In this document: piece after piece, positions 1-64,000 of the stretch
How the letters are laid out: each line of letters opens with the position of its first letter
Numbering within the stretch: position 1 is the stretch's first letter
NCBI GenBank assembly: GCA_019391515.1
Contig: JAHXQP010000017.1
Span: 1-64,000, forward strand
Length of the DNA: 64,000 nt
From: Clostridiaceae bacterium
GTDB lineage: Bacteria > Bacillota > Clostridia > Tissierellales > Sporanaerobacteraceae
Reading direction: 5' to 3'
Notes under the pieces: generated by a model
Databases searched by the model: none
Seen by the model: only the letters and a program-made list of their open reading frames with translations
Told to the model about the DNA's origin: nothing
Made by a program: the position numbers and the translations under genes

Positions 1-151
1 CTATGTCATCTAAATACTTAATAAGTTTTTCTTTATTTATTTCCTCTTTATCTTCATAACTCTTATATATATAGTTGGCTAAATGTCTACATTCATAGTT
101 CATAAAATCCTCTGGATTTATATGTTCTTTAATCTTTTCAAGCTTTAATTT
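1..151 (-). pseudogene. fragment resembling the C-terminal helicase-binding domain of DnaG primase
   Basis: An open frame of about 50 codons runs off the left edge of the window on the minus strand and has no start of its own; an in-frame TAA lies just upstream. The peptide contains the pattern KIKEHINPEDF followed about 15 residues later by YIYKSYED, which resembles the DnaB-interacting C-terminal domain of clostridial DnaG. The rest of a primase cannot lie upstream, because the frame is preceded directly by the start of an IS3-type orfA in another frame. It is probably a truncated relic or deletion junction; a fortuitous match to another helical protein is possible. Confidence 0.35.
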
Positions 152-185
152 TTACTTCTTTACTGTACTTTGGTTTTCTTCCCAT
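138..185 (-). pseudogene. 5' end of an IS3-family orfA transposase gene, truncated
   Basis: An ATG preceded by a strong ribosome binding site (GGAGG, 8 bases upstream) opens a 15-codon frame reading MGRKPKYSKEVKIKA and then stops. This lysine-rich opening is typical of the helix-turn-helix orfA protein of IS3-family elements. The remainder of orfA and all of orfB are missing; the sequence continues as an unrelated DnaG-like frame. The upstream flank (183-254) is the element end that is repeated at 46748-46819. Confidence 0.5.
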
Positions 186-254
186 AAAAAATACCTCCAA
201 GTAGATAGTCTAATTTTAATTAATTAGACTGTCTACTTTGGAAGTATCATATCA
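183..254 (-). repeat. 72-bp palindromic IS end, copy A
   Basis: The segment contains two near-complementary arms of about 26 bases (each containing TCTAATT next to an AATTAA-type loop) and ends beside the orfA start. By hand alignment it is identical at 70 of 72 positions to the reverse complement of 46748-46819. It is likely the left terminal region of an IS3-family element, including the orfA ribosome binding site. It can also fold into a strong hairpin followed by TTTTTT, so it could act as a terminator. Confidence 0.6.
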
Positions 255-285
255 ATCAAGGCTATTTTTAAAGATTATATATTTT

Positions 286-1062
286 TTAATCTAAAATATA
301 GTTAAACTGTTCTTCTAAAGGAATGTTTTCTCTATAGTGTTCATATAGCTTGGCAATAGTTGATTCCTTGTATGGAAGTACAAATATACCTCCAATCCCA
401 AAAAGTAATGAGCCTAAAAGGAGCCAACCTAAAAAAGAAAGATCTAAAATAAATATTTCCCATTTCTCATCATTAGTCATTTCTTTACTAATTTGTATGG
501 CATCTGATAAACTTATATGTGGATTTTCAGATAGAATATATGGAACCATCCTATATTCATAACTCTTTATAATGCCAGGTATAACAAGTAACAGTGTCCA
601 CAATAAGAGATAAATATTCATAAGAAGCATTTTTCCTGTAATAGGCAGCCACTCTCCATTTCTAAAGGTAGTAAATAATGTTCCAATCTCTGAATGTCCT
701 TTAAATCCATCAATAAAAAATCGCTTTTTCCCTACTTCCAATACATTCCCAACTACTATGCTAAGTATTAGTCCAATGATTATCAAGAAAATAAAGGCTT
801 TTAGAGTTACTTTAAATACAAAAGGGTTTTTTAAACCTTTATCCAAAGAACTTAGCAGATCCCTACTTGGACTTATTTTAATATTATGGTATTCTTGCTG
901 AAAAAAAGGTTCTTCATTTTCATTATCTATGCTGCTACTTGTTGAACTATTACTAATACCTCCTGAAAGAAGCGCTGTAACTAAGCATACTATAAATGCT
1001 TTCCAATAGTTCCTTTTTAAAAATTTCTTGGCCTCAGACTTTAGCTCTTTTCTAGTCCACAT
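286..1062 (-). CDS. DUF975-family integral membrane protein
   Basis: The predicted protein is about 258 residues and opens MWTRKELKSEAKKFLKRNYW, the signature of the DUF975 family, whose function is not known. Hydrophobic segments lie near residues 19-33, 85-110, 140-165 and 205-235, so it is a polytopic membrane protein. The ATG at 1062 is chosen because GGGGGTG lies about five bases upstream; the ATG eight codons earlier has no ribosome binding site. It follows the thr operon on the same strand after about 95 bp, so it may be read through from it, but it is not an obvious member of that pathway. Confidence 0.75.
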   Translation of the reverse strand: MWTRKELKSEAKKFLKRNYWKAFIVCLVTALLSGGISNSSTSSSIDNENEEPFFQQEYHNIKISPSRDLLSSLDKGLKNPFVFKVTLKAFIFLIIIGLILSIVVGNVLEVGKKRFFIDGFKGHSEIGTLFTTFRNGEWLPITGKMLLMNIYLLLWTLLLVIPGIIKSYEYRMVPYILSENPHISLSDAIQISKEMTNDEKWEIFILDLSFLGWLLLGSLLFGIGGIFVLPYKESTIAKLYEHYRENIPLEEQFNYILD

Positions 1063-1156
1063 GTATACACCCCCATCAATAACCATTATATTATAAATAT
1101 ACTTCGATTTATGTTAAATAATAGAATATATTCACTTCCAATTGTAACATAATTAA

Positions 1157-2053
1157 CTACTTTTTTATACCGTTCTCTACACACGCCCCAGATAAATTTA
1201 AGTCTAATTCTTTAACATCCCAATTACAGCTAATAGAATTGAGATGATTTTTAATCCTTACTGCAAAATCCATATCATCATCTTCAATAATAACCATTAT
1301 AGTAGGACCTGCACCACTTATATATACACCTAAAGCACCTAGTTCATAAGATTTATTTATAATTTCATCACCTTTATGAATTAGTTTTTTCCTATAGGGT
1401 TCATGTAACTTATCCATTAATGATACTTTCAATAAATCAAATCTACCATTGGACAAAGCAGAGAGTAATAAAGACACCCTTCCTACATTGTATATAGAAT
1501 CTTTATAATTAATATTTGAAGGTAAAACTTCTCTAGCCTCAGATGTTGATAGAGTAAAATCAGGAACCAGTGCTACAAATTTAATCCCACTAGCTATATT
1601 AATCTTATTATAGTATATATTTTCATCCTCTGTAACGGAGGCTACAAGGCCCCCAAATAGTGCAGGAGCAATATTGTCTGGATGGCCTTCTATCTTTGTA
1701 GCTATTTCTAGGATTTCCTCCTTTGATAAAGAAGCTTTAGCTATTTCATTAGCACCTATAACCCCTCCTAAGATACACGCTGCACTACTTCCTAGTCCTC
1801 TAGCTATAGGTATATCAGTATTTAAATCTATTTTTATACCCTTAGCTCCATATCCTATTTTTTTAAAAGTTTCTAACATTGAAATATATACTAAGTTATT
1901 TTCATTGGCATAGTCATTATCACAGCCATTGATTTCTAAACCTTCATCTATTTCTTCAAAGGAAAATATATTATAGAAATCGAGGGCAATTCCTAATGTA
2001 TCAAAGCCTGAACCTAGATTTGCACTTGTGGCAGGTACTTTAACTTTAATCAC
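1157..2053 (-). CDS. thrB: homoserine kinase
   Basis: It phosphorylates L-homoserine with ATP to O-phosphohomoserine, the substrate of threonine synthase. The 298-residue length is normal for this GHMP-kinase enzyme. The N-terminal PATSANLGSGFDTLG and the phosphate-binding loop ARGLGSSAACILGG (residues 84-97) are diagnostic, and a C-terminal GVYISGAGPT motif is present. Translation starts at a GTG with AGGTG six bases upstream. It is the last gene of lysC-hom-thrC-thrB, starting 13 bp after thrC, and should be controlled by the T-box in front of lysC. The identification is secure from motifs and operon context. Confidence 0.96.
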   Translation of the reverse strand: MIKVKVPATSANLGSGFDTLGIALDFYNIFSFEEIDEGLEINGCDNDYANENNLVYISMLETFKKIGYGAKGIKIDLNTDIPIARGLGSSAACILGGVIGANEIAKASLSKEEILEIATKIEGHPDNIAPALFGGLVASVTEDENIYYNKINIASGIKFVALVPDFTLSTSEAREVLPSNINYKDSIYNVGRVSLLLSALSNGRFDLLKVSLMDKLHEPYRKKLIHKGDEIINKSYELGALGVYISGAGPTIMVIIEDDDMDFAVRIKNHLNSISCNWDVKELDLNLSGACVENGIKK

Positions 2054-2066
2054 CTATATCACCTAC

Positions 2067-3530
2067 TTATAAAAATTTTTCAATTAAATCTTTCATATCT
2101 TCTTTATTGCATTTGTTATTATGTATAACCTCCTTATTCTTAAGATTTGATATGGCTTTAGGTATTTCAATATCTGTCTTAGTCGCTAATTCTTCTATTA
2201 TATTGAATTCATCTTTATTTTTTATATCTATACCAATAGAAGATGCTACTTTTGTCCCAAATTTAAATGGACTAGCAGTTGATGCAATTATAGTTTTTGT
2301 ATTATCACAAGTCTCTTCCTTATATTTTTCATAGACATTATAAGCTACTGCAGTATGAGGATCCATTATGTAGTTATTTTCTACAAATACCTTGTTGATT
2401 GAAAAGCTTATCTCTTCTTCAGTTGAATAAGAACCGTAAAAATCTTTCAAATTTGATTTATCTATTTTATAATAGCCATCCTTAACAAGCTCATCCATTT
2501 TATTCTTAACAAATATACCGTCTCCCCCACTTATATGGAATAAAAGTCTTTCTAAATTGCTAGATATTAGAATATCCATAGATGGAGATGAAGTTAAAAT
2601 AAGCTCCCTTCTCTTATCATATATTCCAGTTTTAATAAAATCGGTTAAAACATTGTTTTCATTAGAAGCACATATTAACTTATTTATAGGAAGTCCCATT
2701 TCCTTTGCATAATATGCCGCTAAGATATTTCCAAAATTACCTGTAGGAACTACAATATTTATCTTTTCATTATCTTCTATTTTTCCTTCCCTTAGAAGGG
2801 TCAGATATCCATAGAAATAGTAAACAATTTGAGGAATTAGCCTACCTATATTGATTGAATTAGCAGAGGATAATATATATTTATTTTTATCTAAAAATCT
2901 TACAAAATTCTGGTCATTAAAAATCCACTTTACTCCATTTTGAGCGTCATCAAAATTTCCATCAATACCTACTACAAAAGTGTTACTTCCCTCTTGAGTA
3001 AGCATTTGTTTCTTCTGTATTTTACTTACGCCGTCTTCAGGAAAAAATACTATTATTTTAATTCCGCCAACATTGGCAAATCCCTCTAATGCTGCTTTGC
3101 CTGTATCTCCAGAAGTAGCAGTGAGTATGACTATTTCCTTATCTATTTTATTTATCTTTATAGATTCCTTTAATAAATGTGGAAGTATAGATAATGCCAT
3201 GTCTTTAAATGCTAAAGTTGGACCATGGAAAAGTTCAAGGAAAAATACATCTCCAACTTTTAATAGTGGTACAATCTCTTTTTCATTAAATTTATTATCA
3301 TAAGCATTATTAATGCAGCTTTTAATTGTATTTAATTCGAAGTCTGTAAAAAATTTGCTCATTATTATAAAAGCTAGTTCTTTATAATCTGCTTCCTTCA
3401 AAGCCCCAATATTCTCAATTTTAGGTATATTGATTGGAACAAATAGCCCTCCATCCTTTGAAATTCCTTGTATTATTGCTTCACTTGATGAAATAGATAT
3501 TGTTTTGTTCCTAGTACTTATATATTCCAT
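2067..3530 (-). CDS. thrC: threonine synthase
   Basis: This PLP enzyme converts O-phosphohomoserine to threonine and phosphate. The protein is about 487 residues, the size of the long bacterial class. Visible motifs are HGPTLAFKDMA, containing the PLP-binding lysine, the phosphate-loop TSGDTGKAALEGF, and PTGNFGNILAAYYAKEMG. The ATG at 3530 is preferred because GGGAAGG precedes it and it lies 37 bp beyond the hom stop; the longer frame would overlap hom and add an unrelated hydrophobic leader. It is the third gene of the T-box-controlled aspartate-family operon. Confidence 0.96.
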   Translation of the reverse strand: MEYISTRNKTISISSSEAIIQGISKDGGLFVPINIPKIENIGALKEADYKELAFIIMSKFFTDFELNTIKSCINNAYDNKFNEKEIVPLLKVGDVFFLELFHGPTLAFKDMALSILPHLLKESIKINKIDKEIVILTATSGDTGKAALEGFANVGGIKIIVFFPEDGVSKIQKKQMLTQEGSNTFVVGIDGNFDDAQNGVKWIFNDQNFVRFLDKNKYILSSANSINIGRLIPQIVYYFYGYLTLLREGKIEDNEKINIVVPTGNFGNILAAYYAKEMGLPINKLICASNENNVLTDFIKTGIYDKRRELILTSSPSMDILISSNLERLLFHISGGDGIFVKNKMDELVKDGYYKIDKSNLKDFYGSYSTEEEISFSINKVFVENNYIMDPHTAVAYNVYEKYKEETCDNTKTIIASTASPFKFGTKVASSIGIDIKNKDEFNIIEELATKTDIEIPKAISNLKNKEVIHNNKCNKEDMKDLIEKFL

Positions 3531-3567
3531 ATTAGCATCCTTCCCTTCACCATGCTTAAATAAAATT

Positions 3568-4791
3568 TCACTTAATAATCCTAGCAATAAAATAATTATT
3601 TTTATCAATTCCTAAAGATGATAACAATTTAATTATTTCTAAATACTCAATTTCCTTAGTTATAATTGCAATATTTTCTTTTTCAGATAACAGTTTTTTA
3701 GAAATATTTTCAATAGATTTAAAAACTTTTCCCTTTTGTTCTTCAGGTAAAGAAATTCTTAAATAATATTCAGCTTTTAATTTTTCATTTAAGTTGTTGA
3801 GCTTCCTTTTCCCTAGTGGATTACCTTTTCTATAGGAATCTTCTAAAATATCTACTATATCTGCTAAAACTGCATCAGCTGTTGGAAATTTACCTGCTCC
3901 TAATCCAGAAAATTTTAATTCCCCAACATTATTGCCTACAAAGACTATAGAATTAAAAGCCATATCCACATTAGCAAAATATGAACCTTCCTTCATTATT
4001 GTAGGCTGAACCACTGCTATAAAACCATCTTCCAACTCTTTTACTTCGCCAATTAATTTTATTGTAAAATCTATACCCTTAATTTGTTCTATATCAAATG
4101 GTGTTATTTTGCTTATACCTTCTAATAAAATATCACTTTCATCAATCTTTCCTTGAAGTGCCAAAGTTCCTAATATTCTAAGCTTTCTTAAGGTATCGTA
4201 TCCTTCAACATCTGCTGTTGGATCAGCTTCTGCATAACCCATATCTTGTGCTATTTTTAATGCTTTATCATAATCCAACCCTTTATTGAACATATTAGAT
4301 AAAATATAGTTACATGTTCCATTTAAAATCCCCTGTACTTCTGTGATTTTATTGAGTATCAGCTCTCCTTTAAGTCTCTTTAATATAGGAATACCTCCAC
4401 CTACACTAGCTTCATATAAAAAAGCTAAATCTTTTTTAGCTGCTAAACTAGAAAGTTCCTCAAAATATTTTGATACTACTGCTTTATTTGCTGTAACAAC
4501 ATCTTTGCCAGAATTTAAAGCATCTTTAATATATTTATAACCTTGATCCAAATCTCCTGTTAATTCTACAATTATACTTATATCCTCACAATTTAATATT
4601 TCATTATAATCAGATGTTATTATATTTTCTCCTAATTGTATTTCTCTTTTCTTATCTATATTCTTTACTAAAATCTTTTTTATTTTAATTTCTTCTCCAG
4701 TTAAGATCTTTAATTCTTCCTGTCTTTCTTCTAAAATTTCAACTACACCTGTTCCCACTGTTCCAAGTCCTAATAATCCAATTCCTATCAT
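3568..4791 (-). CDS. hom: homoserine dehydrogenase
   Basis: It reduces aspartate semialdehyde to homoserine with NAD(P)H, the branch-point step toward threonine. The protein has about 407 residues: an N-terminal nucleotide-binding fold with GLLGLGTVGTGV, a catalytic domain with the NGTCNYIL motif, and a short C-terminal region compatible with an ACT domain for feedback control. The ATG at 4791 is chosen because AGGAGG lies eight bases upstream; the ATG two codons earlier is only two bases from it. Transcription comes from lysC, 44 bp upstream. Confidence 0.96.
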   Translation of the reverse strand: MIGIGLLGLGTVGTGVVEILEERQEELKILTGEEIKIKKILVKNIDKKREIQLGENIITSDYNEILNCEDISIIVELTGDLDQGYKYIKDALNSGKDVVTANKAVVSKYFEELSSLAAKKDLAFLYEASVGGGIPILKRLKGELILNKITEVQGILNGTCNYILSNMFNKGLDYDKALKIAQDMGYAEADPTADVEGYDTLRKLRILGTLALQGKIDESDILLEGISKITPFDIEQIKGIDFTIKLIGEVKELEDGFIAVVQPTIMKEGSYFANVDMAFNSIVFVGNNVGELKFSGLGAGKFPTADAVLADIVDILEDSYRKGNPLGKRKLNNLNEKLKAEYYLRISLPEEQKGKVFKSIENISKKLLSEKENIAIITKEIEYLEIIKLLSSLGIDKNNYFIARIIK

Positions 4792-4835
4792 AATCATTAC
4801 CTCCTACTAATACATTAATTTTTACTTAATATTTT

Positions 4836-6155
4836 TTAATCTTCAAAAGCTTCATATATAGACGCTATTGCTACATCAAAGTCATCATTTTCAATTCCTA
4901 TAATTATATTTAACTCACTTGAGCCCTGAGTTATCATTCTAATATTAACTCCATTGTCAGCTAAAGCAGTAAAAATTTTAGCTGATATTCCCTTATTCCT
5001 TATCATTCCTCTTCCTACTACTGCAATAAGGGCCATGTCAGCATAAGATATAATTGAATCTGGATTGCAATATATACATATCTCTTCAATTATCTTTTCA
5101 AGTTTAGAGTTTAGTTCTATATTTGAAATTACTAATGATACTGAATCTATACTTGAAGGCATATGTTCAACTGATACATTATTAGTTTCTAATACAGTTA
5201 ATAATTTTCTATAAAAATCTTTTTCTAAACTCATCAAAGTTTTTTCAATTGAAATAACGGTAAATCCTTTCTTACCTGCAATTCCAGTTATAGTTCCAGA
5301 AGAGCTAACAGGGTATGAATCATCTACAATCATAGTTCCAGACTCTTCTGGAAAATTTGTATTCTTAATATTTATAGGTATATTTGCTTGTTTCACTGGA
5401 AAAATAGCTTCTTCATGAAGAACAGGAGCACCCATATAAGAAAGCTCTCTAAGTTCTTTATATGTTATTGTTTCAATAGGCCTAGAATTTTTTACTATTT
5501 TAGGGTCTGCAATAAGGAATCCTGATACATCTGTCCAATTTTCATAAAGCTGAGAATCTATCCCTTTAGCTATAATAGAACCTGTTATATCAGAGCCACC
5601 TCTAGAAAAAGTAACTATCTCACCATTTTCCATAGCACCATAAAATCCTGGAATAACAGCTTGTCCAATTTTCCCTAGTTTAGATTTCACTTTTATTTGA
5701 GTAGCTTCTGGATTAAATTGATCATTATTATTAAAAACAATTAAATCCTTAGCATCTACAAATTCAAAACCTAAATAATTAGAAAGTACAATTGCATTTA
5801 AATATTCTCCCCTGCTAGCTACATAATCTTTAGAAGCTCCACTTTGAATTTTTTTCTTTATATTTTTCAATTCCTTAGCTATATCTATATCTAAACTAAG
5901 TTCCACGCAGATATCTTCAAATCTCCTTTCAACAATCTCATATACTTCGTCAAAATTAAGATTATGTGATGCAAGTTGATAGCACATATACAATAAATCT
6001 GTTATTTTATGATCTTTGTTATATCGCCTTCCAGGTGCAGAAGGTATTATGTATCTTCTCCTACTATCCAGTTCTATAATATTTTTTACTTTAGCAAATT
6101 GTTTGCTATCAGATAAAGAACTGCCACCAAATTTTGCTACAATTATATTTTGCAA
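4836..6155 (-). CDS. lysC: aspartate kinase
   Basis: It makes aspartyl phosphate, the first step of lysine, threonine and methionine synthesis. The 439-residue protein has the kinase motif AKFGGSS near the N-terminus, TFSRGGSDITGS in the catalytic domain and two C-terminal ACT-like repeats (about residues 295-439, including VVGRGM and NIRMITQGSSELN). The start is a TTG with AGGAGG eight bases upstream; no better ATG is in frame. It is the first gene behind a threonine-specific T-box, so this isozyme seems dedicated to threonine supply although its symbol is generic. A separate ddh gene at 52.5 kb serves the lysine branch. Confidence 0.94.
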   Translation of the reverse strand: MQNIIVAKFGGSSLSDSKQFAKVKNIIELDSRRRYIIPSAPGRRYNKDHKITDLLYMCYQLASHNLNFDEVYEIVERRFEDICVELSLDIDIAKELKNIKKKIQSGASKDYVASRGEYLNAIVLSNYLGFEFVDAKDLIVFNNNDQFNPEATQIKVKSKLGKIGQAVIPGFYGAMENGEIVTFSRGGSDITGSIIAKGIDSQLYENWTDVSGFLIADPKIVKNSRPIETITYKELRELSYMGAPVLHEEAIFPVKQANIPINIKNTNFPEESGTMIVDDSYPVSSSGTITGIAGKKGFTVISIEKTLMSLEKDFYRKLLTVLETNNVSVEHMPSSIDSVSLVISNIELNSKLEKIIEEICIYCNPDSIISYADMALIAVVGRGMIRNKGISAKIFTALADNGVNIRMITQGSSELNIIIGIENDDFDVAIASIYEAFED

Positions 6156-6245
6156 TTTGCATACCTCCTATAAAGTCAGATGTTTCTGTAACTTCATTAT
6201 TTTCTAAAAAATGAAGTTGCGTAAATACTGAGTTTCTTAAAAATA

Positions 6246-6478
6246 GATACAAAAAATACCCATCCCAAAAAAGGACGAGTACTAATATTCTCGAATCCAC
6301 CTACTTCTTCACAGTTTCGCTTTAACGCAGCAAACGCATATCCCTAATCAAATAATTTCTTTTAGGACTGAGCTCATAGGGGGTTTTCAATCTAGTGTGT
6401 CAAAGAAGTCTTTCAGCCAGTGAACTTCTATCTCTTTTGACCTTACAAGATTTACTCGTCCTATTCATCGCTTTCTCA
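6246..6478 (-). promoter_or_regulatory. T-box leader, threonine specifier (ACC)
   Basis: The leader has T-box hallmarks in order: GGACGAGTA (5' side of the specifier loop, with the AGTA loop-E element), AGAGA, GGCTGAAAG apical element, then GAAA-ACC followed six bases later by GAGC, the same spacing as in the well-known glyQS T-box. The lower stem ATAGG/CCTAT pairs perfectly and places ACC as specifier, i.e. tRNA-Thr. An antiterminator core with GTGGA (in place of the usual GGGTGGNACC) lies at about 6288-6308, followed by a terminator. It should activate lysC-hom-thrC-thrB when uncharged tRNA-Thr accumulates. Confidence 0.88.
6251..6279 (-). terminator. T-box attenuator terminator
   Basis: CTCGTCC pairs (with two wobble pairs) with GGATGGG, followed by TATTTTTT. 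The 5' arm CTCGTCC is also the likely 3' part of the antiterminator, as is usual in T-box leaders. Confidence 0.75.
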
Positions 6479-6480
6479 AT

Positions 6481-6509
6481 ATTTTATATTCCATATTTAA
6501 TTTTGTCAA
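6481..6509 (-). promoter_or_regulatory. sigma-A promoter of the lysC-hom-thrC-thrB operon
   Basis: TTGACA at 6504-6509 and TAAAAT at 6481-6486 are separated by 17 bases, directly upstream of the first T-box helix. Confidence 0.75.
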
Positions 6510-6736
6510 GTACATGTTTTTCGAAATTATAATTATATTTTTATAATGTCAAACTAATACTATCAAAAATAGACTTTAATTTTCATATGATCCATTATAT
6601 TTTGCAAATGATCTATATATTTTATCACTCAAATCATAAAATATAATCACCTTTAAATAAAATATATTTATTATTTTATCATCTTTTCTAGTTATGTTTG
6701 TCCAATATTATTCATACAATTTATAGAGGTGATTAT

Positions 6737-7810
6737 ATGGCTAAGAAAATATCCTTTTTAATTGTAATTTGTATATTTATTTCTATCATAGTTAGTGCTG
6801 ACAATAACAACAATTTATTAGGCGAAGTATTGGAAGTAAAAAAAGTCCCCGAAAGTATAGGTAAGGAAATAATTAAAGTTAAAATATTAGAAGGAAAATA
6901 CGAAAATCAAACAGTAAATATAGATAGAGAAAGAATAGAATATTCAACTCAAGACTTTGACCTTAAAAAAGGAGATCATATCCTAATAGAGTTACAAATT
7001 AATGAGGATGGCATTGTATCTGGAAAGTTCATAAACATTTGGAGATTAAATGAACTAAAAAAATTATCTATTATTTTTTTTATATCTATACTTATATTTG
7101 GCGGGTTAAGGGGAATCTCTTCTCTTCTATCTCTAATTTTTTCTGGATTTATAATTATAAAGTTTATGATTCCATATATACTAAAAGGGCACAATATTAT
7201 GTTTATATCTATTATTTCTTCTTCTATTATTGTTATAGTTAGTTTTCTATTAATATCTGGATTCACTAAGAAAAGTTTTGTATCTATTTTAGGGACGGTT
7301 GGTGGCACTATAATAGCTGGATTATTATCTTATCTATATTCAAATTTAACAAATATAACTGGACTTGCTAATGAAGATGTTATGTTTTTAGTAACAAATG
7401 TAGGACTTGAAGCAGATTTTAGTAGTCTTTATATGAGTTCTATCCTTATTGGTACTATAGGTGTAGTAATGGATGTAAGCATGTCTATCACTTCATCTAT
7501 ATTTGAAATAAAAAAGCAAAGTCCTAAAATTGGTTTTTCAAGCTTAATGCACTCTGGATTTAAAATAGGAAAGGATATTATGTCTACAATGGTAAATACT
7601 CTTATACTTGCATATGCAGGTAGTTCCTTGCCTTTAATTATAATAAATGTCATTTCTGATTGTCCTTTAATAGAAACTTTAAATACTGAATTAATAGCTA
7701 TGGAGATTATAAGATCCCTTTGTGGAAGCATCGGCCTAGTCCTTACTATCCCTTTGACAGTTTTTATTGCCTCCCATATAGCTCAAAAAGCTAATCCTAA
7801 AAGTTTATAA
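6737..7810 (+). CDS. YibE/F-family multi-spanning membrane protein
   Basis: The predicted protein has about 357 residues. An N-terminal signal-like segment is followed by a small extracellular beta-rich domain (about residues 25-105, with KVKILEGKYENQTV), then seven or eight hydrophobic segments including FGGLRGISSLLSL and SILIGTIGVVMDVSMSITSS. This arrangement matches the YibE/F family, whose transport or regulatory role is not established. The ATG at 6737 has AGAGGTG a few bases upstream; the 13 upstream codons of the frame lack one. It is a single gene, convergent with the yitT-like gene across a shared terminator. Confidence 0.85.
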   Translation: MAKKISFLIVICIFISIIVSADNNNNLLGEVLEVKKVPESIGKEIIKVKILEGKYENQTVNIDRERIEYSTQDFDLKKGDHILIELQINEDGIVSGKFINIWRLNELKKLSIIFFISILIFGGLRGISSLLSLIFSGFIIIKFMIPYILKGHNIMFISIISSSIIVIVSFLLISGFTKKSFVSILGTVGGTIIAGLLSYLYSNLTNITGLANEDVMFLVTNVGLEADFSSLYMSSILIGTIGVVMDVSMSITSSIFEIKKQSPKIGFSSLMHSGFKIGKDIMSTMVNTLILAYAGSSLPLIIINVISDCPLIETLNTELIAMEIIRSLCGSIGLVLTIPLTVFIASHIAQKANPKSL

Positions 7811-7847
7811 AAATAAAGAGGAAACCTTAGCCCCTCTTTATTTTTAT
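7811..7847. terminator. bidirectional terminator between yibF-like and yitT-like genes
   Basis: AAAGAGG pairs with CCTCTTT, with A-rich and T-rich flanks, giving a Rho-independent terminator usable from both strands between convergent genes. Confidence 0.75.
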
Positions 7848-8695
7848 TCATCAATACTTTTAAAACCGTCACCTAATACCTCATATACATTTGAAACTGT
7901 AACAAATGCATTTTCATCTATAGTTTTTATATGATTTTTTAATTTAATAAAATCTTTTCTATCTACTACAGTAACTACTACATCCTTTATATTTCCTGTA
8001 TAAGCCCCCTTAGCACTATATAAAGTTGCACCTCTTTCTAAATCTTTTACTATATAATCTTTAATATTATCACTGTATTCACTTACTATATTTACTTGTT
8101 TACTTAAATTTATTCCATCAATAGTTGAGTCTATTACTAATCCATTTAATATAACTCCTAATAGTGAATACATTGCTAATCTAGGTCCAAAGGCAATTCC
8201 AGCCATTAAAGTTATGGAGAAATCACATAAAAGTACTCCTCTTCCTAGCTCTAATCCCCAAAATTTATTTATTATTTTTGCTATTATATCTGTTCCACCT
8301 GTAGATGCATTTTGATTGAATACAATTGCCATACCAATAGCAGATATAAATACTCCAATGACAAGCTGTAATATAATATCATCTGATAATGGTCCTCCCA
8401 TAGGAATTATATTTTCAAATAAAGAAACTATAACTGAAGTTCCTAGACTTGTATAAATTGTTTTAATTCCAAAACCAGCACCTATAAATATAAAGGCAAC
8501 TATAAATAAAACTATATTAATAATTATCATTAGGTTTCCTATAGATAAAAATGGAATCCAATGATTTACAACAATAGCAAGGCCGTTAGCACCACCTATA
8601 GCTAACTTTTGTGGCATAAAAAAGAAATATAATCCTATTGCTACCATAAGCATTCCTATTGTTATAAATACATATTCTTTTATTTTTCCTCTCAA
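7844..8695 (-). CDS. YitT-family membrane protein (DUF161 + DUF2179)
   Basis: The 283-residue protein has about five membrane segments in its first 200 residues with the family motifs FFMPQKLAIGGANGLA and NQNASTGGTDIIAKIIN, followed by a soluble C-terminal DUF2179 domain (about 205-283, containing GATLYSAKGAYTG). YitT proteins are proposed transporters with no settled substrate. Translation begins at TTG with GGGGGAG upstream. The gene is alone behind a cobalamin riboswitch with its own terminator, so its product is likely made when B12 is scarce; this suggests but does not prove a link to corrinoid, cobalt or a B12-sparing substrate. Confidence 0.9.
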   Translation of the reverse strand: MRGKIKEYVFITIGMLMVAIGLYFFFMPQKLAIGGANGLAIVVNHWIPFLSIGNLMIIINIVLFIVAFIFIGAGFGIKTIYTSLGTSVIVSLFENIIPMGGPLSDDIILQLVIGVFISAIGMAIVFNQNASTGGTDIIAKIINKFWGLELGRGVLLCDFSITLMAGIAFGPRLAMYSLLGVILNGLVIDSTIDGINLSKQVNIVSEYSDNIKDYIVKDLERGATLYSAKGAYTGNIKDVVVTVVDRKDFIKLKNHIKTIDENAFVTVSNVYEVLGDGFKSIDE

Positions 8696-8718
8696 ATCTA
8701 CTCCCCCTTATTTTGACA

Positions 8719-8750
8719 ATAAAAAATCCTCCAACTCTAGACTCTGGAGG
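8719..8750 (-). terminator. riboswitch expression-platform terminator upstream of yitT
   Basis: CCTCCA and TGGAGG arms followed by ATTTTTT lie between the cobalamin aptamer and the yitT-like start. The loop AGTCTAGAG could pair with the upstream CTCTACGG segment, a possible antiterminator. Confidence 0.75.
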
Positions 8751-8835
8751 CAGCATAAAATAGACGGAGAATATTTCTATATTTCAAAATAATCCGCTAC
8801 AACACCCCCTATCAACCGTAGAGTTTTTTGGTGGA

Positions 8836-9000
8836 TAAATAAAGGCAGGTCTTCTGACTCTGGTTCATAAAGATTTAAAGCCTTCCCGATTTTCTCAGTG
8901 GCATAATTAAAAATCCTTTCCCATTACAGCGGCGGGACCGTACAGGATTTTCACCTGTTTCCCTTTTAAGTAGAGAAAAACTTCTCCACACCTTTATATA
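8836..9000 (-). promoter_or_regulatory. cobalamin riboswitch upstream of yitT-like gene
   Basis: On the minus strand the conserved elements appear in order: GGGAA, GGTGAAAATCC, the core GGTCCCGCCGCTGTAA, GCCACTG, and GTCAGAAGACCTGCC at the 3' end. This is the classic B12-box architecture. The only downstream gene before a terminator is the YitT-family gene. Confidence 0.93.
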
Positions 9001-9018
9001 TATAAACTTATATATTCC

Positions 9019-9047
9019 AGTATATATTATAACACCAATATGGTCAA
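9019..9047 (-). promoter_or_regulatory. promoter of the cobalamin-riboswitch transcript
   Basis: TTGACC (9042-9047) and TATACT (9019-9024) are separated by 17 bases and start about 20 bases before the aptamer. Confidence 0.6.
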
Positions 9048-9088
9048 TATGGCTCTTTTTCATTAATAGGAAAACAAATCCTAAAATT

Positions 9089-9132
9089 AAATAAGCTTAC
9101 TTAAATTCTATAGAATTTAAGTAAGCTTATTT
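9089..9132. repeat. perfect 44-bp palindrome after the chemoreceptor gene
   Basis: All 22 base pairs match around the centre TATA, with HindIII-type AAGCTT sites in both arms. It lies 24 bp beyond the chemoreceptor stop and probably ends that transcript, though a strong T-run is lacking. Its perfect symmetry would also suit a protein-binding or cruciform site. Confidence 0.7.
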
Positions 9133-9156
9133 CCTCTTGATTTTTATTATAATAAT

Positions 9157-10635
9157 TTAAATACTTTGTTCACAAGTATTCAAGTTAATATTCTCTATAT
9201 TTTTCATTTTATCTTCTATTTTTTCTAAAATACTAAACATTTCATCTGAATATTTAACTGCCTCTTTATAAAATTCATTCGCTGCTTCTTCATCATTTTG
9301 TTTAACTGCAACAATTGTCTTATCACCCATGGTATGGAACTTATGATGTACTTCGTCTATTTTTTCCCAATCAGAGGCAATGTCAGTATTTTCTATTTCA
9401 ATAGCATTATAAAAATGACCAAAGGCACATTTGTTATAATCAGTTTGAATAGGATATGTTCGCATTTCCTGCACAATTTTATTTAGCACATCTAACCATT
9501 CTATATGTTTTTGCTTTGCTTTAATAATTACTGTACTTAATTCTTCATTATTAATTGAATATCTACTACATTTAAGATTTTCAAACATACTTTTAACAAT
9601 TGAAGAAAGTTCATCGTCAATTTCTGATATCTGTCCAGCAAAACTTACACTATTAGAAGCTTCTTCTTGTATACTATTAGTCATATGACTAAGTCTTTCC
9701 GCATCTTTGCTTGATTCTTCCATTGCTTGTTCGATTTCGTTAGCAGATTCATTTATACCTTCCATTGAACTATTTATATGAGAAACATCTTCAATAACAT
9801 TATCAAGCATACTTACATTTTTAGTTACCGTATCAAATACTGTATAAATCTTTTCATCCATTTCTTTTGTGGAAGCTAAAGTCCTATCTAAACTTTCTGT
9901 TCCATCTTTAGCTGCCCCTTGAATTCTGTCTACAAAATCTCCCATTCCTTGAAGGTTATATTTAGTATCATCAGCTAATTTTCGGATTTCCTCAGCTACC
10001 ACTGCGAATCCCCGACCATTTTCTCCTGCCCTAGCAGCTTCAATAGCAGCATTTAAAGCTAAAAGATTGGTTTGTTCTGCTATTTTATGTACACTATCTA
10101 CGACTTTTCCAACTTCTATGGCAAGATTGACTAATTGTTGAATCTTTTCATTCATAACATTAGTATCATCTACTACATTTCTACTTAATTTTTGAACTTC
10201 TTTTAATAGTTTCATACTTTCATCATTTTTTCCCGTTAATGATTCAGATTGATCAGCAAGATGTTTTAATGTTTCAGAAGTTGTATTTATAGATTCCTTT
10301 ACTTGACTCATACTTGCAGTTGTTTCTTCTACAATCGCAAGATTCGATTCACTTAAATATGAAATTTCTCCTGCAAAATCATTTAATCTATAGGAAATAT
10401 GTGACATTCCAACATCGAAATTGCTTAAAGAACTTACAACATCTAATATTTGTTTTGCAGATTCTGACATTTTCTTTTCATTATTAATCAATCTTTGAAA
10501 ACTTTCTAAAATTTTACTATGAATAGGATAATCAACATAAGGAATTTCGGTATCCTTCCCTGCTAAATAATCTTCTACATATTTGATTATACATTCTGCT
10601 TCCTCACATGGTCTATTTGAAATTTTCTTAAACAT
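9157..10635 (-). CDS. soluble methyl-accepting chemotaxis protein with CZB domain
   Basis: The 492-residue protein has no hydrophobic membrane segment, so it is a cytoplasmic receptor. The signalling tip [36 protein letters not shown] (split across about residues 187-222) is typical of methyl-accepting proteins and is flanked by long coiled coils. The C-terminal 120 residues form a CZB (chemoreceptor zinc-binding) domain, with His in KHIEWL, Cys and His in NKCAFGHF and His in VHHKFH. A sigma-D-type promoter lies upstream, tying it to the motility regulon. It likely senses zinc-linked redox or pH state and acts through CheA, but the ligand cannot be read from sequence. Confidence 0.92.
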
Positions 10636-10680
10636 AAAACTCCCCCTATTTCGCTACTTTTTTTAAAGTCCTACAATATT

Positions 10681-10707
10681 ATATCGACAATATAAATATA
10701 AAGTTTA
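10681..10707 (-). promoter_or_regulatory. sigma-D (flagellar/chemotaxis) type promoter
   Basis: TAAA (10704-10707), 15 bases, then GTCGATAT (10681-10688) closely fits the sigma-D consensus TAAA-N15-GCCGATAT, about 45 bp before the chemoreceptor start. Confidence 0.75.
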
Positions 10708-10734
10708 TTTTTTATTATCATTTACAAAATAATA

Positions 10735-10768
10735 AAAAACCCTCTATTGTATAGAAGGTTTCTCTTTC
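10735..10768 (-). terminator. terminator of the pyridoxine-kinase operon
   Basis: CCTTCTAT pairs with ATAGAGGG (one G-U pair), followed by TTTTTT, directly after the kinase stop codon. Confidence 0.75.
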
Positions 10769-10769
10769 T

Positions 10770-11645
10770 TTATTCAAGCAATTCATAGTTGCTATTTATC
10801 ATTGGCATCTTTAATTTATCGAGGACTTTTTCTAATAAAATCCCTTCCCTTGCCGGATATGTGAAACCAAAGCTTTCTCTGATTCCCAATGTAATAAATT
10901 TTACACTTCTATCCAATGCTATAGACAAACTATCCCCATTTAGCAAACTACCTATTAAAACGCTGGTAAATATATCTCCAGTTCCAGGAAACTCTGATGG
11001 AATATATTTACCTCCTATTTTCCAAAACTTATTATTTTCTTTATCATATGCAAAGACATCTATATTGTCTGATATATGAAAATCTGGAACAGATGTTATA
11101 ACAACTATATTAGGTCCCATATTAGATAAATCTACTAACATCTTTTTAATCTGATATTCTTCAATGTTTTTAGTATATTCTTTTCCAAGCAAATATTTAG
11201 CTTCTGTAAGATTTGGAGTGATTACATCTGCTTTTTTTATTAAATCCCTCATCTTATGGACCATATTTTTATCTATAGTAGTATAAAATTTCCCATTATC
11301 CCCCATAACTGGGTCTACAACCACTATATTTGAATTAGTTTTAAAAGCTTCTATAAAATCTAATATTATATCTGCCTGTCTTGCAGAGCCTAAAAAACCA
11401 CTATATATACAGTCAAATTTTATATCTACCTTTTTCCAATGATTCATATAATCTTCCATTGAATCTGTTAAGTCTACGAAAGAAAAATCTTTAAATCCCC
11501 CAGTATGGCTTGACAATACTGCTGTAGGAAAAGGACATACTTGAATACCCATAGATGAAAGTATTGGTATAATTGCTGTAAGTGAAGCTCTACCATATCC
11601 AGATAAATCGTGAATAGCTGCAATTTTTTTTACAGGATTTTTCAT
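10770..11645 (-). CDS. pyridoxal/pyridoxamine kinase, ribokinase superfamily
   Basis: It should phosphorylate vitamin B6 vitamers with ATP to give PLP or PMP. The protein has about 291 residues and begins KKIAAIHDLSGYGRASL, the N-terminal motif of PdxY/PdxK-type kinases; VVDPVMGDNGKFY and the anion-hole motif EFPGTGDIFTSVL (catalytic Asp) are present. The ATG at 11645 is preferred because GAGGAG is eight bases upstream; the earlier ATG sits within the stop of the preceding gene. It is translated with the upstream radical SAM gene from one promoter. Which vitamer is preferred cannot be judged from sequence. Confidence 0.9.
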   Translation of the reverse strand: MKNPVKKIAAIHDLSGYGRASLTAIIPILSSMGIQVCPFPTAVLSSHTGGFKDFSFVDLTDSMEDYMNHWKKVDIKFDCIYSGFLGSARQADIILDFIEAFKTNSNIVVVDPVMGDNGKFYTTIDKNMVHKMRDLIKKADVITPNLTEAKYLLGKEYTKNIEEYQIKKMLVDLSNMGPNIVVITSVPDFHISDNIDVFAYDKENNKFWKIGGKYIPSEFPGTGDIFTSVLIGSLLNGDSLSIALDRSVKFITLGIRESFGFTYPAREGILLEKVLDKLKMPMINSNYELLE

Positions 11646-11659
11646 GATTGTTTCTCCTC

Positions 11660-12586
11660 TCATTTCAATCTATATGTATAATAATCTTTATAATTTACTA
11701 CTTCTATTTTTGAATCATTGGATAGTCTATTTAAAAATCCTTCTATATCTTCTTCTCCTCTTTTGTCTATAAAGGATTTTATTTCAAATTGATTCATAGG
11801 ATGTCTTTTTATAATACTTAAAACCGCTTCATAATTATCTTCAACTTCACTGTAAAATCCTTCAGAGGATAATTCATCTATAGATATACCTTCTAGTATT
11901 GATATAGCTTCTTTAATAGATTCCTTTGATGGCTGTTCTACAGACTTTTCAGCTGGTGGTCTTACTGGAGAATTAATATATAATCTATGGTGGCCTATTG
12001 TATCAAGTAATTTTTTAAAATCTAAGAAAAATTCTCTATTATCATTAAGATCTTTTATAATCATTGTTTCAATCCATAATTGACCATTATACTCTCTAGA
12101 AAAAATTCTTAATCCTTCAACTATTTCATCAAATTTTATACTTCCATGGGGTCTGTTTATTTTTTTAAACATTTTATCATCACAAGCATCTACTGAAGGA
12201 AGTACTATATCTGCATTTTTCAATTCTTCTCTTACTGAACTATCTGACATTAGCCCCCCATTTGTTATAACTGCTACAGGCTTGTCTGTAAGAAGCTTCA
12301 ATTCTTTAATTAAAATGCCTAATTTAGAATACAGTGTAGGTTCACCTTCTCCTACTATTGTAACTACATCAAAATCAATATCATCTCTTAAATATGACTT
12401 AAACTCTTCAATTATTTCATTACAATTAAAATACTCTTCCCTTTTATTTCCCATGTTTCTTGTTCTTCCTAATTGGCAATATGTACAAGAATAGTTACAA
12501 TGGCCTTTAGCTATAGGGCTTATACCTATAGAAAGTCCCATTCGCCTTGAAGGAACGGGCCCAAAAACATATTTAAAATTTTCCAA
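11660..12586 (-). CDS. radical SAM protein, COG0731-type Fe-S oxidoreductase
   Basis: The protein of about 309 residues begins FKYVFGPVPSRRMGLSIGI and carries the radical SAM cluster motif CNYSCTYCQLG (CxxxCxxC), then GEGEPTLYS. This is the family of small TYW1-related radical SAM proteins whose reaction is unknown. A C-terminal winged-helix-like segment follows after about residue 215. The TTG at 12586 is preferred since AGAGGTG lies six bases upstream; the ATG two codons earlier touches that site. It overlaps the vitamin B6 kinase frame region by ATGA-type coupling, so a common cofactor role is possible but unproven. Confidence 0.85.
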   Translation of the reverse strand: MENFKYVFGPVPSRRMGLSIGISPIAKGHCNYSCTYCQLGRTRNMGNKREEYFNCNEIIEEFKSYLRDDIDFDVVTIVGEGEPTLYSKLGILIKELKLLTDKPVAVITNGGLMSDSSVREELKNADIVLPSVDACDDKMFKKINRPHGSIKFDEIVEGLRIFSREYNGQLWIETMIIKDLNDNREFFLDFKKLLDTIGHHRLYINSPVRPPAEKSVEQPSKESIKEAISILEGISIDELSSEGFYSEVEDNYEAVLSIIKRHPMNQFEIKSFIDKRGEEDIEGFLNRLSNDSKIEVVNYKDYYTYRLK

Positions 12587-12666
12587 AATCATCACCTCTA
12601 AAAATAAAGTATATTTTACAATATATTTTGTATCGGTTTACTTTTAACTGTATCTTTTATACCTAT

Positions 12667-12695
12667 ATTATATAAACACAGTTTTTTATTGTCAA
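12667..12695 (-). promoter_or_regulatory. consensus sigma-A promoter of the radical SAM/pyridoxine-kinase operon
   Basis: TTGACA (12690-12695), 17 bases, TATAAT (12667-12672): a perfect consensus match about 80 bp upstream of the start. Confidence 0.8.
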
Positions 12696-12734
12696 TGTGA
12701 ATATATCTATACTTCACAATCATTGATATACAAA

Positions 12735-12766
12735 ATGGATATAATAAAATATTTTATTATATCCAT
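12735..12766 (-). terminator. hairpin ending the DUF5320-fur-DUF134 transcript
   Basis: A perfect 16-bp inverted repeat (ATGGATATAATAAAAT and its complement) lies 8 bp after the DUF134 stop and is followed by TTTTGT. Confidence 0.65.
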
Positions 12767-12774
12767 TCATAGTA

Positions 12775-13146
12775 TTAGTCAATATGTTCAGATCCATTTC
12801 TCCTATGTCTGTGCCTACCTCCAAAACATGGCAAACATTTTTTATGATTGGCATCACATAGTATATAGTCCCCACCTTCAATTTTCAATATTTTCCCATT
12901 AATCAAACTATCTGCAATTTTTTTCTTGGCATTTGAATACATTCTTTGAATTGTGGAACGTGCTACATCCATCCTTTCTGCACACTGCTCTTGTTCAAGA
13001 CCTTCCAAATCTATAAGACGAATAACTTCATATTCATCTACTGTTAATAATATAAAATCATCTTGATTAATTATACCATTCAAAGGCCCAAATACTTTAA
13101 AATTAGGCAGACTACATACTCTTCTTCTTTTTCTAGGTCTAGGCAT
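12775..13146 (-). CDS. DUF134-family HTH DNA-binding protein
   Basis: The 123-residue protein begins MPRPRKRRRVCSLPNF, the signature of DUF134, and has a sigma-factor-like helix-turn-helix (about residues 45-85, EQCAERMDVARSTIQRMYS). A Cys/His-rich tail (CDANHKKCLPCFGGRHRHRR) could bind metal. The ATG at 13146 has AGGTG upstream. It begins 18 bp after fur and shares its transcript. DUF134 proteins commonly sit near iron-sulfur or molybdenum cofactor genes; its targets are unknown. Confidence 0.85.
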   Translation of the reverse strand: MPRPRKRRRVCSLPNFKVFGPLNGIINQDDFILLTVDEYEVIRLIDLEGLEQEQCAERMDVARSTIQRMYSNAKKKIADSLINGKILKIEGGDYILCDANHKKCLPCFGGRHRHRRNGSEHID

Positions 13147-13164
13147 TCTATCACCTACTTTCAA

Positions 13165-13635
13165 TTAAGTATATTTTTTTGTACAATTATTGCATAAACC
13201 ATGAAACATAATATCAACATCATATATTTCAACCATTTGATTTTTTTCAATTAAATTATTTATCTTTAAATATTTTAGAATCACTTCTTTATCAACAATA
13301 TCTTTAACCTTACCACATCTTTCACATTGAAAATGTATATGAAGAGGCTTTCTTGCATACATTTTTAACTCATAATAACTTTTATTATTCACTCTAAATT
13401 CTTTTAATATGTCTAAATCTACAAAGATATTTATATTCCTATATATTGTTGAGATTCCAATTCCATTATCTTTCAGCATGTTATAAACTTTTTCTGCACT
13501 TAAATGATTGTTTTTGTTTCTAACAAATTGTAATAGTATTTTTCTTCTTTGATAGGTCATTTTATATCCATTATCTTCTATTAAATTTTTAATCAATGAA
13601 AAACTTTCTTCCTCATGTGCATTAAATTCTTTCAT
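13165..13635 (-). CDS. Fur-family metal-responsive repressor
   Basis: The 156-residue protein has the Fur winged helix (KMTYQRRKILLQFVRN and the recognition helix GIGISTIYRNINIFVDL), followed by a dimerisation domain with HIHFQCERCGKVKDI and the C-terminal pair CNNC. These provide the structural Cys4 zinc site and regulatory His ligands. Sequence alone does not settle Fur, Zur or PerR. It lies between a DUF5320 gene and a DUF134 gene, and an AT-rich inverted repeat at the operon promoter suggests autoregulation. A perfect Fur box in front of an S4 gene at 34.7 kb is a candidate target. Confidence 0.9.
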   Translation of the reverse strand: MKEFNAHEEESFSLIKNLIEDNGYKMTYQRRKILLQFVRNKNNHLSAEKVYNMLKDNGIGISTIYRNINIFVDLDILKEFRVNNKSYYELKMYARKPLHIHFQCERCGKVKDIVDKEVILKYLKINNLIEKNQMVEIYDVDIMFHGLCNNCTKKYT

Positions 13636-13680
13636 ACAATCAACACCTTTTAAAATAATAGAAAATATAACTATTTCTTA

Positions 13681-13720
13681 TATATCTGAAGAAAATAGAA
13701 TTCTATTTTCCTCAGATATA
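13681..13720 (-). repeat. long inverted repeat between DUF5320 gene and fur
   Basis: Two 20-base arms match at 19 positions and begin directly at the DUF5320 stop codon. No T-run follows, so it may be a processing or partial-termination hairpin that sets fur expression below that of the first gene. Confidence 0.6.
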
Positions 13721-13963
13721 TTACTTTTCTTCGTTTTCCAATGTATCTAAGACTTTATTTATATCTTCAAGTCTTTCCTCAAGTATTGCTTTTTCATCTT
13801 CAAGAAAAGATCTTTCAATACCGTCTAATCTTCTAGTACATTCTAAACCATATCCTAATCTTCTTGGTCGTCTATCGACAAAATTTCCTGTTTTACATCT
13901 CCCTAGTCCTCTTCCTGTCCTTAATCCCATACCTAATGGTCCAATTCCATTTCTTCCAGCCAT
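13721..13963 (-). CDS. DUF5320-family small glycine/arginine-rich protein
   Basis: The 80-residue protein begins MAGRNGIGPLGMGLRTGRGLGRC and has a C-terminal coiled coil of about 30 residues (EDEKAILEERLEDINKVLDTLEN). This matches DUF5320, small proteins usually found near dinitrogenase-cofactor-like and Mrp/Nbp35 genes in anaerobes. It has GGAGG upstream and is the first gene of the DUF5320-fur-DUF134 operon. The role is unknown; the context suggests metal or Fe-S metabolism. Confidence 0.8.
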   Translation of the reverse strand: MAGRNGIGPLGMGLRTGRGLGRCKTGNFVDRRPRRLGYGLECTRRLDGIERSFLEDEKAILEERLEDINKVLDTLENEEK

Positions 13964-14004
13964 TTTAATAGCCTCCTTTTTTATTTTGGGTTTATGCTCA
14001 TTAT

Positions 14005-14038
14005 AATTATATTATATATAATTATGGGCATATGTCAA
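14005..14038 (-). promoter_or_regulatory. promoter with overlapping AT-rich operator for the DUF5320-fur operon
   Basis: TTGACA (14033-14038), 16 bases and TATAAT (14011-14016) form the promoter. The inverted repeat AATTATAT-TAT-ATATAATT (14005-14023) overlaps the -10 and is a plausible Fur-family operator, though it does not fit the 7-1-7 consensus. Confidence 0.55.
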
Positions 14039-14155
14039 TAACATTTTCCTATTCTATACATTAAAACTAAAAAATAAATTAATATAATAGTTTGAAAATA
14101 TACTTAAATTAGTTTATAATTTTAGGGAATAATGGAAAAAGGGGATGATTTTCAA

Positions 14156-14743
14156 ATGAGAGACATATTCTTAATTTCTGACACACATTTTGGTCAAAGA
14201 TTTGCTGTAAGATTTTTTAAAAGACCATTTAAAAATATAAAAGAAATGCATGATACCTTAATAAAAAACTGGAATAACAATATAAGGGAAGATGACTTAG
14301 TTCTTATACTAGGAGACTTCTATGGTGGAAGCAAAATATTTTCACATTTTCTTTTGAAAAAATTAAATGGTGAAAAAATACTTGTAAAAGGTAATCATGA
14401 TTTTAAATTTAGATTAAAAAGATTAATAGAAACTAGAAAGATTAAAATTTATAATAGAATAGAATTCCTTTTAAATGACCATCATTTTATATTGACCCAT
14501 AAACCACTTAAAAACATTAAAAAACAGACAATTAATATTCATGGTCACCATCATAGAGTACTACTTCCATCTAAATTTGAACAAAGCAAATATTTTAATG
14601 TAGCCGTTGAACATAATAACTATAAGCCAATATCTATTCGAGAAATAGTAGAAGATAAACTAGGTACATCGAATATAAATTTAGCGGATATTATTGAACA
14701 AATAAAATATTCAAATTCAAATATAGAATATACATTTGCTTAA
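14156..14743 (+). CDS. calcineurin-like metallophosphoesterase
   Basis: The protein of about 195 residues has the metallophosphoesterase motifs DTHFG (residues 8-12), GDFYGG, GNHDFK, and LTHKP followed by HGHHH, so all metal ligands are present. It resembles the short YfcE/phage-type phosphoesterases; the substrate is unknown. The start is uncertain: the ATG at 14156 has AAGGGG 11 bases upstream, while the in-frame ATG at 14132 has a weaker AGGG four bases upstream. It is monocistronic with a terminator immediately after. Confidence 0.85.
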   Translation: MRDIFLISDTHFGQRFAVRFFKRPFKNIKEMHDTLIKNWNNNIREDDLVLILGDFYGGSKIFSHFLLKKLNGEKILVKGNHDFKFRLKRLIETRKIKIYNRIEFLLNDHHFILTHKPLKNIKKQTINIHGHHHRVLLPSKFEQSKYFNVAVEHNNYKPISIREIVEDKLGTSNINLADIIEQIKYSNSNIEYTFA

Positions 14744-14749
14744 ATATAA

Positions 14750-14781
14750 GAAAGGTAATAGTCTAGGCCGTTACCTTTTTT
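14750..14781. terminator. terminator between convergent phosphoesterase and DUF1284 genes
   Basis: AAAGGTAA pairs with TTACCTTT, followed by T-run on the plus strand and A-run on the other. Confidence 0.7.
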
Positions 14782-15178
14782 ATATATACCCCTTTCCCCT
14801 GAATATTGCTTCACAGATCCCATTTTTATACCATTCACAACAACTACATATTTTCTTAAATTCTTTTTCATTGAATTTTGTTTTTAATTTTTCCAATAAC
14901 AGATTATAGCTATACTCTTTAGTTTCTAACTCTAAAAATTTTATCACTTTTTTATCTATAGATAATACTTTATCATTAGAACTACATTTATATCCATCTA
15001 TGTTGTTAGGACATTTTGAACAGATATCATCGTTAAAGTCTATTATTTGTATGGTTTGACTACTATTTTTTCTTAAACTATCTACTATAAAATCCATATT
15101 TTCTACAAACTCATCACTATATCCTTTCCCTATGTAGGCCTGCATACATATTAAATGGTGAGGTCTTATTTTAAACAT
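14780..15178 (-). CDS. DUF1284 cysteine-rich protein
   Basis: The 132-residue protein opens FKIRPHHLICMQAYIGKGYS, the conserved start of DUF1284, and has two cysteine pairs: CSKCPNN near residue 52 and CSCCEWYKNGIC near the end. These probably hold an iron-sulfur cluster or zinc; the function is unknown. No signal peptide or membrane segment is visible. It stands alone on the minus strand. Confidence 0.85.
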   Translation of the reverse strand: MFKIRPHHLICMQAYIGKGYSDEFVENMDFIVDSLRKNSSQTIQIIDFNDDICSKCPNNIDGYKCSSNDKVLSIDKKVIKFLELETKEYSYNLLLEKLKTKFNEKEFKKICSCCEWYKNGICEAIFRGKGYI

Positions 15179-15242
15179 ATACTATCTCCTTCCCTAGTTG
15201 TTAACTTTTTATTTAATGTAGTTTACAATCATTTTAATATTT

Positions 15243-15288
15243 AAGTAATAATGAGTCAAGGATATATCCTTGACCTATTATTACTTGA
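15243..15288 (-). terminator. long near-perfect hairpin after the DUF4153 gene
   Basis: Arms of 23 bases containing GTCAAGGATAT / ATATCCTTGAC match except for two positions, and the upstream arm overlaps the stop codon. Probable transcript end. Confidence 0.65.
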
Positions 15289-17041
15289 TTTTAAGGACAA
15301 TATCTAGTCCTATATCATTTATATTTTCAATAAGCCCTCCACCACTACTCTCCAAAGAAATATGATTAAATATAAATTTAATCTTTACTTTTTTATTTTC
15401 ATCTTCAAATGTCATGTCTTCAATGTTCATCTCACTATTATCTAATTCTTTTTTATACTTATTAAATATAATTTTTATAAATTCTTCTATATTTTTTTCA
15501 TAGATTATATCTTCGCCATCTTTTATTTTTAACACATTGTTATCTACTATACAATTGATTTTTTGTGATATTTTAGTTTCTACCCTATTATTAATTAAAT
15601 CATTTATACTAACTAAATAATCATAGCCTTTTATTTCAATAGTCTTTTCTAATTTATTGCTAGCAAAATAATGATATTTTTTCCCATAGCCATTTTCAGC
15701 AGAAGTATGAGAAAATCCAAAAACCTCTATCATATCATCTGTTTCAAAATTATTAGGAAGATACTTTACATTACTTAAACTATGTTTACTCTTAAAATAT
15801 GCTAAAATCATGCTCATCTCAATTTTATCTTTTTTCGATACTTTAGCTTTAGACTTAACTATCTTCCCACTACGAAGCATGTTATTCTTAACTAATATTT
15901 CTTCAAACCTTTTATTCTGGCTATATCTAGATATGGAAAAACTGCTCAATGGTCCGAATACTGCATTTAAAACTATTATTGAAAGTGATATAGGAATTAT
16001 TATATTTTTCATTTTTCTTGCTACTGAAAAATATATCATAATACCTAAAACCCATATTCCTAGAACAAGTACAAAATATCTATTTTCTGTTATACCATAT
16101 TCTCTTATTCTAATTCCTATAGAAACAAACATCATCAACAATATTGGAATAATAATCTTTGGAAACCAAAATGTAAAGACCTTAGCTAATTTATTCTTAT
16201 CAATTAATGGATGAATAAAGAATACTACTCCAACTGTTATAATGGAATACCATAGAACTAAATGGGACACCAAACCCTCTGGCCAGTTTCTTGTCACAAT
16301 TATCTTTATAAAATAAGCATAAAGTATAGTTGTATATATTGTAATAAGAGGGATTACTATATATAATAACAACACTTTAAGAGCTTTGGGATAATCAACT
16401 TTTGAAAAGTCGTGATTGTTATAAGGTATCTTAGCTAAAAACATAGATGGCATAAGAACTATGAAAACAATAATGGACATATAATAATATATTTTCCATT
16501 CTATATTTATTGAAAAAAGCTTGTCTACAGTAAAAATTATAGCTGAAAATCCAAAATAGATTACTACAGCGTAAATAACTGCAAGAAAAAAGCTTCCTAA
16601 TACCTTTATAATATAGTTTTCGTAGTGCTTTTTATTTCCCAACCATGGTATATAGAGAAATCCAAGGTATAAGAAAATACTTAGTCCTGTATATCTTACT
16701 ATACTTGTATCTTTAAAATCTTTTAATAAATAAAAATAATATAATACCAAAGCTCCTATTCCAAGAATATATATAAATACTTCATTTAATTTCTTCATTT
16801 TCTTCTTCTCAAATATCAATTTTAAACACAAGGATAATGGTATTCCAAGAGCTATTATCATATTGATTCTTTGAATAATTTCAAAAGTTTTTTTACTTAA
16901 ATTAGATTGATTTTCATTTGTTATAATAAGCATTATAACAAGAAGTATACATATTCCTATAGTTGTAGGAAATCTTTTAGTGCTTTCATATATAGATTTT
17001 ACACTATCTTTTAAAAAGGTTTTAATTTTTATATTAAACAA
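15281..17041 (-). CDS. DUF4153-family polytopic membrane protein
   Basis: The 586-residue protein has about 12 hydrophobic segments in its first 385 residues and then a soluble C-terminal domain of about 200 residues (from KIVKSKAKVSKKDK). The layout and the N-terminal TKRFPTTIGICILLV match DUF4153 proteins, whose function is unknown. The frame opens with a TTG directly beside an AAAGGGG site, so the true start may be a few codons further in. It ends in a long hairpin and is monocistronic. Confidence 0.75.
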   Translation of the reverse strand: MFNIKIKTFLKDSVKSIYESTKRFPTTIGICILLVIMLIITNENQSNLSKKTFEIIQRINMIIALGIPLSLCLKLIFEKKKMKKLNEVFIYILGIGALVLYYFYLLKDFKDTSIVRYTGLSIFLYLGFLYIPWLGNKKHYENYIIKVLGSFFLAVIYAVVIYFGFSAIIFTVDKLFSINIEWKIYYYMSIIVFIVLMPSMFLAKIPYNNHDFSKVDYPKALKVLLLYIVIPLITIYTTILYAYFIKIIVTRNWPEGLVSHLVLWYSIITVGVVFFIHPLIDKNKLAKVFTFWFPKIIIPILLMMFVSIGIRIREYGITENRYFVLVLGIWVLGIMIYFSVARKMKNIIIPISLSIIVLNAVFGPLSSFSISRYSQNKRFEEILVKNNMLRSGKIVKSKAKVSKKDKIEMSMILAYFKSKHSLSNVKYLPNNFETDDMIEVFGFSHTSAENGYGKKYHYFASNKLEKTIEIKGYDYLVSINDLINNRVETKISQKINCIVDNNVLKIKDGEDIIYEKNIEEFIKIIFNKYKKELDNSEMNIEDMTFEDENKKVKIKFIFNHISLESSGGGLIENINDIGLDIVLKIK

Positions 17042-17214
17042 CCCCTTTCACTTTATTTAATATTGTTGTATATATTTTAATTGAAATAGTTCACCAATAC
17101 AAGAAATACTTATTCAAATAGGAAATCTAACTTGTAATCTTAGACAATTTTAAGAATCTCTAGTAAAATAAAAGGTATCAATAGATTTTTATGCTAGAAA
17201 AAGGGGTGAAAACT

Positions 17215-19143
17215 ATGAGGAAAAAACAACAAAAGGGACATGTTGTAATATTTATATTATTGGGGATTTTAATATTAAACCTATTTCCATTAAATTTATA
17301 TGCTGAAGGTGAAAATACATATGATATTGTAATTAAAGGTGGCACTATATATAACCCTTCTACAGAACATGAATTGAAAGGATATAATTTAGGTATTATA
17401 GGTGATAAAATAGCAAGAATCACTATGGAAGATATTTCTGGCGAAGAAGAAATAGATGCTAGTGGTCTTGTTGTATGTCCTGGGTTCATAGATCTTATAT
17501 CCTATGATCCTAATAATGTAGGAATTAAATTAAAGGTACTAGATGGAGTAACTAGTAACTTAGCTATGCATGGTGGCACTGATGATGCTGAAAATTGGTA
17601 TAGAATCTGGTCTAAAAATAAAGTAATTACTAATTTTGGTGCCTCTTCATTTGTTACTAAACATCGTTGGCCTATTGTAGGACAAAATGTAGACGCTACC
17701 ATTGAGAATGAGGAAGATATTAACAAAATAGTAGAGGATGTTAAAAAAAACATTGAAGCTGGTGCTCTTGGTATATCTTTTAGCTTAGAATATATACCAG
17801 GAGTTAAAAATGAAATAATTCCACTACTCAACTTAGCCAAGGAACTAAATGCTCCTACCTTTTTCCACCTAAGATATTCTGATGAAAAAAATGGACTAAA
17901 GGGAATAGAAGAAGTTATGGACTACGGGGAAAAGACTAGAGCCCCTATACACATTATGCATATTAATAGTACTGGCGGTACTTTTCATATGGATAAAGCT
18001 TTGAAAATAGTTAATGATGCTAGAAATGAAGGATTAGATATTACAGCATGTGTCTATCCTTATGATTTTTGGGCTACTTATATTGACTCAGCCCGTTTTA
18101 GACCCGGATGGCAAGATAAGTTTAAAATCAGTTACGAAGATTTACAAATTGGTGGAACAGATATAAGAATAACTGAAGATACCTTTGACAAATATAGAAG
18201 TCAGCATCTATTGGTAGCCGCTCATGGCTCTTTACCTGAAAATGAACTTATTATGTCTCTAAAAGACCCAGAAATGATGATAGGTAGTGACACTATCATA
18301 GAACCTTCTGGAAATAACCATCCAAGAGGTTCTGGTACTTATAGTAGATTATTTGGTAGATATGTACGGGAAAAACAGGTCCTATCTATGATGGACGCTA
18401 TAAAAAAGACATCCTATTTACCCGCAAAAAGAATGGAAGATATTGCACCTTCTATGAAAAACAAAGGTAGAATTGAAGTTGGCTCCGATGCAGATATTAC
18501 TATATTTAATCCAGATACAATAATAGATAAAAGTACCGTTAAGAATCCAGACATGCCCTCTGAAGGGGTTGAATATGTTATTGTAAATGGTGTAGTAGTA
18601 AAAAATAGTAATGGAATAGTAGAAGGAGTTTATCCAGGGAAGCCTATTAAATCATATTTTGCAAGTGGTACCCCTGAAAATAAACCTATAGATTTTAGTT
18701 TGAAAATTAATGATAAAGTAGAAGATTTAAAAAATGTATATAAAATCAATGATGAAATCTACATGCCAATAAAAAAACTTTCAACAGCTTTAAACTTAAA
18801 TATTGACGATAATAAAGATGGCAATATAAATTTAAATGATTCTTTAAATATTAAAATAGGTAATAGAAAAGCAGTCTTAAAAAATAAGGATATACATTTA
18901 AAAACTGAGCCAATTATATATAAAGGCAATGTATACATTAACTCTTCAGATTTGGATACTATACTAAATGATAAATACAATATTGACATTTCAAATAATG
19001 CAGTTTCTTTGAAATATAAGGAAGAGGAAAGTTCAGAAAAACCTTCACCTTCTGATAATAATAAAAAAACATATCTAGGTATATCGGCTTTCTCAATACT
19101 ACTTATTGCCCTTGTCTTAACTCTTAATAAAAATAAAAAGTAG
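17215..19143 (+). CDS. secreted amidohydrolase of the D-aminoacylase type with a copper-amine-oxidase-N-like domain
   Basis: The protein has about 642 residues: a signal peptide (to about residue 30), an amidohydrolase domain (about 35-480), a domain resembling the Cu_amine_oxidN1 stalk module (about 490-610, MPIKKLSTALNL and VYINSSDLDTIL), then a linker and C-terminal membrane anchor with a lysine tail. Several amidohydrolase landmarks of N-acyl-D-amino-acid deacylases are present (HLRYSDE, IHIMHINSTGG, AAHGS, MIGSDT). However, the usual HxH after PGFID is replaced by ISY, so a metal-site ligand pair is missing. The start at 17215 has AGGGGTG upstream. It acts outside the cell; activity is uncertain. 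Confidence 0.8.
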   Translation: MRKKQQKGHVVIFILLGILILNLFPLNLYAEGENTYDIVIKGGTIYNPSTEHELKGYNLGIIGDKIARITMEDISGEEEIDASGLVVCPGFIDLISYDPNNVGIKLKVLDGVTSNLAMHGGTDDAENWYRIWSKNKVITNFGASSFVTKHRWPIVGQNVDATIENEEDINKIVEDVKKNIEAGALGISFSLEYIPGVKNEIIPLLNLAKELNAPTFFHLRYSDEKNGLKGIEEVMDYGEKTRAPIHIMHINSTGGTFHMDKALKIVNDARNEGLDITACVYPYDFWATYIDSARFRPGWQDKFKISYEDLQIGGTDIRITEDTFDKYRSQHLLVAAHGSLPENELIMSLKDPEMMIGSDTIIEPSGNNHPRGSGTYSRLFGRYVREKQVLSMMDAIKKTSYLPAKRMEDIAPSMKNKGRIEVGSDADITIFNPDTIIDKSTVKNPDMPSEGVEYVIVNGVVVKNSNGIVEGVYPGKPIKSYFASGTPENKPIDFSLKINDKVEDLKNVYKINDEIYMPIKKLSTALNLNIDDNKDGNINLNDSLNIKIGNRKAVLKNKDIHLKTEPIIYKGNVYINSSDLDTILNDKYNIDISNNAVSLKYKEEESSEKPSPSDNNKKTYLGISAFSILLIALVLTLNKNKK

Positions 19144-19144
19144 G

Positions 19145-19187
19145 AAATATTCGCCTTATAGAGTTAAGGCGAATATTTTAATTTTTA
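19145..19187. terminator. terminator after the secreted amidohydrolase gene
   Basis: AATATTCGCCTTA pairs with TAAGGCGAATATT, followed by a T-rich run; it sits between convergent genes. Confidence 0.75.
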
Positions 19188-19215
19188 TTAAAATTAGCCT
19201 ACATATTTTCCCACA

Positions 19216-19653
19216 TTATCCTTTTAGTTTAAAAACAATTATACCAATTATCATTATTAAAACTCCTAAAGGCTTAGTAAAATGGAATTCAATTTTGGGA
19301 CTCTCAAATAGTCCAAATGTATCAATTATAGTGGCAATTATTAATTGAACTACAAGAAGTATTGAAGTTGATAAAGTTGTACCTAATAAAGAAATTCCTG
19401 CCATAACACTATAAACTATTAACCCTCCAAAAACCCCACCTAAAAAATAAAGTTTATTAACTTCACCTAATTTCTCATAACCTACATTACCAAAACCTAA
19501 CATAATAATTAAACAAAATATAAAACCAATAAAGTGGACCATTGTATTTGTTTCCCACAATCCAATTTTATCGCTTACACGAGTATTAAAAACACTTTGC
19601 AAACTTACTAAAATTCCTGCAATAGCTGAAAACAAAACTCCCATTAACACCAA
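19216..19653 (-). CDS. DMT-superfamily membrane protein, DUF606/YdcZ type
   Basis: The 145-residue protein has about five membrane segments and the family motif GILVSLQSVFNTRVSDKIG near the N-terminus. DUF606 proteins are half-size drug/metabolite-type transporters thought to act as dimers; no substrate is known. The likely start is TTG at 19653, six bases from GGGGG, although a GTG and an ATG follow in frame. Confidence 0.82.
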   Translation of the reverse strand: MVLMGVLFSAIAGILVSLQSVFNTRVSDKIGLWETNTMVHFIGFIFCLIIMLGFGNVGYEKLGEVNKLYFLGGVFGGLIVYSVMAGISLLGTTLSTSILLVVQLIIATIIDTFGLFESPKIEFHFTKPLGVLIMIIGIIVFKLKG

Positions 19654-19687
19654 TATCTTCCCCCTAACTATTATACTATAGATATTT

Positions 19688-19726
19688 AAAAAAATCCTAT
19701 TAGCTCAGAGCTAATAGGATTTTTTT
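19688..19726. terminator. terminator of the parvulin-type isomerase gene
   Basis: AAAAATCCTATTAGCTC pairs with GAGCTAATAGGATTTTT; symmetrical A/T runs make it usable in both directions. Confidence 0.8.
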
Positions 19727-19735
19727 CATATTTTA

Positions 19736-20485
19736 TTAAAGGTTTATTTTCACTTCGTATTTATTTCTTAGTTCTTCAGTTTTATTTAAATATTTTTCTT
19801 GTTGTTTCATAGCAACAATTTGTTGTGAAATTTGGTCTTTAACTTCTTCTAAAGTTCTAGTACTTGCTTCTTTTTTATATTGAACTTTAATTATATGATA
19901 TCCAAATTGAGTCTTTACAGGTTCACTTAGTTTACCTTCGTCAATACTGAAAGCTACTTCTTCAAATTCTGGTACCATCTTGCCTTTAGTAAACTCTCCT
20001 AAATCTCCACCATTATCTTTTGAAGGACAAATAGAATATTTTCTAGCAGCATCTTCAAAAGATAGTCCACTATTTATTTCATCAACTATTTCTTTAGCTT
20101 TTTCTTCTTCTTCAACTAGTATATGACTAGCTCTAGCTGATTCTGGCATTTTAAATTGTTCTTTATTGTCTTCATAAAACTTAGATACTTCTCCTTCTGT
20201 AGCAGATATATTTGATAAAAGTTTATTTATAGAATATTGTTTTAAAACAAATTCTTTAACTTTCTCTAATTCTGCTTTAAAAGTTTCTTCTTCATCAAGT
20301 TTGTTTTCAATAGCATCTAGATACATCACTTCCTGGTTCACTAGCTCGTCTACTACTTTCTTTATACCATCTGGTGATTGAAATTGCATAGCAACTTGTG
20401 GCCCTAATCCATTTATAAAAGTATGTACCTCTTGTTCTGTAATTTCCTTGCCATTTACTGTTGCCAATACTTTATTTTCTTCCAT
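19736..20485 (-). CDS. parvulin-type peptidyl-prolyl isomerase, cytoplasmic
   Basis: The 249-residue protein has an N-terminal SurA/PrsA-like helical region (about 1-110) and a rotamase domain (about 115-225) with ASHILVEEEEKAKEI, GGDLGEF and FGYHIIKV motifs. No signal peptide or lipobox is present, unlike PrsA, so it is a cytoplasmic foldase. It is in a run of protein-folding/redox genes on one strand: isomerase, thioredoxin, zinc ribbon and cyclophilin, though each has its own spacing of 50 bp or more. Confidence 0.92.
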   Translation of the reverse strand: MEENKVLATVNGKEITEQEVHTFINGLGPQVAMQFQSPDGIKKVVDELVNQEVMYLDAIENKLDEEETFKAELEKVKEFVLKQYSINKLLSNISATEGEVSKFYEDNKEQFKMPESARASHILVEEEEKAKEIVDEINSGLSFEDAARKYSICPSKDNGGDLGEFTKGKMVPEFEEVAFSIDEGKLSEPVKTQFGYHIIKVQYKKEASTRTLEEVKDQISQQIVAMKQQEKYLNKTEELRNKYEVKINL

Positions 20486-20541
20486 AATTTAAATTCTCCT
20501 TTATTGTTTATTCGCGATAATTTTACTGCATATAAAACGTA

Positions 20542-20883
20542 TCATATAGGATTTTCATTGTCAAATAACAAATTATAATATCTTAAAATTTTATTGTCTA
20601 TATCCTGTATGCTAATATGTCTAGCTTCTCTTATAGTCTCTTTCCCTTCAATAAATAAAAGTATAGCAGGAATAGTAAAAATATTATAATGGGCTGCTAT
20701 TTTTAAAGATTTTTCCACATCGACTTTAAGGCGTTTTATTTTAGGATATTTTTTAAAAATTTCTTTCACCTTTGGTTGCATATCAGTACATACACCACAA
20801 TTATTGCTTCCAAAATAGATCAATACTATTTTATTTTCATTTATTAATTTTTTTATAACTTCATTTGAATCAATAATATCCAT
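20542..20883 (-). CDS. thioredoxin-family protein
   Basis: The 113-residue protein has the thioredoxin fold with the active site NNCGVCTDM (a CGVC variant of the usual CGPC) near residue 29 and the cis-proline in IFTIPAILLF. It likely serves as a thiol-disulfide reductase or monothiol carrier in the cytoplasm; no signal peptide is seen. The variant active site argues against it being the main housekeeping thioredoxin. It starts upstream of the parvulin gene on the same strand. Confidence 0.85.
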   Translation of the reverse strand: MDIIDSNEVIKKLINENKIVLIYFGSNNCGVCTDMQPKVKEIFKKYPKIKRLKVDVEKSLKIAAHYNIFTIPAILLFIEGKETIREARHISIQDIDNKILRYYNLLFDNENPI

Positions 20884-20951
20884 TTTAAAATCTCCTTCTA
20901 TAATTATAAAACCTTCTACCTATTTTTGAAAAGTAGAAGATTTAAAAATAT

Positions 20952-21098
20952 CTATATACTACAAGGACTATAGCCACAAGCTGGACAAACAAAACATCCA
21001 CCAGATGGAGCCATCATACTTCCGCATTCTGGACATGTATTTTTATTACTTCTTCTAACATTCTTAACTTTTTTTACTTTTACTTTAGCTTTAACCAC
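20952..21098 (-). CDS. 48-aa zinc-ribbon protein resembling the tail of B12-dependent ribonucleotide reductase
   Basis: A GTG start with AGGGG eight bases upstream opens a 48-codon frame. The first 20 residues are basic (alternating K/V, then RRSNKN); the rest is a four-cysteine ribbon, CPECGSMMAP then CPACGYSPC, with an additional Cys between. This cysteine pattern closely resembles the C-terminal zinc ribbon of class II (NrdJ) ribonucleotide reductases, but no reductase gene is adjacent. It may be a detached accessory ribbon or a small nucleic-acid-binding protein. A terminator-bounded position between thioredoxin and cyclophilin genes suggests independent expression. Confidence 0.7.
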   Translation of the reverse strand: MVKAKVKVKKVKNVRRSNKNTCPECGSMMAPSGGCFVCPACGYSPCSI

Positions 21099-21182
21099 AC
21101 TATATTCCCCTTTCAAGTTTAAACTGTACTATATATTGTATATTATTTCAAATACCCTATCAACTCTATTTTAAACTTTTAT

Positions 21183-21219
21183 AAAAAAAGTCTCAGATAT
21201 TATTTCTGAGACTTTTTTT
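21183..21219. terminator. terminator of the cyclophilin gene
   Basis: AAAAAAAGTCTCAGA pairs with TCTGAGACTTTTTTT around a short loop. Confidence 0.85.
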
Positions 21220-21225
21220 ATATAT

Positions 21226-21822
21226 TTAATATTCAACTATATTTACACTCTCCATTACTACTGGCTCTATTGGTCTGTCATTCATATCCGTATCTACTTT
21301 TGCAATTTTATCTACTATATCCATTCCTTCAAAGACCTGACCAAATACTGTATGTCTACCATCTAGCCAATAAGTACCTCCAACTTTTTTATAATTTTCT
21401 ATTACAAAATCAGGGTAGCCATTCTCTTCTCCTAATTCTTTCATCTGTTTTATAATATCTTTGTCTACTTTGGAGTTTTGTACTATAAAAAATTGGCTTC
21501 CATTTGTATTAGGACCCCTATTAGCCATAGATAGAGCACCTTTAAAATTTCTATAGTTTAAATCAAACTCATCTTCAAAAGGACTGCCCCATATACTTTC
21601 ACCACCTGCTCCTGTTCCTTCTGGATCTCCTCCTTGAATCATAAAATCTTCAATAACTCTGTGAAAAATAACACCATTATAATAACCATTCTTTGCATGA
21701 GTTTTAAAATTTTCTACTGTCTTTGGTGCTACATTGGGAAAAAACTTTACTTTTATAGTCCCATAGTTTGTTACTATTTCTCCTATTTCCTCACCTTTTT
21801 TTGGTAAATCAGTAAGTTGCAT
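21226..21822 (-). CDS. cyclophilin-type peptidyl-prolyl isomerase
   Basis: The 198-residue protein carries cyclophilin motifs: [38 protein letters not shown] and [17 protein letters not shown]. It catalyses cis-trans isomerisation of prolyl bonds in the cytoplasm. An insertion of about 20 residues ([15 protein letters not shown]) is seen before GRHTVFG, common in clostridial homologues. No signal peptide. It is first in a set of folding-related genes on the minus strand. Confidence 0.95.
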
Positions 21823-21914
21823 TCAATTCTCCTCCTCACTTTAATTTCATATATGTTCTATTATATCCAATGAAATCCTATTATTACAGAGTTTTTTTAT
21901 ATAGTACAAAAATA

Positions 21915-23090
21915 CTATAAAGAAGCCATATATATATTTAAGACATCTTCATATGTAAGAGGTTTAAAAGAACCTACTGTACCTTTATTGTGATCAACAG
22001 CCGCTTTAGCCATTTTTTCTAAGTTTTCTTTTCCAATGCCCACTTCTTTCAAAGTAGATGGCAATCCTAAAAAATTAAAATATTCTCTTGTTTTATCTAT
22101 AGCTTCATTAGCTATAACATAGTCACTTTTATTTTCATCTATACTCCATATATTCACACCATATTCTACAAATTTATATACATTTTCATCATCTAAAACA
22201 TGTCTCATCCAATTAGGATATAGTATTGCAAGACCTACTCCATGCGTAATATCATAATAGGCACTCAATTCATGTTCTATAGCATGAACGCTCCATTTGA
22301 AATCTTTCCCTTTACCATAGCTTAATAGTCCGTTTATTGCAAGACTTGAAGCCCACATTATATTGCTTCTTGCTTCATAGTTTTCAGGTTCATCTATAGC
22401 TATCTTTCCATACTTTATACAGGTTTTCAAAATGGCCTCTGCCATTCTATCTTGTAAATAAGCCTCTTTTGTCCTACTAAAATAGGATTCAAATACATGG
22501 CTCATAATATCTGCCACTCCTGCTACAGTTTGATTTTTAGGAACTGTAAAAGTGTATTTCGGATCTAGTATTGAAAACTTAGGAGCCATGCTTGGGTGAC
22601 CTACACTTAGCTTTTGATTTGTTTCCATATTGGTAATTACTGCACCAGCATCCATTTCTGAACCTGTAGCGGATAAAGTAAGTATCGCACCTAATGGAAG
22701 AGATTTTTCTACTTTTGCTTTTTTAATTAAAAGATCCCAAGGATCTCCCTCATAATAATAACCTGCAGCTATGACTTTTGCACAGTCTATAGAACTGCCC
22801 CCACCTATAGGTAAGATGAAATCTACACCTTTATCTTTACAAATTTTAATTCCCTCTCTTACACTTGTTATTCTAGGATTAGGATCTACATCTGCCAATT
22901 CCCAGTATTCTATATTATTATCTTTAAGTATATTTACTACTTCATCATATATACCAGTTTTTTTTATACTCCCTTTGCCATAAACAAAGAGAACTTTTGA
23001 ACCATATTTTTTTATTTCATTACCTAGTACTTCTATCTGTCCATCTCCAAAAAATATTTTTGTTGGAATAGAATAATTAAAGTTTAGCAT
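21915..23090 (-). CDS. iron-containing alcohol dehydrogenase, butanol dehydrogenase type
   Basis: The 391-residue protein matches NAD(P)H-dependent butanol dehydrogenases (BdhA/YugJ type): cofactor motif PIGGGSSIDCAKVIA, TLSATGSEMDAGAVITN, and metal ligands in the HAIEHELSAYYDITHGVGLAILYP region (Asp and three His). It likely reduces aldehydes to alcohols as a fermentative electron sink in the cytoplasm. It is monocistronic, with a ribosome binding site of GGAG type before the ATG. Confidence 0.92.
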   Translation of the reverse strand: MLNFNYSIPTKIFFGDGQIEVLGNEIKKYGSKVLFVYGKGSIKKTGIYDEVVNILKDNNIEYWELADVDPNPRITSVREGIKICKDKGVDFILPIGGGSSIDCAKVIAAGYYYEGDPWDLLIKKAKVEKSLPLGAILTLSATGSEMDAGAVITNMETNQKLSVGHPSMAPKFSILDPKYTFTVPKNQTVAGVADIMSHVFESYFSRTKEAYLQDRMAEAILKTCIKYGKIAIDEPENYEARSNIMWASSLAINGLLSYGKGKDFKWSVHAIEHELSAYYDITHGVGLAILYPNWMRHVLDDENVYKFVEYGVNIWSIDENKSDYVIANEAIDKTREYFNFLGLPSTLKEVGIGKENLEKMAKAAVDHNKGTVGSFKPLTYEDVLNIYMASL

Positions 23091-23152
23091 ATTGCCAACT
23101 CCTTTCTAGATATTTAAACAGTACCTATAATATATTACCCTATTTTTTAAAT

Positions 23153-23188
23153 ACAAAACTCCCTTCATTTAAAAGGGAGTAATTTTTT
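23153..23188 (-). terminator. terminator of the MATE transporter gene
   Basis: ACTCCCTT pairs with AAGGGAGT, followed by TTTTGTATTT on the minus strand. Confidence 0.7.
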
Positions 23189-24548
23189 AAGCACTTATAA
23201 CTTTTTCTTGCCAATTTTTCTTCTTATAAATAAATATTCCATATAGACATATTATTAAATTACTAAAACTCATGGAAAACCATATTCCTGTAGGACCTGC
23301 TTTTGTAAAATGCTTAAATATAAGTATCATAGGAAGTCTTACAAACCAAAGTCTGCCTACTTCCATTGACATAGAATACTTAGTATGACCTGACCCCTGG
23401 AATATTCCTTGAAGTACGCTAAAAATCCCCATAAGTGGCATAGAAAAAGAAATATATCTAAGATAATTAATTCCTTGTGATATAACCTCTTTATCATCTT
23501 TTGAACGTATAAAGAAATTAATTATTTCATTGTCTTTCCATAATATAAATAAAAGTCCTACCATTGAAAAAAGAATTGTTAATATAAGTGATTTTTTAAA
23601 TGCTTCTCTCACCCTGTCTAACTGATCTGCCCCTATGTTTTGTCCTACAATAGAAGTTAGAGCGGCTCCAATACCCATAGCCGGCTGTGATATAAGTGAA
23701 GTAATCCTATTTACCATTCCAAAAGCAGCTATAGTAGCCGTTCCATAAGAAGCTATGAAGCCATTAAGAACCATAAAACCTAGCGCTGATCCAGATTGTC
23801 CCAAAGAGGCAGGTAGTGATATATTTAAAATTCTTTTTATTATATCTTTATCAAATTTAAAACTTTTAAAACTTGGCTTGATTACCTCTGAATGTCTTAA
23901 TAATATGTATATACTAGATAAAGCTAAGAAAGCTCTTGAAATTATTGTTGCAATAGCAGCTCCCGCAATTCCCATATTAAAATTAAATATGAAAATAGGA
24001 TCTAATACTGTATTCATTATGGCACTAATACCACTAATTATAGTTGGTAAAAGAGTATTTCCTTGAGCGTTCATAATAGAATTAAAATTAAAAAATAAAA
24101 ACATAAAAGGTAAATCTATAAAACTTAATCTTAAATATATATTACTATATTCAGCTAAATCACCTTTCCCTCCCATTAACTTAATTACAAGAGGTGTTAT
24201 TATATATCCAATAATAGTAAAACAAATAGCAGCTAATACAGATATTGCAATAAGCTGGCTAGAATATCTATTGGCTTCTTCTTCTTTTGAAGCTCCTATC
24301 AATTGTGACAAAATAGAGGTTCCAGCTACAGAAAGTCCTATTCCTATAGATATAAATAAATATAGTACTGGCCAAACAAAAGCTGTGGCTGCAAACTGGA
24401 CTGAACCTAATTTACTTACCCACATTCCATCTACTAGATTATAAAGAGTTTGAATTAAATTGTTAATCATAATAGGTAATGATAATGTAATAATTACCTT
24501 ATATAAATTTCCCTTGAGCATAAGCTCTTTTCTTTGACCCTCTTTCAT
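23187..24548 (-). CDS. MATE-family efflux transporter
   Basis: The 453-residue protein has 12 predicted membrane segments in two MatE halves. Landmarks are MINNLIQTLYNLVDGMWVSKLG near the N-terminus and the second-half motif ISLPASLGQSGSALGFMVLNGFI. Such proteins export drugs or cationic metabolites using Na+ or H+ gradients; the substrate cannot be read. It is monocistronic with its own terminator. Confidence 0.92.
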   Translation of the reverse strand: MKEGQRKELMLKGNLYKVIITLSLPIMINNLIQTLYNLVDGMWVSKLGSVQFAATAFVWPVLYLFISIGIGLSVAGTSILSQLIGASKEEEANRYSSQLIAISVLAAICFTIIGYIITPLVIKLMGGKGDLAEYSNIYLRLSFIDLPFMFLFFNFNSIMNAQGNTLLPTIISGISAIMNTVLDPIFIFNFNMGIAGAAIATIISRAFLALSSIYILLRHSEVIKPSFKSFKFDKDIIKRILNISLPASLGQSGSALGFMVLNGFIASYGTATIAAFGMVNRITSLISQPAMGIGAALTSIVGQNIGADQLDRVREAFKKSLILTILFSMVGLLFILWKDNEIINFFIRSKDDKEVISQGINYLRYISFSMPLMGIFSVLQGIFQGSGHTKYSMSMEVGRLWFVRLPMILIFKHFTKAGPTGIWFSMSFSNLIICLYGIFIYKKKNWQEKVISA

Positions 24549-24635
24549 ATAATTCCCCCAATCAAAATTTATTTAGATGCTCGAAGTAATATTTATATTA
24601 TACCACTTTCAATTAAAATTTGCTTGAAAAATAAT

Positions 24636-24692
24636 AAAAGACCACCTTTAATAATATGAAATAACTCTATACTATTAAAGGTAGCTTTATAT
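24636..24692 (-). terminator. terminator of the add operon
   Basis: AAAGCTACCTTTAATA pairs with TATTAAAGGTGGTCTTT (with wobble) around a 20-base loop, followed by TATTATTTTT. Confidence 0.6.
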
Positions 24693-24693
24693 T

Positions 24694-25032
24694 TTAATAA
24701 TCTTTATTCTTATATTTATTATATATACGTCTATAAACAATGACTAATATAAACAATCCTAATGTAGCTGATATTGCTGAAATTGTTCCGCCTATATTGC
24801 TATCAAATAACAATGAAATTATAGCTGATATAATAAATATTAAGCTATATATAATCCACATAATTCCATTAGCCCTATTATATGCTTTTACATCAGAAAT
24901 TTCTTCAGTTTTCACTACTATTCCAGACCAAAAATGCATTGGTGTTTTCTTATTTAATGCATATATTCCAATGCAAATAAAAACTGTAGCACATATAAAT
25001 AAAATCACTGCTAATGGTATTACATCCTCCAT
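24694..25032 (-). CDS. small uncharacterized membrane protein downstream of add
   Basis: The 112-residue protein has three hydrophobic segments (about residues 5-23, 58-75 and 80-100) and a basic C-terminus. A conserved-looking segment KKTPMHFWSGI lies after the first helix. It resembles small DUF3784-like proteins of clostridia, with no known function. The ATG at 25032 has GGAGG eight bases upstream and begins 17 bp after the adenosine deaminase stop, so both are in one transcript. Confidence 0.6.
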   Translation of the reverse strand: MEDVIPLAVILFICATVFICIGIYALNKKTPMHFWSGIVVKTEEISDVKAYNRANGIMWIIYSLIFIISAIISLLFDSNIGGTISAISATLGLFILVIVYRRIYNKYKNKDY

Positions 25033-25049
25033 ATAGAACACCTCCTAGT

Positions 25050-26078
25050 CTAGGAAGATTTCAAATTTTCCAATCCTTTCTCTATTATCATTTTTAAATG
25101 AACCTTTTCTTCTTTATTTAAAAATGTAGCTTCTATCGAATTTTTTATAAGCTTTATTATATCCTCAATAGAAAATCCTAACTCCTCTATTAAAAGCTCA
25201 TATTCTTTATCCAATGAAGTATTTGAAACAGTTGTATTGTCAGTATTTACAGTGACTAATATGCCATTATCTAAGAATTCTTTTATAGGATATTCATCTA
25301 ATGAGTCTACTGCTTTAGTCTGTAAATTACTTATAGGACACATTTCTAAAAATATATTTTTATTTTTTATAAGTTCCATTACTTCTGGACTTTTTATAGC
25401 CGCTATTCCATGGCCTATTCTCTCGGCATGTAAAAGTTCTATTGATTTAGTTATATTCTCATATTTTCCAGTTTCCCCTGCATGAACTGTTATATTATAG
25501 CCTTTTTTATAAGCCAAATCAAAGGCTTCTTTGTGGTCTTCTGGTGGAAAACCCTCTTCTCCTCCTGCCAAATCTACTGCTACTACTCCTTTTCCAAGAA
25601 ATTTCTCTCCCCTTTTAACTACCTCTATGCTTTTATCCACACTCTCATACCTCATACATGCAAGTATAGCATTAGATAATATATTAAAATCTTTCTTAGC
25701 TCTTTCCATTCCTTTCAACACACTTTCTACAGCTTCATCAAAGCTAAGTCCTTTTTCCATAAAAAGAAATGGAGCAAATCTTATTTCTACATATTTTATA
25801 TTTTGTTTACTTAAATCTTCTAAAAGTTCGTATGTAATTCTTTCTATATTTTCTTTCCTTTGCATAACTTTCAACGGATAAGAAAACCTTTCTAAATACT
25901 CAACCAATGAATTGCACTCGTCCTCGACTTTAGCCATTTTTTCAAATTGCTCTAGAGAGATACCTTCCATATCTTCCCCTTCTTCCAATAATAACTCATA
26001 CATAGTTTCCGGTCTCACGCTTCCATCTAAATGACAATGTAGCTCAATTTTAGGAAGTTTTTTTAATATATTTTTCAT
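25050..26078 (-). CDS. add: adenosine deaminase
   Basis: It converts adenosine or deoxyadenosine to inosine or deoxyinosine with release of ammonia. The 342-residue protein shows all zinc and catalytic motifs: KIELHCHLDGSVRPET, TVHAGETG with the catalytic Glu nearby, ERIGHGIAA and TVNTDNTTVSNT. The family length is normal. It is cotranscribed with a small membrane protein. An adenine or other aminohydrolase of the same superfamily is the only reasonable alternative. Confidence 0.92.
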   Translation of the reverse strand: MKNILKKLPKIELHCHLDGSVRPETMYELLLEEGEDMEGISLEQFEKMAKVEDECNSLVEYLERFSYPLKVMQRKENIERITYELLEDLSKQNIKYVEIRFAPFLFMEKGLSFDEAVESVLKGMERAKKDFNILSNAILACMRYESVDKSIEVVKRGEKFLGKGVVAVDLAGGEEGFPPEDHKEAFDLAYKKGYNITVHAGETGKYENITKSIELLHAERIGHGIAAIKSPEVMELIKNKNIFLEMCPISNLQTKAVDSLDEYPIKEFLDNGILVTVNTDNTTVSNTSLDKEYELLIEELGFSIEDIIKLIKNSIEATFLNKEEKVHLKMIIEKGLENLKSS

Positions 26079-26154
26079 AGTAGTGTTCGTCTCCTTTTTT
26101 TGATTTTATATTTATTAAATCTTTTTTCAATATTACTTATAAAAAGAACCGTAC

Positions 26155-27948
26155 CTACTGTTCTATTATTTTTATTCCTGCTAAATTCATTAAATTTTTT
26201 GCATTAGTTGATGTTGATTTTCCTGATTTTATCTTATAATCAAATCTAATAGTCTTATCTTCATATTTATCTTCAAAATAAAAATTCCTTATTCTTTCCT
26301 TTGAGTCTAAGGCACAAAGCTCTAAGTCATGGGTAGTTATCATTCCTATAATATTATCTTTATTTAAATTTCCTATAACATTTTTAGCACCTAGGATTCT
26401 ATCTACTGAATTTGTCCCAGTAAATATTTCATCTATTAAAAATATCATATTATCCTCGTTCTTTGACCTATCTATAATCCTTTTAATACGAAGTATTTCT
26501 GCATAAAAAGTAGATATTCCACCCTTTAAATTATCTACAATCCTCATAGATGTAATTATATCTAATAAAGTAAGCTCTATAGATTTGGCACAAACTCCTG
26601 CTCCATTGTAAGCTAGTACAAGATTTATACCTATGGTCCTTAAAAATGTAGTTTTTCCTGACATATTTGAACCAGTTATGATAAATATTTCATTGTCTAT
26701 TCTAATATCATTGTCTACCCTATCTTCCATATTTATTAGTGGGTGGCCTAGTTCTTCAGCTATTATTTTAGATTTTCCGTCTACTATTTCCGGAAATATT
26801 ATATGGGAGTTTATATTGTTTAATACTGAAAAACTAATTAAACTTTCTATTTCTCCTATACCTTCAATCCAACATCTAACCTTTTCCCTATATTTGTCCT
26901 TCCACTTTTCAAGCAAAAATATACACTGATAATCCCAAAGCAACAATACATTTAAAAATAAATTAGCAATTCCACCTGAACGAATATTAATTATCTCTGT
27001 GATCTTATCCAGTCCTTTTATAGCTTCTATAGAAGACCGACCTTGAGAAAACATAGTTTCTTTAATTCTTTTTAATTCTTCACTAGAAAAATCCTCTTTT
27101 TCTAGAAATTTTAAAACTTCTAAATACGTCTCCAGATTGTATTTTAAATAATGTACAGTTCCTAATATTTTACTATTTCTAAACATACTTAATAGCCATA
27201 TTAAAACCTGAACTATTAATACATCTAAACCTATATAAATCATAAAATGATTTCTAGAGATAATTCCAAATATAATAATACTAAAGACTAAAGTAGGCAT
27301 AAATCTAATTAAGTTTTTTATAAATTTACTTTTAAATAAATTTTCCTTTGACTCTGCATATTTTATAAGTATCTCTGGATCTTTTAAGTCTTTTTTATTT
27401 TTATAAGTTAGATACTCTATTTCCTGTACTAAGCCTAGCTTTCCACTTAATTCTTTAATAGCCTCTTGTCTCAAATAAATCTTTTTCTTGTCTTTATCTG
27501 GTTTTAAAAGATTATTGGCAAATATTTTTCTTCCAGTATGGGTATTTGTAATATTTAATAGTTGAAAAATAGAGTTTTCTCCTACTATATCTAAGTCATT
27601 TGAATAGTCATGACTCGTATCTATAAACTCTTTTCCTGTGTCTTTAAAATCTATCCAAGCTCCATCTATTCTAGATATATATCTCCCATTTATATCCTCT
27701 AAAATCTTAGCCCGTTCCCTTTCTTCTCTTATCTTTTGATGATATACTACTAAAACAGAAAATAAAAACACTAATATTATTTCCAAAGTTAAAAACAAAT
27801 TTCCAAAACCATTGTAAATCTTATATCCAAAATAAATAATTAATACAATGAGAAAAAATCTAATATTACTGATTATATTATCCTTTTTTCCTAAGGATTT
27901 ATATAAATTATTGTATTCTTCTTTTTTATCTATAAACCTTTTTCTCAT
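26155..27948 (-). CDS. membrane-anchored MutS-like ATPase
   Basis: The 597-residue protein has two membrane segments near residues 28-48 and 52-70, a second hydrophobic pair near 210-250, a lever-like helical region, and a C-terminal MutS ATPase domain. Walker A is GSNMSGKTTFLR, with FLIDEIFTGTN (Walker B and signature) and a TTHDLELC switch. It lacks the MutS mismatch-recognition and connector domains. Membrane-anchored MutS-like proteins of this architecture occur in Firmicutes but have no established role. It appears monocistronic. Confidence 0.85.
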   Translation of the reverse strand: MRKRFIDKKEEYNNLYKSLGKKDNIISNIRFFLIVLIIYFGYKIYNGFGNLFLTLEIILVFLFSVLVVYHQKIREERERAKILEDINGRYISRIDGAWIDFKDTGKEFIDTSHDYSNDLDIVGENSIFQLLNITNTHTGRKIFANNLLKPDKDKKKIYLRQEAIKELSGKLGLVQEIEYLTYKNKKDLKDPEILIKYAESKENLFKSKFIKNLIRFMPTLVFSIIIFGIISRNHFMIYIGLDVLIVQVLIWLLSMFRNSKILGTVHYLKYNLETYLEVLKFLEKEDFSSEELKRIKETMFSQGRSSIEAIKGLDKITEIINIRSGGIANLFLNVLLLWDYQCIFLLEKWKDKYREKVRCWIEGIGEIESLISFSVLNNINSHIIFPEIVDGKSKIIAEELGHPLINMEDRVDNDIRIDNEIFIITGSNMSGKTTFLRTIGINLVLAYNGAGVCAKSIELTLLDIITSMRIVDNLKGGISTFYAEILRIKRIIDRSKNEDNMIFLIDEIFTGTNSVDRILGAKNVIGNLNKDNIIGMITTHDLELCALDSKERIRNFYFEDKYEDKTIRFDYKIKSGKSTSTNAKNLMNLAGIKIIEQ

Positions 27949-28111
27949 TCAATCATCTCCAATAAGAGCATTATAACATATCTAACTATATCACTCATAA
28001 CTTTTTCTCTTAGTCACATTTAGCATTTCATGTCTTCCATCTTTATATAGTTTGTACTTAAACTTAATGTTTTATATTAAAAAACATCATGAAATTATAT
28101 TATAATCCTTA

Positions 28112-28876
28112 CTAGATATAAATTTGAAAGTTTGTAAATTTAAATATACCATTGCCTTGTTTTAATTTACCAGAATTAAATATTTCAGTGAATCCATCAT
28201 CTATTTCATTTATTAAAGTTTTCGGAATATCCAAAGTATAGTGTGCAGGCAAAATTTTTTCAATATTGAGTTTTCGAACTTTCTTCACTGATTTCATAAA
28301 TTCTATTGGATCTGTTGTTGGATAAAAGGCATATAAAATACCCTTATAAATCAAATCACCTGAATATAGATAATTTCGTTCTAATTCGTAAAGACAGATA
28401 TGCCCCGGTGAATGTCCTGGAGTATGTATAACTTGAACCGTTCTTTTTCCTAAATCAAATAAATCACCATCATATAATATACGCTCTGGTTCACCTTGGA
28501 AAAGCTGATACTTAGTAATATCAAAATCAATAGGAAAATCACAAGGTTTCTTTATTAAATTGTTTTTGACAACTTGTAATGGAATTGGAAATTTAGAGGA
28601 AAGCCATTCTTTTTCTGTTTCATAAACTGATATATTCCTAAAAAACTTATGCCCGCCAATATGATCCCAATGAACATGAGTTGTAACAATTTCAAGCGGC
28701 AACTCTGTAATTTCATCAACAACAGTTTTTATGTTTGATACACCTAATCCAGTATCAATAAGCAATGCTTTCTCAGCCCCAATAAGCAGATAGCAATGAG
28801 TTTCTTCCCAATGCCTATACTCACTGATTACATACGTATCACAATCTATTTTTTCAACAGTAAACCAATCATTCAT
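28112..28876 (-). CDS. metallo-beta-lactamase-fold hydrolase
   Basis: The 254-residue protein has the full MBL zinc signature: THVHWDHIGGH (HxHxDH), the next His in HTPGHSPGH, Asp in YSGDLIY, and the final His in PAHYTLD. It resembles glyoxalase-II-like or lactonase-like hydrolases; no substrate can be given. By eye its base composition is a little higher in GC than its neighbours, which could reflect transfer. It is monocistronic. Confidence 0.85.
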   Translation of the reverse strand: MNDWFTVEKIDCDTYVISEYRHWEETHCYLLIGAEKALLIDTGLGVSNIKTVVDEITELPLEIVTTHVHWDHIGGHKFFRNISVYETEKEWLSSKFPIPLQVVKNNLIKKPCDFPIDFDITKYQLFQGEPERILYDGDLFDLGKRTVQVIHTPGHSPGHICLYELERNYLYSGDLIYKGILYAFYPTTDPIEFMKSVKKVRKLNIEKILPAHYTLDIPKTLINEIDDGFTEIFNSGKLKQGNGIFKFTNFQIYI

Positions 28877-28939
28877 TTTTCACCTTCTAACAATTATATA
28901 AGTAATCTTTACTTCACATTTTCTAACAACTAGAACAAT

Positions 28940-29059
28940 CTAATCAATTCCATTATCACATCCACTAATTTCTACCTCATCTAAATTTTCATTAGGAATC
29001 ATAAAAAATCCACAATAAGGTTTACAACATATATATCTATCATTTCTTTCCTTGCTCAT
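28940..29059 (-). CDS. 39-aa cysteine-rich protein
   Basis: An ATG preceded by GGAG (six to eight bases upstream) opens a 39-codon frame. The peptide has a charged start (MSKERNDRY), then CCKPYCGFF, and a late Cys (SGCDNG), with an acidic middle. The CC-x3-C pattern plus a distal Cys could bind zinc or iron. It lies 26 bp downstream of the recQ stop on the same strand, so it may be cotranscribed with recQ. No family is recognised. Confidence 0.55.
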   Translation of the reverse strand: MSKERNDRYICCKPYCGFFMIPNENLDEVEISGCDNGID

Positions 29060-29085
29060 AGCTTTTCTCCTAGATTAATTATATT

Positions 29086-31218
29086 TTATGAATAAGTTCT
29101 TTTATATAATACTTTTTTTATGTCTAGGTACGAAATACTATCTGGCAATTTTTCTTTAATAGGTTTTAAATAATTAGAGCCTACTTCGTCAACTACTTCC
29201 AGTACTTGTTTCTCTATACTTTCATCTACCATGTTTGACCAATCTATTTTCTTCCCTTCGTTTTGGCATTTAACTAGATGATTAAAAATCGTTTCCTCCA
29301 CTAGATTTCTTTCTTTTGCAATTTCTTCTATTGCTTTCCCTTCAATATATAGATTATAACTTATTTCATGGCTTTTTATTTTTCCACTGCTTGATTTTGC
29401 ATTATTATCTTTTTTCAACTTCTTAGGTGCATCTGAACCTGTTTTTTCTCTGTACTCTAATATAGCATCTAAAAATATTTCTCCATATCTTTCATACTTT
29501 ACATTCCCTATACCTTTCATAGTAAGCATTTCTTCTTTATTTTCTGGTAAATAGGTACACATCTCCCTTAGAGTACTATCTGAAAATATAACATAGGGAG
29601 GTACACTTTTTTTCATAGCTATTTCCATACGAATACCTCTAAGCTCTTTAAATAGCTCCCCATGTATAGGTAAATCTCTCTTAGGCAATTCTTCTTCTTT
29701 TTCAACTCTTTGATATACCTTCTTCTTTCCCTTTAGTATCTCCATAGATTTAGGAGTTAATTGAACAACAGGAAATTTTCCTTCTGTCATATGGAGGTAT
29801 GCATCTGCTATAAGGAGTAAAATCATATCCTTTATAGCTTTTTCAGTATATTCATCCATAATTCCATACGTTGATAGTTTATCTAATCCAAATTCTAAAA
29901 TTCTTTTATCCCTTGAACCCATGAGAACTTTAGCAACCATAGTAGTACCATATCTTTGTTCCATTCTATATACACAAGAAATTATCTTCTTAGCTTCTAA
30001 ACTAATATCTTTTAGTTCTCTATCATCCAAACAATTGCTGCAAAAATTACAGTTTTTATTTCCCACTTCCTCGCCAAAATAATTACGAAGCCTTCCCCTT
30101 AAACAATCTCTAGTATGGCAATAGTCTATCATATGTTGAAGATTTTTATATGATATTTCCTGTCTTTTAGGGTTATAAATACTTTGTTCAATAAGATATT
30201 TCTGTTTTATAACATCTTGAGGTGAGTATAGTAGAATACAATCACTTTTTTCTCCATCCCTTCCAGCACGTCCAGCTTCTTGATAATAAGCTTCTATATT
30301 CTGGGGCATATTATGGTGGATTACAAATCTGACATTAGATTTATCTATACCCATTCCAAAGGCATTTGTTGCAACCATGACTAAAATTTTATCATATATA
30401 AAATCTTCTTGTGTCCTCTTTCTTTCTTCATTTGTTAGGCCAGCATGATATATACCTACATTAAATCCCTTTTCACTTAAAAAGTTTCCTACACTTTCTA
30501 CTTCTTTTCTAGTAGCACAATATATAATTCCCGACTCTTCAGGACTTTTTTCTAAATAATTCAATATAAAAGTTTTTTTATCTGAAGACTTTTTAACTTC
30601 AAAATATAGATTAGGACGATCGAAACCAGTTATTATCTTCAGTGGATTATTAAGATTTAATATCTTGCAAATATCTTCTACTATTTCCTCAGTAGCCGTA
30701 GCAGTAAAAGCTCCTATTACTGGTCTATAATCTAGACTAGATATAAATTTAGGAATCTCCCTATAACTAGGACGAAAATCATGTCCCCATTGACTAATAC
30801 AATGAGCTTCATCTACAGCAACTAAAGGTATTTTTACCTTTCTAGTAAAATTCAAAAATATCTCAGAATTAAGCCTCTCTGGCGCTATATATATAAGCTT
30901 ATATTTTCCTTTTATACTTTCATCTATTCTTAAGTTCTGCTCCCTTATAGACAATGTACTATTTATAAAAGTAGCAGGAATTCCAAATTCATTAAGTGCA
31001 TCTACTTGGTCTTTCATTAAAGATATTAATGGGGAAATTACTAGTGTAATGCCATCTAATAATAGAGCAGGAATTTGATAACATAATGATTTCCCTCCAC
31101 TAGTAGGCATTATGCCTAGTACATCTCTTCTATCTAGGACCCCTTCTATTAGTTCTTTTTGTCCACTTCTAAATTCTTCAAACCCAAAATACTCATGTAG
31201 TACTACTTCTGCATTCAT
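29086..31218 (-). CDS. recQ: ATP-dependent DNA helicase RecQ
   Basis: The 710-residue protein has the complete bacterial RecQ layout: helicase motifs [15 protein letters not shown] (Walker A), [17 protein letters not shown] and [10 protein letters not shown] (motif VI), the RQC zinc site (CHTRDC, CNFCSNC), an HRDC domain (about 515-585) and a C-terminal helix-turn-helix-like domain (about 605-700, with [20 protein letters not shown]). It unwinds DNA 3' to 5' in recombination and replication repair. Its start codon ATG has a ribosome binding site of GGGGG type. Confidence 0.96.
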
Positions 31219-31289
31219 TTAATTTTCCCCCTTATAACCATGGAATAATACTAATACTTATTGTATCAGATAATATTTAAAAATAAAAT

Positions 31290-31335
31290 AATACCTATAT
31301 CCAATAAAGTAACATTTCATTGGATATAGGTATTA
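31290..31335 (-). terminator. terminator of the thiC-thiW operon
   Basis: AATACCTATATCCAAT and its perfect complement form a 16-bp stem followed by ATTTTATTTTT on the minus strand. Confidence 0.8.
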
Positions 31336-31371
31336 ATGAATTAGATAAGTATTTCAATTTTACTAAACTAG

Positions 31372-31872
31372 CTATTTAGCATCTATTTGAAATTCTTTGT
31401 TTTTCTCCATTATTTTTAAAATAACTAAAGATAACATACTTCCTCCTATACTACTTAGAATAAAAGGATATATGAAGAAAAATGCTCCTACTTCATTTCC
31501 CATTATATATTTTGCAATCGGAAAAGCAAGTAATCCCCCAAGGATTCCTGTCCCAAATACTTCTCCTATAGCTGAAATATATTTGTTTTTTGTATATCTA
31601 TAGAATACCCCAGCAAGCAATGCACCTATCACACTACCTGGAAAAGCTAATAGACTCCCTGTACCTAATATATTCCTTAAAAAAGATATTGAAAATGCTA
31701 TTCCCGCACTATATAATGGGCCTAATACTATAGAGGATAGAACATTTACAGCATGCTGAACTGGAAAACATTTTGAAACCCCAACTGGAATATATATTAA
31801 ATTTCCAAGGGCTACTCCCATGGCTATGAACATTCCAGATATGGCCAATTTTCCACTCTTCTTTTCTACCAT
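31372..31872 (-). CDS. thiW: ThiW, thiamine-related ECF transporter S component
   Basis: The 166-residue protein has five or six membrane segments and the ThiW signature around PVGVSKCFPVQHAVNVLSS. It is thought to be the substrate-capture subunit of an energy-coupling-factor importer for a thiamine precursor, most likely a thiazole moiety, sharing a common ECF module encoded elsewhere. It is 19 bp downstream of thiC and under the same TPP riboswitch. Confidence 0.9.
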   Translation of the reverse strand: MVEKKSGKLAISGMFIAMGVALGNLIYIPVGVSKCFPVQHAVNVLSSIVLGPLYSAGIAFSISFLRNILGTGSLLAFPGSVIGALLAGVFYRYTKNKYISAIGEVFGTGILGGLLAFPIAKYIMGNEVGAFFFIYPFILSSIGGSMLSLVILKIMEKNKEFQIDAK

Positions 31873-31891
31873 TTAAATCACCTTCAATTTG

Positions 31892-33205
31892 TTAATCATC
31901 ATTTCTTAAAATATTTATATCTTTTCCATCCATTATCCTATTCATATTTCTCACAGAACACATTTTTCCACACATTGTACAGCTATCTTCATGTTCTGGA
32001 GTAGATTCTTTTCTATATCTTCTTGCCTTTTCTTCATCTATTGCTAGGCTAAACATTTTCTCCCAATCTAATTTTCTCCTTGCCACACTCATTTCTAAAT
32101 CCCATTCTTTTGCCCCAGGTAATCCTTTAGCTAGATCTCCTACATGAGCTGCAATCTTTGAAGCAATAATTCCTTCTTTCATATCATCTAAATCTGGAAG
32201 TCTTAAATGTTCTGCTGGTGTTACATAGCATAGAAAATCTGCTCCACTACTTGCAGCTATTGCACCTCCAATAGCGCTTGTTATATGGTCGTATCCAGGT
32301 GCTACATCAGTAACTATTGGTCCAAGAACATAGAAAGGAGCACCATGGCATAGCTTTTTCTCTAACAATACATTTGCTTCTATTTCTTCTATAGCTATAT
32401 GACCTGGTCCTTCTATCATAACTTGTACATTCCTTTCCCAGGCCCTTTTTGCCAGTTCTCCCAGAACTATAAGCTCTTCTATCTGTGGACCATCAGTACC
32501 ATCCTCAATACTTCCAGGTCTTAGAGCATCACCAAGACTTATTGTCATGTCATATTCTTCACATATATCTAAAAGTTCATCAAAATATTCATAAAATGGA
32601 TTTTCCTTATTATTTAATTCCATCCAAGCGTATAAAAGTGATCCCCCTCTTGATACTATATTGGTAACCCTGTTATTCTTTTTAAAAACTTCAGCTGTCC
32701 TTCTATTCATTCCTGCATGAACTGTTATAAAATCCACTCCATCTTTCCCATGCTTTCTTGCTACATCTAAAAATTCCTTTGAAGTAATATCTTTTAATTC
32801 TTTATCATAAAACCCTACAGCATCATATACTGGAACAGTTCCTACTATCGCAGAAGACATTTCAACCAATCCTCTTCTAAATTCTTCGGTTTTTCCAAAA
32901 GAACTTAAATCCATTATGGCTTCTACATCCATATCTATAGCAGTTTTTACTTTTTCAAGTTCCACATCCACATTTGGACAATCTCTGGAAATACCTAAAT
33001 TTACATTTATCTTTGTTTTTAGTCCTTGACCTATTCCCTCTGGACTTAGAGAACTATGTTTTTTGTTTGCAGGTATAACAATTTTACCTTCAGCTATTCT
33101 ACTTCTTAAAACTTCAATATCCATTCTTTCTTTTTCTGCTACCACCTCCATTTCTTTTGTAATAATTCCTTTCTTAGCTGCATCCATTTGAGTTGTATAA
33201 TTCAT
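31892..33205 (-). CDS. thiC: phosphomethylpyrimidine synthase
   Basis: It is the radical SAM enzyme that rearranges aminoimidazole ribotide to hydroxymethylpyrimidine phosphate. The 437-residue protein matches the family: [51 protein letters not shown], and the C-terminal cluster motif [11 protein letters not shown] (CxxCxxxxC type). Translation starts at an ATG with GGGGGAG upstream. It sits between a ThiE-N-like gene and thiW in a TPP-riboswitch operon. Confidence 0.97.
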
Positions 33206-33230
33206 TTAAAACTCCCCCTTATTTATTTTT

Positions 33231-33647
33231 TTAATCTATATCATCTTTCTTCATATTTAAAAAAACTTTCTTTTCCAATGTATATATTTTAAATCTTAAT
33301 TCTTCATAGGCTTTTGATTCTTCATAATATTCTATAATTTTTAAGCATTCTTCAATGCTTCTCAAACCTTCCTCAACCCTTTTAAAATTAGAAACAATTA
33401 AATCTTCTATACTCTCTTTTCTATCTAGACTACTTTCCTTTGACGTTTTAAGTCCCACATCCTTTGAGGCTTCTCTGCTTTTGATTAGTTCTAAACTAGA
33501 AAAACCTTTCCTCACTAAATGGCGTATTTCCCTTATTTCTCTTGATATTTCACCATCTTCAAATATAAATCTTTCTATATCCTCTATAACCCTAAGTCCT
33601 TCTGATACCCTGTTTATATTAGCATCTATTATTCTATATACACTCAA
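33231..33647 (-). CDS. stand-alone ThiE N-terminal-type domain protein
   Basis: The 138-residue protein opens YRIIDANINRVSEGLRVIEDI, which matches the N-terminal extension found in some (for example cyanobacterial) thiamine-phosphate synthases, and repeats a related motif FKRVEEGLRSIEECLKI at about residues 88-105. The ThiE TIM-barrel catalytic domain is absent. The start is TTG with AGGTGG upstream. As the first gene after the TPP riboswitch it must serve thiamine synthesis, but its activity is not known; it may be a partner of a separately encoded ThiE. Confidence 0.75.
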   Translation of the reverse strand: MSVYRIIDANINRVSEGLRVIEDIERFIFEDGEISREIREIRHLVRKGFSSLELIKSREASKDVGLKTSKESSLDRKESIEDLIVSNFKRVEEGLRSIEECLKIIEYYEESKAYEELRFKIYTLEKKVFLNMKKDDID

Positions 33648-33671
33648 ATTACCACCTGCCTTTCAGACAAA

Positions 33672-33706
33672 TAAAAAACTGTATATTCCAACAGAATATA
33701 CAGTTA
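33672..33706 (-). terminator. TPP-riboswitch terminator upstream of the thiC operon
   Basis: AACTGTATATTC pairs with GAATATACAGTT, followed by TTTTTATTTG. Its loop GTTGGAAT is complementary to TTCCAAC at the aptamer end, a plausible antiterminator pairing. Confidence 0.8.
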
Positions 33707-33734
33707 AGTATCAAAATAAATATAAAAAAACTGA

Positions 33735-33816
33735 TCCCTCCGTTGGAATTACCCAAATCAGGTTCTTAGGGTCAGGAATAACATTCCTATCTCAGCCTAT
33801 CAATATAAGCCCCCCT
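33735..33816 (-). promoter_or_regulatory. TPP riboswitch (thi box) of the thiC operon
   Basis: The conserved GGGG, GGCTGAGAT, GACCC, GAACCTGAT and GGGTAAT elements occur in order on the minus strand. Confidence 0.95.
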
Positions 33817-33986
33817 TATGTTTTATATTAAGTTTTAATTTTAACAACTCCATCATATCATCTTTTAAAGATTATGTAAAATTAAATATATTAAATAAAA
33901 GATATAATTGTAGATTGATGTAACATATTTCCTAGGTATATGAATATTATATAAAGATACATATCATTTTGATTGGAGATATTTAT

Positions 33987-34436
33987 ATGACTAATAAAAT
34001 TGTAATATCTATTATAATTTTAATATCTTTTCTAGCAAAAAATAAATCTATGGTTTTTGCTGGATTTATTATTTTATTATTATCTTTTTTAAATAATGAT
34101 AATTTAAACAATCTACCTAAAAATTATTTTTTAAACATCGGAATGACTTTTTTAATGATTTGGATGCTATCCCCTTTATTAGATAAAGAAAACAACCTAC
34201 AACTATTAAATATGAAAAGCTATTTGAACTTAGAAGCTATTGTTTCTTTCATAGTTGGTTTTTTTATTGTAATAATAGCTGCAAAAGGACTAAATTTTTT
34301 AAATAATAATCAATCTGTTTTAACTGGTGTAATAACTGGTTCTATTATTGGAGTAACCTTTTTTGGCGGAATTCCTGTAGGCATCTTAACTGCTTCTGGT
34401 ATAACTTTTTTGATATTAAAAATTATTAAGCATTAA
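33987..34436 (+). CDS. DUF441-family membrane protein (YeaL type)
   Basis: The protein of about 149 residues has four hydrophobic segments and the DUF441 features GIPVGILTASGITFLI near the C-terminus and NIGMTFLMIWMLSPL in the middle. No function is known. The ATG at 33987 has GGAG eight bases upstream. It is divergent from the thi operon. Confidence 0.85.
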   Translation: MTNKIVISIIILISFLAKNKSMVFAGFIILLLSFLNNDNLNNLPKNYFLNIGMTFLMIWMLSPLLDKENNLQLLNMKSYLNLEAIVSFIVGFFIVIIAAKGLNFLNNNQSVLTGVITGSIIGVTFFGGIPVGILTASGITFLILKIIKH

Positions 34437-34510
34437 CACTTTCCCATTATAGGGCATAGTCTTATAATAGGAATTGGATTTTCCTATTCCTTATCAGGGG
34501 GTGCTAAAAA

Positions 34511-34609
34511 ATGGGAAATAAACAATGTGGATGGAATAGAGGTTGTCCAGATACTTCACTATTATTCTTCTTTCTACTGCTAGTTATTATTTTCTGTGAC
34601 CATTGTTAA
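34511..34609 (+). CDS. 32-aa hydrophobic protein of spore-protein (YjcZ-like) type
   Basis: An ATG with GGGGGTG about seven bases upstream opens a 32-codon frame. The peptide has a glycine/cysteine-containing start (MGNKQCGWNRGC), then a single hydrophobic helix SLLFFFLLLVIIF and a CDHC tail. Short proteins with this -SLLFFFLLL- helix are common in spore formers and often sporulation-linked. No homologue is claimed beyond that pattern. A hairpin terminator follows. Confidence 0.6.
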   Translation: MGNKQCGWNRGCPDTSLLFFFLLLVIIFCDHC

Positions 34610-34625
34610 GGATATTAGTGACAAA

Positions 34626-34668
34626 AAGGGTCAGAGGCATATAATCTATATGCCCTGGCTCTTCTATT
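34626..34668 (+). terminator. terminator after the 32-aa protein gene
   Basis: GGCATATA pairs with TATATGCC, extended by weaker pairs (GGGTCAG with CTGGCTC), followed by TATTTTTTATTTT. Confidence 0.65.
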
Positions 34669-34682
34669 TTTTATTTTATAAA

Positions 34683-34697
34683 TGATAATAATTATCA
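34683..34697. promoter_or_regulatory. perfect 7-1-7 Fur box at the S4 paralogue promoter
   Basis: TGATAAT-A-ATTATCA is an exact match to the Firmicute Fur-box consensus TGATAATNATTATCA and abuts the -35 hexamer of the rpsD promoter, so bound repressor would block RNA polymerase. Confidence 0.8.
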
Positions 34698-34726
34698 TTT
34701 ACATTGAGTTACCAATATAGTATACT
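34698..34726 (+). promoter_or_regulatory. promoter of the S4 paralogue
   Basis: TTTACA (34698-34703), 17 bases, TATACT (34721-34726). Confidence 0.7.
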
Positions 34727-34775
34727 ATTATTGGTTTCAAATTATCGCGGCAAATATAATATTGGAGATGATAAT

Positions 34776-35375
34776 TTGGCAACTATGCAATATCCTAGAT
34801 TTAAACAATCTAGAAGATTAGGGTTAAATGTTTGTGGCCATCCAAAAGCTATGAATAGGGCTCATAAAGGTGCTTCAAGGGATGATAAAAAGCTTTCAAA
34901 TTATGGAATGCAGTTATTAGAAAAGCAAAGACTCCGTGCTTATTATGGAGTAATGGAAAAACAATTTTTAAAATATGTAAGGGAAGCAAAGAAAGCTGAC
35001 GAACAAACCAGCCATGCTCTGGTTAAAATACTAGAGTCTAGACTGGATAATTTAGTATATAGATTAGGGTTTGCTTCGTCTATTAGACAAGCAAGACAAA
35101 TGGTTGTACATGGTCATATACTATTAAATGGTACAAAGGTAGATATACCTTCCTATAGGGTAAAAATAGGAGATACTATTTCTTTGAAAGAGAAATCACA
35201 AAATGTAGAACTGTTTATGGACAATTTTTACTCTAGTTTCTATATTAACTATCCTTATCTAGATAAGGATAAAGAAAGTTTCTCTGGTAAATATTTAAGA
35301 TATCCAGAAAGAGATGAAGTACCTATTGAAATTGATGATCAATTAGTAGTTGAATACTACTCAAAACTTATATGA
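34776..35375 (+). CDS. rpsD: 30S ribosomal protein S4, cysteine-poor (C-) form
   Basis: The protein of about 199 residues has the S4 N-terminal domain ([42 protein letters not shown]) and the S4 RNA-binding domain ([34 protein letters not shown]). S4 nucleates 16S rRNA assembly. The zinc-finger cysteines of the C+ form are absent; only one Cys remains. The TTG at 34776 is chosen because GGAG lies eight bases upstream, giving a normal length. It is isolated from other ribosomal genes and has a Fur box at its promoter, so it may be a condition-specific copy; it could also be the only S4. Confidence 0.92.
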
Positions 35376-35378
35376 TAA

Positions 35379-35410
35379 TAAAAACACTTGGAAATTCCAA
35401 GTGTTTTTTT
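35379..35410 (+). terminator. terminator of rpsD
   Basis: AAAACACTTGGAA pairs with TTCCAAGTGTTTT, followed by TTT. Confidence 0.85.
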
Positions 35411-35630
35411 GCATTTATCTACCATATTCTAGAAAAACAGGAATAATAAAGTAAGCTTATCATAAAATATTAATAAGATGGAATTTAAATAAAGTTTAAA
35501 GATAAACTTTAAACAAGCCTAAAATCCTCTCTTCTCATCCACATTTCCAGTCCCCAAAATATTTCTTTACTTTCTCCTAGTTTAAGAAGTACAGAACTTA
35601 TATAAGTTTTAATCCTAGGAGGTGAGTAGA

Positions 35631-35768
35631 ATGACAGTTCTAGAAAATCTTTTTAAATTTTTAACTATTTTACTTAGTTTCCTAATTCAACTAATACAAT
35701 TTCAAAATATAAAAAATAGCAAGAACTCCTCTGAAAAGAAGAGTTCTAAAAGAAAGAGAAAAGTTTAA
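35631..35768 (+). CDS. 45-aa membrane-associated small protein
   Basis: A strong AGGAGGTG seven bases before the ATG opens a 45-codon frame. Residues 1-25 form a hydrophobic/amphipathic helix (FLTILLSFLIQLIQF) and the remainder is a very basic, Ser/Lys-rich tail (KKSSKRKRKV). It is probably membrane-associated with a cytoplasmic charged tail. No family is recognised. The strong ribosome site and following hairpin support real expression. The 220 bp between the rpsD terminator and this gene show no other feature. Confidence 0.6.
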   Translation: MTVLENLFKFLTILLSFLIQLIQFQNIKNSKNSSEKKSSKRKRKV

Positions 35769-35772
35769 ACTT

Positions 35773-35800
35773 ATAGGGGAGTTGCAGCTCCCCTATAAAG
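35773..35800 (+). terminator. GC-rich hairpin after the 45-aa protein gene
   Basis: TTATAGGGGAG pairs with CTCCCCTATAA around a short loop; a T-run is lacking, so termination strength is uncertain. Confidence 0.5.
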
Positions 35801-35863
35801 CCCCTCAGTTTATATTATATCATTAATTTAGAATTTTATTACACATTTTAGAACTTTAAAAAT

Positions 35864-36703
35864 CTATCTTTTAATCCTAATACCTTTTTTAGTAAATTCT
35901 ATTTGTCTTTCTTTTAACAGTCTTCCTATCGCCCTTTTAAATGCACTTTTACTCATATTTAATTCCCTGTAAATTTTCTCTGGAGAACTATTGTCATTTA
36001 ATCCTAGTTCCCCTTTATTGCTTCTCAACTTTTTCAAAATTCTATTTGCATCTCTATCCATTTGCTTATATGATTTTTTCCTTAAACTTAAATTTAGTTT
36101 TCCATCTATTCTTACTCTAGTTACCCTAACTTCTACTTCGTCACCAATCTTATATACACCATATAATTCATTTTTAGGAATTAGTCCATCATATTTATTA
36201 TCAACAGCTACAAAGGCCCCCATATCATGGTTTATTCCGTAGATTGTACCTTTAACCCTATCATTTTCTTTGTAAGGAGATTTACTACTTAATATATTTT
36301 TTATTTTCATAGTAGCACAAGGTCTATTGCTTTTATCTATATATACTCCCACTAAATATTCCCTTCCCTTTTCAACTTTACCTATTTGTTCGGTGAAAGG
36401 AAGAAATAGATCTTTATCAATTCCCCAATCTAAAAATGCACCTATTTTAGCATTTTGAACTACTGTGAGAAGTCCTATTTCACCAACGGTTAATTTAGGC
36501 TTCTTTGTTGTGGCTAAAATTTCATTTTTAGCTCCTTTATATATAAATACTTCTATCATATCTCCTTCTTTAGTATTTTGAGGCATTTCCCTTTTAAGAA
36601 GGAATACATCATCTTTACTTTTCCTATCTTTAGTATTTAAATATAATCCTGATTGTGTTATTTTTATAACTTCTAATTTTTGTATTTTCCCAATTTCTAT
36701 CAT
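35864..36703 (-). CDS. CvfB-family S1-domain RNA-binding protein
   Basis: The 279-residue protein has three S1-like domains (about residues 1-65, 70-140, 145-215; KLTVGEIGLLTVVQNAKIG and VGTVYGIN-like motifs) and a C-terminal winged helix (about 220-279, SPEKIYRELNMSKSAFKRAIGRL). This is the YitL/CvfB architecture; CvfB in staphylococci is an RNA-binding regulator of virulence genes. Here a general post-transcriptional role is expected. It is monocistronic. Confidence 0.9.
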   Translation of the reverse strand: MIEIGKIQKLEVIKITQSGLYLNTKDRKSKDDVFLLKREMPQNTKEGDMIEVFIYKGAKNEILATTKKPKLTVGEIGLLTVVQNAKIGAFLDWGIDKDLFLPFTEQIGKVEKGREYLVGVYIDKSNRPCATMKIKNILSSKSPYKENDRVKGTIYGINHDMGAFVAVDNKYDGLIPKNELYGVYKIGDEVEVRVTRVRIDGKLNLSLRKKSYKQMDRDANRILKKLRSNKGELGLNDNSSPEKIYRELNMSKSAFKRAIGRLLKERQIEFTKKGIRIKR

Positions 36704-36771
36704 ATTTCACCTTCTCTTTTCTCTATACTCTTATATAGCATTGCATATTCTAGAAAAATTATCAAGATATT

Positions 36772-37236
36772 TTATTTTCTATGCATTCTTTTAGAAAAAT
36801 CTATTATTTTTCTATCATATTCTTCATACATTAATGGAGATGAAAGCAAAAAATCTGCTGTGGATTTATTGGTTGCAATAGGTATATCATAGAGAACTGC
36901 AATACGAAGCAATGCTTTCACATCTGGATCATGAGGCTGCGCTGTCAGTGGATCCCAGAAGAAAATCATGAGATCTATATCCCCTTCAACTATACGACAA
37001 CCTATTTGCTGATCCCCTCCTAAAGGGCCACTATTAAAAGCTTTAACGGGTATATGGACTGCATTTGTAATCATCATTGCAGTAGTCCCAGTTCCACATA
37101 AGAAATGCCTGCCAAGTTTGTCTTTGTTAGCACTTACCCATTCAATTAAATCTTCTTTTCTATTATCATGAGCAATAAGAGCTATGTGCTTTTGTTTTTT
37201 CATAGCAACTATTTGAAAATCCTTATCTACTTTCAT
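36772..37236 (-). CDS. mgsA: methylglyoxal synthase
   Basis: It converts dihydroxyacetone phosphate to methylglyoxal and phosphate, an overflow bypass of lower glycolysis. The 154-residue protein has family motifs HIALIAHDNRKEDLIEW, GTTAMMI, the active-site GPLGGDQQIG (catalytic Asp), FFWDPLTAQPHDPDV and ATNKSTADFLLSS. The ATG has GGGGGG eight bases upstream. Confidence 0.95.
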   Translation of the reverse strand: MKVDKDFQIVAMKKQKHIALIAHDNRKEDLIEWVSANKDKLGRHFLCGTGTTAMMITNAVHIPVKAFNSGPLGGDQQIGCRIVEGDIDLMIFFWDPLTAQPHDPDVKALLRIAVLYDIPIATNKSTADFLLSSPLMYEEYDRKIIDFSKRMHRK

Positions 37237-37375
37237 CGTAAGTTCCCCCCTATGTAAAATTCCTTAATCACATTATACTATATATTTTATATAATCTCCC
37301 AAAAATTATATTCTTAAGGAATAGTAAATAAGTTTTATACATATAATCTTATGAGTATGTATCAGGAGGAATAAA

Positions 37376-38491
37376 ATGATTGTTTTTATAAGACTAAAAA
37401 AACTAAAAATTTTCTTTCTAATTATAGTCATCATATTATCTTGTCTACTTGGAATCCATTTGTTGGATAACTTTTCTAAAACCTCAACTACATTTGCTAA
37501 TAAAGATTTAAATACAGAACTACAAGAAATCTTTAATACCAGAAATCAGGCTCTATTAGAGAAAAATATAGATATATTATCAGATCTATATAATAAAGAA
37601 GTCCGAAACGGACTATGGGCTTATGAACATGAGCTAAAAAAAATGGAATGCCTTAAGAAATGGTCTAATAGGCAATCTGTCCAGTTCAAAAAAATCAATT
37701 CAGAAGTTATTTTGAGAAATGCTAAAGAAAAAGAAGATGGTTACTCAGTAAACTTATTAGTTTCTACAGAATATCAATATATATATCAAGATGATACAGA
37801 AATAAATAATTCCTTTAGAATAGGTACATATCATTCTTTAGATTTAATGAAGAATAAAGATAAATATATTGTTACAAGAGAATGGTATACAGATCCTTTT
37901 GCTGATTCTCTACATTTAGACGAAATGGAAAGTAAAGAAATCAAAGATATTATACTCTCAGGAAAACCTAAAGATTTATCTGATTTAAGTGAGAGAAGAA
38001 AAAAAGCAGTAGAATATGCATATAAATATAGCGGTGCTGCTAATTTACCAAAGTATGGATTCCAGTATAATTCTGAATACAGAGATTATAATAACGAAGG
38101 AGGCGACTGTACTAATTTTGCTTCTCAAGTATTCTATGAAGGTGGTGATTTTGAAAAAAATTATACATGGAACTATAAAAAAGGATCTGGTAGTAAAGCC
38201 TGGGTAAATGCCCAAGCCTTCCATAACTACATGGTATATAGTGGTAGAGCTTCTATAATTGCTGAAGGCAGTTATAATGAAGTTTTAAAACATTCATATA
38301 AACTTTTGCCTGGTGATTATATAGCTTATAAGAAAAAAGGAAAAGTGGATCATATATCTATTGTAACTGATATAGATTCTAAAGGATATGCTTTGGTAAA
38401 TTCTCATAACTCTGATAGACATAGGGTACCTTGGGATTTAGGTTGGAACGATAAAGATATAGTATTTAACTTGGTCCGTGTTAATTACTAA
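37376..38491 (+). CDS. exported protein with a C-terminal putative amidase (Amidase_6) domain
   Basis: The 371-residue protein has an N-terminal membrane/signal segment (about 10-30), a central SnoaL-like region (about 45-185) and a C-terminal domain with AYKYSGAANLPKYG, the catalytic-type GGDCTNFASQVFYEGG, and DHISIVTDI plus NSHNSDRH. The Cys and His fit the papain-like cysteine amidase family often linked to cell-wall or extracellular peptide cleavage. It has AGGAGG seven bases before the ATG. It is probably anchored in the membrane facing outward, since no signal-peptidase site is evident. Confidence 0.85.
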   Translation: MIVFIRLKKLKIFFLIIVIILSCLLGIHLLDNFSKTSTTFANKDLNTELQEIFNTRNQALLEKNIDILSDLYNKEVRNGLWAYEHELKKMECLKKWSNRQSVQFKKINSEVILRNAKEKEDGYSVNLLVSTEYQYIYQDDTEINNSFRIGTYHSLDLMKNKDKYIVTREWYTDPFADSLHLDEMESKEIKDIILSGKPKDLSDLSERRKKAVEYAYKYSGAANLPKYGFQYNSEYRDYNNEGGDCTNFASQVFYEGGDFEKNYTWNYKKGSGSKAWVNAQAFHNYMVYSGRASIIAEGSYNEVLKHSYKLLPGDYIAYKKKGKVDHISIVTDIDSKGYALVNSHNSDRHRVPWDLGWNDKDIVFNLVRVNY

Positions 38492-38492
38492 A

Positions 38493-38526
38493 TAAGCCAG
38501 TCCATATGACTTGGCTTGTATTTTTT
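38493..38526. terminator. terminator between the amidase-domain and TetR genes
   Basis: AAGCCA pairs with TGGCTT around a loop, followed by GTATTTTTT. Confidence 0.6.
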
Positions 38527-38527
38527 A

Positions 38528-39109
38528 TTAGCGTATGATCTTCTTTATAGTTTCAAAAAGAATTGGCTTCATTTCATCTATATCAGCAGGTTCATTTAAT
38601 ATTATAGAGCTATAGCATACAGAACCCGTTAACTCTAAAATAATAAACAATATCTTTTCAATATCATTATTGTGTAATGGATATTTTTCATATCCTCTTT
38701 CAAACATAAGATATATTTCATGTATCTCTTCATAATCATTATAAGCTTTTTTAAATACTCCCCAAGATAAATTTTTATATATTAATTTCAACATAAGCTT
38801 ATCTTTTCTTAAATATTCAATTATATAATCTATAAAATATGAAAGTTCTTCCTCAAAATCATTAAATCCCCTTGCCTTCGTATGTTTAATAGCTTCGCTT
38901 AATACATGGGTGCTTTTATTTAAAATTATTTTATCCAATATATCATATTTATTCTTAAAATATAGATAAAAAGTCCCTTTGCCTACTCCTGCTTTTTTTA
39001 TTATATCACTTATGGCTGTATCATTTATTCCCTTTGTAGTAAATAAATCATAGGCTGCCTTATATAAAGAATTTTCCTTTTGTTTCTTGTTCTTTTCAAC
39101 TTTAGACAC
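38528..39109 (-). CDS. TetR/AcrR-family transcriptional regulator
   Basis: The 193-residue protein has a TetR DNA-binding domain at residues 11-60 (AAYDLFTTKGINDTAISDIIKKAGVGKGTFYLYFKNK in pieces) and a helical ligand-binding domain thereafter. Target and ligand are not evident. It is divergent from a small gene of unknown function at 39239, which is a candidate target; no clear operator was identified in the 129-bp gap. Confidence 0.88.
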   Translation of the reverse strand: MSKVEKNKKQKENSLYKAAYDLFTTKGINDTAISDIIKKAGVGKGTFYLYFKNKYDILDKIILNKSTHVLSEAIKHTKARGFNDFEEELSYFIDYIIEYLRKDKLMLKLIYKNLSWGVFKKAYNDYEEIHEIYLMFERGYEKYPLHNNDIEKILFIILELTGSVCYSSIILNEPADIDEMKPILFETIKKIIR

Positions 39110-39238
39110 AATAAAAGATTCCTCCTTAATTTAAAATATCACCTATCTATAAATATTATATCAAATTAATTATCTATTAAGTATTATTTTTAGATATTTA
39201 GGAAATAATACTTATATATCGACGAAAGGAAGATATGT

Positions 39239-39418
39239 ATGGATCAAAAATTTATTATAATAACTGAGGGAAAGTTTTCTCAACCTATGTCTAGGGAAGA
39301 AGCTATAAAAACTGTTAAAAAATATGATCAAAAAGATATTATAGCATATGTAGTGTCCGAAGAAGAAGCTAACAGAATAAAATCTCCTGATAATTTTAAT
39401 GAACCTAAATGGAAATAA
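39239..39418 (+). CDS. 59-aa uncharacterized soluble protein
   Basis: The second of two ATGs (39239) starts a 59-codon frame; the first at 39235 stops after 10 codons. AAAGGAAG lies upstream. The acidic-basic peptide begins MDQKFIIITEGKF, and continues with SREEAIKTVKKYDQKDI and VVSEEEANRIKSP. It has no membrane segment or cysteine. A clear terminator follows directly. No family is recognised, but the coding quality and signals support a real gene, divergent from a TetR regulator. Confidence 0.65.
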   Translation: MDQKFIIITEGKFSQPMSREEAIKTVKKYDQKDIIAYVVSEEEANRIKSPDNFNEPKWK

Positions 39419-39419
39419 C

Positions 39420-39458
39420 AAAACTGGGCATAAAACATTTTATGCCCAGTTTTGTTTT
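39420..39458. terminator. bidirectional terminator between the 59-aa gene and sucD
   Basis: AAAACTGGGCATAAAA pairs perfectly with TTTTATGCCCAGTTTT. Confidence 0.85.
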
Positions 39459-39477
39459 ATTATCTTAATCATCCATT

Positions 39478-40347
39478 TTATCCTAAAACTTTAATAAGGG
39501 TTTCTCCAATCATATCTGGAGTATCTACCATTCTAATTCCACATTCTCTCATAATTTTTATTTTTTCCTGTGCCGTTCCTTTGCTTCCAGATATTATAGC
39601 TCCTGCATGTCCCATACGTTTCCCTTTTGGAGCAGTTTTCCCACTAATAAATCCTACAATTGGCTTTGACATATTTTCTTTGATCCATAATGCAGCTTCC
39701 TCTTCTGCTGTGCCTCCAATTTCACCAATCATAACAATAGCATTAGTGTCTTCATCTTCATTGAAAGCCTTAAACACATCAATAAAGTCCGTTCCATTTA
39801 TAGGGTCTCCTCCAATTCCAATAGCTGCTGACTGTCCAATTTCTTTTTTTGTTAATTGATTGACTGCCTCATAAGTCAATGTTCCCGAACGAGATACTAT
39901 ACCTACATTTCCTTTTTTATGGATATAACCAGGCATAATTCCTATCTTAGACTCTCCAGGTACTATAATTCCAGGACAATTAGGTCCTATTAATCTCGTT
40001 TTGCTTTCTTCCATATATCTTTTAACTTTTATCATATCATATACTGGAATATGCTCTGTTATACAAATAATAATCTCTAAGCCTGCTTCCACGCCTTCTA
40101 AAATTGCGTCTGCCGCCCAAGGTGCTGGAACATATATTATAGAAGCAGTTGCTCCTGTTTCTTCAATAGCTTCTTTCACTGTATCAAAAACTGGTATACC
40201 CTCGACTACTGTACCTCCCTTGCCTGGAGTTATACCTCCAACTATTTTAGTTCCATATACTAACATTGCTCTAGTATGAAAACGTGCTGTCGAACCTGTT
40301 ATTCCTTGAACTATTACTTTTGTATTTCTATCAATCCATATACCCAT
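39478..40347 (-). CDS. sucD: succinyl-CoA synthetase alpha subunit
   Basis: It forms, with SucC, the enzyme that interconverts succinyl-CoA plus ADP/GDP and phosphate with succinate, CoA and ATP/GTP. The 289-residue protein has the CoA-binding start [40 protein letters not shown] and the phosphohistidine site [12 protein letters not shown]. It lies 15 bp after sucC. By eye sucCD is slightly richer in GC than the neighbourhood. Confidence 0.95.
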
Positions 40348-40362
40348 TTAGCATCTTCCTTT

Positions 40363-41523
40363 CTATTCAACTAATTCAACTATTTTCTTAGCACCATCAG
40401 TCATGGAATCTGCAACAATAAAATTCAGACCTGATTTTTTCAACATTTCTTTCCCTTTCAATACATTCGTTCCTTCAAGACGGATTACAATAGGAACCTT
40501 TACCTTCACTTCTTTTGCAGCCTCTATTATTCCCTTTGCAATTACATCACATTTCATAATTCCACCAAAAATATTTACAAATATACCTTTTATATTTTTA
40601 TCTGAAAGGATAATTTTGAAAGCTGACTTTACATTATCTTCTGTTGCGCTGCCACCAACATCAAGAAAATTAGCTGGTTCTCCTCCATAATGTTTTATAA
40701 TATCCATTGTAGCCATAGCCAATCCTGCACCGTTTACCATGCAACCAATATTTCCATCCAAGGCTATATAAGAAAGATTATATTTTGATGCTTCTATTTC
40801 CTTTTCATCTTCTTCATCTAAATCACGATAATATTGTATTTCACTCTGCCTATATATACCGTTTTCATCAAAACTTAGTTTTGCATCTAATGCCATCATT
40901 CTGTTATCTTTTGTTATAGCTAGTGGATTTATTTCAGCAAGGATGCAATCATTTTGTGAATAGCAATTATATAAATTCAATGATAATTCTACAAACTTAT
41001 CAATCAACCCGTTGGGAATATTTATATTAAAAGCAATACGACGAGCTTGAAAAGATGTTAAACCAACTAAGGGATCAATTATTTCTGTAAAAATCTTTTC
41101 TGGTGTTTTTTTTGCTACCTCTTCAATATCCGTTCCCCCTTCTTCTGAAGCAACAAAAACAATCCTTGACGTTCTTCTATCTAAAGTAAAACCAATATAA
41201 TACTCCTTTTTTATATTACAACTTTCTTCAATTAACAGCCTTTTTATTTCTTTACCTTGTGGACCAGTTTGATGAGTAAATAGTTTTTTCCCAAAAAGTT
41301 CATTAGCATATGATACAACCTCACTAATACTTTCTGCTACTTTTATTCCACCTGCTTTACCTCTACCTCCAGCATGAATTTGTGCTTTTACAACAGCCAC
41401 ACTACTTTCAATTTTCCATGCTGCTTTTTCTGCTTCATCTGGAGAAAAAATAACTACACCTTTAGGAACTTCTATATTATATTTTTTTAAAACTTCTTTG
41501 GCTTGATATTCATGTATATTCAT
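40363..41523 (-). CDS. sucC: succinyl-CoA synthetase beta subunit
   Basis: The 386-residue protein begins [17 protein letters not shown] and has the ATP-grasp fold motifs [40 protein letters not shown] and [13 protein letters not shown]. The ATG at 41523 has GGAGGGG six bases upstream; two earlier ATGs lie in or before this site. The transcript comes from a cobalamin riboswitch about 150 bp upstream, followed by two terminator-like hairpins, so the enzyme is predicted to rise when B12 is low. No other TCA or methylmalonyl-CoA gene is in the window. Confidence 0.95.
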
Positions 41524-41552
41524 TTTCATCCCCTCCATATATGTATTGATTG

Positions 41553-41582
41553 CAAAAAATAAAGTCAGCTATATGCTGACTA
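41553..41582 (-). terminator. second hairpin between cobalamin riboswitch and sucC
   Basis: AGTCAGC pairs with GCTGACT, followed by TTATTTTTT, 30 bp upstream of the sucC start. Confidence 0.6.
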
Positions 41583-41590
41583 TTACACAA

Positions 41591-41619
41591 TAAAAAAAGC
41601 CTTTCTAAAGACAGAAAGG
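41591..41619 (-). terminator. cobalamin-riboswitch terminator upstream of sucCD
   Basis: CCTTTCT pairs with AGAAAGG, followed by CTTTTTTTATT on the minus strand. Confidence 0.8.
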
Positions 41620-41679
41620 ATGTTATTTTATTTAACACCTCCTCATCCTCGTGAGTAATAAACAGCATTGTTGCTATTG

Positions 41680-41850
41680 GCAGGTCTCCTGACTTGGGTA
41701 TAACAAAACTTATTCCTTCCCATGCAAATATACACAGTGGTATAATAAGTTCCTAACCTTTACAGTGGCGGGACCGTGTCGGAATTTCACCGTACTTCCC
41801 TTTTAAGCAATTTCTTAATGAAATTAGCACCAACAGCCTCTATATTCAAT
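41680..41850 (-). promoter_or_regulatory. cobalamin riboswitch upstream of sucCD
   Basis: Minus-strand elements in order are TTGGTGCTAAT, AAAAGGGAAG, GGTGAAATTCCGACAC, the core GGTCCCGCCACTGTAA, and GTCAGGAGACCTGCC. This is a canonical B12 aptamer followed by a terminator and sucC. Confidence 0.95.
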
Positions 41851-41881
41851 TTTATAAATATAAATCAATTAAATTACTTAC

Positions 41882-41910
41882 AGTATAGTTTATTAAAAAT
41901 ATTTTGTCAA
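41882..41910 (-). promoter_or_regulatory. promoter of the sucCD riboswitch transcript
   Basis: TTGACA (41905-41910), 17 bases, TATACT (41882-41887). Confidence 0.75.
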
Positions 41911-41913
41911 ATT

Positions 41914-41942
41914 AAACCAAGGGGAATTCCCCTTGGTTTTTA
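41914..41942. terminator. terminator of the glycerol dehydrogenase gene
   Basis: AAACCAAGGGGAATTCCCCTTGGTTT is a perfect stem with T-run on the plus side, overlapping the gldA stop region. Confidence 0.75.
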
Positions 41943-43031
41943 CTTATACAATCTACCTAAACTATCTGCACCTAATATAGAAGAATATACATCTTCTGGT
42001 TTTACTTCAAAAGGCATGTTATAAATAGTTTCGCCTTCAGCACATGCCAATTCAGCTACCTTCATAATATCATCTTCTTTTACTTCTTTTATTCCCATAT
42101 CTTCTAATGTTACAGGAAGTCCTATTTCTAAGCAAAAATTGATTACTTCTTCTATTTCCTCTATTGGACTATTTTCCAAAACTAACTGTACTAAAATTCC
42201 AAAAGCCACTTTTTCTCCATGATATAAGTTATGGCTTTCCTCAAGAGCAGTAAATCCATTATGAATAGCATGGGCAGCAGCTAATCCACAACTTTCAAAA
42301 CCTATTCCACTTAAATAAGTATTTGCTTCTATAATGTTTTCTACTGCTTTTGTAGATGTTTTATTTTCTACTGCTAATTTTGCTTTTAATCCATCATTTA
42401 AAAGGGTTTCATAACATAGTTCTGCAATAGCAAAAGCCGCTTTAGTAGCTTTTCCTCCTGCCATAGTATTAGCATCAGATTTAATACAAGCCCTTGCTTC
42501 AAAATATGTGGCTAGAGCATCCCCTATACCTGCAACTAATAATCTCGCAGGAGCTTTTGACACTATAGACGTATCTACTAAAACTACCTCAGGATTCTTA
42601 GGTAACAATAGATACTCACTAAATTCCCCTTCTTCTGTATAGATTACAGATAATGCACTAGTAGGAGCATCTGTTGAAGCTATAGTAGGTACTATAACTA
42701 CAGGGACATCATTATAATATGCTACAGCTTTAGCTGTATCAAATATCTTGCCACCACCAACACCTACTACTACATAACAATTATTCTTCTTTAGTACTTC
42801 TCCAAGTCTATCTATTTCATTTCTAGAACATTCCCCGTTGAAAGGTTCAAATACTAAATCAATATTACTACTCTTAAAACTTTCCTCAATTGTAGCTCTA
42901 GTACGTTTTATTCCATTTTCACTAGCCAATATTAAAATTTTATTACCTAATGAATGAATATGTTTATGTAAATTTTTAAGCTCTCCATTACCTTGAATAT
43001 ATTTACCAGGAGATATAATCACCCTTGTCAT
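41940..43031 (-). CDS. gldA: glycerol dehydrogenase, iron-dependent ADH family
   Basis: It oxidises glycerol to dihydroxyacetone with NAD+ or runs in reverse. The 363-residue protein begins VIISPGKYIQGNGEL and has VGVGGGKIFDTAKAVAYY, PTIASTDAPTSALSVIY and metal ligands in GIGDAL, AAAHAIHNGF and YHGEKVAFG (Asp, His, His), as in GldA. It is monocistronic, with AGAGGTG before the ATG. Substrate preference is inferred from the family. Confidence 0.9.
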   Translation of the reverse strand: MTRVIISPGKYIQGNGELKNLHKHIHSLGNKILILASENGIKRTRATIEESFKSSNIDLVFEPFNGECSRNEIDRLGEVLKKNNCYVVVGVGGGKIFDTAKAVAYYNDVPVVIVPTIASTDAPTSALSVIYTEEGEFSEYLLLPKNPEVVLVDTSIVSKAPARLLVAGIGDALATYFEARACIKSDANTMAGGKATKAAFAIAELCYETLLNDGLKAKLAVENKTSTKAVENIIEANTYLSGIGFESCGLAAAHAIHNGFTALEESHNLYHGEKVAFGILVQLVLENSPIEEIEEVINFCLEIGLPVTLEDMGIKEVKEDDIMKVAELACAEGETIYNMPFEVKPEDVYSSILGADSLGRLYK

Positions 43032-43139
43032 ATTCTCACCTCTTTTATATTTTATAGTTCAATTTATAATATACCCCTTGCAAACCGATTTATAAACTAA
43101 AAATATGCTTTTTTAACAAAATTTTATAATTTATAATAA

Positions 43140-43622
43140 TTAATTTCTTTTATCCCATTTCTTTTTTACTCTATATATTGAACTTATAATTACAGCTATC
43201 ATAGGTCCAACTACAACACCTATTGGACCAAGCACTAGAGAACCTAATATTGTTGCTGCAAATGTATAAAGAGGTCTTATACCAATTTGATCTCCAACAA
43301 TTTTAGGTTCAATTATCTGTCTAAAAATAGATAAAATAACATAGAGTATTGCTAATCGAATACCTGTATCTGTATTTCCTTTTATAAAATTAATTATTGA
43401 CCAAGGTACCATAACAATACCACTGCCAACAACTGGCATAATATCAAGTATTGCTATTACCAGTGCTATTAGTATTGGCCAAGGTATTCCTATAATTATA
43501 AGTCCAATACTAAGAACTACAAAAGTCATTGTCATAAGTATTAGTTGAGATTTAATATATCCTTTAAGACCTTTTCCAGTATCATTGATTATTTCCATTA
43601 TTAAATCAAAAATATTATTCAA
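43140..43622 (-). CDS. short AI-2E-family membrane protein (C-terminal half only)
   Basis: The 160-residue protein covers only the C-terminal half of the AI-2E/DUF20 transporter family, with four or five membrane segments and the typical DIMPVVGSGIVMVPW and EPKIVGDQIGIRP motifs. Normal members have about 330-370 residues. A TTG start with AAAGGGG eight bases upstream suggests translation as it stands. The 180 bp upstream contain no recognisable N-terminal half, so this is either a truncated gene that gained a start or a genuine short form. Confidence 0.65.
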   Translation of the reverse strand: MNNIFDLIMEIINDTGKGLKGYIKSQLILMTMTFVVLSIGLIIIGIPWPILIALVIAILDIMPVVGSGIVMVPWSIINFIKGNTDTGIRLAILYVILSIFRQIIEPKIVGDQIGIRPLYTFAATILGSLVLGPIGVVVGPMIAVIISSIYRVKKKWDKRN

Positions 43623-43804
43623 TATAAAAACCCCTTTCTTACTCTTTAATATTAGGATTTATGATTTTTAAACTTCACTAATAAATACCCTTTACTCTAT
43701 TTATTAATCAATGAATTTAATATTCCTTTATTATTCTATGGCTTTTTTCACAAATTAAACTTATTTCATATAATATAAACAACAAATCTTAATTCTTCAT
43801 TCAT

Positions 43805-43841
43805 AAAAAAGACCAAAGTTCAAATTCTTTGGTCTTTTAAT
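43805..43841. terminator. terminator of the cblT-cblS operon
   Basis: AAAAAGACCAAAG pairs with CTTTGGTCTTTT, about 30 bp after the cblS stop. Confidence 0.75.
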
Positions 43842-43872
43842 ACTTCCTATAATATAATTATTTCATAACCCT

Positions 43873-44619
43873 TTATATAAATCTTCCTATTTTATTTATT
43901 GGTATGGAAAAGTTATTTTTAAATTCTTCATATTTATCTTCTTCTATAGATACCAATACACAAGTTGATGGTCCTGCTGATTTTTTAAGATCTATATTTA
44001 AATTTTCTTCTAATTGGAAATCAATATTGTTTGTTTTAGCCATTTCTTCTAATTCATATAGTATCCCTTTTGAACCTATTGGAAGAATCTCTTTTATGTA
44101 TTCTTTTTCTTTTAGCTCTAATAATCTTGAAATATTCATTATAGTGCTGTTATTATCAGCTATTACTTCATCCCCTATTTTAGGTATTCCAACTACTACA
44201 GAAAGTAAACCAGCCTGTGTATATGGCATTTCCCAATTTTTCCTGTCAACAATTCCTATTATAGTTATACCCATTCCAGTTTGAATTACCGGAAAATTTT
44301 CTTCTGTACTACCTGTTATCAGGCTAGACATATCAAAATCTAGAGGTTCTAAGGCTTTTTTTATTCCACTTATTATTTTTTTGCCTGTATCATCCATTTC
44401 TACAGATAAAGTATTTACAACTGTAATAGGTTTAGCTCCAAACGAAAGAATTTCCATAAGAGATACTTGAGCCGCATAATATCCTGTAACCTCTGGCGAC
44501 ACTTTAACAATATCTTTTTCTTTATTCCCTATTGCACCGGAAGAATCACAAGATATTACTAGCATTTGATCTTCATTTATATCTACTAATGTTAAATCTC
44601 TATATTTAATTGTTTTCAT
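43873..44619 (-). CDS. cblS: alpha-ribazole kinase (AIR synthase-related)
   Basis: The 248-residue protein is an AIR-synthase/PurM-like ATP enzyme: SCDSSGAIGNKEKDIVKV (N-terminal phosphate-loop Asp), ITGSTEENFPVIQTGMGITIIG and a C-terminal AGPSTCVLVSI. Its position directly after a cblT-like transporter matches the CblT-CblS alpha-ribazole salvage pair known from Listeria and Geobacillus, in which CblS phosphorylates alpha-ribazole for the lower ligand of B12. The ATG has AGGGTGAG upstream and starts 9 bp after the cblT frame ends. A HypE/ThiL-type alternative is less likely in this context. Confidence 0.8.
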   Translation of the reverse strand: MKTIKYRDLTLVDINEDQMLVISCDSSGAIGNKEKDIVKVSPEVTGYYAAQVSLMEILSFGAKPITVVNTLSVEMDDTGKKIISGIKKALEPLDFDMSSLITGSTEENFPVIQTGMGITIIGIVDRKNWEMPYTQAGLLSVVVGIPKIGDEVIADNNSTIMNISRLLELKEKEYIKEILPIGSKGILYELEEMAKTNNIDFQLEENLNIDLKKSAGPSTCVLVSIEEDKYEEFKNNFSIPINKIGRFI

Positions 44620-44628
44620 ATTCTCACC

Positions 44629-45127
44629 CTATCTTGCTCGCTTTTCTATTATATTATATATCACACACGCTAATATAATATTTACTGCAGATGCCAGTGA
44701 TAACGGTACTACCATAGCCATGAAAAAAGCTTTCCCACTTAAAGGTAATTGTAACCATGTAGTAATAGGCATTAGAATCAACACTGCCCCTACCCCATTT
44801 AATAATATACCTACTATAGAAGCTATAATACCATTAGATTTTTTATATACTACTCCAAATATATAAACTTTCCAGTGTTATAACAATATGGATAGGAACC
44901 GTTAATAAAAAGCCACTTGTAGCTGCTGTAAGTATATGTCCCAATCCTGCAACCAGAGCCCCATAGACTGGGCCTAAAAATAATGCTGCAAAAAATCCTG
45001 GCATTGAATCAAGGGCTATACTACCTTGTATTTTTATTAAAGAACCAACAAATGAAATTGCTATTAACATACCAGTATATACTAGTTTAGTTGTAGTACT
45101 TCTAAGTTTTACATTTTTAGTATTCAA
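44629..45127 (-). pseudogene. cblT: cblT, alpha-ribazole ECF transporter S component, frameshifted
   Basis: The first frame (TTG at 45127, AGGATGG upstream) gives about 94 residues with ECF S-component helices (SMPGFFAALFLGPVYGALVAGLGH) and then stops at about 44843. The remaining family sequence continues in the +1 frame from about 44870 (VYIFGVVYKKSNGIIAS) to a TAG at 44629, giving about 80 more residues. The complete gene would encode about 175 residues, the normal size. A TGGAAA motif at the junction suggests a deletion between short direct repeats. It is either a pseudogene, phase-variable, or a sequencing error; the intact downstream kinase has its own ribosome binding site. Confidence 0.75.
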
Positions 45128-45165
45128 TGTTATCCATCCTTTCAAATATATTTTCTTATATGTCT

Positions 45166-45194
45166 ATTTTATCAACGAAATCCTTAACTATCAA
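45166..45194 (-). promoter_or_regulatory. promoter of the cblT-cblS operon
   Basis: TTGATA (45189-45194), 17 bases, TAAAAT (45166-45171). No cobalamin riboswitch is present in this leader. Confidence 0.6.
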
Positions 45195-45322
45195 TTTTAT
45201 TTTCAATAGGCATTAAGTACCATTACTTTAATTTAGTAATAAATTATTGAATTCATGTGTTAATTTTGATATGATATAAATTTAATAATCAAAAAATTGC
45301 AATTGTAAAAGGAGGATGATTC

Positions 45323-46732
45323 ATGGCAAATTGGTTGAATGCTTTAATAAAATCTGCAAATGACTTTTTATGGTCTTATATATTAATCGCTCTTCTAATT
45401 TCATTAGGAATTTATTTTACTATTAAGACTAATTTTGTACAATTTAGATATTTCCGTGAAATGTTTAGATTATTATCTGAGCAAACAGATAGTAAAAACA
45501 ACGAAGAAGGTATTTCTTCATTTCAAGCTTTCTGTATCAGTGCAGCCTCAAGAATAGGAACAGGAAATATGGCAGGAGTTGCATTGGCTATTGCAATAGG
45601 TGGTCCTGGTGCTGTATTTTGGATGTGGATTATTGCATTAATTGGAAGTAGTTCAAGTTTTATCGAAAGTACACTAGGACAGATATATAAAGTAAAAGAT
45701 GGTAATGAATTTAGAGGTGGACCAGCCTACTATATTGAAAAAGCTTTAAACAAACGATGGTTAGGCATTATCTTTTCAATATTAATAACTATTTCCTTTG
45801 GATTTGTGTTTAATTCAGTACAATCTAATACTATAGCCAGTGCTTTTCAACAAGCATTTGGAATTAAAACATCTATAACTGGGGTCATTTTAGTTATTCT
45901 CTCTGGATTAATCATATTTGGTGGTGTAAAAAGGATTGCCAATGTATCTTCACTAATAGTTCCTGTTATGGCTTTAATATATGTAGGCTTATCTATATTT
46001 ATAATGATAAGAAATATTACTTTAATACCAGAAATGATAAAAATGATATTTACCAATGCTTTTGGTATAAACCAAGCTATTGGTGGAACATTAGGTGGAA
46101 TCATGCTGCAAGGTATAAAAAGAGGACTTTTCTCTAATGAAGCTGGAATGGGAAGTGTTCCAAATGCTGCAGCAGCTGCTGATACAAGCCATCCTGTAAA
46201 ACAAGGATTGATCCAAACCCTTGGTGTTTTTACAGATACCCTTCTAGTATGTAGTGCTACTGCTTTTATTATACTTTTATCTGGGGTTCATAAAAATCCA
46301 GGAGATTTAACAGGGATTCAATTGACTCAAGCTGCTGTATCATCTCAAGTTGGTTCTTGGGGAAATTCATTTGTAGCTATTTCTATTTTCTTATTTGCTT
46401 TTAGCTCTATTATAGGTAATTATTACTATGGTGAAACAAATATAGAATTTATTAAATCAAACAAATCCATCCTTTTTATTTATAGGATTATTGTTCTATG
46501 TATGGTTATGCTAGGTTCTATAGCTGAACTTTCAACTGTTTGGAATATGGCAGATCTTTTCATGGGACTCATGGCTGTAATAAACTTAGTTGTAATAGCT
46601 AAGCTAGGACCTATTGTTTATGAATCACTTAAAGACTATACAAGGCAAAGAGAAGAAGGTAAAAATCCTGTTTTCAAAGCAAGTTCTATACCTGGACTTA
46701 AAAATGTAAACCTTTGGAAAGACGAAAATTAA
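45323..46732 (+). CDS. alsT: sodium/alanine (glycine) symporter, AGCS family
   Basis: The 469-residue protein has about 11 membrane segments and AGCS signatures: SAASRIGTGNMAGVALAIAIGGPGAVFWMW near residue 75 and GLFSNEAGMGSVPNAAAAADTSHPVKQG near residue 270. It imports alanine or glycine with Na+. It has AGGAGG before the ATG and is monocistronic. The 3' flank carries an IS-end repeat that may act as its terminator. Confidence 0.95.
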   Translation: MANWLNALIKSANDFLWSYILIALLISLGIYFTIKTNFVQFRYFREMFRLLSEQTDSKNNEEGISSFQAFCISAASRIGTGNMAGVALAIAIGGPGAVFWMWIIALIGSSSSFIESTLGQIYKVKDGNEFRGGPAYYIEKALNKRWLGIIFSILITISFGFVFNSVQSNTIASAFQQAFGIKTSITGVILVILSGLIIFGGVKRIANVSSLIVPVMALIYVGLSIFIMIRNITLIPEMIKMIFTNAFGINQAIGGTLGGIMLQGIKRGLFSNEAGMGSVPNAAAAADTSHPVKQGLIQTLGVFTDTLLVCSATAFIILLSGVHKNPGDLTGIQLTQAAVSSQVGSWGNSFVAISIFLFAFSSIIGNYYYGETNIEFIKSNKSILFIYRIIVLCMVMLGSIAELSTVWNMADLFMGLMAVINLVVIAKLGPIVYESLKDYTRQREEGKNPVFKASSIPGLKNVNLWKDEN

Positions 46733-46747
46733 AAATAGTCATTCCAA

Positions 46748-46819
46748 TGATATGATACTTCCAAAGTAGACAGTCTAATTAATTAAAATTAGATTATCTA
46801 CTTTGAGGTATTTTTTATG
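46748..46819 (+). repeat. 72-bp palindromic IS end, copy B
   Basis: It is the reverse-oriented partner of 183-254 (70 of 72 positions identical), including the ribosome-site-like GAGGTA and TTTTTTATG, but the following sequence is the end of cstA instead of orfA. It lies between the convergent alsT and cstA genes and can form a 24-26-bp stem followed by TTTTTT, so it may now function as alsT's terminator. Confidence 0.65.
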
Positions 46820-48236
46820 CTCCTTGATGACTTTCTTTTTTATTCAGTTTTTTTATAAAATAAACTAGTACTCCTATAGCTACTACAAATCCTACTGGAT
46901 ATGAAATTTTGGAAGATAGCTTAAATCCTTCTGGTGCCATCATTATATAGGTAATACTTACTGCTGTCATAAAGGTAGCTGGCAAGCTAGCAATCCAATG
47001 AGACTTTTTAACTTTAACTAAATATGCTGCTGAAGCCCATAATACAATCATAGCTAAAGTTTGATTTGACCAAGCAAAATATCTCCATATAATATTAAAA
47101 TCAATCCTTGTTAAAAGAAATCCGATTGCAAATAATGGTACAGCTATTGACAATCTATTTTTTATTGGACCTTGATCATAACCAGCTGCATCTGCTATTG
47201 TTAATCTTGCACTTCTAAAAGCAGTATCTCCTGAAGTTATTGGTGCCGCTATTACTCCCAACATTGCCAATAGTCCACCTACTTTTCCTAACAGAGAAGT
47301 AGAAATTGTATTTACAACTCCTGCTGCTCCACCGCCATTAGCCATTGCTTCTCCTAATTGTGGTACACCACCAAAGAAAGCCATAGCCGCTGCTGCCCAA
47401 ATCATTGCTATTATTCCTTCTGCTATCATTGCACCATAAAATATCTTTCTACCTTCTCTTTCATTGTCTAAACATCTTGCCATCATTGGCGATTGAGTGG
47501 CGTGAAATCCACTTATAGCTCCACATGCAATAGTAACAAATAACATTGGCCATAAAGGCAATCCATCAGGATGTAAACTAGATAGCGTAAACTCTGGCAA
47601 TGTATATCCATCTATTACAAGTGCACCACCTATTCCAACTGCCATTATAAGCAGTGCTAAACCAAATACTGGATAAAGCTTTCCTATAATCTTATCTACC
47701 GGTAATACTGTAGCTAAAAAATAATAGGCTAATACAATGGCCAACCAAACATTTACATTTTCTAATCCAAACAACTTTAAATTTGACAATAAATCAACTG
47801 GTCCCATCATAAATACTGTTCCAACTAATAAAAGAAGCACAACTGAAAATACTCTCATTATTTTCCTTGCACCTTCGCCTAAATAAATACCAACAATCTC
47901 TGATACACTTTGACCTTCATGTCTTAGAGAAAGCATCCCTGAAAAATAATCATGAACCCCTCCTGCAAAAATACTTCCAAAAGCTATCCAAAGAAATGCT
48001 GCTGGTCCAAATAATGCTCCTTGAATAGCTCCAAATATTGGCCCTAACCCAGCAATATTAAGTAACTGAATTAAAAATACTCTTGGCCAACCCATAGGAA
48101 CATAGTCAACACCATCATTTATTGCATTTGCAGGTGTTTCTCTACTTTCATCTACTCCGAAAGTTTTGTCTACTAATTTACCATAAGTAAAATAACCTAC
48201 TATTAAAACTATAATACCTAGAATAAAAAAAGACAT
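46815..48236 (-). CDS. cstA: carbon starvation protein A, pyruvate/peptide transporter family
   Basis: The 473-residue protein has about 13 membrane segments and CstA signatures: FGAIQGALFGPAAFLWIAFGSIFAGGVHDYFSGM (about residues 62-95), HATQSPMMARCL and TSGDTAFRSARLTIAD. Family members import pyruvate or peptides. The upstream LytS/LytR-type pair on the same strand is the typical regulator for such genes. A hairpin in the leader could hide its ribosome binding site. The last codons overlap the IS-end repeat. Confidence 0.94.
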   Translation of the reverse strand: MSFFILGIIVLIVGYFTYGKLVDKTFGVDESRETPANAINDGVDYVPMGWPRVFLIQLLNIAGLGPIFGAIQGALFGPAAFLWIAFGSIFAGGVHDYFSGMLSLRHEGQSVSEIVGIYLGEGARKIMRVFSVVLLLLVGTVFMMGPVDLLSNLKLFGLENVNVWLAIVLAYYFLATVLPVDKIIGKLYPVFGLALLIMAVGIGGALVIDGYTLPEFTLSSLHPDGLPLWPMLFVTIACGAISGFHATQSPMMARCLDNEREGRKIFYGAMIAEGIIAMIWAAAAMAFFGGVPQLGEAMANGGGAAGVVNTISTSLLGKVGGLLAMLGVIAAPITSGDTAFRSARLTIADAAGYDQGPIKNRLSIAVPLFAIGFLLTRIDFNIIWRYFAWSNQTLAMIVLWASAAYLVKVKKSHWIASLPATFMTAVSITYIMMAPEGFKLSSKISYPVGFVVAIGVLVYFIKKLNKKESHQGA

Positions 48237-48239
48237 TAA

Positions 48240-48311
48240 AAAACCTCCTTATAATTTATATATAATTTACAATTTTAATTATATATATCTTTATAATTAT
48301 ATGGAGGTTTT
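48240..48311 (-). promoter_or_regulatory. hairpin enclosing the cstA ribosome binding site
   Basis: On the minus strand AAAACCTCC (48311-48303) is perfectly complementary to GGAGGTTTT (48248-48240), which is the cstA ribosome binding site. The intervening AT-rich bases can extend the stem. This could reduce cstA translation unless the structure is opened. Confidence 0.45.
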
Positions 48312-48371
48312 CCAGACAAGATGTCTATTATAAAATCTGAAATGCAATAATAGAAGATAATATGCAAGATT

Positions 48372-49139
48372 TCAATCTATATTCATAATACTTTTAAACT
48401 CTTTAGACTGACTCCTACTAACTGGTATCTTATCCTTAATATCTTTTAACTTAAGATTAAAAGTTGAATTGAACCAGGGTTCAATAACTTCAATTAAATC
48501 CAAATTGATTAAATAACTTTTATGGCTTCTGAAAAAACTTTCTTTCCCTAGCTTATCAGCGAGCTCTCCCAATGTATAGTTTGTTTCAAATTTCCCTTTT
48601 TTGCTGAAAATAACAGTATTTTTATCTTCAATAGTAGCATAAATTATTTCTTTTGTATCTAAGGGAATAATTTTTCCATTATCTGATACAGATATTCTAA
48701 TTGGGTTTTCTGGTTCTCTTTCTTTTAAGGTTTTAATCAGCTTATCAATTTTACCAAGATAATCGGATTTACCCATATTTATATTATTAATAATCTTATT
48801 CATACTTTTTGATAGTCTCTCTATTGAAATAGGTTTTAATATATAATCTATAGCATTTACCTCAAAAGCTTCTAAAGCATGTTCTTCGTAAGCAGTTACA
48901 AATATTATCAATGGAATATTAGGTTCTTGTAATATCTTCCTTGCCACATCGATACCACTAATTTTAGGCATTTGTATATCTAAAAATATTAAATCTGGCT
49001 TAAGCTTTCTATTTAACTCTAAAGCTTCTATTCCATGAGAAGCCTGTCCTATAATCTCAATATCTTCAAAGTTTTGTAAGATATAGATTAATTCCTCACG
49101 AGCAGGTACTTCATCATCTACAACTATAGCTCTAATCAC
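48372..49139 (-). CDS. LytTR-family response regulator
   Basis: The 255-residue protein has a receiver domain (about 1-120; DDE acidic pocket at the start, phosphoacceptor in LIFLDIQMPKISG, conserved Lys in YILKPIS) and a LytTR DNA-binding domain (about 150-250; SFFRSHKSYLINL). Its gene overlaps that of the sensor kinase by 4 bp and is followed by cstA, so cstA is the likely target, as for BtsR/LytR systems of carboxylate transport. Confidence 0.93.
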   Translation of the reverse strand: MIRAIVVDDEVPAREELIYILQNFEDIEIIGQASHGIEALELNRKLKPDLIFLDIQMPKISGIDVARKILQEPNIPLIIFVTAYEEHALEAFEVNAIDYILKPISIERLSKSMNKIINNINMGKSDYLGKIDKLIKTLKEREPENPIRISVSDNGKIIPLDTKEIIYATIEDKNTVIFSKKGKFETNYTLGELADKLGKESFFRSHKSYLINLDLIEVIEPWFNSTFNLKLKDIKDKIPVSRSQSKEFKSIMNID

Positions 49140-50836
49140 ACAACTTTCCTCCTTTGTTTCTTAGGAATTGTCATTGTAACTATTGTCCCCTTATTCACTT
49201 TACTATCTATTTTTAATCTATACTCTTTACCATATTTATTTTTTAGTCTACTATTTACATTATTAAGACCTATACTATCTGAATTGTTATCCTCATTAAA
49301 TAAAGAAGATAGTGTTTCAGAACTCATTCCTACCCCATCATCTTTTACTATAAGTTTAGTTTCTATTTCATTATCTATAGCCGTTATTTCTACAGTACCT
49401 CCTTCTATCTTCTCTAAAACACCATGTTTTACAGCATTTTCTACAATTGGCTGCAATAATAAGGGAGGTAGTATACAATCTATTTTCTCAGGAATATTAT
49501 ATACTATTCTTAATTTATCTCCAAACCTTGCTTTCTCTATTTCTAAATAAGAGTTTATATTTTCTATTTCCTTGTGAAGTTCTACCTCACCATTTCCTTC
49601 TTGTAAATTGTTTCTAAAATAAGTTCCTAAATGTATGAGTAATTTTCTAGCATTATCAGGTTGAGTACGTATTAAAGATACTATAGTATTTATTGCATTA
49701 AATAAAAAATGTGGATTTATTTGAGCTTGTAGTGCTTTTAATTCTGATTTTACTAACATTTCTCTTTGAAAATCTACTTTACTAAGTTCAATTTGAGTGG
49801 AAAATATTTGAGCTAGTCCTAATGCTAACTCTTTTTCTATTTTGGTAATGGAATTTTCCTCTGTTTTATATAGTTTTAATGTTCCAATAACTTTGTTCCC
49901 CTCAGTTAAAGGTACAATTATTGCAGATTTAAGGCTACAATTTTCGTTTTCACATCCTATCTCGTCTTGAAAATTAGCAACTGAATATCTACCTTTTTTT
50001 ATTGTTTCTCTAGTTAAATTCGTTTTTATTGGACTTCCTGAAAAATGGTGATCCTCTCCAACTCCTACATGAGCCAATATCTCTTCTCTATTGCTGAAAG
50101 AAACAGCTTTAACATTGGTCATTTCTTTTATTATTGTGGCTGTTTCATATGCAGTAGTTTCGTTGAATCCCTTTCTAAAATACTTTAAAGTTTTATTGGC
50201 TATTCTCAATGCTAACTGAGCCTGATAAGCAGCAGCTGTTTCTAAATCTTTAAAAATACTATCAGTTATAGCAATAAAAACAGCTATACCTATTCCATTT
50301 GTAATTATCATAGGTATACCTATAATTTTAACTAGGCTTAATGCTTTTGAAAAAGGTTTGGCAAAAATCAATATAATTATCATTTGTAAAATTTCTGCTA
50401 CCATTCCTGCAATTAAAGAAAATGCTAATTTATCTTCATATTTTTCCATTTTCTTTTTTAAAAAACCAGCCATAACACCCTCTATTAGAGTAGACAAAGC
50501 ACAAGCAAAGGCAGTAAATCCCCCTATATCTATTAAATATCTATGGCCTCCTGCTATTATTCCAGATAAAGCCCCTACGAAGGGGCCTCCTAGCAGCCCT
50601 CCTACGAAAATGCCAACCACCCTAGCATTAGCAATAGCTCCACTTATAGGTATGCCAGTATAAGTACCAATAATGCCATAGATTCCAAATATAAATGACA
50701 ATAGTATTTTATCTTTTACATTTATATCTTGTTTTGATATTAACTTTCGGAATAATCCTATTTTAGACATGAAAAAAGCCAATAAAATTATTATTGCTAC
50801 TCGATTAATCAAGCTTTTGAAAATTATTAATAACAA
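49136..50836 (-). CDS. LytS/BtsS-type sensor histidine kinase
   Basis: The 566-residue protein has an N-terminal 5TMR-LYT membrane sensor with about six helices (residues 1-190), a GAF domain (about 210-345; ends of VPLTEGNKVIGTLKLY), the phosphoacceptor region LKALQAQINPHFLFNAINTI (His near residue 378) and an ATPase domain (KDDGVGMS). The start is a TTG with AGGATG upstream. It should sense external pyruvate-like solutes or membrane state and phosphorylate the next gene product. Confidence 0.92.
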   Translation of the reverse strand: MLLIIFKSLINRVAIIILLAFFMSKIGLFRKLISKQDINVKDKILLSFIFGIYGIIGTYTGIPISGAIANARVVGIFVGGLLGGPFVGALSGIIAGGHRYLIDIGGFTAFACALSTLIEGVMAGFLKKKMEKYEDKLAFSLIAGMVAEILQMIIILIFAKPFSKALSLVKIIGIPMIITNGIGIAVFIAITDSIFKDLETAAAYQAQLALRIANKTLKYFRKGFNETTAYETATIIKEMTNVKAVSFSNREEILAHVGVGEDHHFSGSPIKTNLTRETIKKGRYSVANFQDEIGCENENCSLKSAIIVPLTEGNKVIGTLKLYKTEENSITKIEKELALGLAQIFSTQIELSKVDFQREMLVKSELKALQAQINPHFLFNAINTIVSLIRTQPDNARKLLIHLGTYFRNNLQEGNGEVELHKEIENINSYLEIEKARFGDKLRIVYNIPEKIDCILPPLLLQPIVENAVKHGVLEKIEGGTVEITAIDNEIETKLIVKDDGVGMSSETLSSLFNEDNNSDSIGLNNVNSRLKNKYGKEYRLKIDSKVNKGTIVTMTIPKKQRRKVV

Positions 50837-50870
50837 TTTTCATCATCCTTAAATTTATATTATATACATA

Positions 50871-52334
50871 CTATATTAATTGTAAAATAGGAGATAATAT
50901 ACCCATTATTCCTCCTAGCAATGCTCCTAGCCATGTTATTGCTTTTAATTCCTTACTTGCTATTTCAAGTATAATTTCTTCGGCAAAAGCTACATCAAAC
51001 TTATTTATTTCATCTTCAACAACTTTTGAAATATTAAATGCTTCAATAATATCAGGCAATTTGTTTTTTATAAATTTTTCAAAAATAACCTTGGAAAAAT
51101 TTATAACCTTTTCAACTGTAGTTTCCTCAATGCTTTCCGACATATATGAGATAGGTTTTTCCACAATTTTTTTTAGATTGCCATATATGATTAGTTCTAT
51201 ATTATTGTACAATGTCTCGGAATTTAAAATTTCATCAATATTATCCGATATTAAATCTATCATACCTTCCTTAATATCTTGTTCTGAAGATTTTATTTTT
51301 TCCTCTAATATACTAAATACTTTGCCTTGACTTTCCTTATTTAAAATACGTTCTAATATAGTATCTGAAATTTTCCATCTATTTTCATCATCAATATTTG
51401 ATGAAATGCTTAAAACTATATTGGATATTTCACTTTCTAATAATTTATCTATTAAAGATTTAAGTATTAATACAATGTTTTTATTGTTTTCTGGATTATA
51501 AATATACTTTTCTATGCTATCAAATATCTTATTTGAAATCATTTCACTATTTATGAATATAGTTATAGCCCTGCTTACATTTCGGGAAACAGCTTTATTG
51601 ATTGATTCCCTAATTTTCATATTTATTGATGGAGTTTCAAATATATCTCTCAAGCCATTTATAATATATTCACTATTTTTATCAATATATTCATTAATTG
51701 AATTGACCACATCACTAGGTATTACTTCATCTAACGTTCTATTATCTTGTGATAATTCATATATCTTTTTATCTATAGTATTTTTAACTTCTGCTCTTAT
51801 TTCTTCTGATTTGGATAGATTGGATATAAATATCTCTGCTTTTTTCTCTATAGGTTCATAAAAGTACTCAAGAGGTTTATGAGATATTCTATCTTCAATT
51901 AAATTCATTGTCCCAATTTTAAATCTTTCTCCTTTTAATTGGTAATATATAAAATCTGTAATTTTCTTTTCTAAGATATCTAATGATTTACTATAATTTT
52001 CACCACCAAAATTCATGATAAAATCTTCTATAGTCATATCACTTTCCTTTAATTTATTTATATTACATATAATCCAAGATCTTATTTGATTGTTTATTTT
52101 ATCACTAGATATAGCTTGTGTAACTACTTCAGGAGACAAGAGATAAGTACCTATTGTATTCCCTACACTTTTAGCTATCCTACTTTTTTCCTTTGGAATA
52201 AGACCTGGTGTAAGAGGTATATGGATACCTAAAAATTTCTTCTCATAATAAGGTCTAAATAACATTTTTATAGCAAGCCAATTGGTAATGTATCCTATGA
52301 CTCCTCCAACTAATATTGGTATTATAAATTTCAT
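50871..52334 (-). CDS. DUF445-family membrane-anchored helical protein
   Basis: The 487-residue protein has an N-terminal segment IPILVGGVIGYITNWLAIKMLFRPY and a C-terminal hydrophobic hairpin (ITWLGALLGGIMGILSPILQLI), with about 420 residues of charged helices between. This matches DUF445 (YheB type), of unknown function. It ends 34 bp before the LytS-type gene starts, so it may be the first gene of the DUF445-lytS-lytR-cstA transcript. Confidence 0.88.
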   Translation of the reverse strand: MKFIIPILVGGVIGYITNWLAIKMLFRPYYEKKFLGIHIPLTPGLIPKEKSRIAKSVGNTIGTYLLSPEVVTQAISSDKINNQIRSWIICNINKLKESDMTIEDFIMNFGGENYSKSLDILEKKITDFIYYQLKGERFKIGTMNLIEDRISHKPLEYFYEPIEKKAEIFISNLSKSEEIRAEVKNTIDKKIYELSQDNRTLDEVIPSDVVNSINEYIDKNSEYIINGLRDIFETPSINMKIRESINKAVSRNVSRAITIFINSEMISNKIFDSIEKYIYNPENNKNIVLILKSLIDKLLESEISNIVLSISSNIDDENRWKISDTILERILNKESQGKVFSILEEKIKSSEQDIKEGMIDLISDNIDEILNSETLYNNIELIIYGNLKKIVEKPISYMSESIEETTVEKVINFSKVIFEKFIKNKLPDIIEAFNISKVVEDEINKFDVAFAEEIILEIASKELKAITWLGALLGGIMGILSPILQLI

Positions 52335-52548
52335 TCCTTCACCTCTTCTACTAATAGTTTCTCATTTATTTTACTCATAGATTACAATTATAATACTTTA
52401 CCTAAAAAAATACAATTATCCAAATCATATAACATATTCTAGCCATTTAATTAGATATATTATTGCTTAAAGTGGATAAATAAAATAAACTGTGCTAAAC
52501 TATTTATAATAAAACCAAGGAAAATTTCTAATTAGAGGTGGCTATACT

Positions 52549-53526
52549 ATGGATAAAAAAATACGGGTAGGAATAGTTGGATATGGCAATCTAGGTAAAG
52601 GGGTAGAGTTAGCTCTTAGGGAGAATAAAGACTTTATATTAAAGGGTATATTCACTAGAAGAGATCCTTCACTTATAGATACAGATTCAAAAATAATACC
52701 GCTTTCTAAGGTGTTAGACTATAAAGATGAAATAGATGTTATGTTTCTTTGTGGTGGTTCAGCTAATGACCTTCCTCAACAATGTCCAATGCTTGCAACT
52801 TGTTTTAATACTATAGATGCCTATGATAATCATAGCAAAATACCTGATTATTTCAATATGGTAGATGATATTGCTAAAAATTCTAATAAGGTAAGTCTAA
52901 TTTCTATAGGCTGGGATCCCGGACTATTTTCACTTAATCGTTTACTCAACCAAGCTATATTCCCAAATGGGCAAAGTTATACTTTTTGGGGTGAAGGGGT
53001 CAGCCAAGGACATTCTGAAGCTGTTCGAAAAATAAAAGGCGTTAAATATGCTGTCCAATATACCATTCCTTTGGAAGAAGCTATTGAAAAAGCAAGGTCA
53101 GGTAACAATCCTCAACTTATATCTAAAGAAAAGCATAAAAGGGTTTGCTATGTAGTACCTTTGGATTTTAATGACACTAATAGAATTGAAGAGGAAATAA
53201 AAACTATGCCAGATTATTTTGCAGAATATGATACTACAGTCCATTTTATAACAGAAGAAGAATTCCTAAAAAAACATTCTAAAATGCCCCATGGAGGGTT
53301 CGTCATTTCTACTGATATAAATGAAAATAATCATAAACAAAAAATTGAATTCAATCTATCTTTAGACAATAATCCAGAGTTTACTGCTACTGTATTAGTT
53401 GCTTTTGCTCGCGGAGTTTATAGGATGTCTTTAGAAGGTAAAAAAGGAGCATTCTCTATATTTGATATCCCTCTTTCATATATTTCTCCAAAATCAAACG
53501 AGGAATTGAGAAAAGAATTGTTATAA
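52549..53526 (+). CDS. ddh: meso-diaminopimelate dehydrogenase
   Basis: It makes meso-diaminopimelate in a single step from tetrahydrodipicolinate, ammonia and NADPH, for lysine and cell wall. The 325-residue protein has the Rossmann motif VGIVGYGNLGKGVELAL, the substrate loop FLCGGSANDLPQQ, SIGWDPGLFSLNRLL and FWGEGVSQGHSEAVRKIKGV, all typical of Ddh. The ATG has AGAGGTG upstream. It is monocistronic and precedes tRNA-Val. Confidence 0.95.
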   Translation: MDKKIRVGIVGYGNLGKGVELALRENKDFILKGIFTRRDPSLIDTDSKIIPLSKVLDYKDEIDVMFLCGGSANDLPQQCPMLATCFNTIDAYDNHSKIPDYFNMVDDIAKNSNKVSLISIGWDPGLFSLNRLLNQAIFPNGQSYTFWGEGVSQGHSEAVRKIKGVKYAVQYTIPLEEAIEKARSGNNPQLISKEKHKRVCYVVPLDFNDTNRIEEEIKTMPDYFAEYDTTVHFITEEEFLKKHSKMPHGGFVISTDINENNHKQKIEFNLSLDNNPEFTATVLVAFARGVYRMSLEGKKGAFSIFDIPLSYISPKSNEELRKELL

Positions 53527-53569
53527 TTGAAAAAATAATAGTTTTATGATAATATATGGGTAACTTTGT

Positions 53570-53647
53570 GGGCGATTAGCTCAGCTGGTTTAGAGTGCCA
53601 CGTTGACATCGTGGAGGTCATTGGTTCGACTCCAATATCGCCCACCA
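53570..53647 (+). tRNA. tRNA-Val (anticodon GAC)
   Basis: A complete cloverleaf is visible: acceptor GGGCGAT/ATCGCCC, D-arm GCTC/GAGT, anticodon stem CCACG/CGTGG with loop TTGACAT (anticodon GAC), T-arm ATTGG-TTCGACT-CCAAT, and an encoded CCA after discriminator A. Confidence 0.95.
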
Positions 53648-53678
53648 CATTACCCTTTCATTTCTTTATCTAAGTTTC

Positions 53679-55286
53679 CTACCTCAATTTAAAGGTCTTT
53701 GGTGCTAATTTATAGGTTAGAATCAGTGTAACTACCATATATACAACAGTTATTAATATTACCCCTAAAGCAAAATAAGATGAGGATGTTTTAATTTGCA
53801 AACAAATATAACTAATCATATATACAATAAAATTCATAAACTTAAATAGTGGACTTTTTATTGTTAATTCAGCTGTATAGGGCTGTATCACATAATATAA
53901 AAATAAATGGTGTATGGAAAAGAAACAGGATAAACAGAGTATAGATACAAATAAAGGTGCCATACCCATAACCTGAAAACCAGAACCACTAAATATTGTA
54001 ATACCAATTATAGCTAAACATAAAACTAAAGCTGGAATTATATTTAAAAATACTACTCTTTTAAGTCTCGAAGTAAAATTGGATAAAATAGCATTGCTTT
54101 CACGGTAATACCCATATCTTAATAATTTCACATCACAATTATAAAACATAGCCTTGCAAATTCTTTCTCCTGTTGACATCATATACATTGCAAATACTAA
54201 TATAGGACCACCATTTTTAATTCTCTGAATAAATTTCACCTTGTTTTCCGGCATGAACATTAAAAAACCCAAGCTAACTAAAAAAACAATACCTATTATT
54301 AAAACTCTTATTTTTATAGGTGTCACCAATATTCTTCTATGTCTTTTGAAAAATATAGCATTTAAATACTCATAACCTTGTTTTTTATTGTAAATATCAA
54401 TATTTAAATCATTTTCATTTATTTTTTTCTCATCAATTTTTACATCGCCAAAATTAAGATTCTCTTCAAAATCTTCTACATCAAATAAATGTTCCTTAGT
54501 CAGTATAGACTTAGCTATTTTAGTATAACTTCTATATTTCCAAATATATATATACGATAATATCCCTAAAATAAGAGTAGTAATTTCTACAAAAATATTA
54601 AATAATATGGTATAGAAATCAATAGTTAATCCTAAAAAAGGTAGGGCATAAGCAAAAGCAAGCCCCATAATAATTATTATGGATAGAATCAAAGTCTCAT
54701 TATTAATAATCTTGCCTGTCTTATCATATATAAAAAGTTGTAACCCCTCCCCCATAACTTTAAAAGCTGTTAATTCTAATATAAGAACTATTGATTTCAT
54801 AGTTGAAAATCCAATTATCTTTCCTATAACAATCATCGGAAGAATAAAACATATGAAATTTTCTAATTTTTTATATATTATTTGACTAAGATAATATTTT
54901 CTGGGTTCTACTCTCATAAGTCTAATCATATTAAAAGCAGATTTATTGATACTATCAAAAATTATGGTTTCCATAATTGATCCTAAAATGAAACTTAAAA
55001 AGAAAAATATATGTAAAAACTCAGGAAGGATTTGCTCTATATTCTTAGTCATTAAATATGAAGGTAGAATAATCATCAATCCTAAATATAATCCTTTTAT
55101 TAAAAAGCCACCCAATATTCCTAAAATTTCTCTTATAATCCCTATAATAAACTTATCTTTAGTTTGTTTGTATAAAGTTTCAGATATACGTCCCCCTATC
55201 TTTGGAATCTTTCTAAGAAAATATATAAATGAATTAGCATTCTCTGTAAATGAGATTTTAAAAGTATTTGTAAAAGTTTTAAGCAT
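53679..55286 (-). CDS. ABC-type exporter membrane subunit, uncharacterized
   Basis: The 535-residue protein has about 12-14 hydrophobic segments, no periplasmic or soluble domain longer than about 60 residues, and a charged linker near residues 265-310. It starts within the end of the ATP-binding gene (8-bp overlap), so the two form an ABC exporter. No close family is recognised; the size suggests an ABC-2-like large permease. Substrate unknown. Confidence 0.75.
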   Translation of the reverse strand: MLKTFTNTFKISFTENANSFIYFLRKIPKIGGRISETLYKQTKDKFIIGIIREILGILGGFLIKGLYLGLMIILPSYLMTKNIEQILPEFLHIFFFLSFILGSIMETIIFDSINKSAFNMIRLMRVEPRKYYLSQIIYKKLENFICFILPMIVIGKIIGFSTMKSIVLILELTAFKVMGEGLQLFIYDKTGKIINNETLILSIIIIMGLAFAYALPFLGLTIDFYTILFNIFVEITTLILGILSYIYIWKYRSYTKIAKSILTKEHLFDVEDFEENLNFGDVKIDEKKINENDLNIDIYNKKQGYEYLNAIFFKRHRRILVTPIKIRVLIIGIVFLVSLGFLMFMPENKVKFIQRIKNGGPILVFAMYMMSTGERICKAMFYNCDVKLLRYGYYRESNAILSNFTSRLKRVVFLNIIPALVLCLAIIGITIFSGSGFQVMGMAPLFVSILCLSCFFSIHHLFLYYVIQPYTAELTIKSPLFKFMNFIVYMISYICLQIKTSSSYFALGVILITVVYMVVTLILTYKLAPKTFKLR

Positions 55287-55989
55287 TATTTCCCTCCTTT
55301 AAAATCTCCATAATTTTTTCTTCAAATTCAGGGCTTTTCAGAAGTTTACTATCTACCTCTTCTAAAACTCCGTTGTGAAGTAAAACTATTTCATCACATA
55401 GATCCGTAGCTAGTTGCAAGATATGGGTGGAAAAAATAATAATATGATTACTTTTTATTTCCTTTATCAGTCTCTTAATTTCAAGAGCCACTACTACATC
55501 AAAAGATGTCAAAGGCTCATCAAGCAATATTACAGGAGGTCTAGTTATTAAAAAACAAAGCATTTGTATTTTATTTTTCATTCCATGAGAATATCCTTTA
55601 ATCAGTCTATACCTATCTTCTTCACTAATTTTTATAATATCAAAATATTCATCAATAGTAAGTAAATTTTCAATTTTATCTTTGTTTATATCAATATAAA
55701 ATTTTAAAAATTCATATCCAGTTAAAAACTCCGGTAACACAGGTTCAGAAAAAACATATCCAACTTTTGAATATTCTATTTTTTCTTCAATTTGTCCATT
55801 CTTGGAAATCATTATCATACCATTATCTTGTTCTAATTCTCCACTTATACAATTAAAAAGGGTTGTTTTCCCTGCACCATTACGTCCCAATAATCCATAT
55901 ATCTTTCCCTTTTTAAATCTGAAACTTGCTTTTTTAAGTACATATTTTTCTCCAAAACTTTTTTCTAATTCTTTCAATATTAGCTCCAT
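55279..55989 (-). CDS. ABC transporter ATP-binding protein
   Basis: The protein has about 236 residues with Walker A GRNGAGKTTLFN, the signature region KGYSHGMKNKIQM (variant of LSGGQ), Walker B VILLDEPLTSFD and switch His in FSTHILQL. The ATG at 55989 has GAGGAGG six bases upstream. It partners the permease encoded immediately downstream. The family is that of drug, lantibiotic or membrane-protein exporters; no substrate can be assigned. Confidence 0.9.
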   Translation of the reverse strand: MELILKELEKSFGEKYVLKKASFRFKKGKIYGLLGRNGAGKTTLFNCISGELEQDNGMIMISKNGQIEEKIEYSKVGYVFSEPVLPEFLTGYEFLKFYIDINKDKIENLLTIDEYFDIIKISEEDRYRLIKGYSHGMKNKIQMLCFLITRPPVILLDEPLTSFDVVVALEIKRLIKEIKSNHIIIFSTHILQLATDLCDEIVLLHNGVLEEVDSKLLKSPEFEEKIMEILKEGNNA

Positions 55990-56068
55990 TTTCTGCCTCC
56001 TCATTAGCTATTAGTATAAGATCTTTAAATCGTATAAATAATACCATGCTATGCAATAATCCACAATA

Positions 56069-56116
56069 AAAAAATTCATATAATTCATAGTTTCTATGAA
56101 TTATATGAATTTTTCT
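56069..56116. terminator. terminator of the cation antiporter gene
   Basis: AAAAATTCATATAATTCATAG pairs almost perfectly with its complement; flanked by A and T runs on both sides. Confidence 0.85.
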
Positions 56117-56117
56117 T

Positions 56118-57125
56118 TTAAATCCAAACATAATTTAATATTAAATAAACAAAATACATTCCCGATAGAAAAGCACCTTCTCTTTTTGTTATTACCTCAC
56201 CTTCATTTTTAGCAAATATATGGAAAGCAATTAATACAATTAACATAGTTGGTATTTGTAATTTATAAAAATTAGTTGGTACCAACAGTCCCTCTTTTGT
56301 TACTGCTGCAGCACTTCCAATAACAAATAACACATTTAGTATATCTGCACCAATAATATTGCCTACTGCTAACTCTCCATGGCCCTTTCTAACAGCTGTA
56401 ATAGCAGTTACAAGCTCAGGTAAACTTGTACCAAAAGCAACTAAAGTTGCTGCTATAACACTCTGTGGAATTCCTATACGAATAGCTGCTATTTCAACAC
56501 TTGGAATAAGTGCTTTAGATGAAATAATAACTAAAGCTATACCTAACACTAGTTTAATTAATTGTATAAATAAAGAACTTTCCTCTCCTTCAATTTCTGA
56601 TGAAATTGCTTCATTAGATTTCCTCGCCCAACTAATTGTTCCTATAATATAAAGAATCAATAAACCAATAAAAATAAAACCCATCCACTGAGTAATTATT
56701 CCATCTGGGCCTTTAGAAAAAAATGGCAAACTTACGATAGCTAACAATATACCCGACATTAATTGTAGACTACCTTGACGCTTAATAGTATTCCTATCTA
56801 TTGGCAATCTTCCTATCAATGCTGCAATACCAATAATTAGACCCGTATCTGCAATAATTGATCCAATTGCATTTCCTAAAGCTAAATCTGGATTACCATT
56901 GATTGCAGCAAATACTGAAACAGTTGCTTCAGGTAATGTAGTTCCTAAACTTACAATAGTAGCACCTATAATCATTTTAGGAACACCCCAACGAATAGAA
57001 AGACCAACAGCCTCATTAACTAAAATATCTGCTCCTTTACTCAATACATATAAGCTAACTCCAATAACAATAAATAAAACCAATGTTGAAACTCCAGTAA
57101 GAGTAGAATGAATTAACCCTTCCAT
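56118..57125 (-). CDS. Ca2+/cation antiporter of the CaCA family (YrbG type)
   Basis: The 335-residue protein has about ten membrane segments in two inverted repeats, each with an alpha-repeat signature: GATIVSLGTTLPEATVSVFA with GNAIGSIIADTGL, and AATLVAFGTSLPELVTAIT with GNIIGADILNVLFV. Such proteins exchange Ca2+ for Na+ or H+. The leader holds a yybP-ykoY Mn2+ riboswitch, so in this organism export of Mn2+ (or use of Mn2+ as signal) is likely. Confidence 0.92.
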   Translation of the reverse strand: MEGLIHSTLTGVSTLVLFIVIGVSLYVLSKGADILVNEAVGLSIRWGVPKMIIGATIVSLGTTLPEATVSVFAAINGNPDLALGNAIGSIIADTGLIIGIAALIGRLPIDRNTIKRQGSLQLMSGILLAIVSLPFFSKGPDGIITQWMGFIFIGLLILYIIGTISWARKSNEAISSEIEGEESSLFIQLIKLVLGIALVIISSKALIPSVEIAAIRIGIPQSVIAATLVAFGTSLPELVTAITAVRKGHGELAVGNIIGADILNVLFVIGSAAAVTKEGLLVPTNFYKLQIPTMLIVLIAFHIFAKNEGEVITKREGAFLSGMYFVYLILNYVWI

Positions 57126-57162
57126 TATTTTTCTCCTTTCATACTGTTAATTTTAAAGTAAA

Positions 57163-57206
57163 TAAAAAAACTCCACAGCTTATTTATATAAAAATAAACC
57201 GTAGAG
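57163..57206 (-). terminator. riboswitch terminator upstream of the cation antiporter
   Basis: CTCTACGGTTTATTT pairs with AAATAAGCTGTGGAG and is followed by TTTTTTT. Its 5' arm overlaps the aptamer P1 strand, so ligand binding would favour readthrough. Confidence 0.85.
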
Positions 57207-57297
57207 TCTCACTAAGCTAAACTAATCAGCCACCAAAGCCGGGATACTATCCGTCATGACGACTTTGGTTCCATATAGGAAAGTTACTCCCTCTAGT
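57199..57297 (-). promoter_or_regulatory. yybP-ykoY (Mn2+) riboswitch
   Basis: The minus strand shows TAGAGGGAGTAAC at the 5' end, TCGTCATGACGG and CCCGGCTTTGGT in the middle, and GTGAGACTCTA at the 3' end. TAGAG pairs with CTCTA to form P1, and the GGGAGTA/GAGAC elements match the metal-binding loops of this class. The class senses Mn2+. Confidence 0.8.
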
Positions 57298-57303
57298 ATA
57301 GGA

Positions 57304-57332
57304 ATTATATAAGTTTTAAAAGTAGTTGTCAA
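57304..57332 (-). promoter_or_regulatory. consensus promoter of the riboswitch-antiporter transcript
   Basis: TTGACA (57327-57332), 17 bases, TATAAT (57304-57309); transcription should start right at the aptamer. Confidence 0.8.
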
Positions 57333-57357
57333 GATAGCTTCTGTTAAAAGCTAGTTT

Positions 57358-58143
57358 CTATATGAAAAGTGTTCCCTTTTCTTCTCCACTTGCTAGCTTT
57401 TCTATAATATTTTCTTTCTTCCCATTGGCTACTATCATGTTTATACCATATTTATTTACAAGTTTTGCTGCTTTTAACTTAGTTGATATGCCTCCAGTTC
57501 CAAAGGAACTAGATTTACCTATTGATATATGCTTTTCTAATTCATCTACATCATCTACTAGTTCAATTAATTTAGCATCCCTGTTTTCTACAGGACTTTT
57601 ATCATATATTCCATCTATATCGCTGAGAATTATGAGTAAATCTGCATTCCATAATACTGTAGTTTGAGCTGCTAGCATATCATTATCTCCTATTTTTATC
57701 TCATCTACACAAACCGTATCATTTTCATTTACTATTGGTATAACCTTTTCGTCTAACAATGTAAATAATGTATTCCTTATATTTAATGTTCTTGCGTGAC
57801 TATTAAAATCTTCTCTAGTCAATAGTATTTGGGCAACATGACCATTATACTTATTAAAAATTATTCTATAAGAATCCATAAGTTCTACTTGCCCAATAGC
57901 ACATAGTGCCTGTTTATAATTTACATCCTCTTTCCTTGACCATTTATCTATAGTTGATACTCCTGCAATTCTAGCTCCTGAAGACACAATAACTACTTGC
58001 TTTCCTTCATCTATTAAAGATTTTACCTGATTAGCTAGACTATCTATAAATTCCTTATTTATAATTCCATCTTCACTGGTTATTGTACTGCTGCCAATTT
58101 TTATAACTATTTTATTGCTACTTTTTATTACATTTTCTCCCAT
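57358..58143 (-). CDS. proB: glutamate 5-kinase, short form
   Basis: It phosphorylates glutamate in the first step of proline synthesis. The 261-residue protein has KIVIKIGSSTI, VIVSSGARIAGVST, the substrate loop PIVNENDTVCVDEIKIGDNDMLAA and FGTGGISTKLKAA. The C-terminal PUA domain of the E. coli enzyme is absent, as in many Firmicutes. It follows proA by 10 bp in the operon. Confidence 0.95.
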   Translation of the reverse strand: MGENVIKSSNKIVIKIGSSTITSEDGIINKEFIDSLANQVKSLIDEGKQVVIVSSGARIAGVSTIDKWSRKEDVNYKQALCAIGQVELMDSYRIIFNKYNGHVAQILLTREDFNSHARTLNIRNTLFTLLDEKVIPIVNENDTVCVDEIKIGDNDMLAAQTTVLWNADLLIILSDIDGIYDKSPVENRDAKLIELVDDVDELEKHISIGKSSSFGTGGISTKLKAAKLVNKYGINMIVANGKKENIIEKLASGEEKGTLFI

Positions 58144-58153
58144 ATAAATCCCT

Positions 58154-59395
58154 CTACTTTCTTATTTGTCCATCTCCTATTACTAAATACTTATATATTA
58201 CTAATTGTTCTAATCCAACTGGCCCTCTTGCATGGGTTTTTTGAGTACTTATACCCATTTCTGCACCAAATCCAAATTCTCCTCCATCAGTAAAACGAGT
58301 TGATGCATTTACATAAACTGTTGATGCATCAACTTTCCTTAAGAAGATTTTAGAATTAGTAAAGTTTTCTGTAACTATTGCTTCTGAATGTTTAGAACCA
58401 TATACTCCTATATGATCTATAGCTTCATTAATATCTTTAACAACTTTCACTGCTATTACATAGTCTAAAAATTCTTCTTTCCAATCAGATTCTTTTGCTT
58501 CTTCTGCTTCTATTATTTCTCTAGTTTTAGTGCATCCTCTTATTTCCACAGTATTTTCAAATTTTTTATAAAGCATAGGCAAAAATTCATTCACTATAGC
58601 CTCATGAACTAATAATGTTTCACATGCATTACATACTCCTATACGCTGTGTTTTTGCATTATTTACAATATTCAACGCCTTCTTAATATCTGCACTTTCA
58701 TCTACAAATATATGACAATTGCCTACACCTGTTTGCAATGTAGGTACTGACGAGTTCTCTACTACAAAATCTATTAATCCTTTTCCACCTCTAGGAATTA
58801 TTAGGTCAATATATTCATTAGCCTTAAGCATATCATTAACATATTGCCTATCTTTTTCTTCTATAAACTGAATTACATCTTCTGATATATTACTTGCTCT
58901 TAAGCCTTCTTTTATAGCATTTACTAAAGCTTTATTAGAATGGATAGCGCTTGAGCTTCCTCGTAGCATGATACAATTGCCACTCTTTAGAGCTAAGCTA
59001 AAAGCATCTACCGTCACATTAGGTCTCGATTCATATATTATACCGATTACTCCCAATGGAACTGTCATCCTCGATATAGTTAGTCCATTTTCTATAGTCC
59101 ATACTTTATCGCTTTTCCATATAGGGTCTTGCAATTTAATTACCGTTTCAATGCTTTCTATTATACCATCTAGCCTGCTATTATCTAGTTTTAATCTGTC
59201 TATTAATCCAGCTTTCATATTGTTCTTTTCTGCTAATTTTATATCTAAAGCATTGCTTTCCAATATATCTTTTCTATGACTTTCTAAGCTTTCAATAACT
59301 TTTCTAAGAGCCGTATTCTTATCCTCTGTAGAAGCTGTAGAAAGCTCTACTTCTGCTTTTTTTAGTCGTATTCCTTTACCAGATATATATGTCAT
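58154..59395 (-). CDS. proA: gamma-glutamyl phosphate reductase
   Basis: It reduces glutamyl phosphate to glutamate semialdehyde. The 413-residue protein has MTVPLGVIGIIYESRPNVTVDAFSLALKSGNC, the catalytic-Cys region KTQRIGVCNACETLLVHE, and ASTRFTDGGEFGFGAEMGIST. It is the first gene of proA-proB; the 160 bp upstream contain no T-box or riboswitch that I can recognise. Confidence 0.96.
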   Translation of the reverse strand: MTYISGKGIRLKKAEVELSTASTEDKNTALRKVIESLESHRKDILESNALDIKLAEKNNMKAGLIDRLKLDNSRLDGIIESIETVIKLQDPIWKSDKVWTIENGLTISRMTVPLGVIGIIYESRPNVTVDAFSLALKSGNCIMLRGSSSAIHSNKALVNAIKEGLRASNISEDVIQFIEEKDRQYVNDMLKANEYIDLIIPRGGKGLIDFVVENSSVPTLQTGVGNCHIFVDESADIKKALNIVNNAKTQRIGVCNACETLLVHEAIVNEFLPMLYKKFENTVEIRGCTKTREIIEAEEAKESDWKEEFLDYVIAVKVVKDINEAIDHIGVYGSKHSEAIVTENFTNSKIFLRKVDASTVYVNASTRFTDGGEFGFGAEMGISTQKTHARGPVGLEQLVIYKYLVIGDGQIRK

Positions 59396-59570
59396 AATTT
59401 TTCCCTCCTCATTGTTTTAATTTTATTAATTTCTCCTATTATATCAAAAATATTATAAATAACAAAAATCTCTTAACCCAATAATATAGGCATTTTATCC
59501 TTTAGTTGATAAAATAAGTATATTCATATATAATTTCCTTATAATAATTTCTCATGTGGAGGTCAATATT

Positions 59571-60236
59571 TTGAAAAAAATAATAGCAACAATATTGATA
59601 ATAATTGGTATAATCCTAATACTAACCCCTTTTTTAACTGAACAGATAATTAAATACTATAATAAAAATATTTCTACAGATGGAATAAGTATGGAAGACA
59701 TAGAAGCAAATGATAAATCAGAAGGAGAATTTGATTTTTCTAGTGTAGAAGATGTTGATATAAAATCTATAATAAATGGTACTATGAACTTTGATAAAAA
59801 TCTTGTTGTTGGTGTACTAATAATTCCTGATCTAAATATAAATCTTCCTATACTTAAAGGATTAAACGATTCTAATCTCATGGTTGGAGCAGCTACAATG
59901 AAATCTGAACAATCTATGGGAGAGGGAAACTATACCTTGGCAGGACATCATATGAAAAATAAAGAGCTCCTATTTGGAAGCCTTATGGACATACAAGTTG
60001 GAAGTAAAGTCATTATATCGGACAAAAAAAATATCTATGAATACAAAATATATGATACTGTTGTAGTTCCTGACAATGCTATGGATATGATTGAAGATGA
60101 AAAAGCAGAAAAAAAAGGTAAACCAATAATATCTTTAATGACTTGCTATCATTCTTCTAGGACTGGAAAGAGATTTTTTGCTTTAGGAGAATTAGTAAAT
60201 AAATATCCTTTTGAAGATAAAAATACCATCAATTAA
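59571..60236 (+). CDS. class A-type sortase
   Basis: The protein of about 221 residues has an N-terminal membrane anchor (residues 2-22), an acidic linker, and a sortase beta-barrel with catalytic His in GNYTLAGHHM, Cys in LMTCYHSS and Arg in TGKRFFALGEL. It cleaves sorting signals to attach proteins to the wall or pilus. The start is TTG with GGAGG nine bases upstream. No gene with an obvious LPXTG-like signal is adjacent. Confidence 0.92.
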   Translation: MKKIIATILIIIGIILILTPFLTEQIIKYYNKNISTDGISMEDIEANDKSEGEFDFSSVEDVDIKSIINGTMNFDKNLVVGVLIIPDLNINLPILKGLNDSNLMVGAATMKSEQSMGEGNYTLAGHHMKNKELLFGSLMDIQVGSKVIISDKKNIYEYKIYDTVVVPDNAMDMIEDEKAEKKGKPIISLMTCYHSSRTGKRFFALGELVNKYPFEDKNTIN

Positions 60237-60254
60237 TTTAATTCTATAATAGTA

Positions 60255-60290
60255 AGAAACAGCCAGTGTTAGCTGTTTCTGTTTGTTGTC
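60255..60290. terminator. terminator between sortase and phosphatase genes
   Basis: AGAAACAGC pairs with GCTGTTTCT around a seven-base loop, then TGTTTG. Confidence 0.6.
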
Positions 60291-60295
60291 TTAAA

Positions 60296-60787
60296 TTATT
60301 TCCTAACAGAGTGGGCTATTCTACTAGCTGCTGCTGCTGCAATTGCTGCTATTAGATCGTCTAAAAATGTATTTACTTCTTCGCCTTTAGCCTCATCTAA
60401 CTCTTTTATTATTCCTATCTTCTTTTTATCTAAATACCCATAATTAGTTAAACCTATAGTTCCATAAACATTTACAATCGATAAGGGAATAATTTCATCA
60501 ATACCATATAGACCTTCATCTGATTCTACTATACTTTGAAGGGGTTCAGGTAGAAGTTTCTTCTCTGCCAATTCATCTAGAGCTATACCTGTTAAAATTG
60601 CATGAATTATTTCTCTCTTATTCAGTACAGCTTCTACACTTTCTAAACATATTTCTAAAGTCAAATCTGGATAATAGTCTTCTTGAAGATGTAATACTAT
60701 TTCTCCAATATCCTCTAGTCTTACTCCCCGCTTTTCAAGCATTTCTATTGCTATTTTATTTAATTCTTCCATATTATATTTTCCCAT
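60296..60787 (-). CDS. phosphatidylglycerophosphatase A-like protein (YutG type)
   Basis: The 163-residue soluble protein has the PgpA-family signature GTIGLTNYGYLDKKKIGII and FLDDLIAAIAAAAASRIAHSV at the C-terminus, and an N-terminal helical domain typical of the Firmicute YutG branch. It has no clear membrane segment. Family members remove phosphate from phosphatidylglycerophosphate; for the YutG branch the activity is less certain. Confidence 0.85.
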   Translation of the reverse strand: MGKYNMEELNKIAIEMLEKRGVRLEDIGEIVLHLQEDYYPDLTLEICLESVEAVLNKREIIHAILTGIALDELAEKKLLPEPLQSIVESDEGLYGIDEIIPLSIVNVYGTIGLTNYGYLDKKKIGIIKELDEAKGEEVNTFLDDLIAAIAAAAASRIAHSVRK

Positions 60788-60983
60788 AACATACCATCCT
60801 TTTTCTATATTTAATAATATAAATATTTATTATAATTTCACACTAATTATGTATACCCAGTAATTATTAAACTATATTTTATTTTTAAACAATTTATATG
60901 GTATTATCAAATAAAAGGTAAACTTTCTTTTATAGTTTATTAATGTTATAATGATATATAAATAGTTATAAAATTAAATATTT

Positions 60984-61075
60984 AGTGCTAGGGGTGCCTA
61001 AAGGCTGAGAAAAGTTTTTATAACTTTACCCTTTGAACCTGATGCGGATAAAACCGACGTAGGAAAGCTGATACA
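60984..61075 (+). promoter_or_regulatory. TPP riboswitch of the tatD-thiXYZ operon
   Basis: GGGGTGCC, GGCTGAGA, ACCCTTTGAACCTGATGCGG and GTAGGAAAG occur in order, a canonical thi box. A -10 element TATAAT lies about 35 bp upstream. Confidence 0.95.
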
Positions 61076-61091
61076 ATTTTAGGAAACTCCT

Positions 61092-61124
61092 AAGCACTGT
61101 TATATACAACAGTGCTTTTTATAT
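61092..61124 (+). terminator. TPP-riboswitch terminator
   Basis: AAGCACTGTT pairs with AACAGTGCTT, followed by TTTATATT, just before the tatD-like start. Confidence 0.8.
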
Positions 61125-61137
61125 TGGAGGTAAAACT

Positions 61138-61872
61138 ATGTACATTGATGCTCATAATCATTTGGATTTCTATGGTAAAGAACTAAATAAAGCTATAAAT
61201 ATAATAAATAAAAATAAAATACAGACCCTTGCTTGCTCTATGAATGAAAAAAGTTATTTATTGGCTAAAGATTTAAGCAAGAATAATCCTTTTATAATTC
61301 CATGTTTTGGGATTCATCCCTGGAATGCTCATGAATACTCTAATTGTCTAGAAAGATTTGATAAATACTTAGAAAATACTCCTATTGTTGGAGAAATAGG
61401 ACTTGATTTTCATTGGGTTCTAGAAGAAGATAAATATCCGCATCAGATAAAAGTGTTAGAATATTTCTTTGAAAAAGCTAATAAATATAATAAAATTACC
61501 AACTTACACACTAAAGGTGCTGAATACGAAATACTAAAACTTATTAAACAATATAATTTAAAAACCCCAATTATCCATTGGTACAGTGGTCCTTTAGATA
61601 TTTTCAAGAAACTTTTAGATTATGGCTGCTATTTCACTATAGGTGTAGATATAGGATATTCTAAAATTACTGAAAAAATAGTTAAAATACTCCCTTTAGA
61701 AAAAATTTTAACAGAAACCGATGGTCCTACTGCACTGGAATGGATAAATGGTCAATGTAGCTATCCAGATTATATTATAAATATTGTAGAAGAAATTTCT
61801 ATTTTGAAAGGTATTCCTAAAGAAGAAATAAAAGAACAAATTTATAATAACTTTAATCTTTTATTTAAATAA
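61138..61872 (+). CDS. TatD-family metal-dependent hydrolase
   Basis: The 244-residue protein has the TatD amidohydrolase motifs: DAHNHLD (HxH), GEIGLDF, NLHTKGAEYE (His), IHWYSG (His) and TETDGPTAL (Asp). Known TatD enzymes are nucleases, but the family includes other hydrolases. Here it is the first gene after a TPP riboswitch, ahead of a thiamine-binding protein and an ABC importer, which points to cleavage of a thiamine-breakdown product. It has GGAGG eight bases upstream. Confidence 0.85.
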   Translation: MYIDAHNHLDFYGKELNKAINIINKNKIQTLACSMNEKSYLLAKDLSKNNPFIIPCFGIHPWNAHEYSNCLERFDKYLENTPIVGEIGLDFHWVLEEDKYPHQIKVLEYFFEKANKYNKITNLHTKGAEYEILKLIKQYNLKTPIIHWYSGPLDIFKKLLDYGCYFTIGVDIGYSKITEKIVKILPLEKILTETDGPTALEWINGQCSYPDYIINIVEEISILKGIPKEEIKEQIYNNFNLLFK

Positions 61873-61894
61873 AACATAAAGGTGGTGTTTATAA

Positions 61895-62182
61895 ATGAGT
61901 AAAGCAAATGTAAGTATTCAAGTATTGCCAAGTGTTTCAGAAGAAAATCTATACTCAGTAGTTGATAAAGTTATAGAGTATATAGATTCTACTGGAGTTA
62001 AGTATGAAGTAGGACCTATGGAAACTACAATGGAAGGTGAATTAGACTTACTACTAGATATAGTTAAAAAATCTCAAGAAATATGTATAAATGAAGGTGC
62101 TGCAAGGGTTTGCTCTGTAATAAAGATTGATTACAAATCTGAAGGAGTAACAATGGATGAAAAAGTCTACAAATATAGATAA
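61895..62182 (+). CDS. thiamine-binding protein (MTH1187/YkoF-like domain)
   Basis: The 95-residue protein begins KANVSIQVLPSV and contains YEVGPMETTMEGELDLLLDIVKKSQ, the pattern of the PF01910 thiamine-binding family (YqgV, YkoF half). It likely binds thiamine or its pyrimidine part in the cytoplasm. It has GGTGG upstream and its 3' end overlaps the permease gene by 26 bp in another frame. Confidence 0.85.
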   Translation: MSKANVSIQVLPSVSEENLYSVVDKVIEYIDSTGVKYEVGPMETTMEGELDLLLDIVKKSQEICINEGAARVCSVIKIDYKSEGVTMDEKVYKYR

Positions 62183-62924
62183 ACTATATCCAGTCTTAAG
62201 CATTATAACCATAATCTTTCTATGGCAAATAATAGTTGACCTAAATAATATACCTAAATATATTCTACCATCTCCTAAGGATATAGCATTGGCACTGAAA
62301 GATGATTTTAATTTAATAATGACCCATACAAAGGTAACCCTATATGAATCTTTTGTGGGCTTTATCTTTTCAATAATACTAGCTTTTTTACTAGCTATAC
62401 TGATGGACAGCTTTACAATAATTAAAAAATCTTTCTATCCATTACTTGTTATATCTCAAACTATACCTACTATTGCTATAGCTCCTATATTCATAATATG
62501 GTTTGGCTTTGGAACTTTACCTAAAATAATTATGGTTATTATGGCTTGCTTTTTTCCTATAGTAATAAGCTTAGTAGATGGTCTTGAAAAAATAGACAAT
62601 GATTATCTTAGACTATTTAAAACTATGAATGCTTCTAAACTACAAACCTTCTATCATCTAAAACTACCTTATGCTATAGTTCACTTATTGTCAGGAATAA
62701 AAATTGCTGCTACTTATATGATCATGACTGCAGTAGTTAGTGAGTGGCTTGGAGGAGAAGGTGGTATAGGAGTATACATGGTAAGAGCTAAAAATGCCTA
62801 TGCCTTGGACAAGGTATTTGCTTCTATTTTAGTAATAATGGTAGTAAGTATTTTAACTATATACATAATTGATTTCCTTGGAAATAAGCTGATTCACTGG
62901 AAAACAAAAAAGAAAGGGGTTTAA
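62157..62924 (+). CDS. thiX: ABC transporter permease, ThiX type
   Basis: The 255-residue protein has six membrane segments and the BPD-type EAA loop ([36 protein letters not shown], about residues 157-190). It belongs to the SsuC/TauC-like branch that in thi-box operons is ThiX. It should import a hydroxymethylpyrimidine-type thiamine precursor with ThiY and ThiZ. It starts inside the preceding gene. Confidence 0.88.
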
Positions 62925-62929
62925 TTTTT

Positions 62930-63934
62930 ATGAAAAAAACAAAATTTATAGCATTAATATGTACTTTACTTATAATAACTGTAGTACTTTCAGGATGTTC
63001 TCCACAAAATAGTGAAAATAAAGAAAAAGCTGAATTAGAAAAAACAAAAGTTATATTAGACTGGACACCAAACACAAATCATACAGGTCTCTATGTTGCC
63101 TTAGAAAAGGGTTATTATAAAGATGAAGGATTAGATGTTGAAATAGTACAACCATCTGAAGGCTCTTCTACAACTTTAATTGCTACAGAAAACGGAGACT
63201 TTGGCGTAACTTATCAAGAAGATGTTACTTATGCATTAACCAGTGAAGATCCTCTCCCTGTTAAAGCCATTGCTACAATAATACAGAATAATACATCAGG
63301 TTTTGCTTCTCCAAAAAGTAAAAATATAGAAACTGTAAAAGATTTTGAAGGAAAAGTTTATGGAGGATGGGGTTCTCCATCTGAAGAAGCTATATTAAAA
63401 GCAATTATGAAAAAAAATGGTGCCGACTATAATAAACTTAAGAATATAAGTATAGGTAACGATGATTTCTTTGCAGCCACTGAAAAAAACATTGATATTG
63501 CATGGATATTTGAAGGTTGGACAGGTGTTGATGCAAAGCTGAAGGGAATTGATTTAAATTATATAGCTGTTAAAGACTTATACCCTGATTTAAACTATTA
63601 TACTCCAATTTTAGTTACTAATAATAAGTTGATTAATGAAAATCCAGATAAAGTAAAAAGTTTTCTAAAAGCAACTGAAAAGGGATATAAATATTCCATA
63701 GATAATCCTGAAGAAAGCGCTAAAATATTAGTAAAATATGCACCTGAATTAGATGAAAAGCTTGCAGTTGAAAGCCAAAAGTTTTTAGCTAAAGAATATA
63801 TTTCTGATGCTTCCAAATGGGGAGTAATGAAGTCAGAAGTTTGGAAAAATTATGCTAAATTCTTAAAAGATAATGGACTAATTGAAAAGGAGTTAAAGGT
63901 TGAAAATGCATTTACCAACGACTTCTTACCATAA
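62930..63934 (+). CDS. thiY: ThiY-type substrate-binding lipoprotein (NMT1/THI5 family)
   Basis: The 334-residue protein has a lipoprotein signal with lipobox LSGC (Cys near residue 23) and the NMT1-like fold: [45 protein letters not shown], and EGWTGVD. It is the extracellular binding protein for a pyrimidine thiamine precursor (HMP or formylaminopyrimidine). It lies 5 bp after thiX and overlaps the following ATPase frame. Confidence 0.93.
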
Positions 63935-64000
63935 AGGAGGATATTCATCTATTATAAACTTAAATGGTATAGAAAAAAGTTTTGATGATATAAAGGTACT
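63906..64000 (+). CDS. ABC transporter ATP-binding subunit, ThiZ type (start only)
   Basis: The frame is cut by the window edge. It reads [15 protein letters not shown], the usual first beta-strands of an ABC ATPase before Walker A. An ATG at 63906 (AAAGG upstream) would overlap thiY by 29 bp, similar to the thiX overlap; alternatively a non-ATG start follows the strong AAGGAGG at 63934-63940. By position it is the ATPase of the thiXY importer. Confidence 0.7.

Follow-up and report, generated by a model that had tools for sequence, protein, structure and literature searches.

Cobalamin riboswitches in the window genome and its relatives are predicted to control genes encoding YitT-family membrane proteins as well as genes for enzymes that act on succinyl-CoA, either SucCD or ScpC. 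A B12-shortage regulon joining YitT with SucCD or ScpC is well supported. We tentatively propose, at a probability close to even, that YitT is part of such a regulon draining succinyl-CoA and is a candidate exporter of succinate or a related dicarboxylate. The evidence is computational and comprises the riboswitches, terminator-like hairpins in most leaders, co-occurrence across genomes, same-strand gene runs and matches to methylmalonyl-CoA mutase. It suggests that the role of YitT is acid disposal at low B12 rather than the fetching of B12. YitT proteins are widespread and, to our knowledge, no substrate is known for the YitT/DUF161-DUF2179 family (COG1284); the excerpts of the YitT-family literature that were searched name none. 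The window is the whole stretch of DNA that was analysed, 64,000 nucleotides in length.

The YitT transcription unit

The earlier note on this DNA had described a YitT/DUF2179 gene as the only gene behind a full B12 aptamer and a terminator. The Pfam matches of the protein, the riboswitch score and the terminator at 8750-8721 bear this out. The unit comprises the following features.

7844-8695, minus strand: YitT gene, 283 aa, TTG start (open reading frame list and Pfam)
8707-8701, minus strand: ribosome binding site GGGGGAG (read from the sequence)
8721-8750, minus strand: intrinsic terminator, a 7-bp stem at 8750-8728 followed by TTTTTT at 8726-8721 (sequence and folding)
8819-8825, minus strand: candidate antiterminator arm AACTCTA, able to pair with TAGAGTT (8739-8733) within the terminator (by eye)
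8827-9010, minus strand: cobalamin riboswitch aptamer RF00174 (covariance model, full length, 1-189)
9047-9019, minus strand: sigma-70-like promoter TTGACC-17-TATACT (weak motif match)

In an RNA-family scan of the window, the aptamer scored 124.8 bits (E = 6.5e-31; gathering score 31.5). A separate leader-hairpin scan returned a longer hairpin that ends at the same T tract as the terminator. The terminator was absent from the output of a pattern scanner, which accepts loops of up to 8 bases and probably passed over this one of 9. The AACTCTA arm adjoins the aptamer. Based on the hairpin, the T6 tract and the AACTCTA/TAGAGTT pairing, the leader therefore has the layout of a switch in which bound B12 halts transcription. 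Promoter-like matches in the stretch were no more frequent than in shuffled sequence (7 versus a mean of 9.3). The next long open reading frame downstream of YitT is convergent (6698-7810, plus strand), and two minus-strand reading frames of 100 and 110 aa within it were taken as chance. As read from the open reading frame list, YitT appears to be the sole gene of its unit.

We also scanned 28 leaders, hand-picked from aptamer-led YitT and sucC units with the G030 leader left out, at a threshold of −5 kcal/mol. A hairpin followed by a T run was found in 21 of them; the remaining seven fell below the threshold, three of these having no hairpin at all. Derepression at low B12, which the earlier note had predicted, would fit a terminator-type leader and this frequency of hairpins, a count made without a shuffled control.

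The YitT protein

The protein matched PF02588 (YitT_membrane; 4e-54, 183.6 bits versus a gathering score of 24.3) and, in its C-terminal part, PF10035 (DUF2179; 1.3e-20, 73.4 bits versus 22.8). No further Pfam family and no NCBIfam family matched at E up to 0.001; neither PF06826, the domain of the AAEx succinate exporters, in the Pfam scan nor, in both libraries, the sequence families of known B12 importers (ECF S-component, BtuC) were among the matches. A search of a defence library yielded no match. Among solved structures, the DUF2179 protein 3hlu matched by sequence (1.4e-17); five further matches, with E-values of 0.3-0.9, were not credible. Two domains were delimited.

8108-8695, minus strand: membrane domain (residues 1-196), in which the order TM / GG-led half helix / TM / TM occurs twice, with GG34-35 and GG133-134 (AlphaFold2, pLDDT 90.7)
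7847-8107, minus strand: DUF2179 domain, a ferredoxin-like fold resembling PII-like proteins (Pfam and structure comparison)

The internal repeat of the membrane domain is faint in sequence (hhalign P 3.6e-4, probability 36.7). As each modelled repeat has three full helices and a half helix, the two halves would be oppositely oriented, as in many transporters. The membrane-domain model, built from 80 sequences, found no counterpart in Foldseek at a limit of E 0.001; its best VIA Z was 4.7. Kinship with a known transporter fold was therefore set aside; these results are compatible with a new fold or with distant kin. The importer folds ThiT (Z 3.9) and the S-component 5edl (Z 3.1) fell among unspecific low scores.

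The DUF2179 domain superimposed on 3hlu_A, itself a DUF2179 protein, with Z 11.9 and an rmsd of 2.1 over 73 residues. After its own family, the best structural matches were PstA, DarA, SbtB and GlnK (Z about 9.6-10.8). A designed protein (Z 10.3) and EF-G (9.7) matched about as well, such that the likeness to PII is not exclusive. Our guess from the model is that this domain may bind a small regulatory ligand.

A second cobalamin riboswitch precedes sucCD

The window contains a second cobalamin riboswitch, which the earlier note had overlooked and which is central to the explanation proposed here.

41662-41849, minus strand: cobalamin riboswitch aptamer RF00174 upstream of sucCD (104.3 bits)
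41592-41620, minus strand: terminator-like hairpin and T7 tract in the sucC leader (seen in the sequence)
40363-41538, minus strand: sucC, ADP-forming succinate-CoA ligase, beta subunit (TIGR01016)
39478-40347, minus strand: sucD, succinate-CoA ligase, alpha subunit (family match)

The leader-hairpin scan returned a different hairpin, further down the sucC leader than 41592-41620. The window genome has no TIGR01016 match besides this sucC. A search of that genome for PF06826 permeases gave no match either, which leaves YitT as the only exporter candidate found there.

Several other features were observed. An AIRS-domain protein (PF00586) is encoded near the sucCD riboswitch (43873-44619, minus strand). 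AIRS-like proteins also occur close to YitT in family f14 (L157, 10024-10779) and, in G031, in the vicinity of the operon with riboswitch-YitT (L072, 1130-1876); such proteins may be the alpha-ribazole kinase CblS. The window also holds two TPP riboswitches, at 33718-33826 (minus strand, 73.6 bits) and 60980-61082 (plus strand, 72.1 bits). On contigs C31, C12, C27 and C13 of G000 (L003, L007, L011-L014), cobalamin-riboswitch matches lie near surface-type genes (DUF4430, LRR_5, Ig-like, FIVAR), those in L011-L014 scoring under the curated cut-off. Perhaps these surface-type proteins capture corrinoids at the cell surface.

Riboswitch-linked YitT genes recur in related genomes

To survey the order, 60 genomes, the window genome included, were searched with the YitT protein and the loci were scanned for RNA families. 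In 16 of the 60, a same-strand aptamer preceded YitT, immediately or with one to three genes in between (G000, G003, G004, G005, G006, G011, G012, G016, G019, G021, G026, G030, G031, G034, G046 and G052). The genome-wide list of RF00174 matches is complete for 48 genomes; riboswitch-YitT is present in each of the remaining 12. In a class-wide draw of 392 genomes, a YitT match with an E-value no higher than 1e-80 occurred in 56, of which 45 lie outside the order. RF00174 was sought in 28 of the 45 (G403, of similar score, was left out) and preceded the YitT gene run in three: G143, G175 and G269. Among 22 loci from named genomes, the arrangement was present in Clostridium frigidicarnis (L046), Clostridium tagluense (L047) and an uncultured Clostridiaceae (L059). 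In G143, a RAGATH-18 RNA (62.9 bits; L141, 5824-5885, minus strand) lies between the cobalamin aptamer and YitT.

The survey yielded 82 distinct YitT rows, 81 of which entered the tree (L066 was too short) and 80 the structure alignment. Riboswitch labels were set by hand, 'unlinked' denoting that RF00174 was absent from a flank of ~1.5-2.5 kb (less at contig ends) or from genome lists compared by eye. By these labels, 23 of the 81 rows are aptamer-linked. Linkage was clustered on the tree: the unlinked state underwent 9 changes, versus a shuffled mean of 20.2, and a value as low occurred in 0 of 500 shuffles, near-copies favouring clustering. The clade of the window's YitT (14 rows, support 100/99) contains 11 linked rows; its three unlinked rows come from G051 and, in two cases, from G049, a genome in which methylmalonyl-CoA mutase had no match. 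In a second clade (21 rows, support 100/97), ten rows are linked and eight of those have succinate genes. The earlier note had proposed comparing YitT phylogeny for a B12-riboswitch-linked clade. The association recurs in related genomes, so that the clade-wide lack of it, which the note had named as a refutation, was not observed.

Gene partners of riboswitch-linked YitT

In nine of the 23 linked rows, succinate genes lie between the aptamer and YitT, in same-strand runs that would be co-transcribed.

G019: ScpC-YitT
G012, G052 and G269: AspT-ScpC-YitT
G016 (contig C263), G031 and G034: AspT-sucC-sucD-YitT
G030: AspT (broken by one stop)-sucC-sucD-YitT

The ninth run, on contig C124 of G016, reads AspT-YitT. 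We checked ScpC with curated models in G012 and G019, where it scored 740 and 661 against an equivalog cut-off of 500, and with TIGR03458 in the 60 genomes. The AspT-like permease was checked in G012, where it matched PF06826 at 3e-59, and in G016, and with PF06826 in the 60 genomes. Assignment of sucC was by TIGR01016. Resemblance was the basis for naming the G269 genes and the sucD genes other than those of the window and L071; in trees, the G269 genes fall together with the checked ones. ScpC and SucCD are not known to be related, and each can turn succinyl-CoA into succinate. Our main argument is that, because the two replace each other beside YitT, YitT serves the conversion of succinyl-CoA to succinate or the product of that conversion. 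The ScpC tree places G019 on a long branch and gave no support for an independent origin of its ScpC-YitT pair. Tandem cobalamin aptamers occur before sucC in G004 (L091, 3056-3545, plus strand) and before AspT-ScpC-YitT in G269 (L139, 175-747, plus strand).

The remaining linked rows include 13 to which no partner gene was assigned, though same-strand genes follow YitT in some. A sigma-54 activator gene lies directly 3' of the aptamer-led YitT in C. frigidicarnis (L046, 3380-4456, plus strand; by resemblance) and C. tagluense (L047, 3407-4432, plus strand; PF00158). In G175, RF00174, YitT and nrdD- and nrdG-like genes, named by eye, form one same-strand run (L140, 4536-8772, plus strand), and another RF00174 lies beyond the nrdG-like gene. 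ZnuABC-like and Fur-like genes, also named by eye, are found near YitT in G026 and G051 (L081 and L084).

It is rather improbable that YitT instead handles some other compound needed at low B12, such as a different metal or what a further B12-dependent mutase acts on, or that it is a regulated partner of other transporters. The 13 rows lacking an assigned partner, the nrdDG-like run of G175, the ZnuABC-like neighbours in G026 and G051 and the PII-resembling C-terminal domain of YitT would all suit such a role, but the repeated positional link to a single conversion, from succinyl-CoA to succinate, speaks against it.

Riboswitch-YitT and riboswitch-SucCD/ScpC co-occur

Across the 60 genomes of the order, sucC exceeded the cut-off in ten, and all ten genes lie within RF00174-led units. 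G037 has a full-length sucC match just under the cut-off (352.5 versus 375.55 bits), and the contig that carries it lacks a riboswitch. Three of the 27 ScpC genes above the cut-off lie behind RF00174, and each of these belongs to a YitT run; the list of RF00174 matches, which leaves out one of the five riboswitches of G031, shows none near the other ScpC genes.

Riboswitch-led SucCD or ScpC was thus present in 13 genomes and riboswitch-YitT in 16. Both occurred in 12, YitT only in four, sucCD only in one and neither in 43 (Fisher's exact test, p = 1.6e-8, kinship ignored). The four genomes with riboswitch-YitT only are G006, G011, G021 and G046, the first three having neither sucC nor ScpC above the cut-off. 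The single genome in which sucCD is riboswitch-led and YitT has no riboswitch link is G010, where YitT comes after a gene of the sodium:dicarboxylate symporter family (PF00375; L079, 3966-6174, plus strand). The two kinds of unit were present or absent together in the variable families f1, f5, f8, f10 and f11; families f2, f7, f17 and f18 each contain one YitT-only genome, and f6 contains the sucCD-only genome.

Genomes rich in riboswitches might produce such an overlap. This cause was ruled out by permuting within three strata, defined by how many other RF00174 matches a genome has: 0 of 200000 permutations reached 12 (mean 4.4).

Methylmalonyl-CoA mutase and a proposed succinate drain

Methylmalonyl-CoA mutase is B12-dependent. 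It matched (PF01642) in 52 of the 60 genomes and in all 16 riboswitch-YitT genomes, the match in G000 being split between contig ends. As nearly every genome of the order has the enzyme, finding it in all 16 says little (p = 0.095), and its presence could not be told apart as a driver of the co-occurrence. In the mutase operons read, the gene is followed by small mutase subunit-, MeaB-, epimerase- and sodium-pumping decarboxylase-like genes (named by eye). The operon looks like a sodium-pumping route from succinyl-CoA to propionyl-CoA and propionate. In G022, G017, G041 and G054, it also includes ScpC and an AspT-like permease. The AspT-like permeases of the riboswitch units and of the mutase operons form one group (support 100/100), apart from three other PF06826 proteins.

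We propose the following scheme. While B12 is present, the mutase would carry succinyl-CoA to propionate, and the riboswitches would terminate transcription of the drain genes. When adenosylcobalamin falls, the mutase would stall and the leaders would be read through. SucCD, with a yield of ATP, or ScpC would then convert succinyl-CoA to succinate, and AspT-like permeases, YitT or both would export succinate or a related dicarboxylate. It speaks against an exporter role for YitT that AspT is present beside it in several runs, where there would seem to be little need for another exporter.

Both SucCD and ScpC can also run in reverse. YitT might accordingly import succinate or a similar acid, for conversion by SucCD or ScpC to succinyl-CoA whenever the mutase fails to provide that compound from propionyl-CoA. 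The gene associations are the same as for export. We nevertheless regard import as quite improbable: the mutase operon, with genes named by eye, looks decarboxylating and sodium-pumping, from succinyl-CoA to propionyl-CoA, and one member of the AspT family, SucE1, is known to export succinate (PMC9527358).

The export scheme has a physiological counterpart. Earlier work cited in PMC11575231 found that Xylanibacter ruminicola accumulates succinate in the absence of B12; the 10-h cultures of that study itself showed a trend (P = 0.07).

Possible corrinoid or metal uptake

From derepression under B12 limitation, the earlier note had suggested a role in uptake of a corrinoid, a precursor, cobalt or a compound that spares B12; on this reading, YitT would import a corrinoid, a lower-ligand precursor such as alpha-ribazole, or cobalt. 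Part of this view found an echo in the neighbourhoods, some loci adjoining cobalamin, cobalt or CobW-like genes, but the commonest named partners proved to be succinyl-CoA and succinate genes.

One locus that would suit a corrinoid role is that of family f14 (G018, G032 and G044). There, YitT is the last gene of an aptamer-led, same-strand cluster containing cobQ and CobD-, BtuF-, BtuC-, BtuD-, CobS-, AIRS- and LspA-like genes; it overlaps the preceding LspA-like gene and lies ~9 kb downstream of the riboswitch. Families were scanned in G044 only: cobQ was above the NCBIfam cut-off and CobS and LspA were above the Pfam cut-offs, while the remaining names in the G044 cluster come from best matches that fell short of the NCBIfam cut-off, AIRS falling short of its Pfam cut-off as well. 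The f14 YitT genes were labelled unlinked in the tree and stand outside the 16; counting them as linked gave a table of 12/7/1/40 (Fisher's exact test, p = 4e-7). The f14 cluster already has BtuFCD-like genes, which weakens the case for YitT as the importer. Elsewhere, a corrinoid adenosyltransferase gene (BtuR/CobO) directly precedes YitT in G224; CbiP-, CbiB- and CobD-like genes follow it on contig C124 of G016; and, by eye, cbiMN-like genes lie beside it in C. tagluense and a CobW-like GTPase gene follows it in G011.

Uptake of a corrinoid or of cobalt leaves unexplained the linkage to SucCD, ScpC and AspT seen in 12 of the 16 riboswitch-YitT genomes. Moreover, cobB is commoner in riboswitch-YitT genomes (14 of 16 versus 24 of 44 others, p = 0.03), and YitT matched no Pfam family beyond its own two and no NCBIfam family. 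In the window genome, other riboswitch-led genes, mostly named by eye, resemble those of corrinoid and cobalt uptake and synthesis (cbiM-like, binding-protein and permease-like genes), and YitT therefore fills no obvious gap there. In light of the f14 cluster, the cobalamin and metal neighbours and the lack of sucC and ScpC above the cut-off in G006, G011 and G021, we retain a corrinoid or metal role as unlikely but of appreciable probability.

Relation to known systems

The drain proposed here shares the regulatory logic of B12-independent isozymes such as NrdDG and MetE, where a cobalamin riboswitch keeps the B12-free alternative repressed as long as B12 is available; for NrdDG, this was predicted in PMC545781. 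By contrast, the genes targeted in the present case (SucCD, ScpC, AspT and YitT) would provide not an isozyme but an outlet for the substrate of the stalled mutase. The job proposed for YitT is that of SucE1 of the aspartate:alanine exchanger (AAEx) family, succinate export, and AAEx relatives occur in the same aptamer-led runs as YitT, yet YitT itself has no PF06826 match. The window protein has both Pfam domains of COG1284 above cut-off, to which its clade adds control by a riboswitch and the gene partners described above. In B12-dependent production of propionate by the succinate pathway, of the Xylanibacter and Bacteroides type, succinate accumulates without B12 (PMC11575231). In X. ruminicola KHP1, however, the four cobalamin riboswitches are not near propionate-pathway genes, whereas here riboswitches precede the succinate branch.

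In the literature searched, whose coverage of subscription papers is small, nothing tied YitT or COG1284 to a cobalamin riboswitch, and cobalamin-riboswitch control of SucCD, ScpC, AspT or YitT was absent among the matches listed. Titles and abstract openings of the YitT-family literature do not mention B12, and a search for 'succinate exporter' together with 'YbjL' returned nothing. The riboswitch class and the protein family are already known; the target set of SucCD, ScpC, AspT and YitT, as predicted from sequence, and the job proposed for YitT appear to be new to this literature.

Implications

It is possible, if doubtful, that the YitT clade constitutes a new family of organic-acid exporters, specific for succinate or C4-dicarboxylates, with a fused PII-resembling regulatory domain and a membrane fold for which the structure searches gave no solved match, and that it belongs to a cobalamin-riboswitch regulon rerouting fermentation from propionate to succinate once B12 is exhausted. 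If true, this would provide the first substrate for the widespread YitT family. The supply of B12 would then set the balance between propionate and succinate in these fermenters by gene control and not by enzyme activity alone. The targets of cobalamin riboswitches would be extended to a drain around a stalled B12 enzyme, as distinct from B12 uptake, B12 synthesis or a B12-free isozyme.
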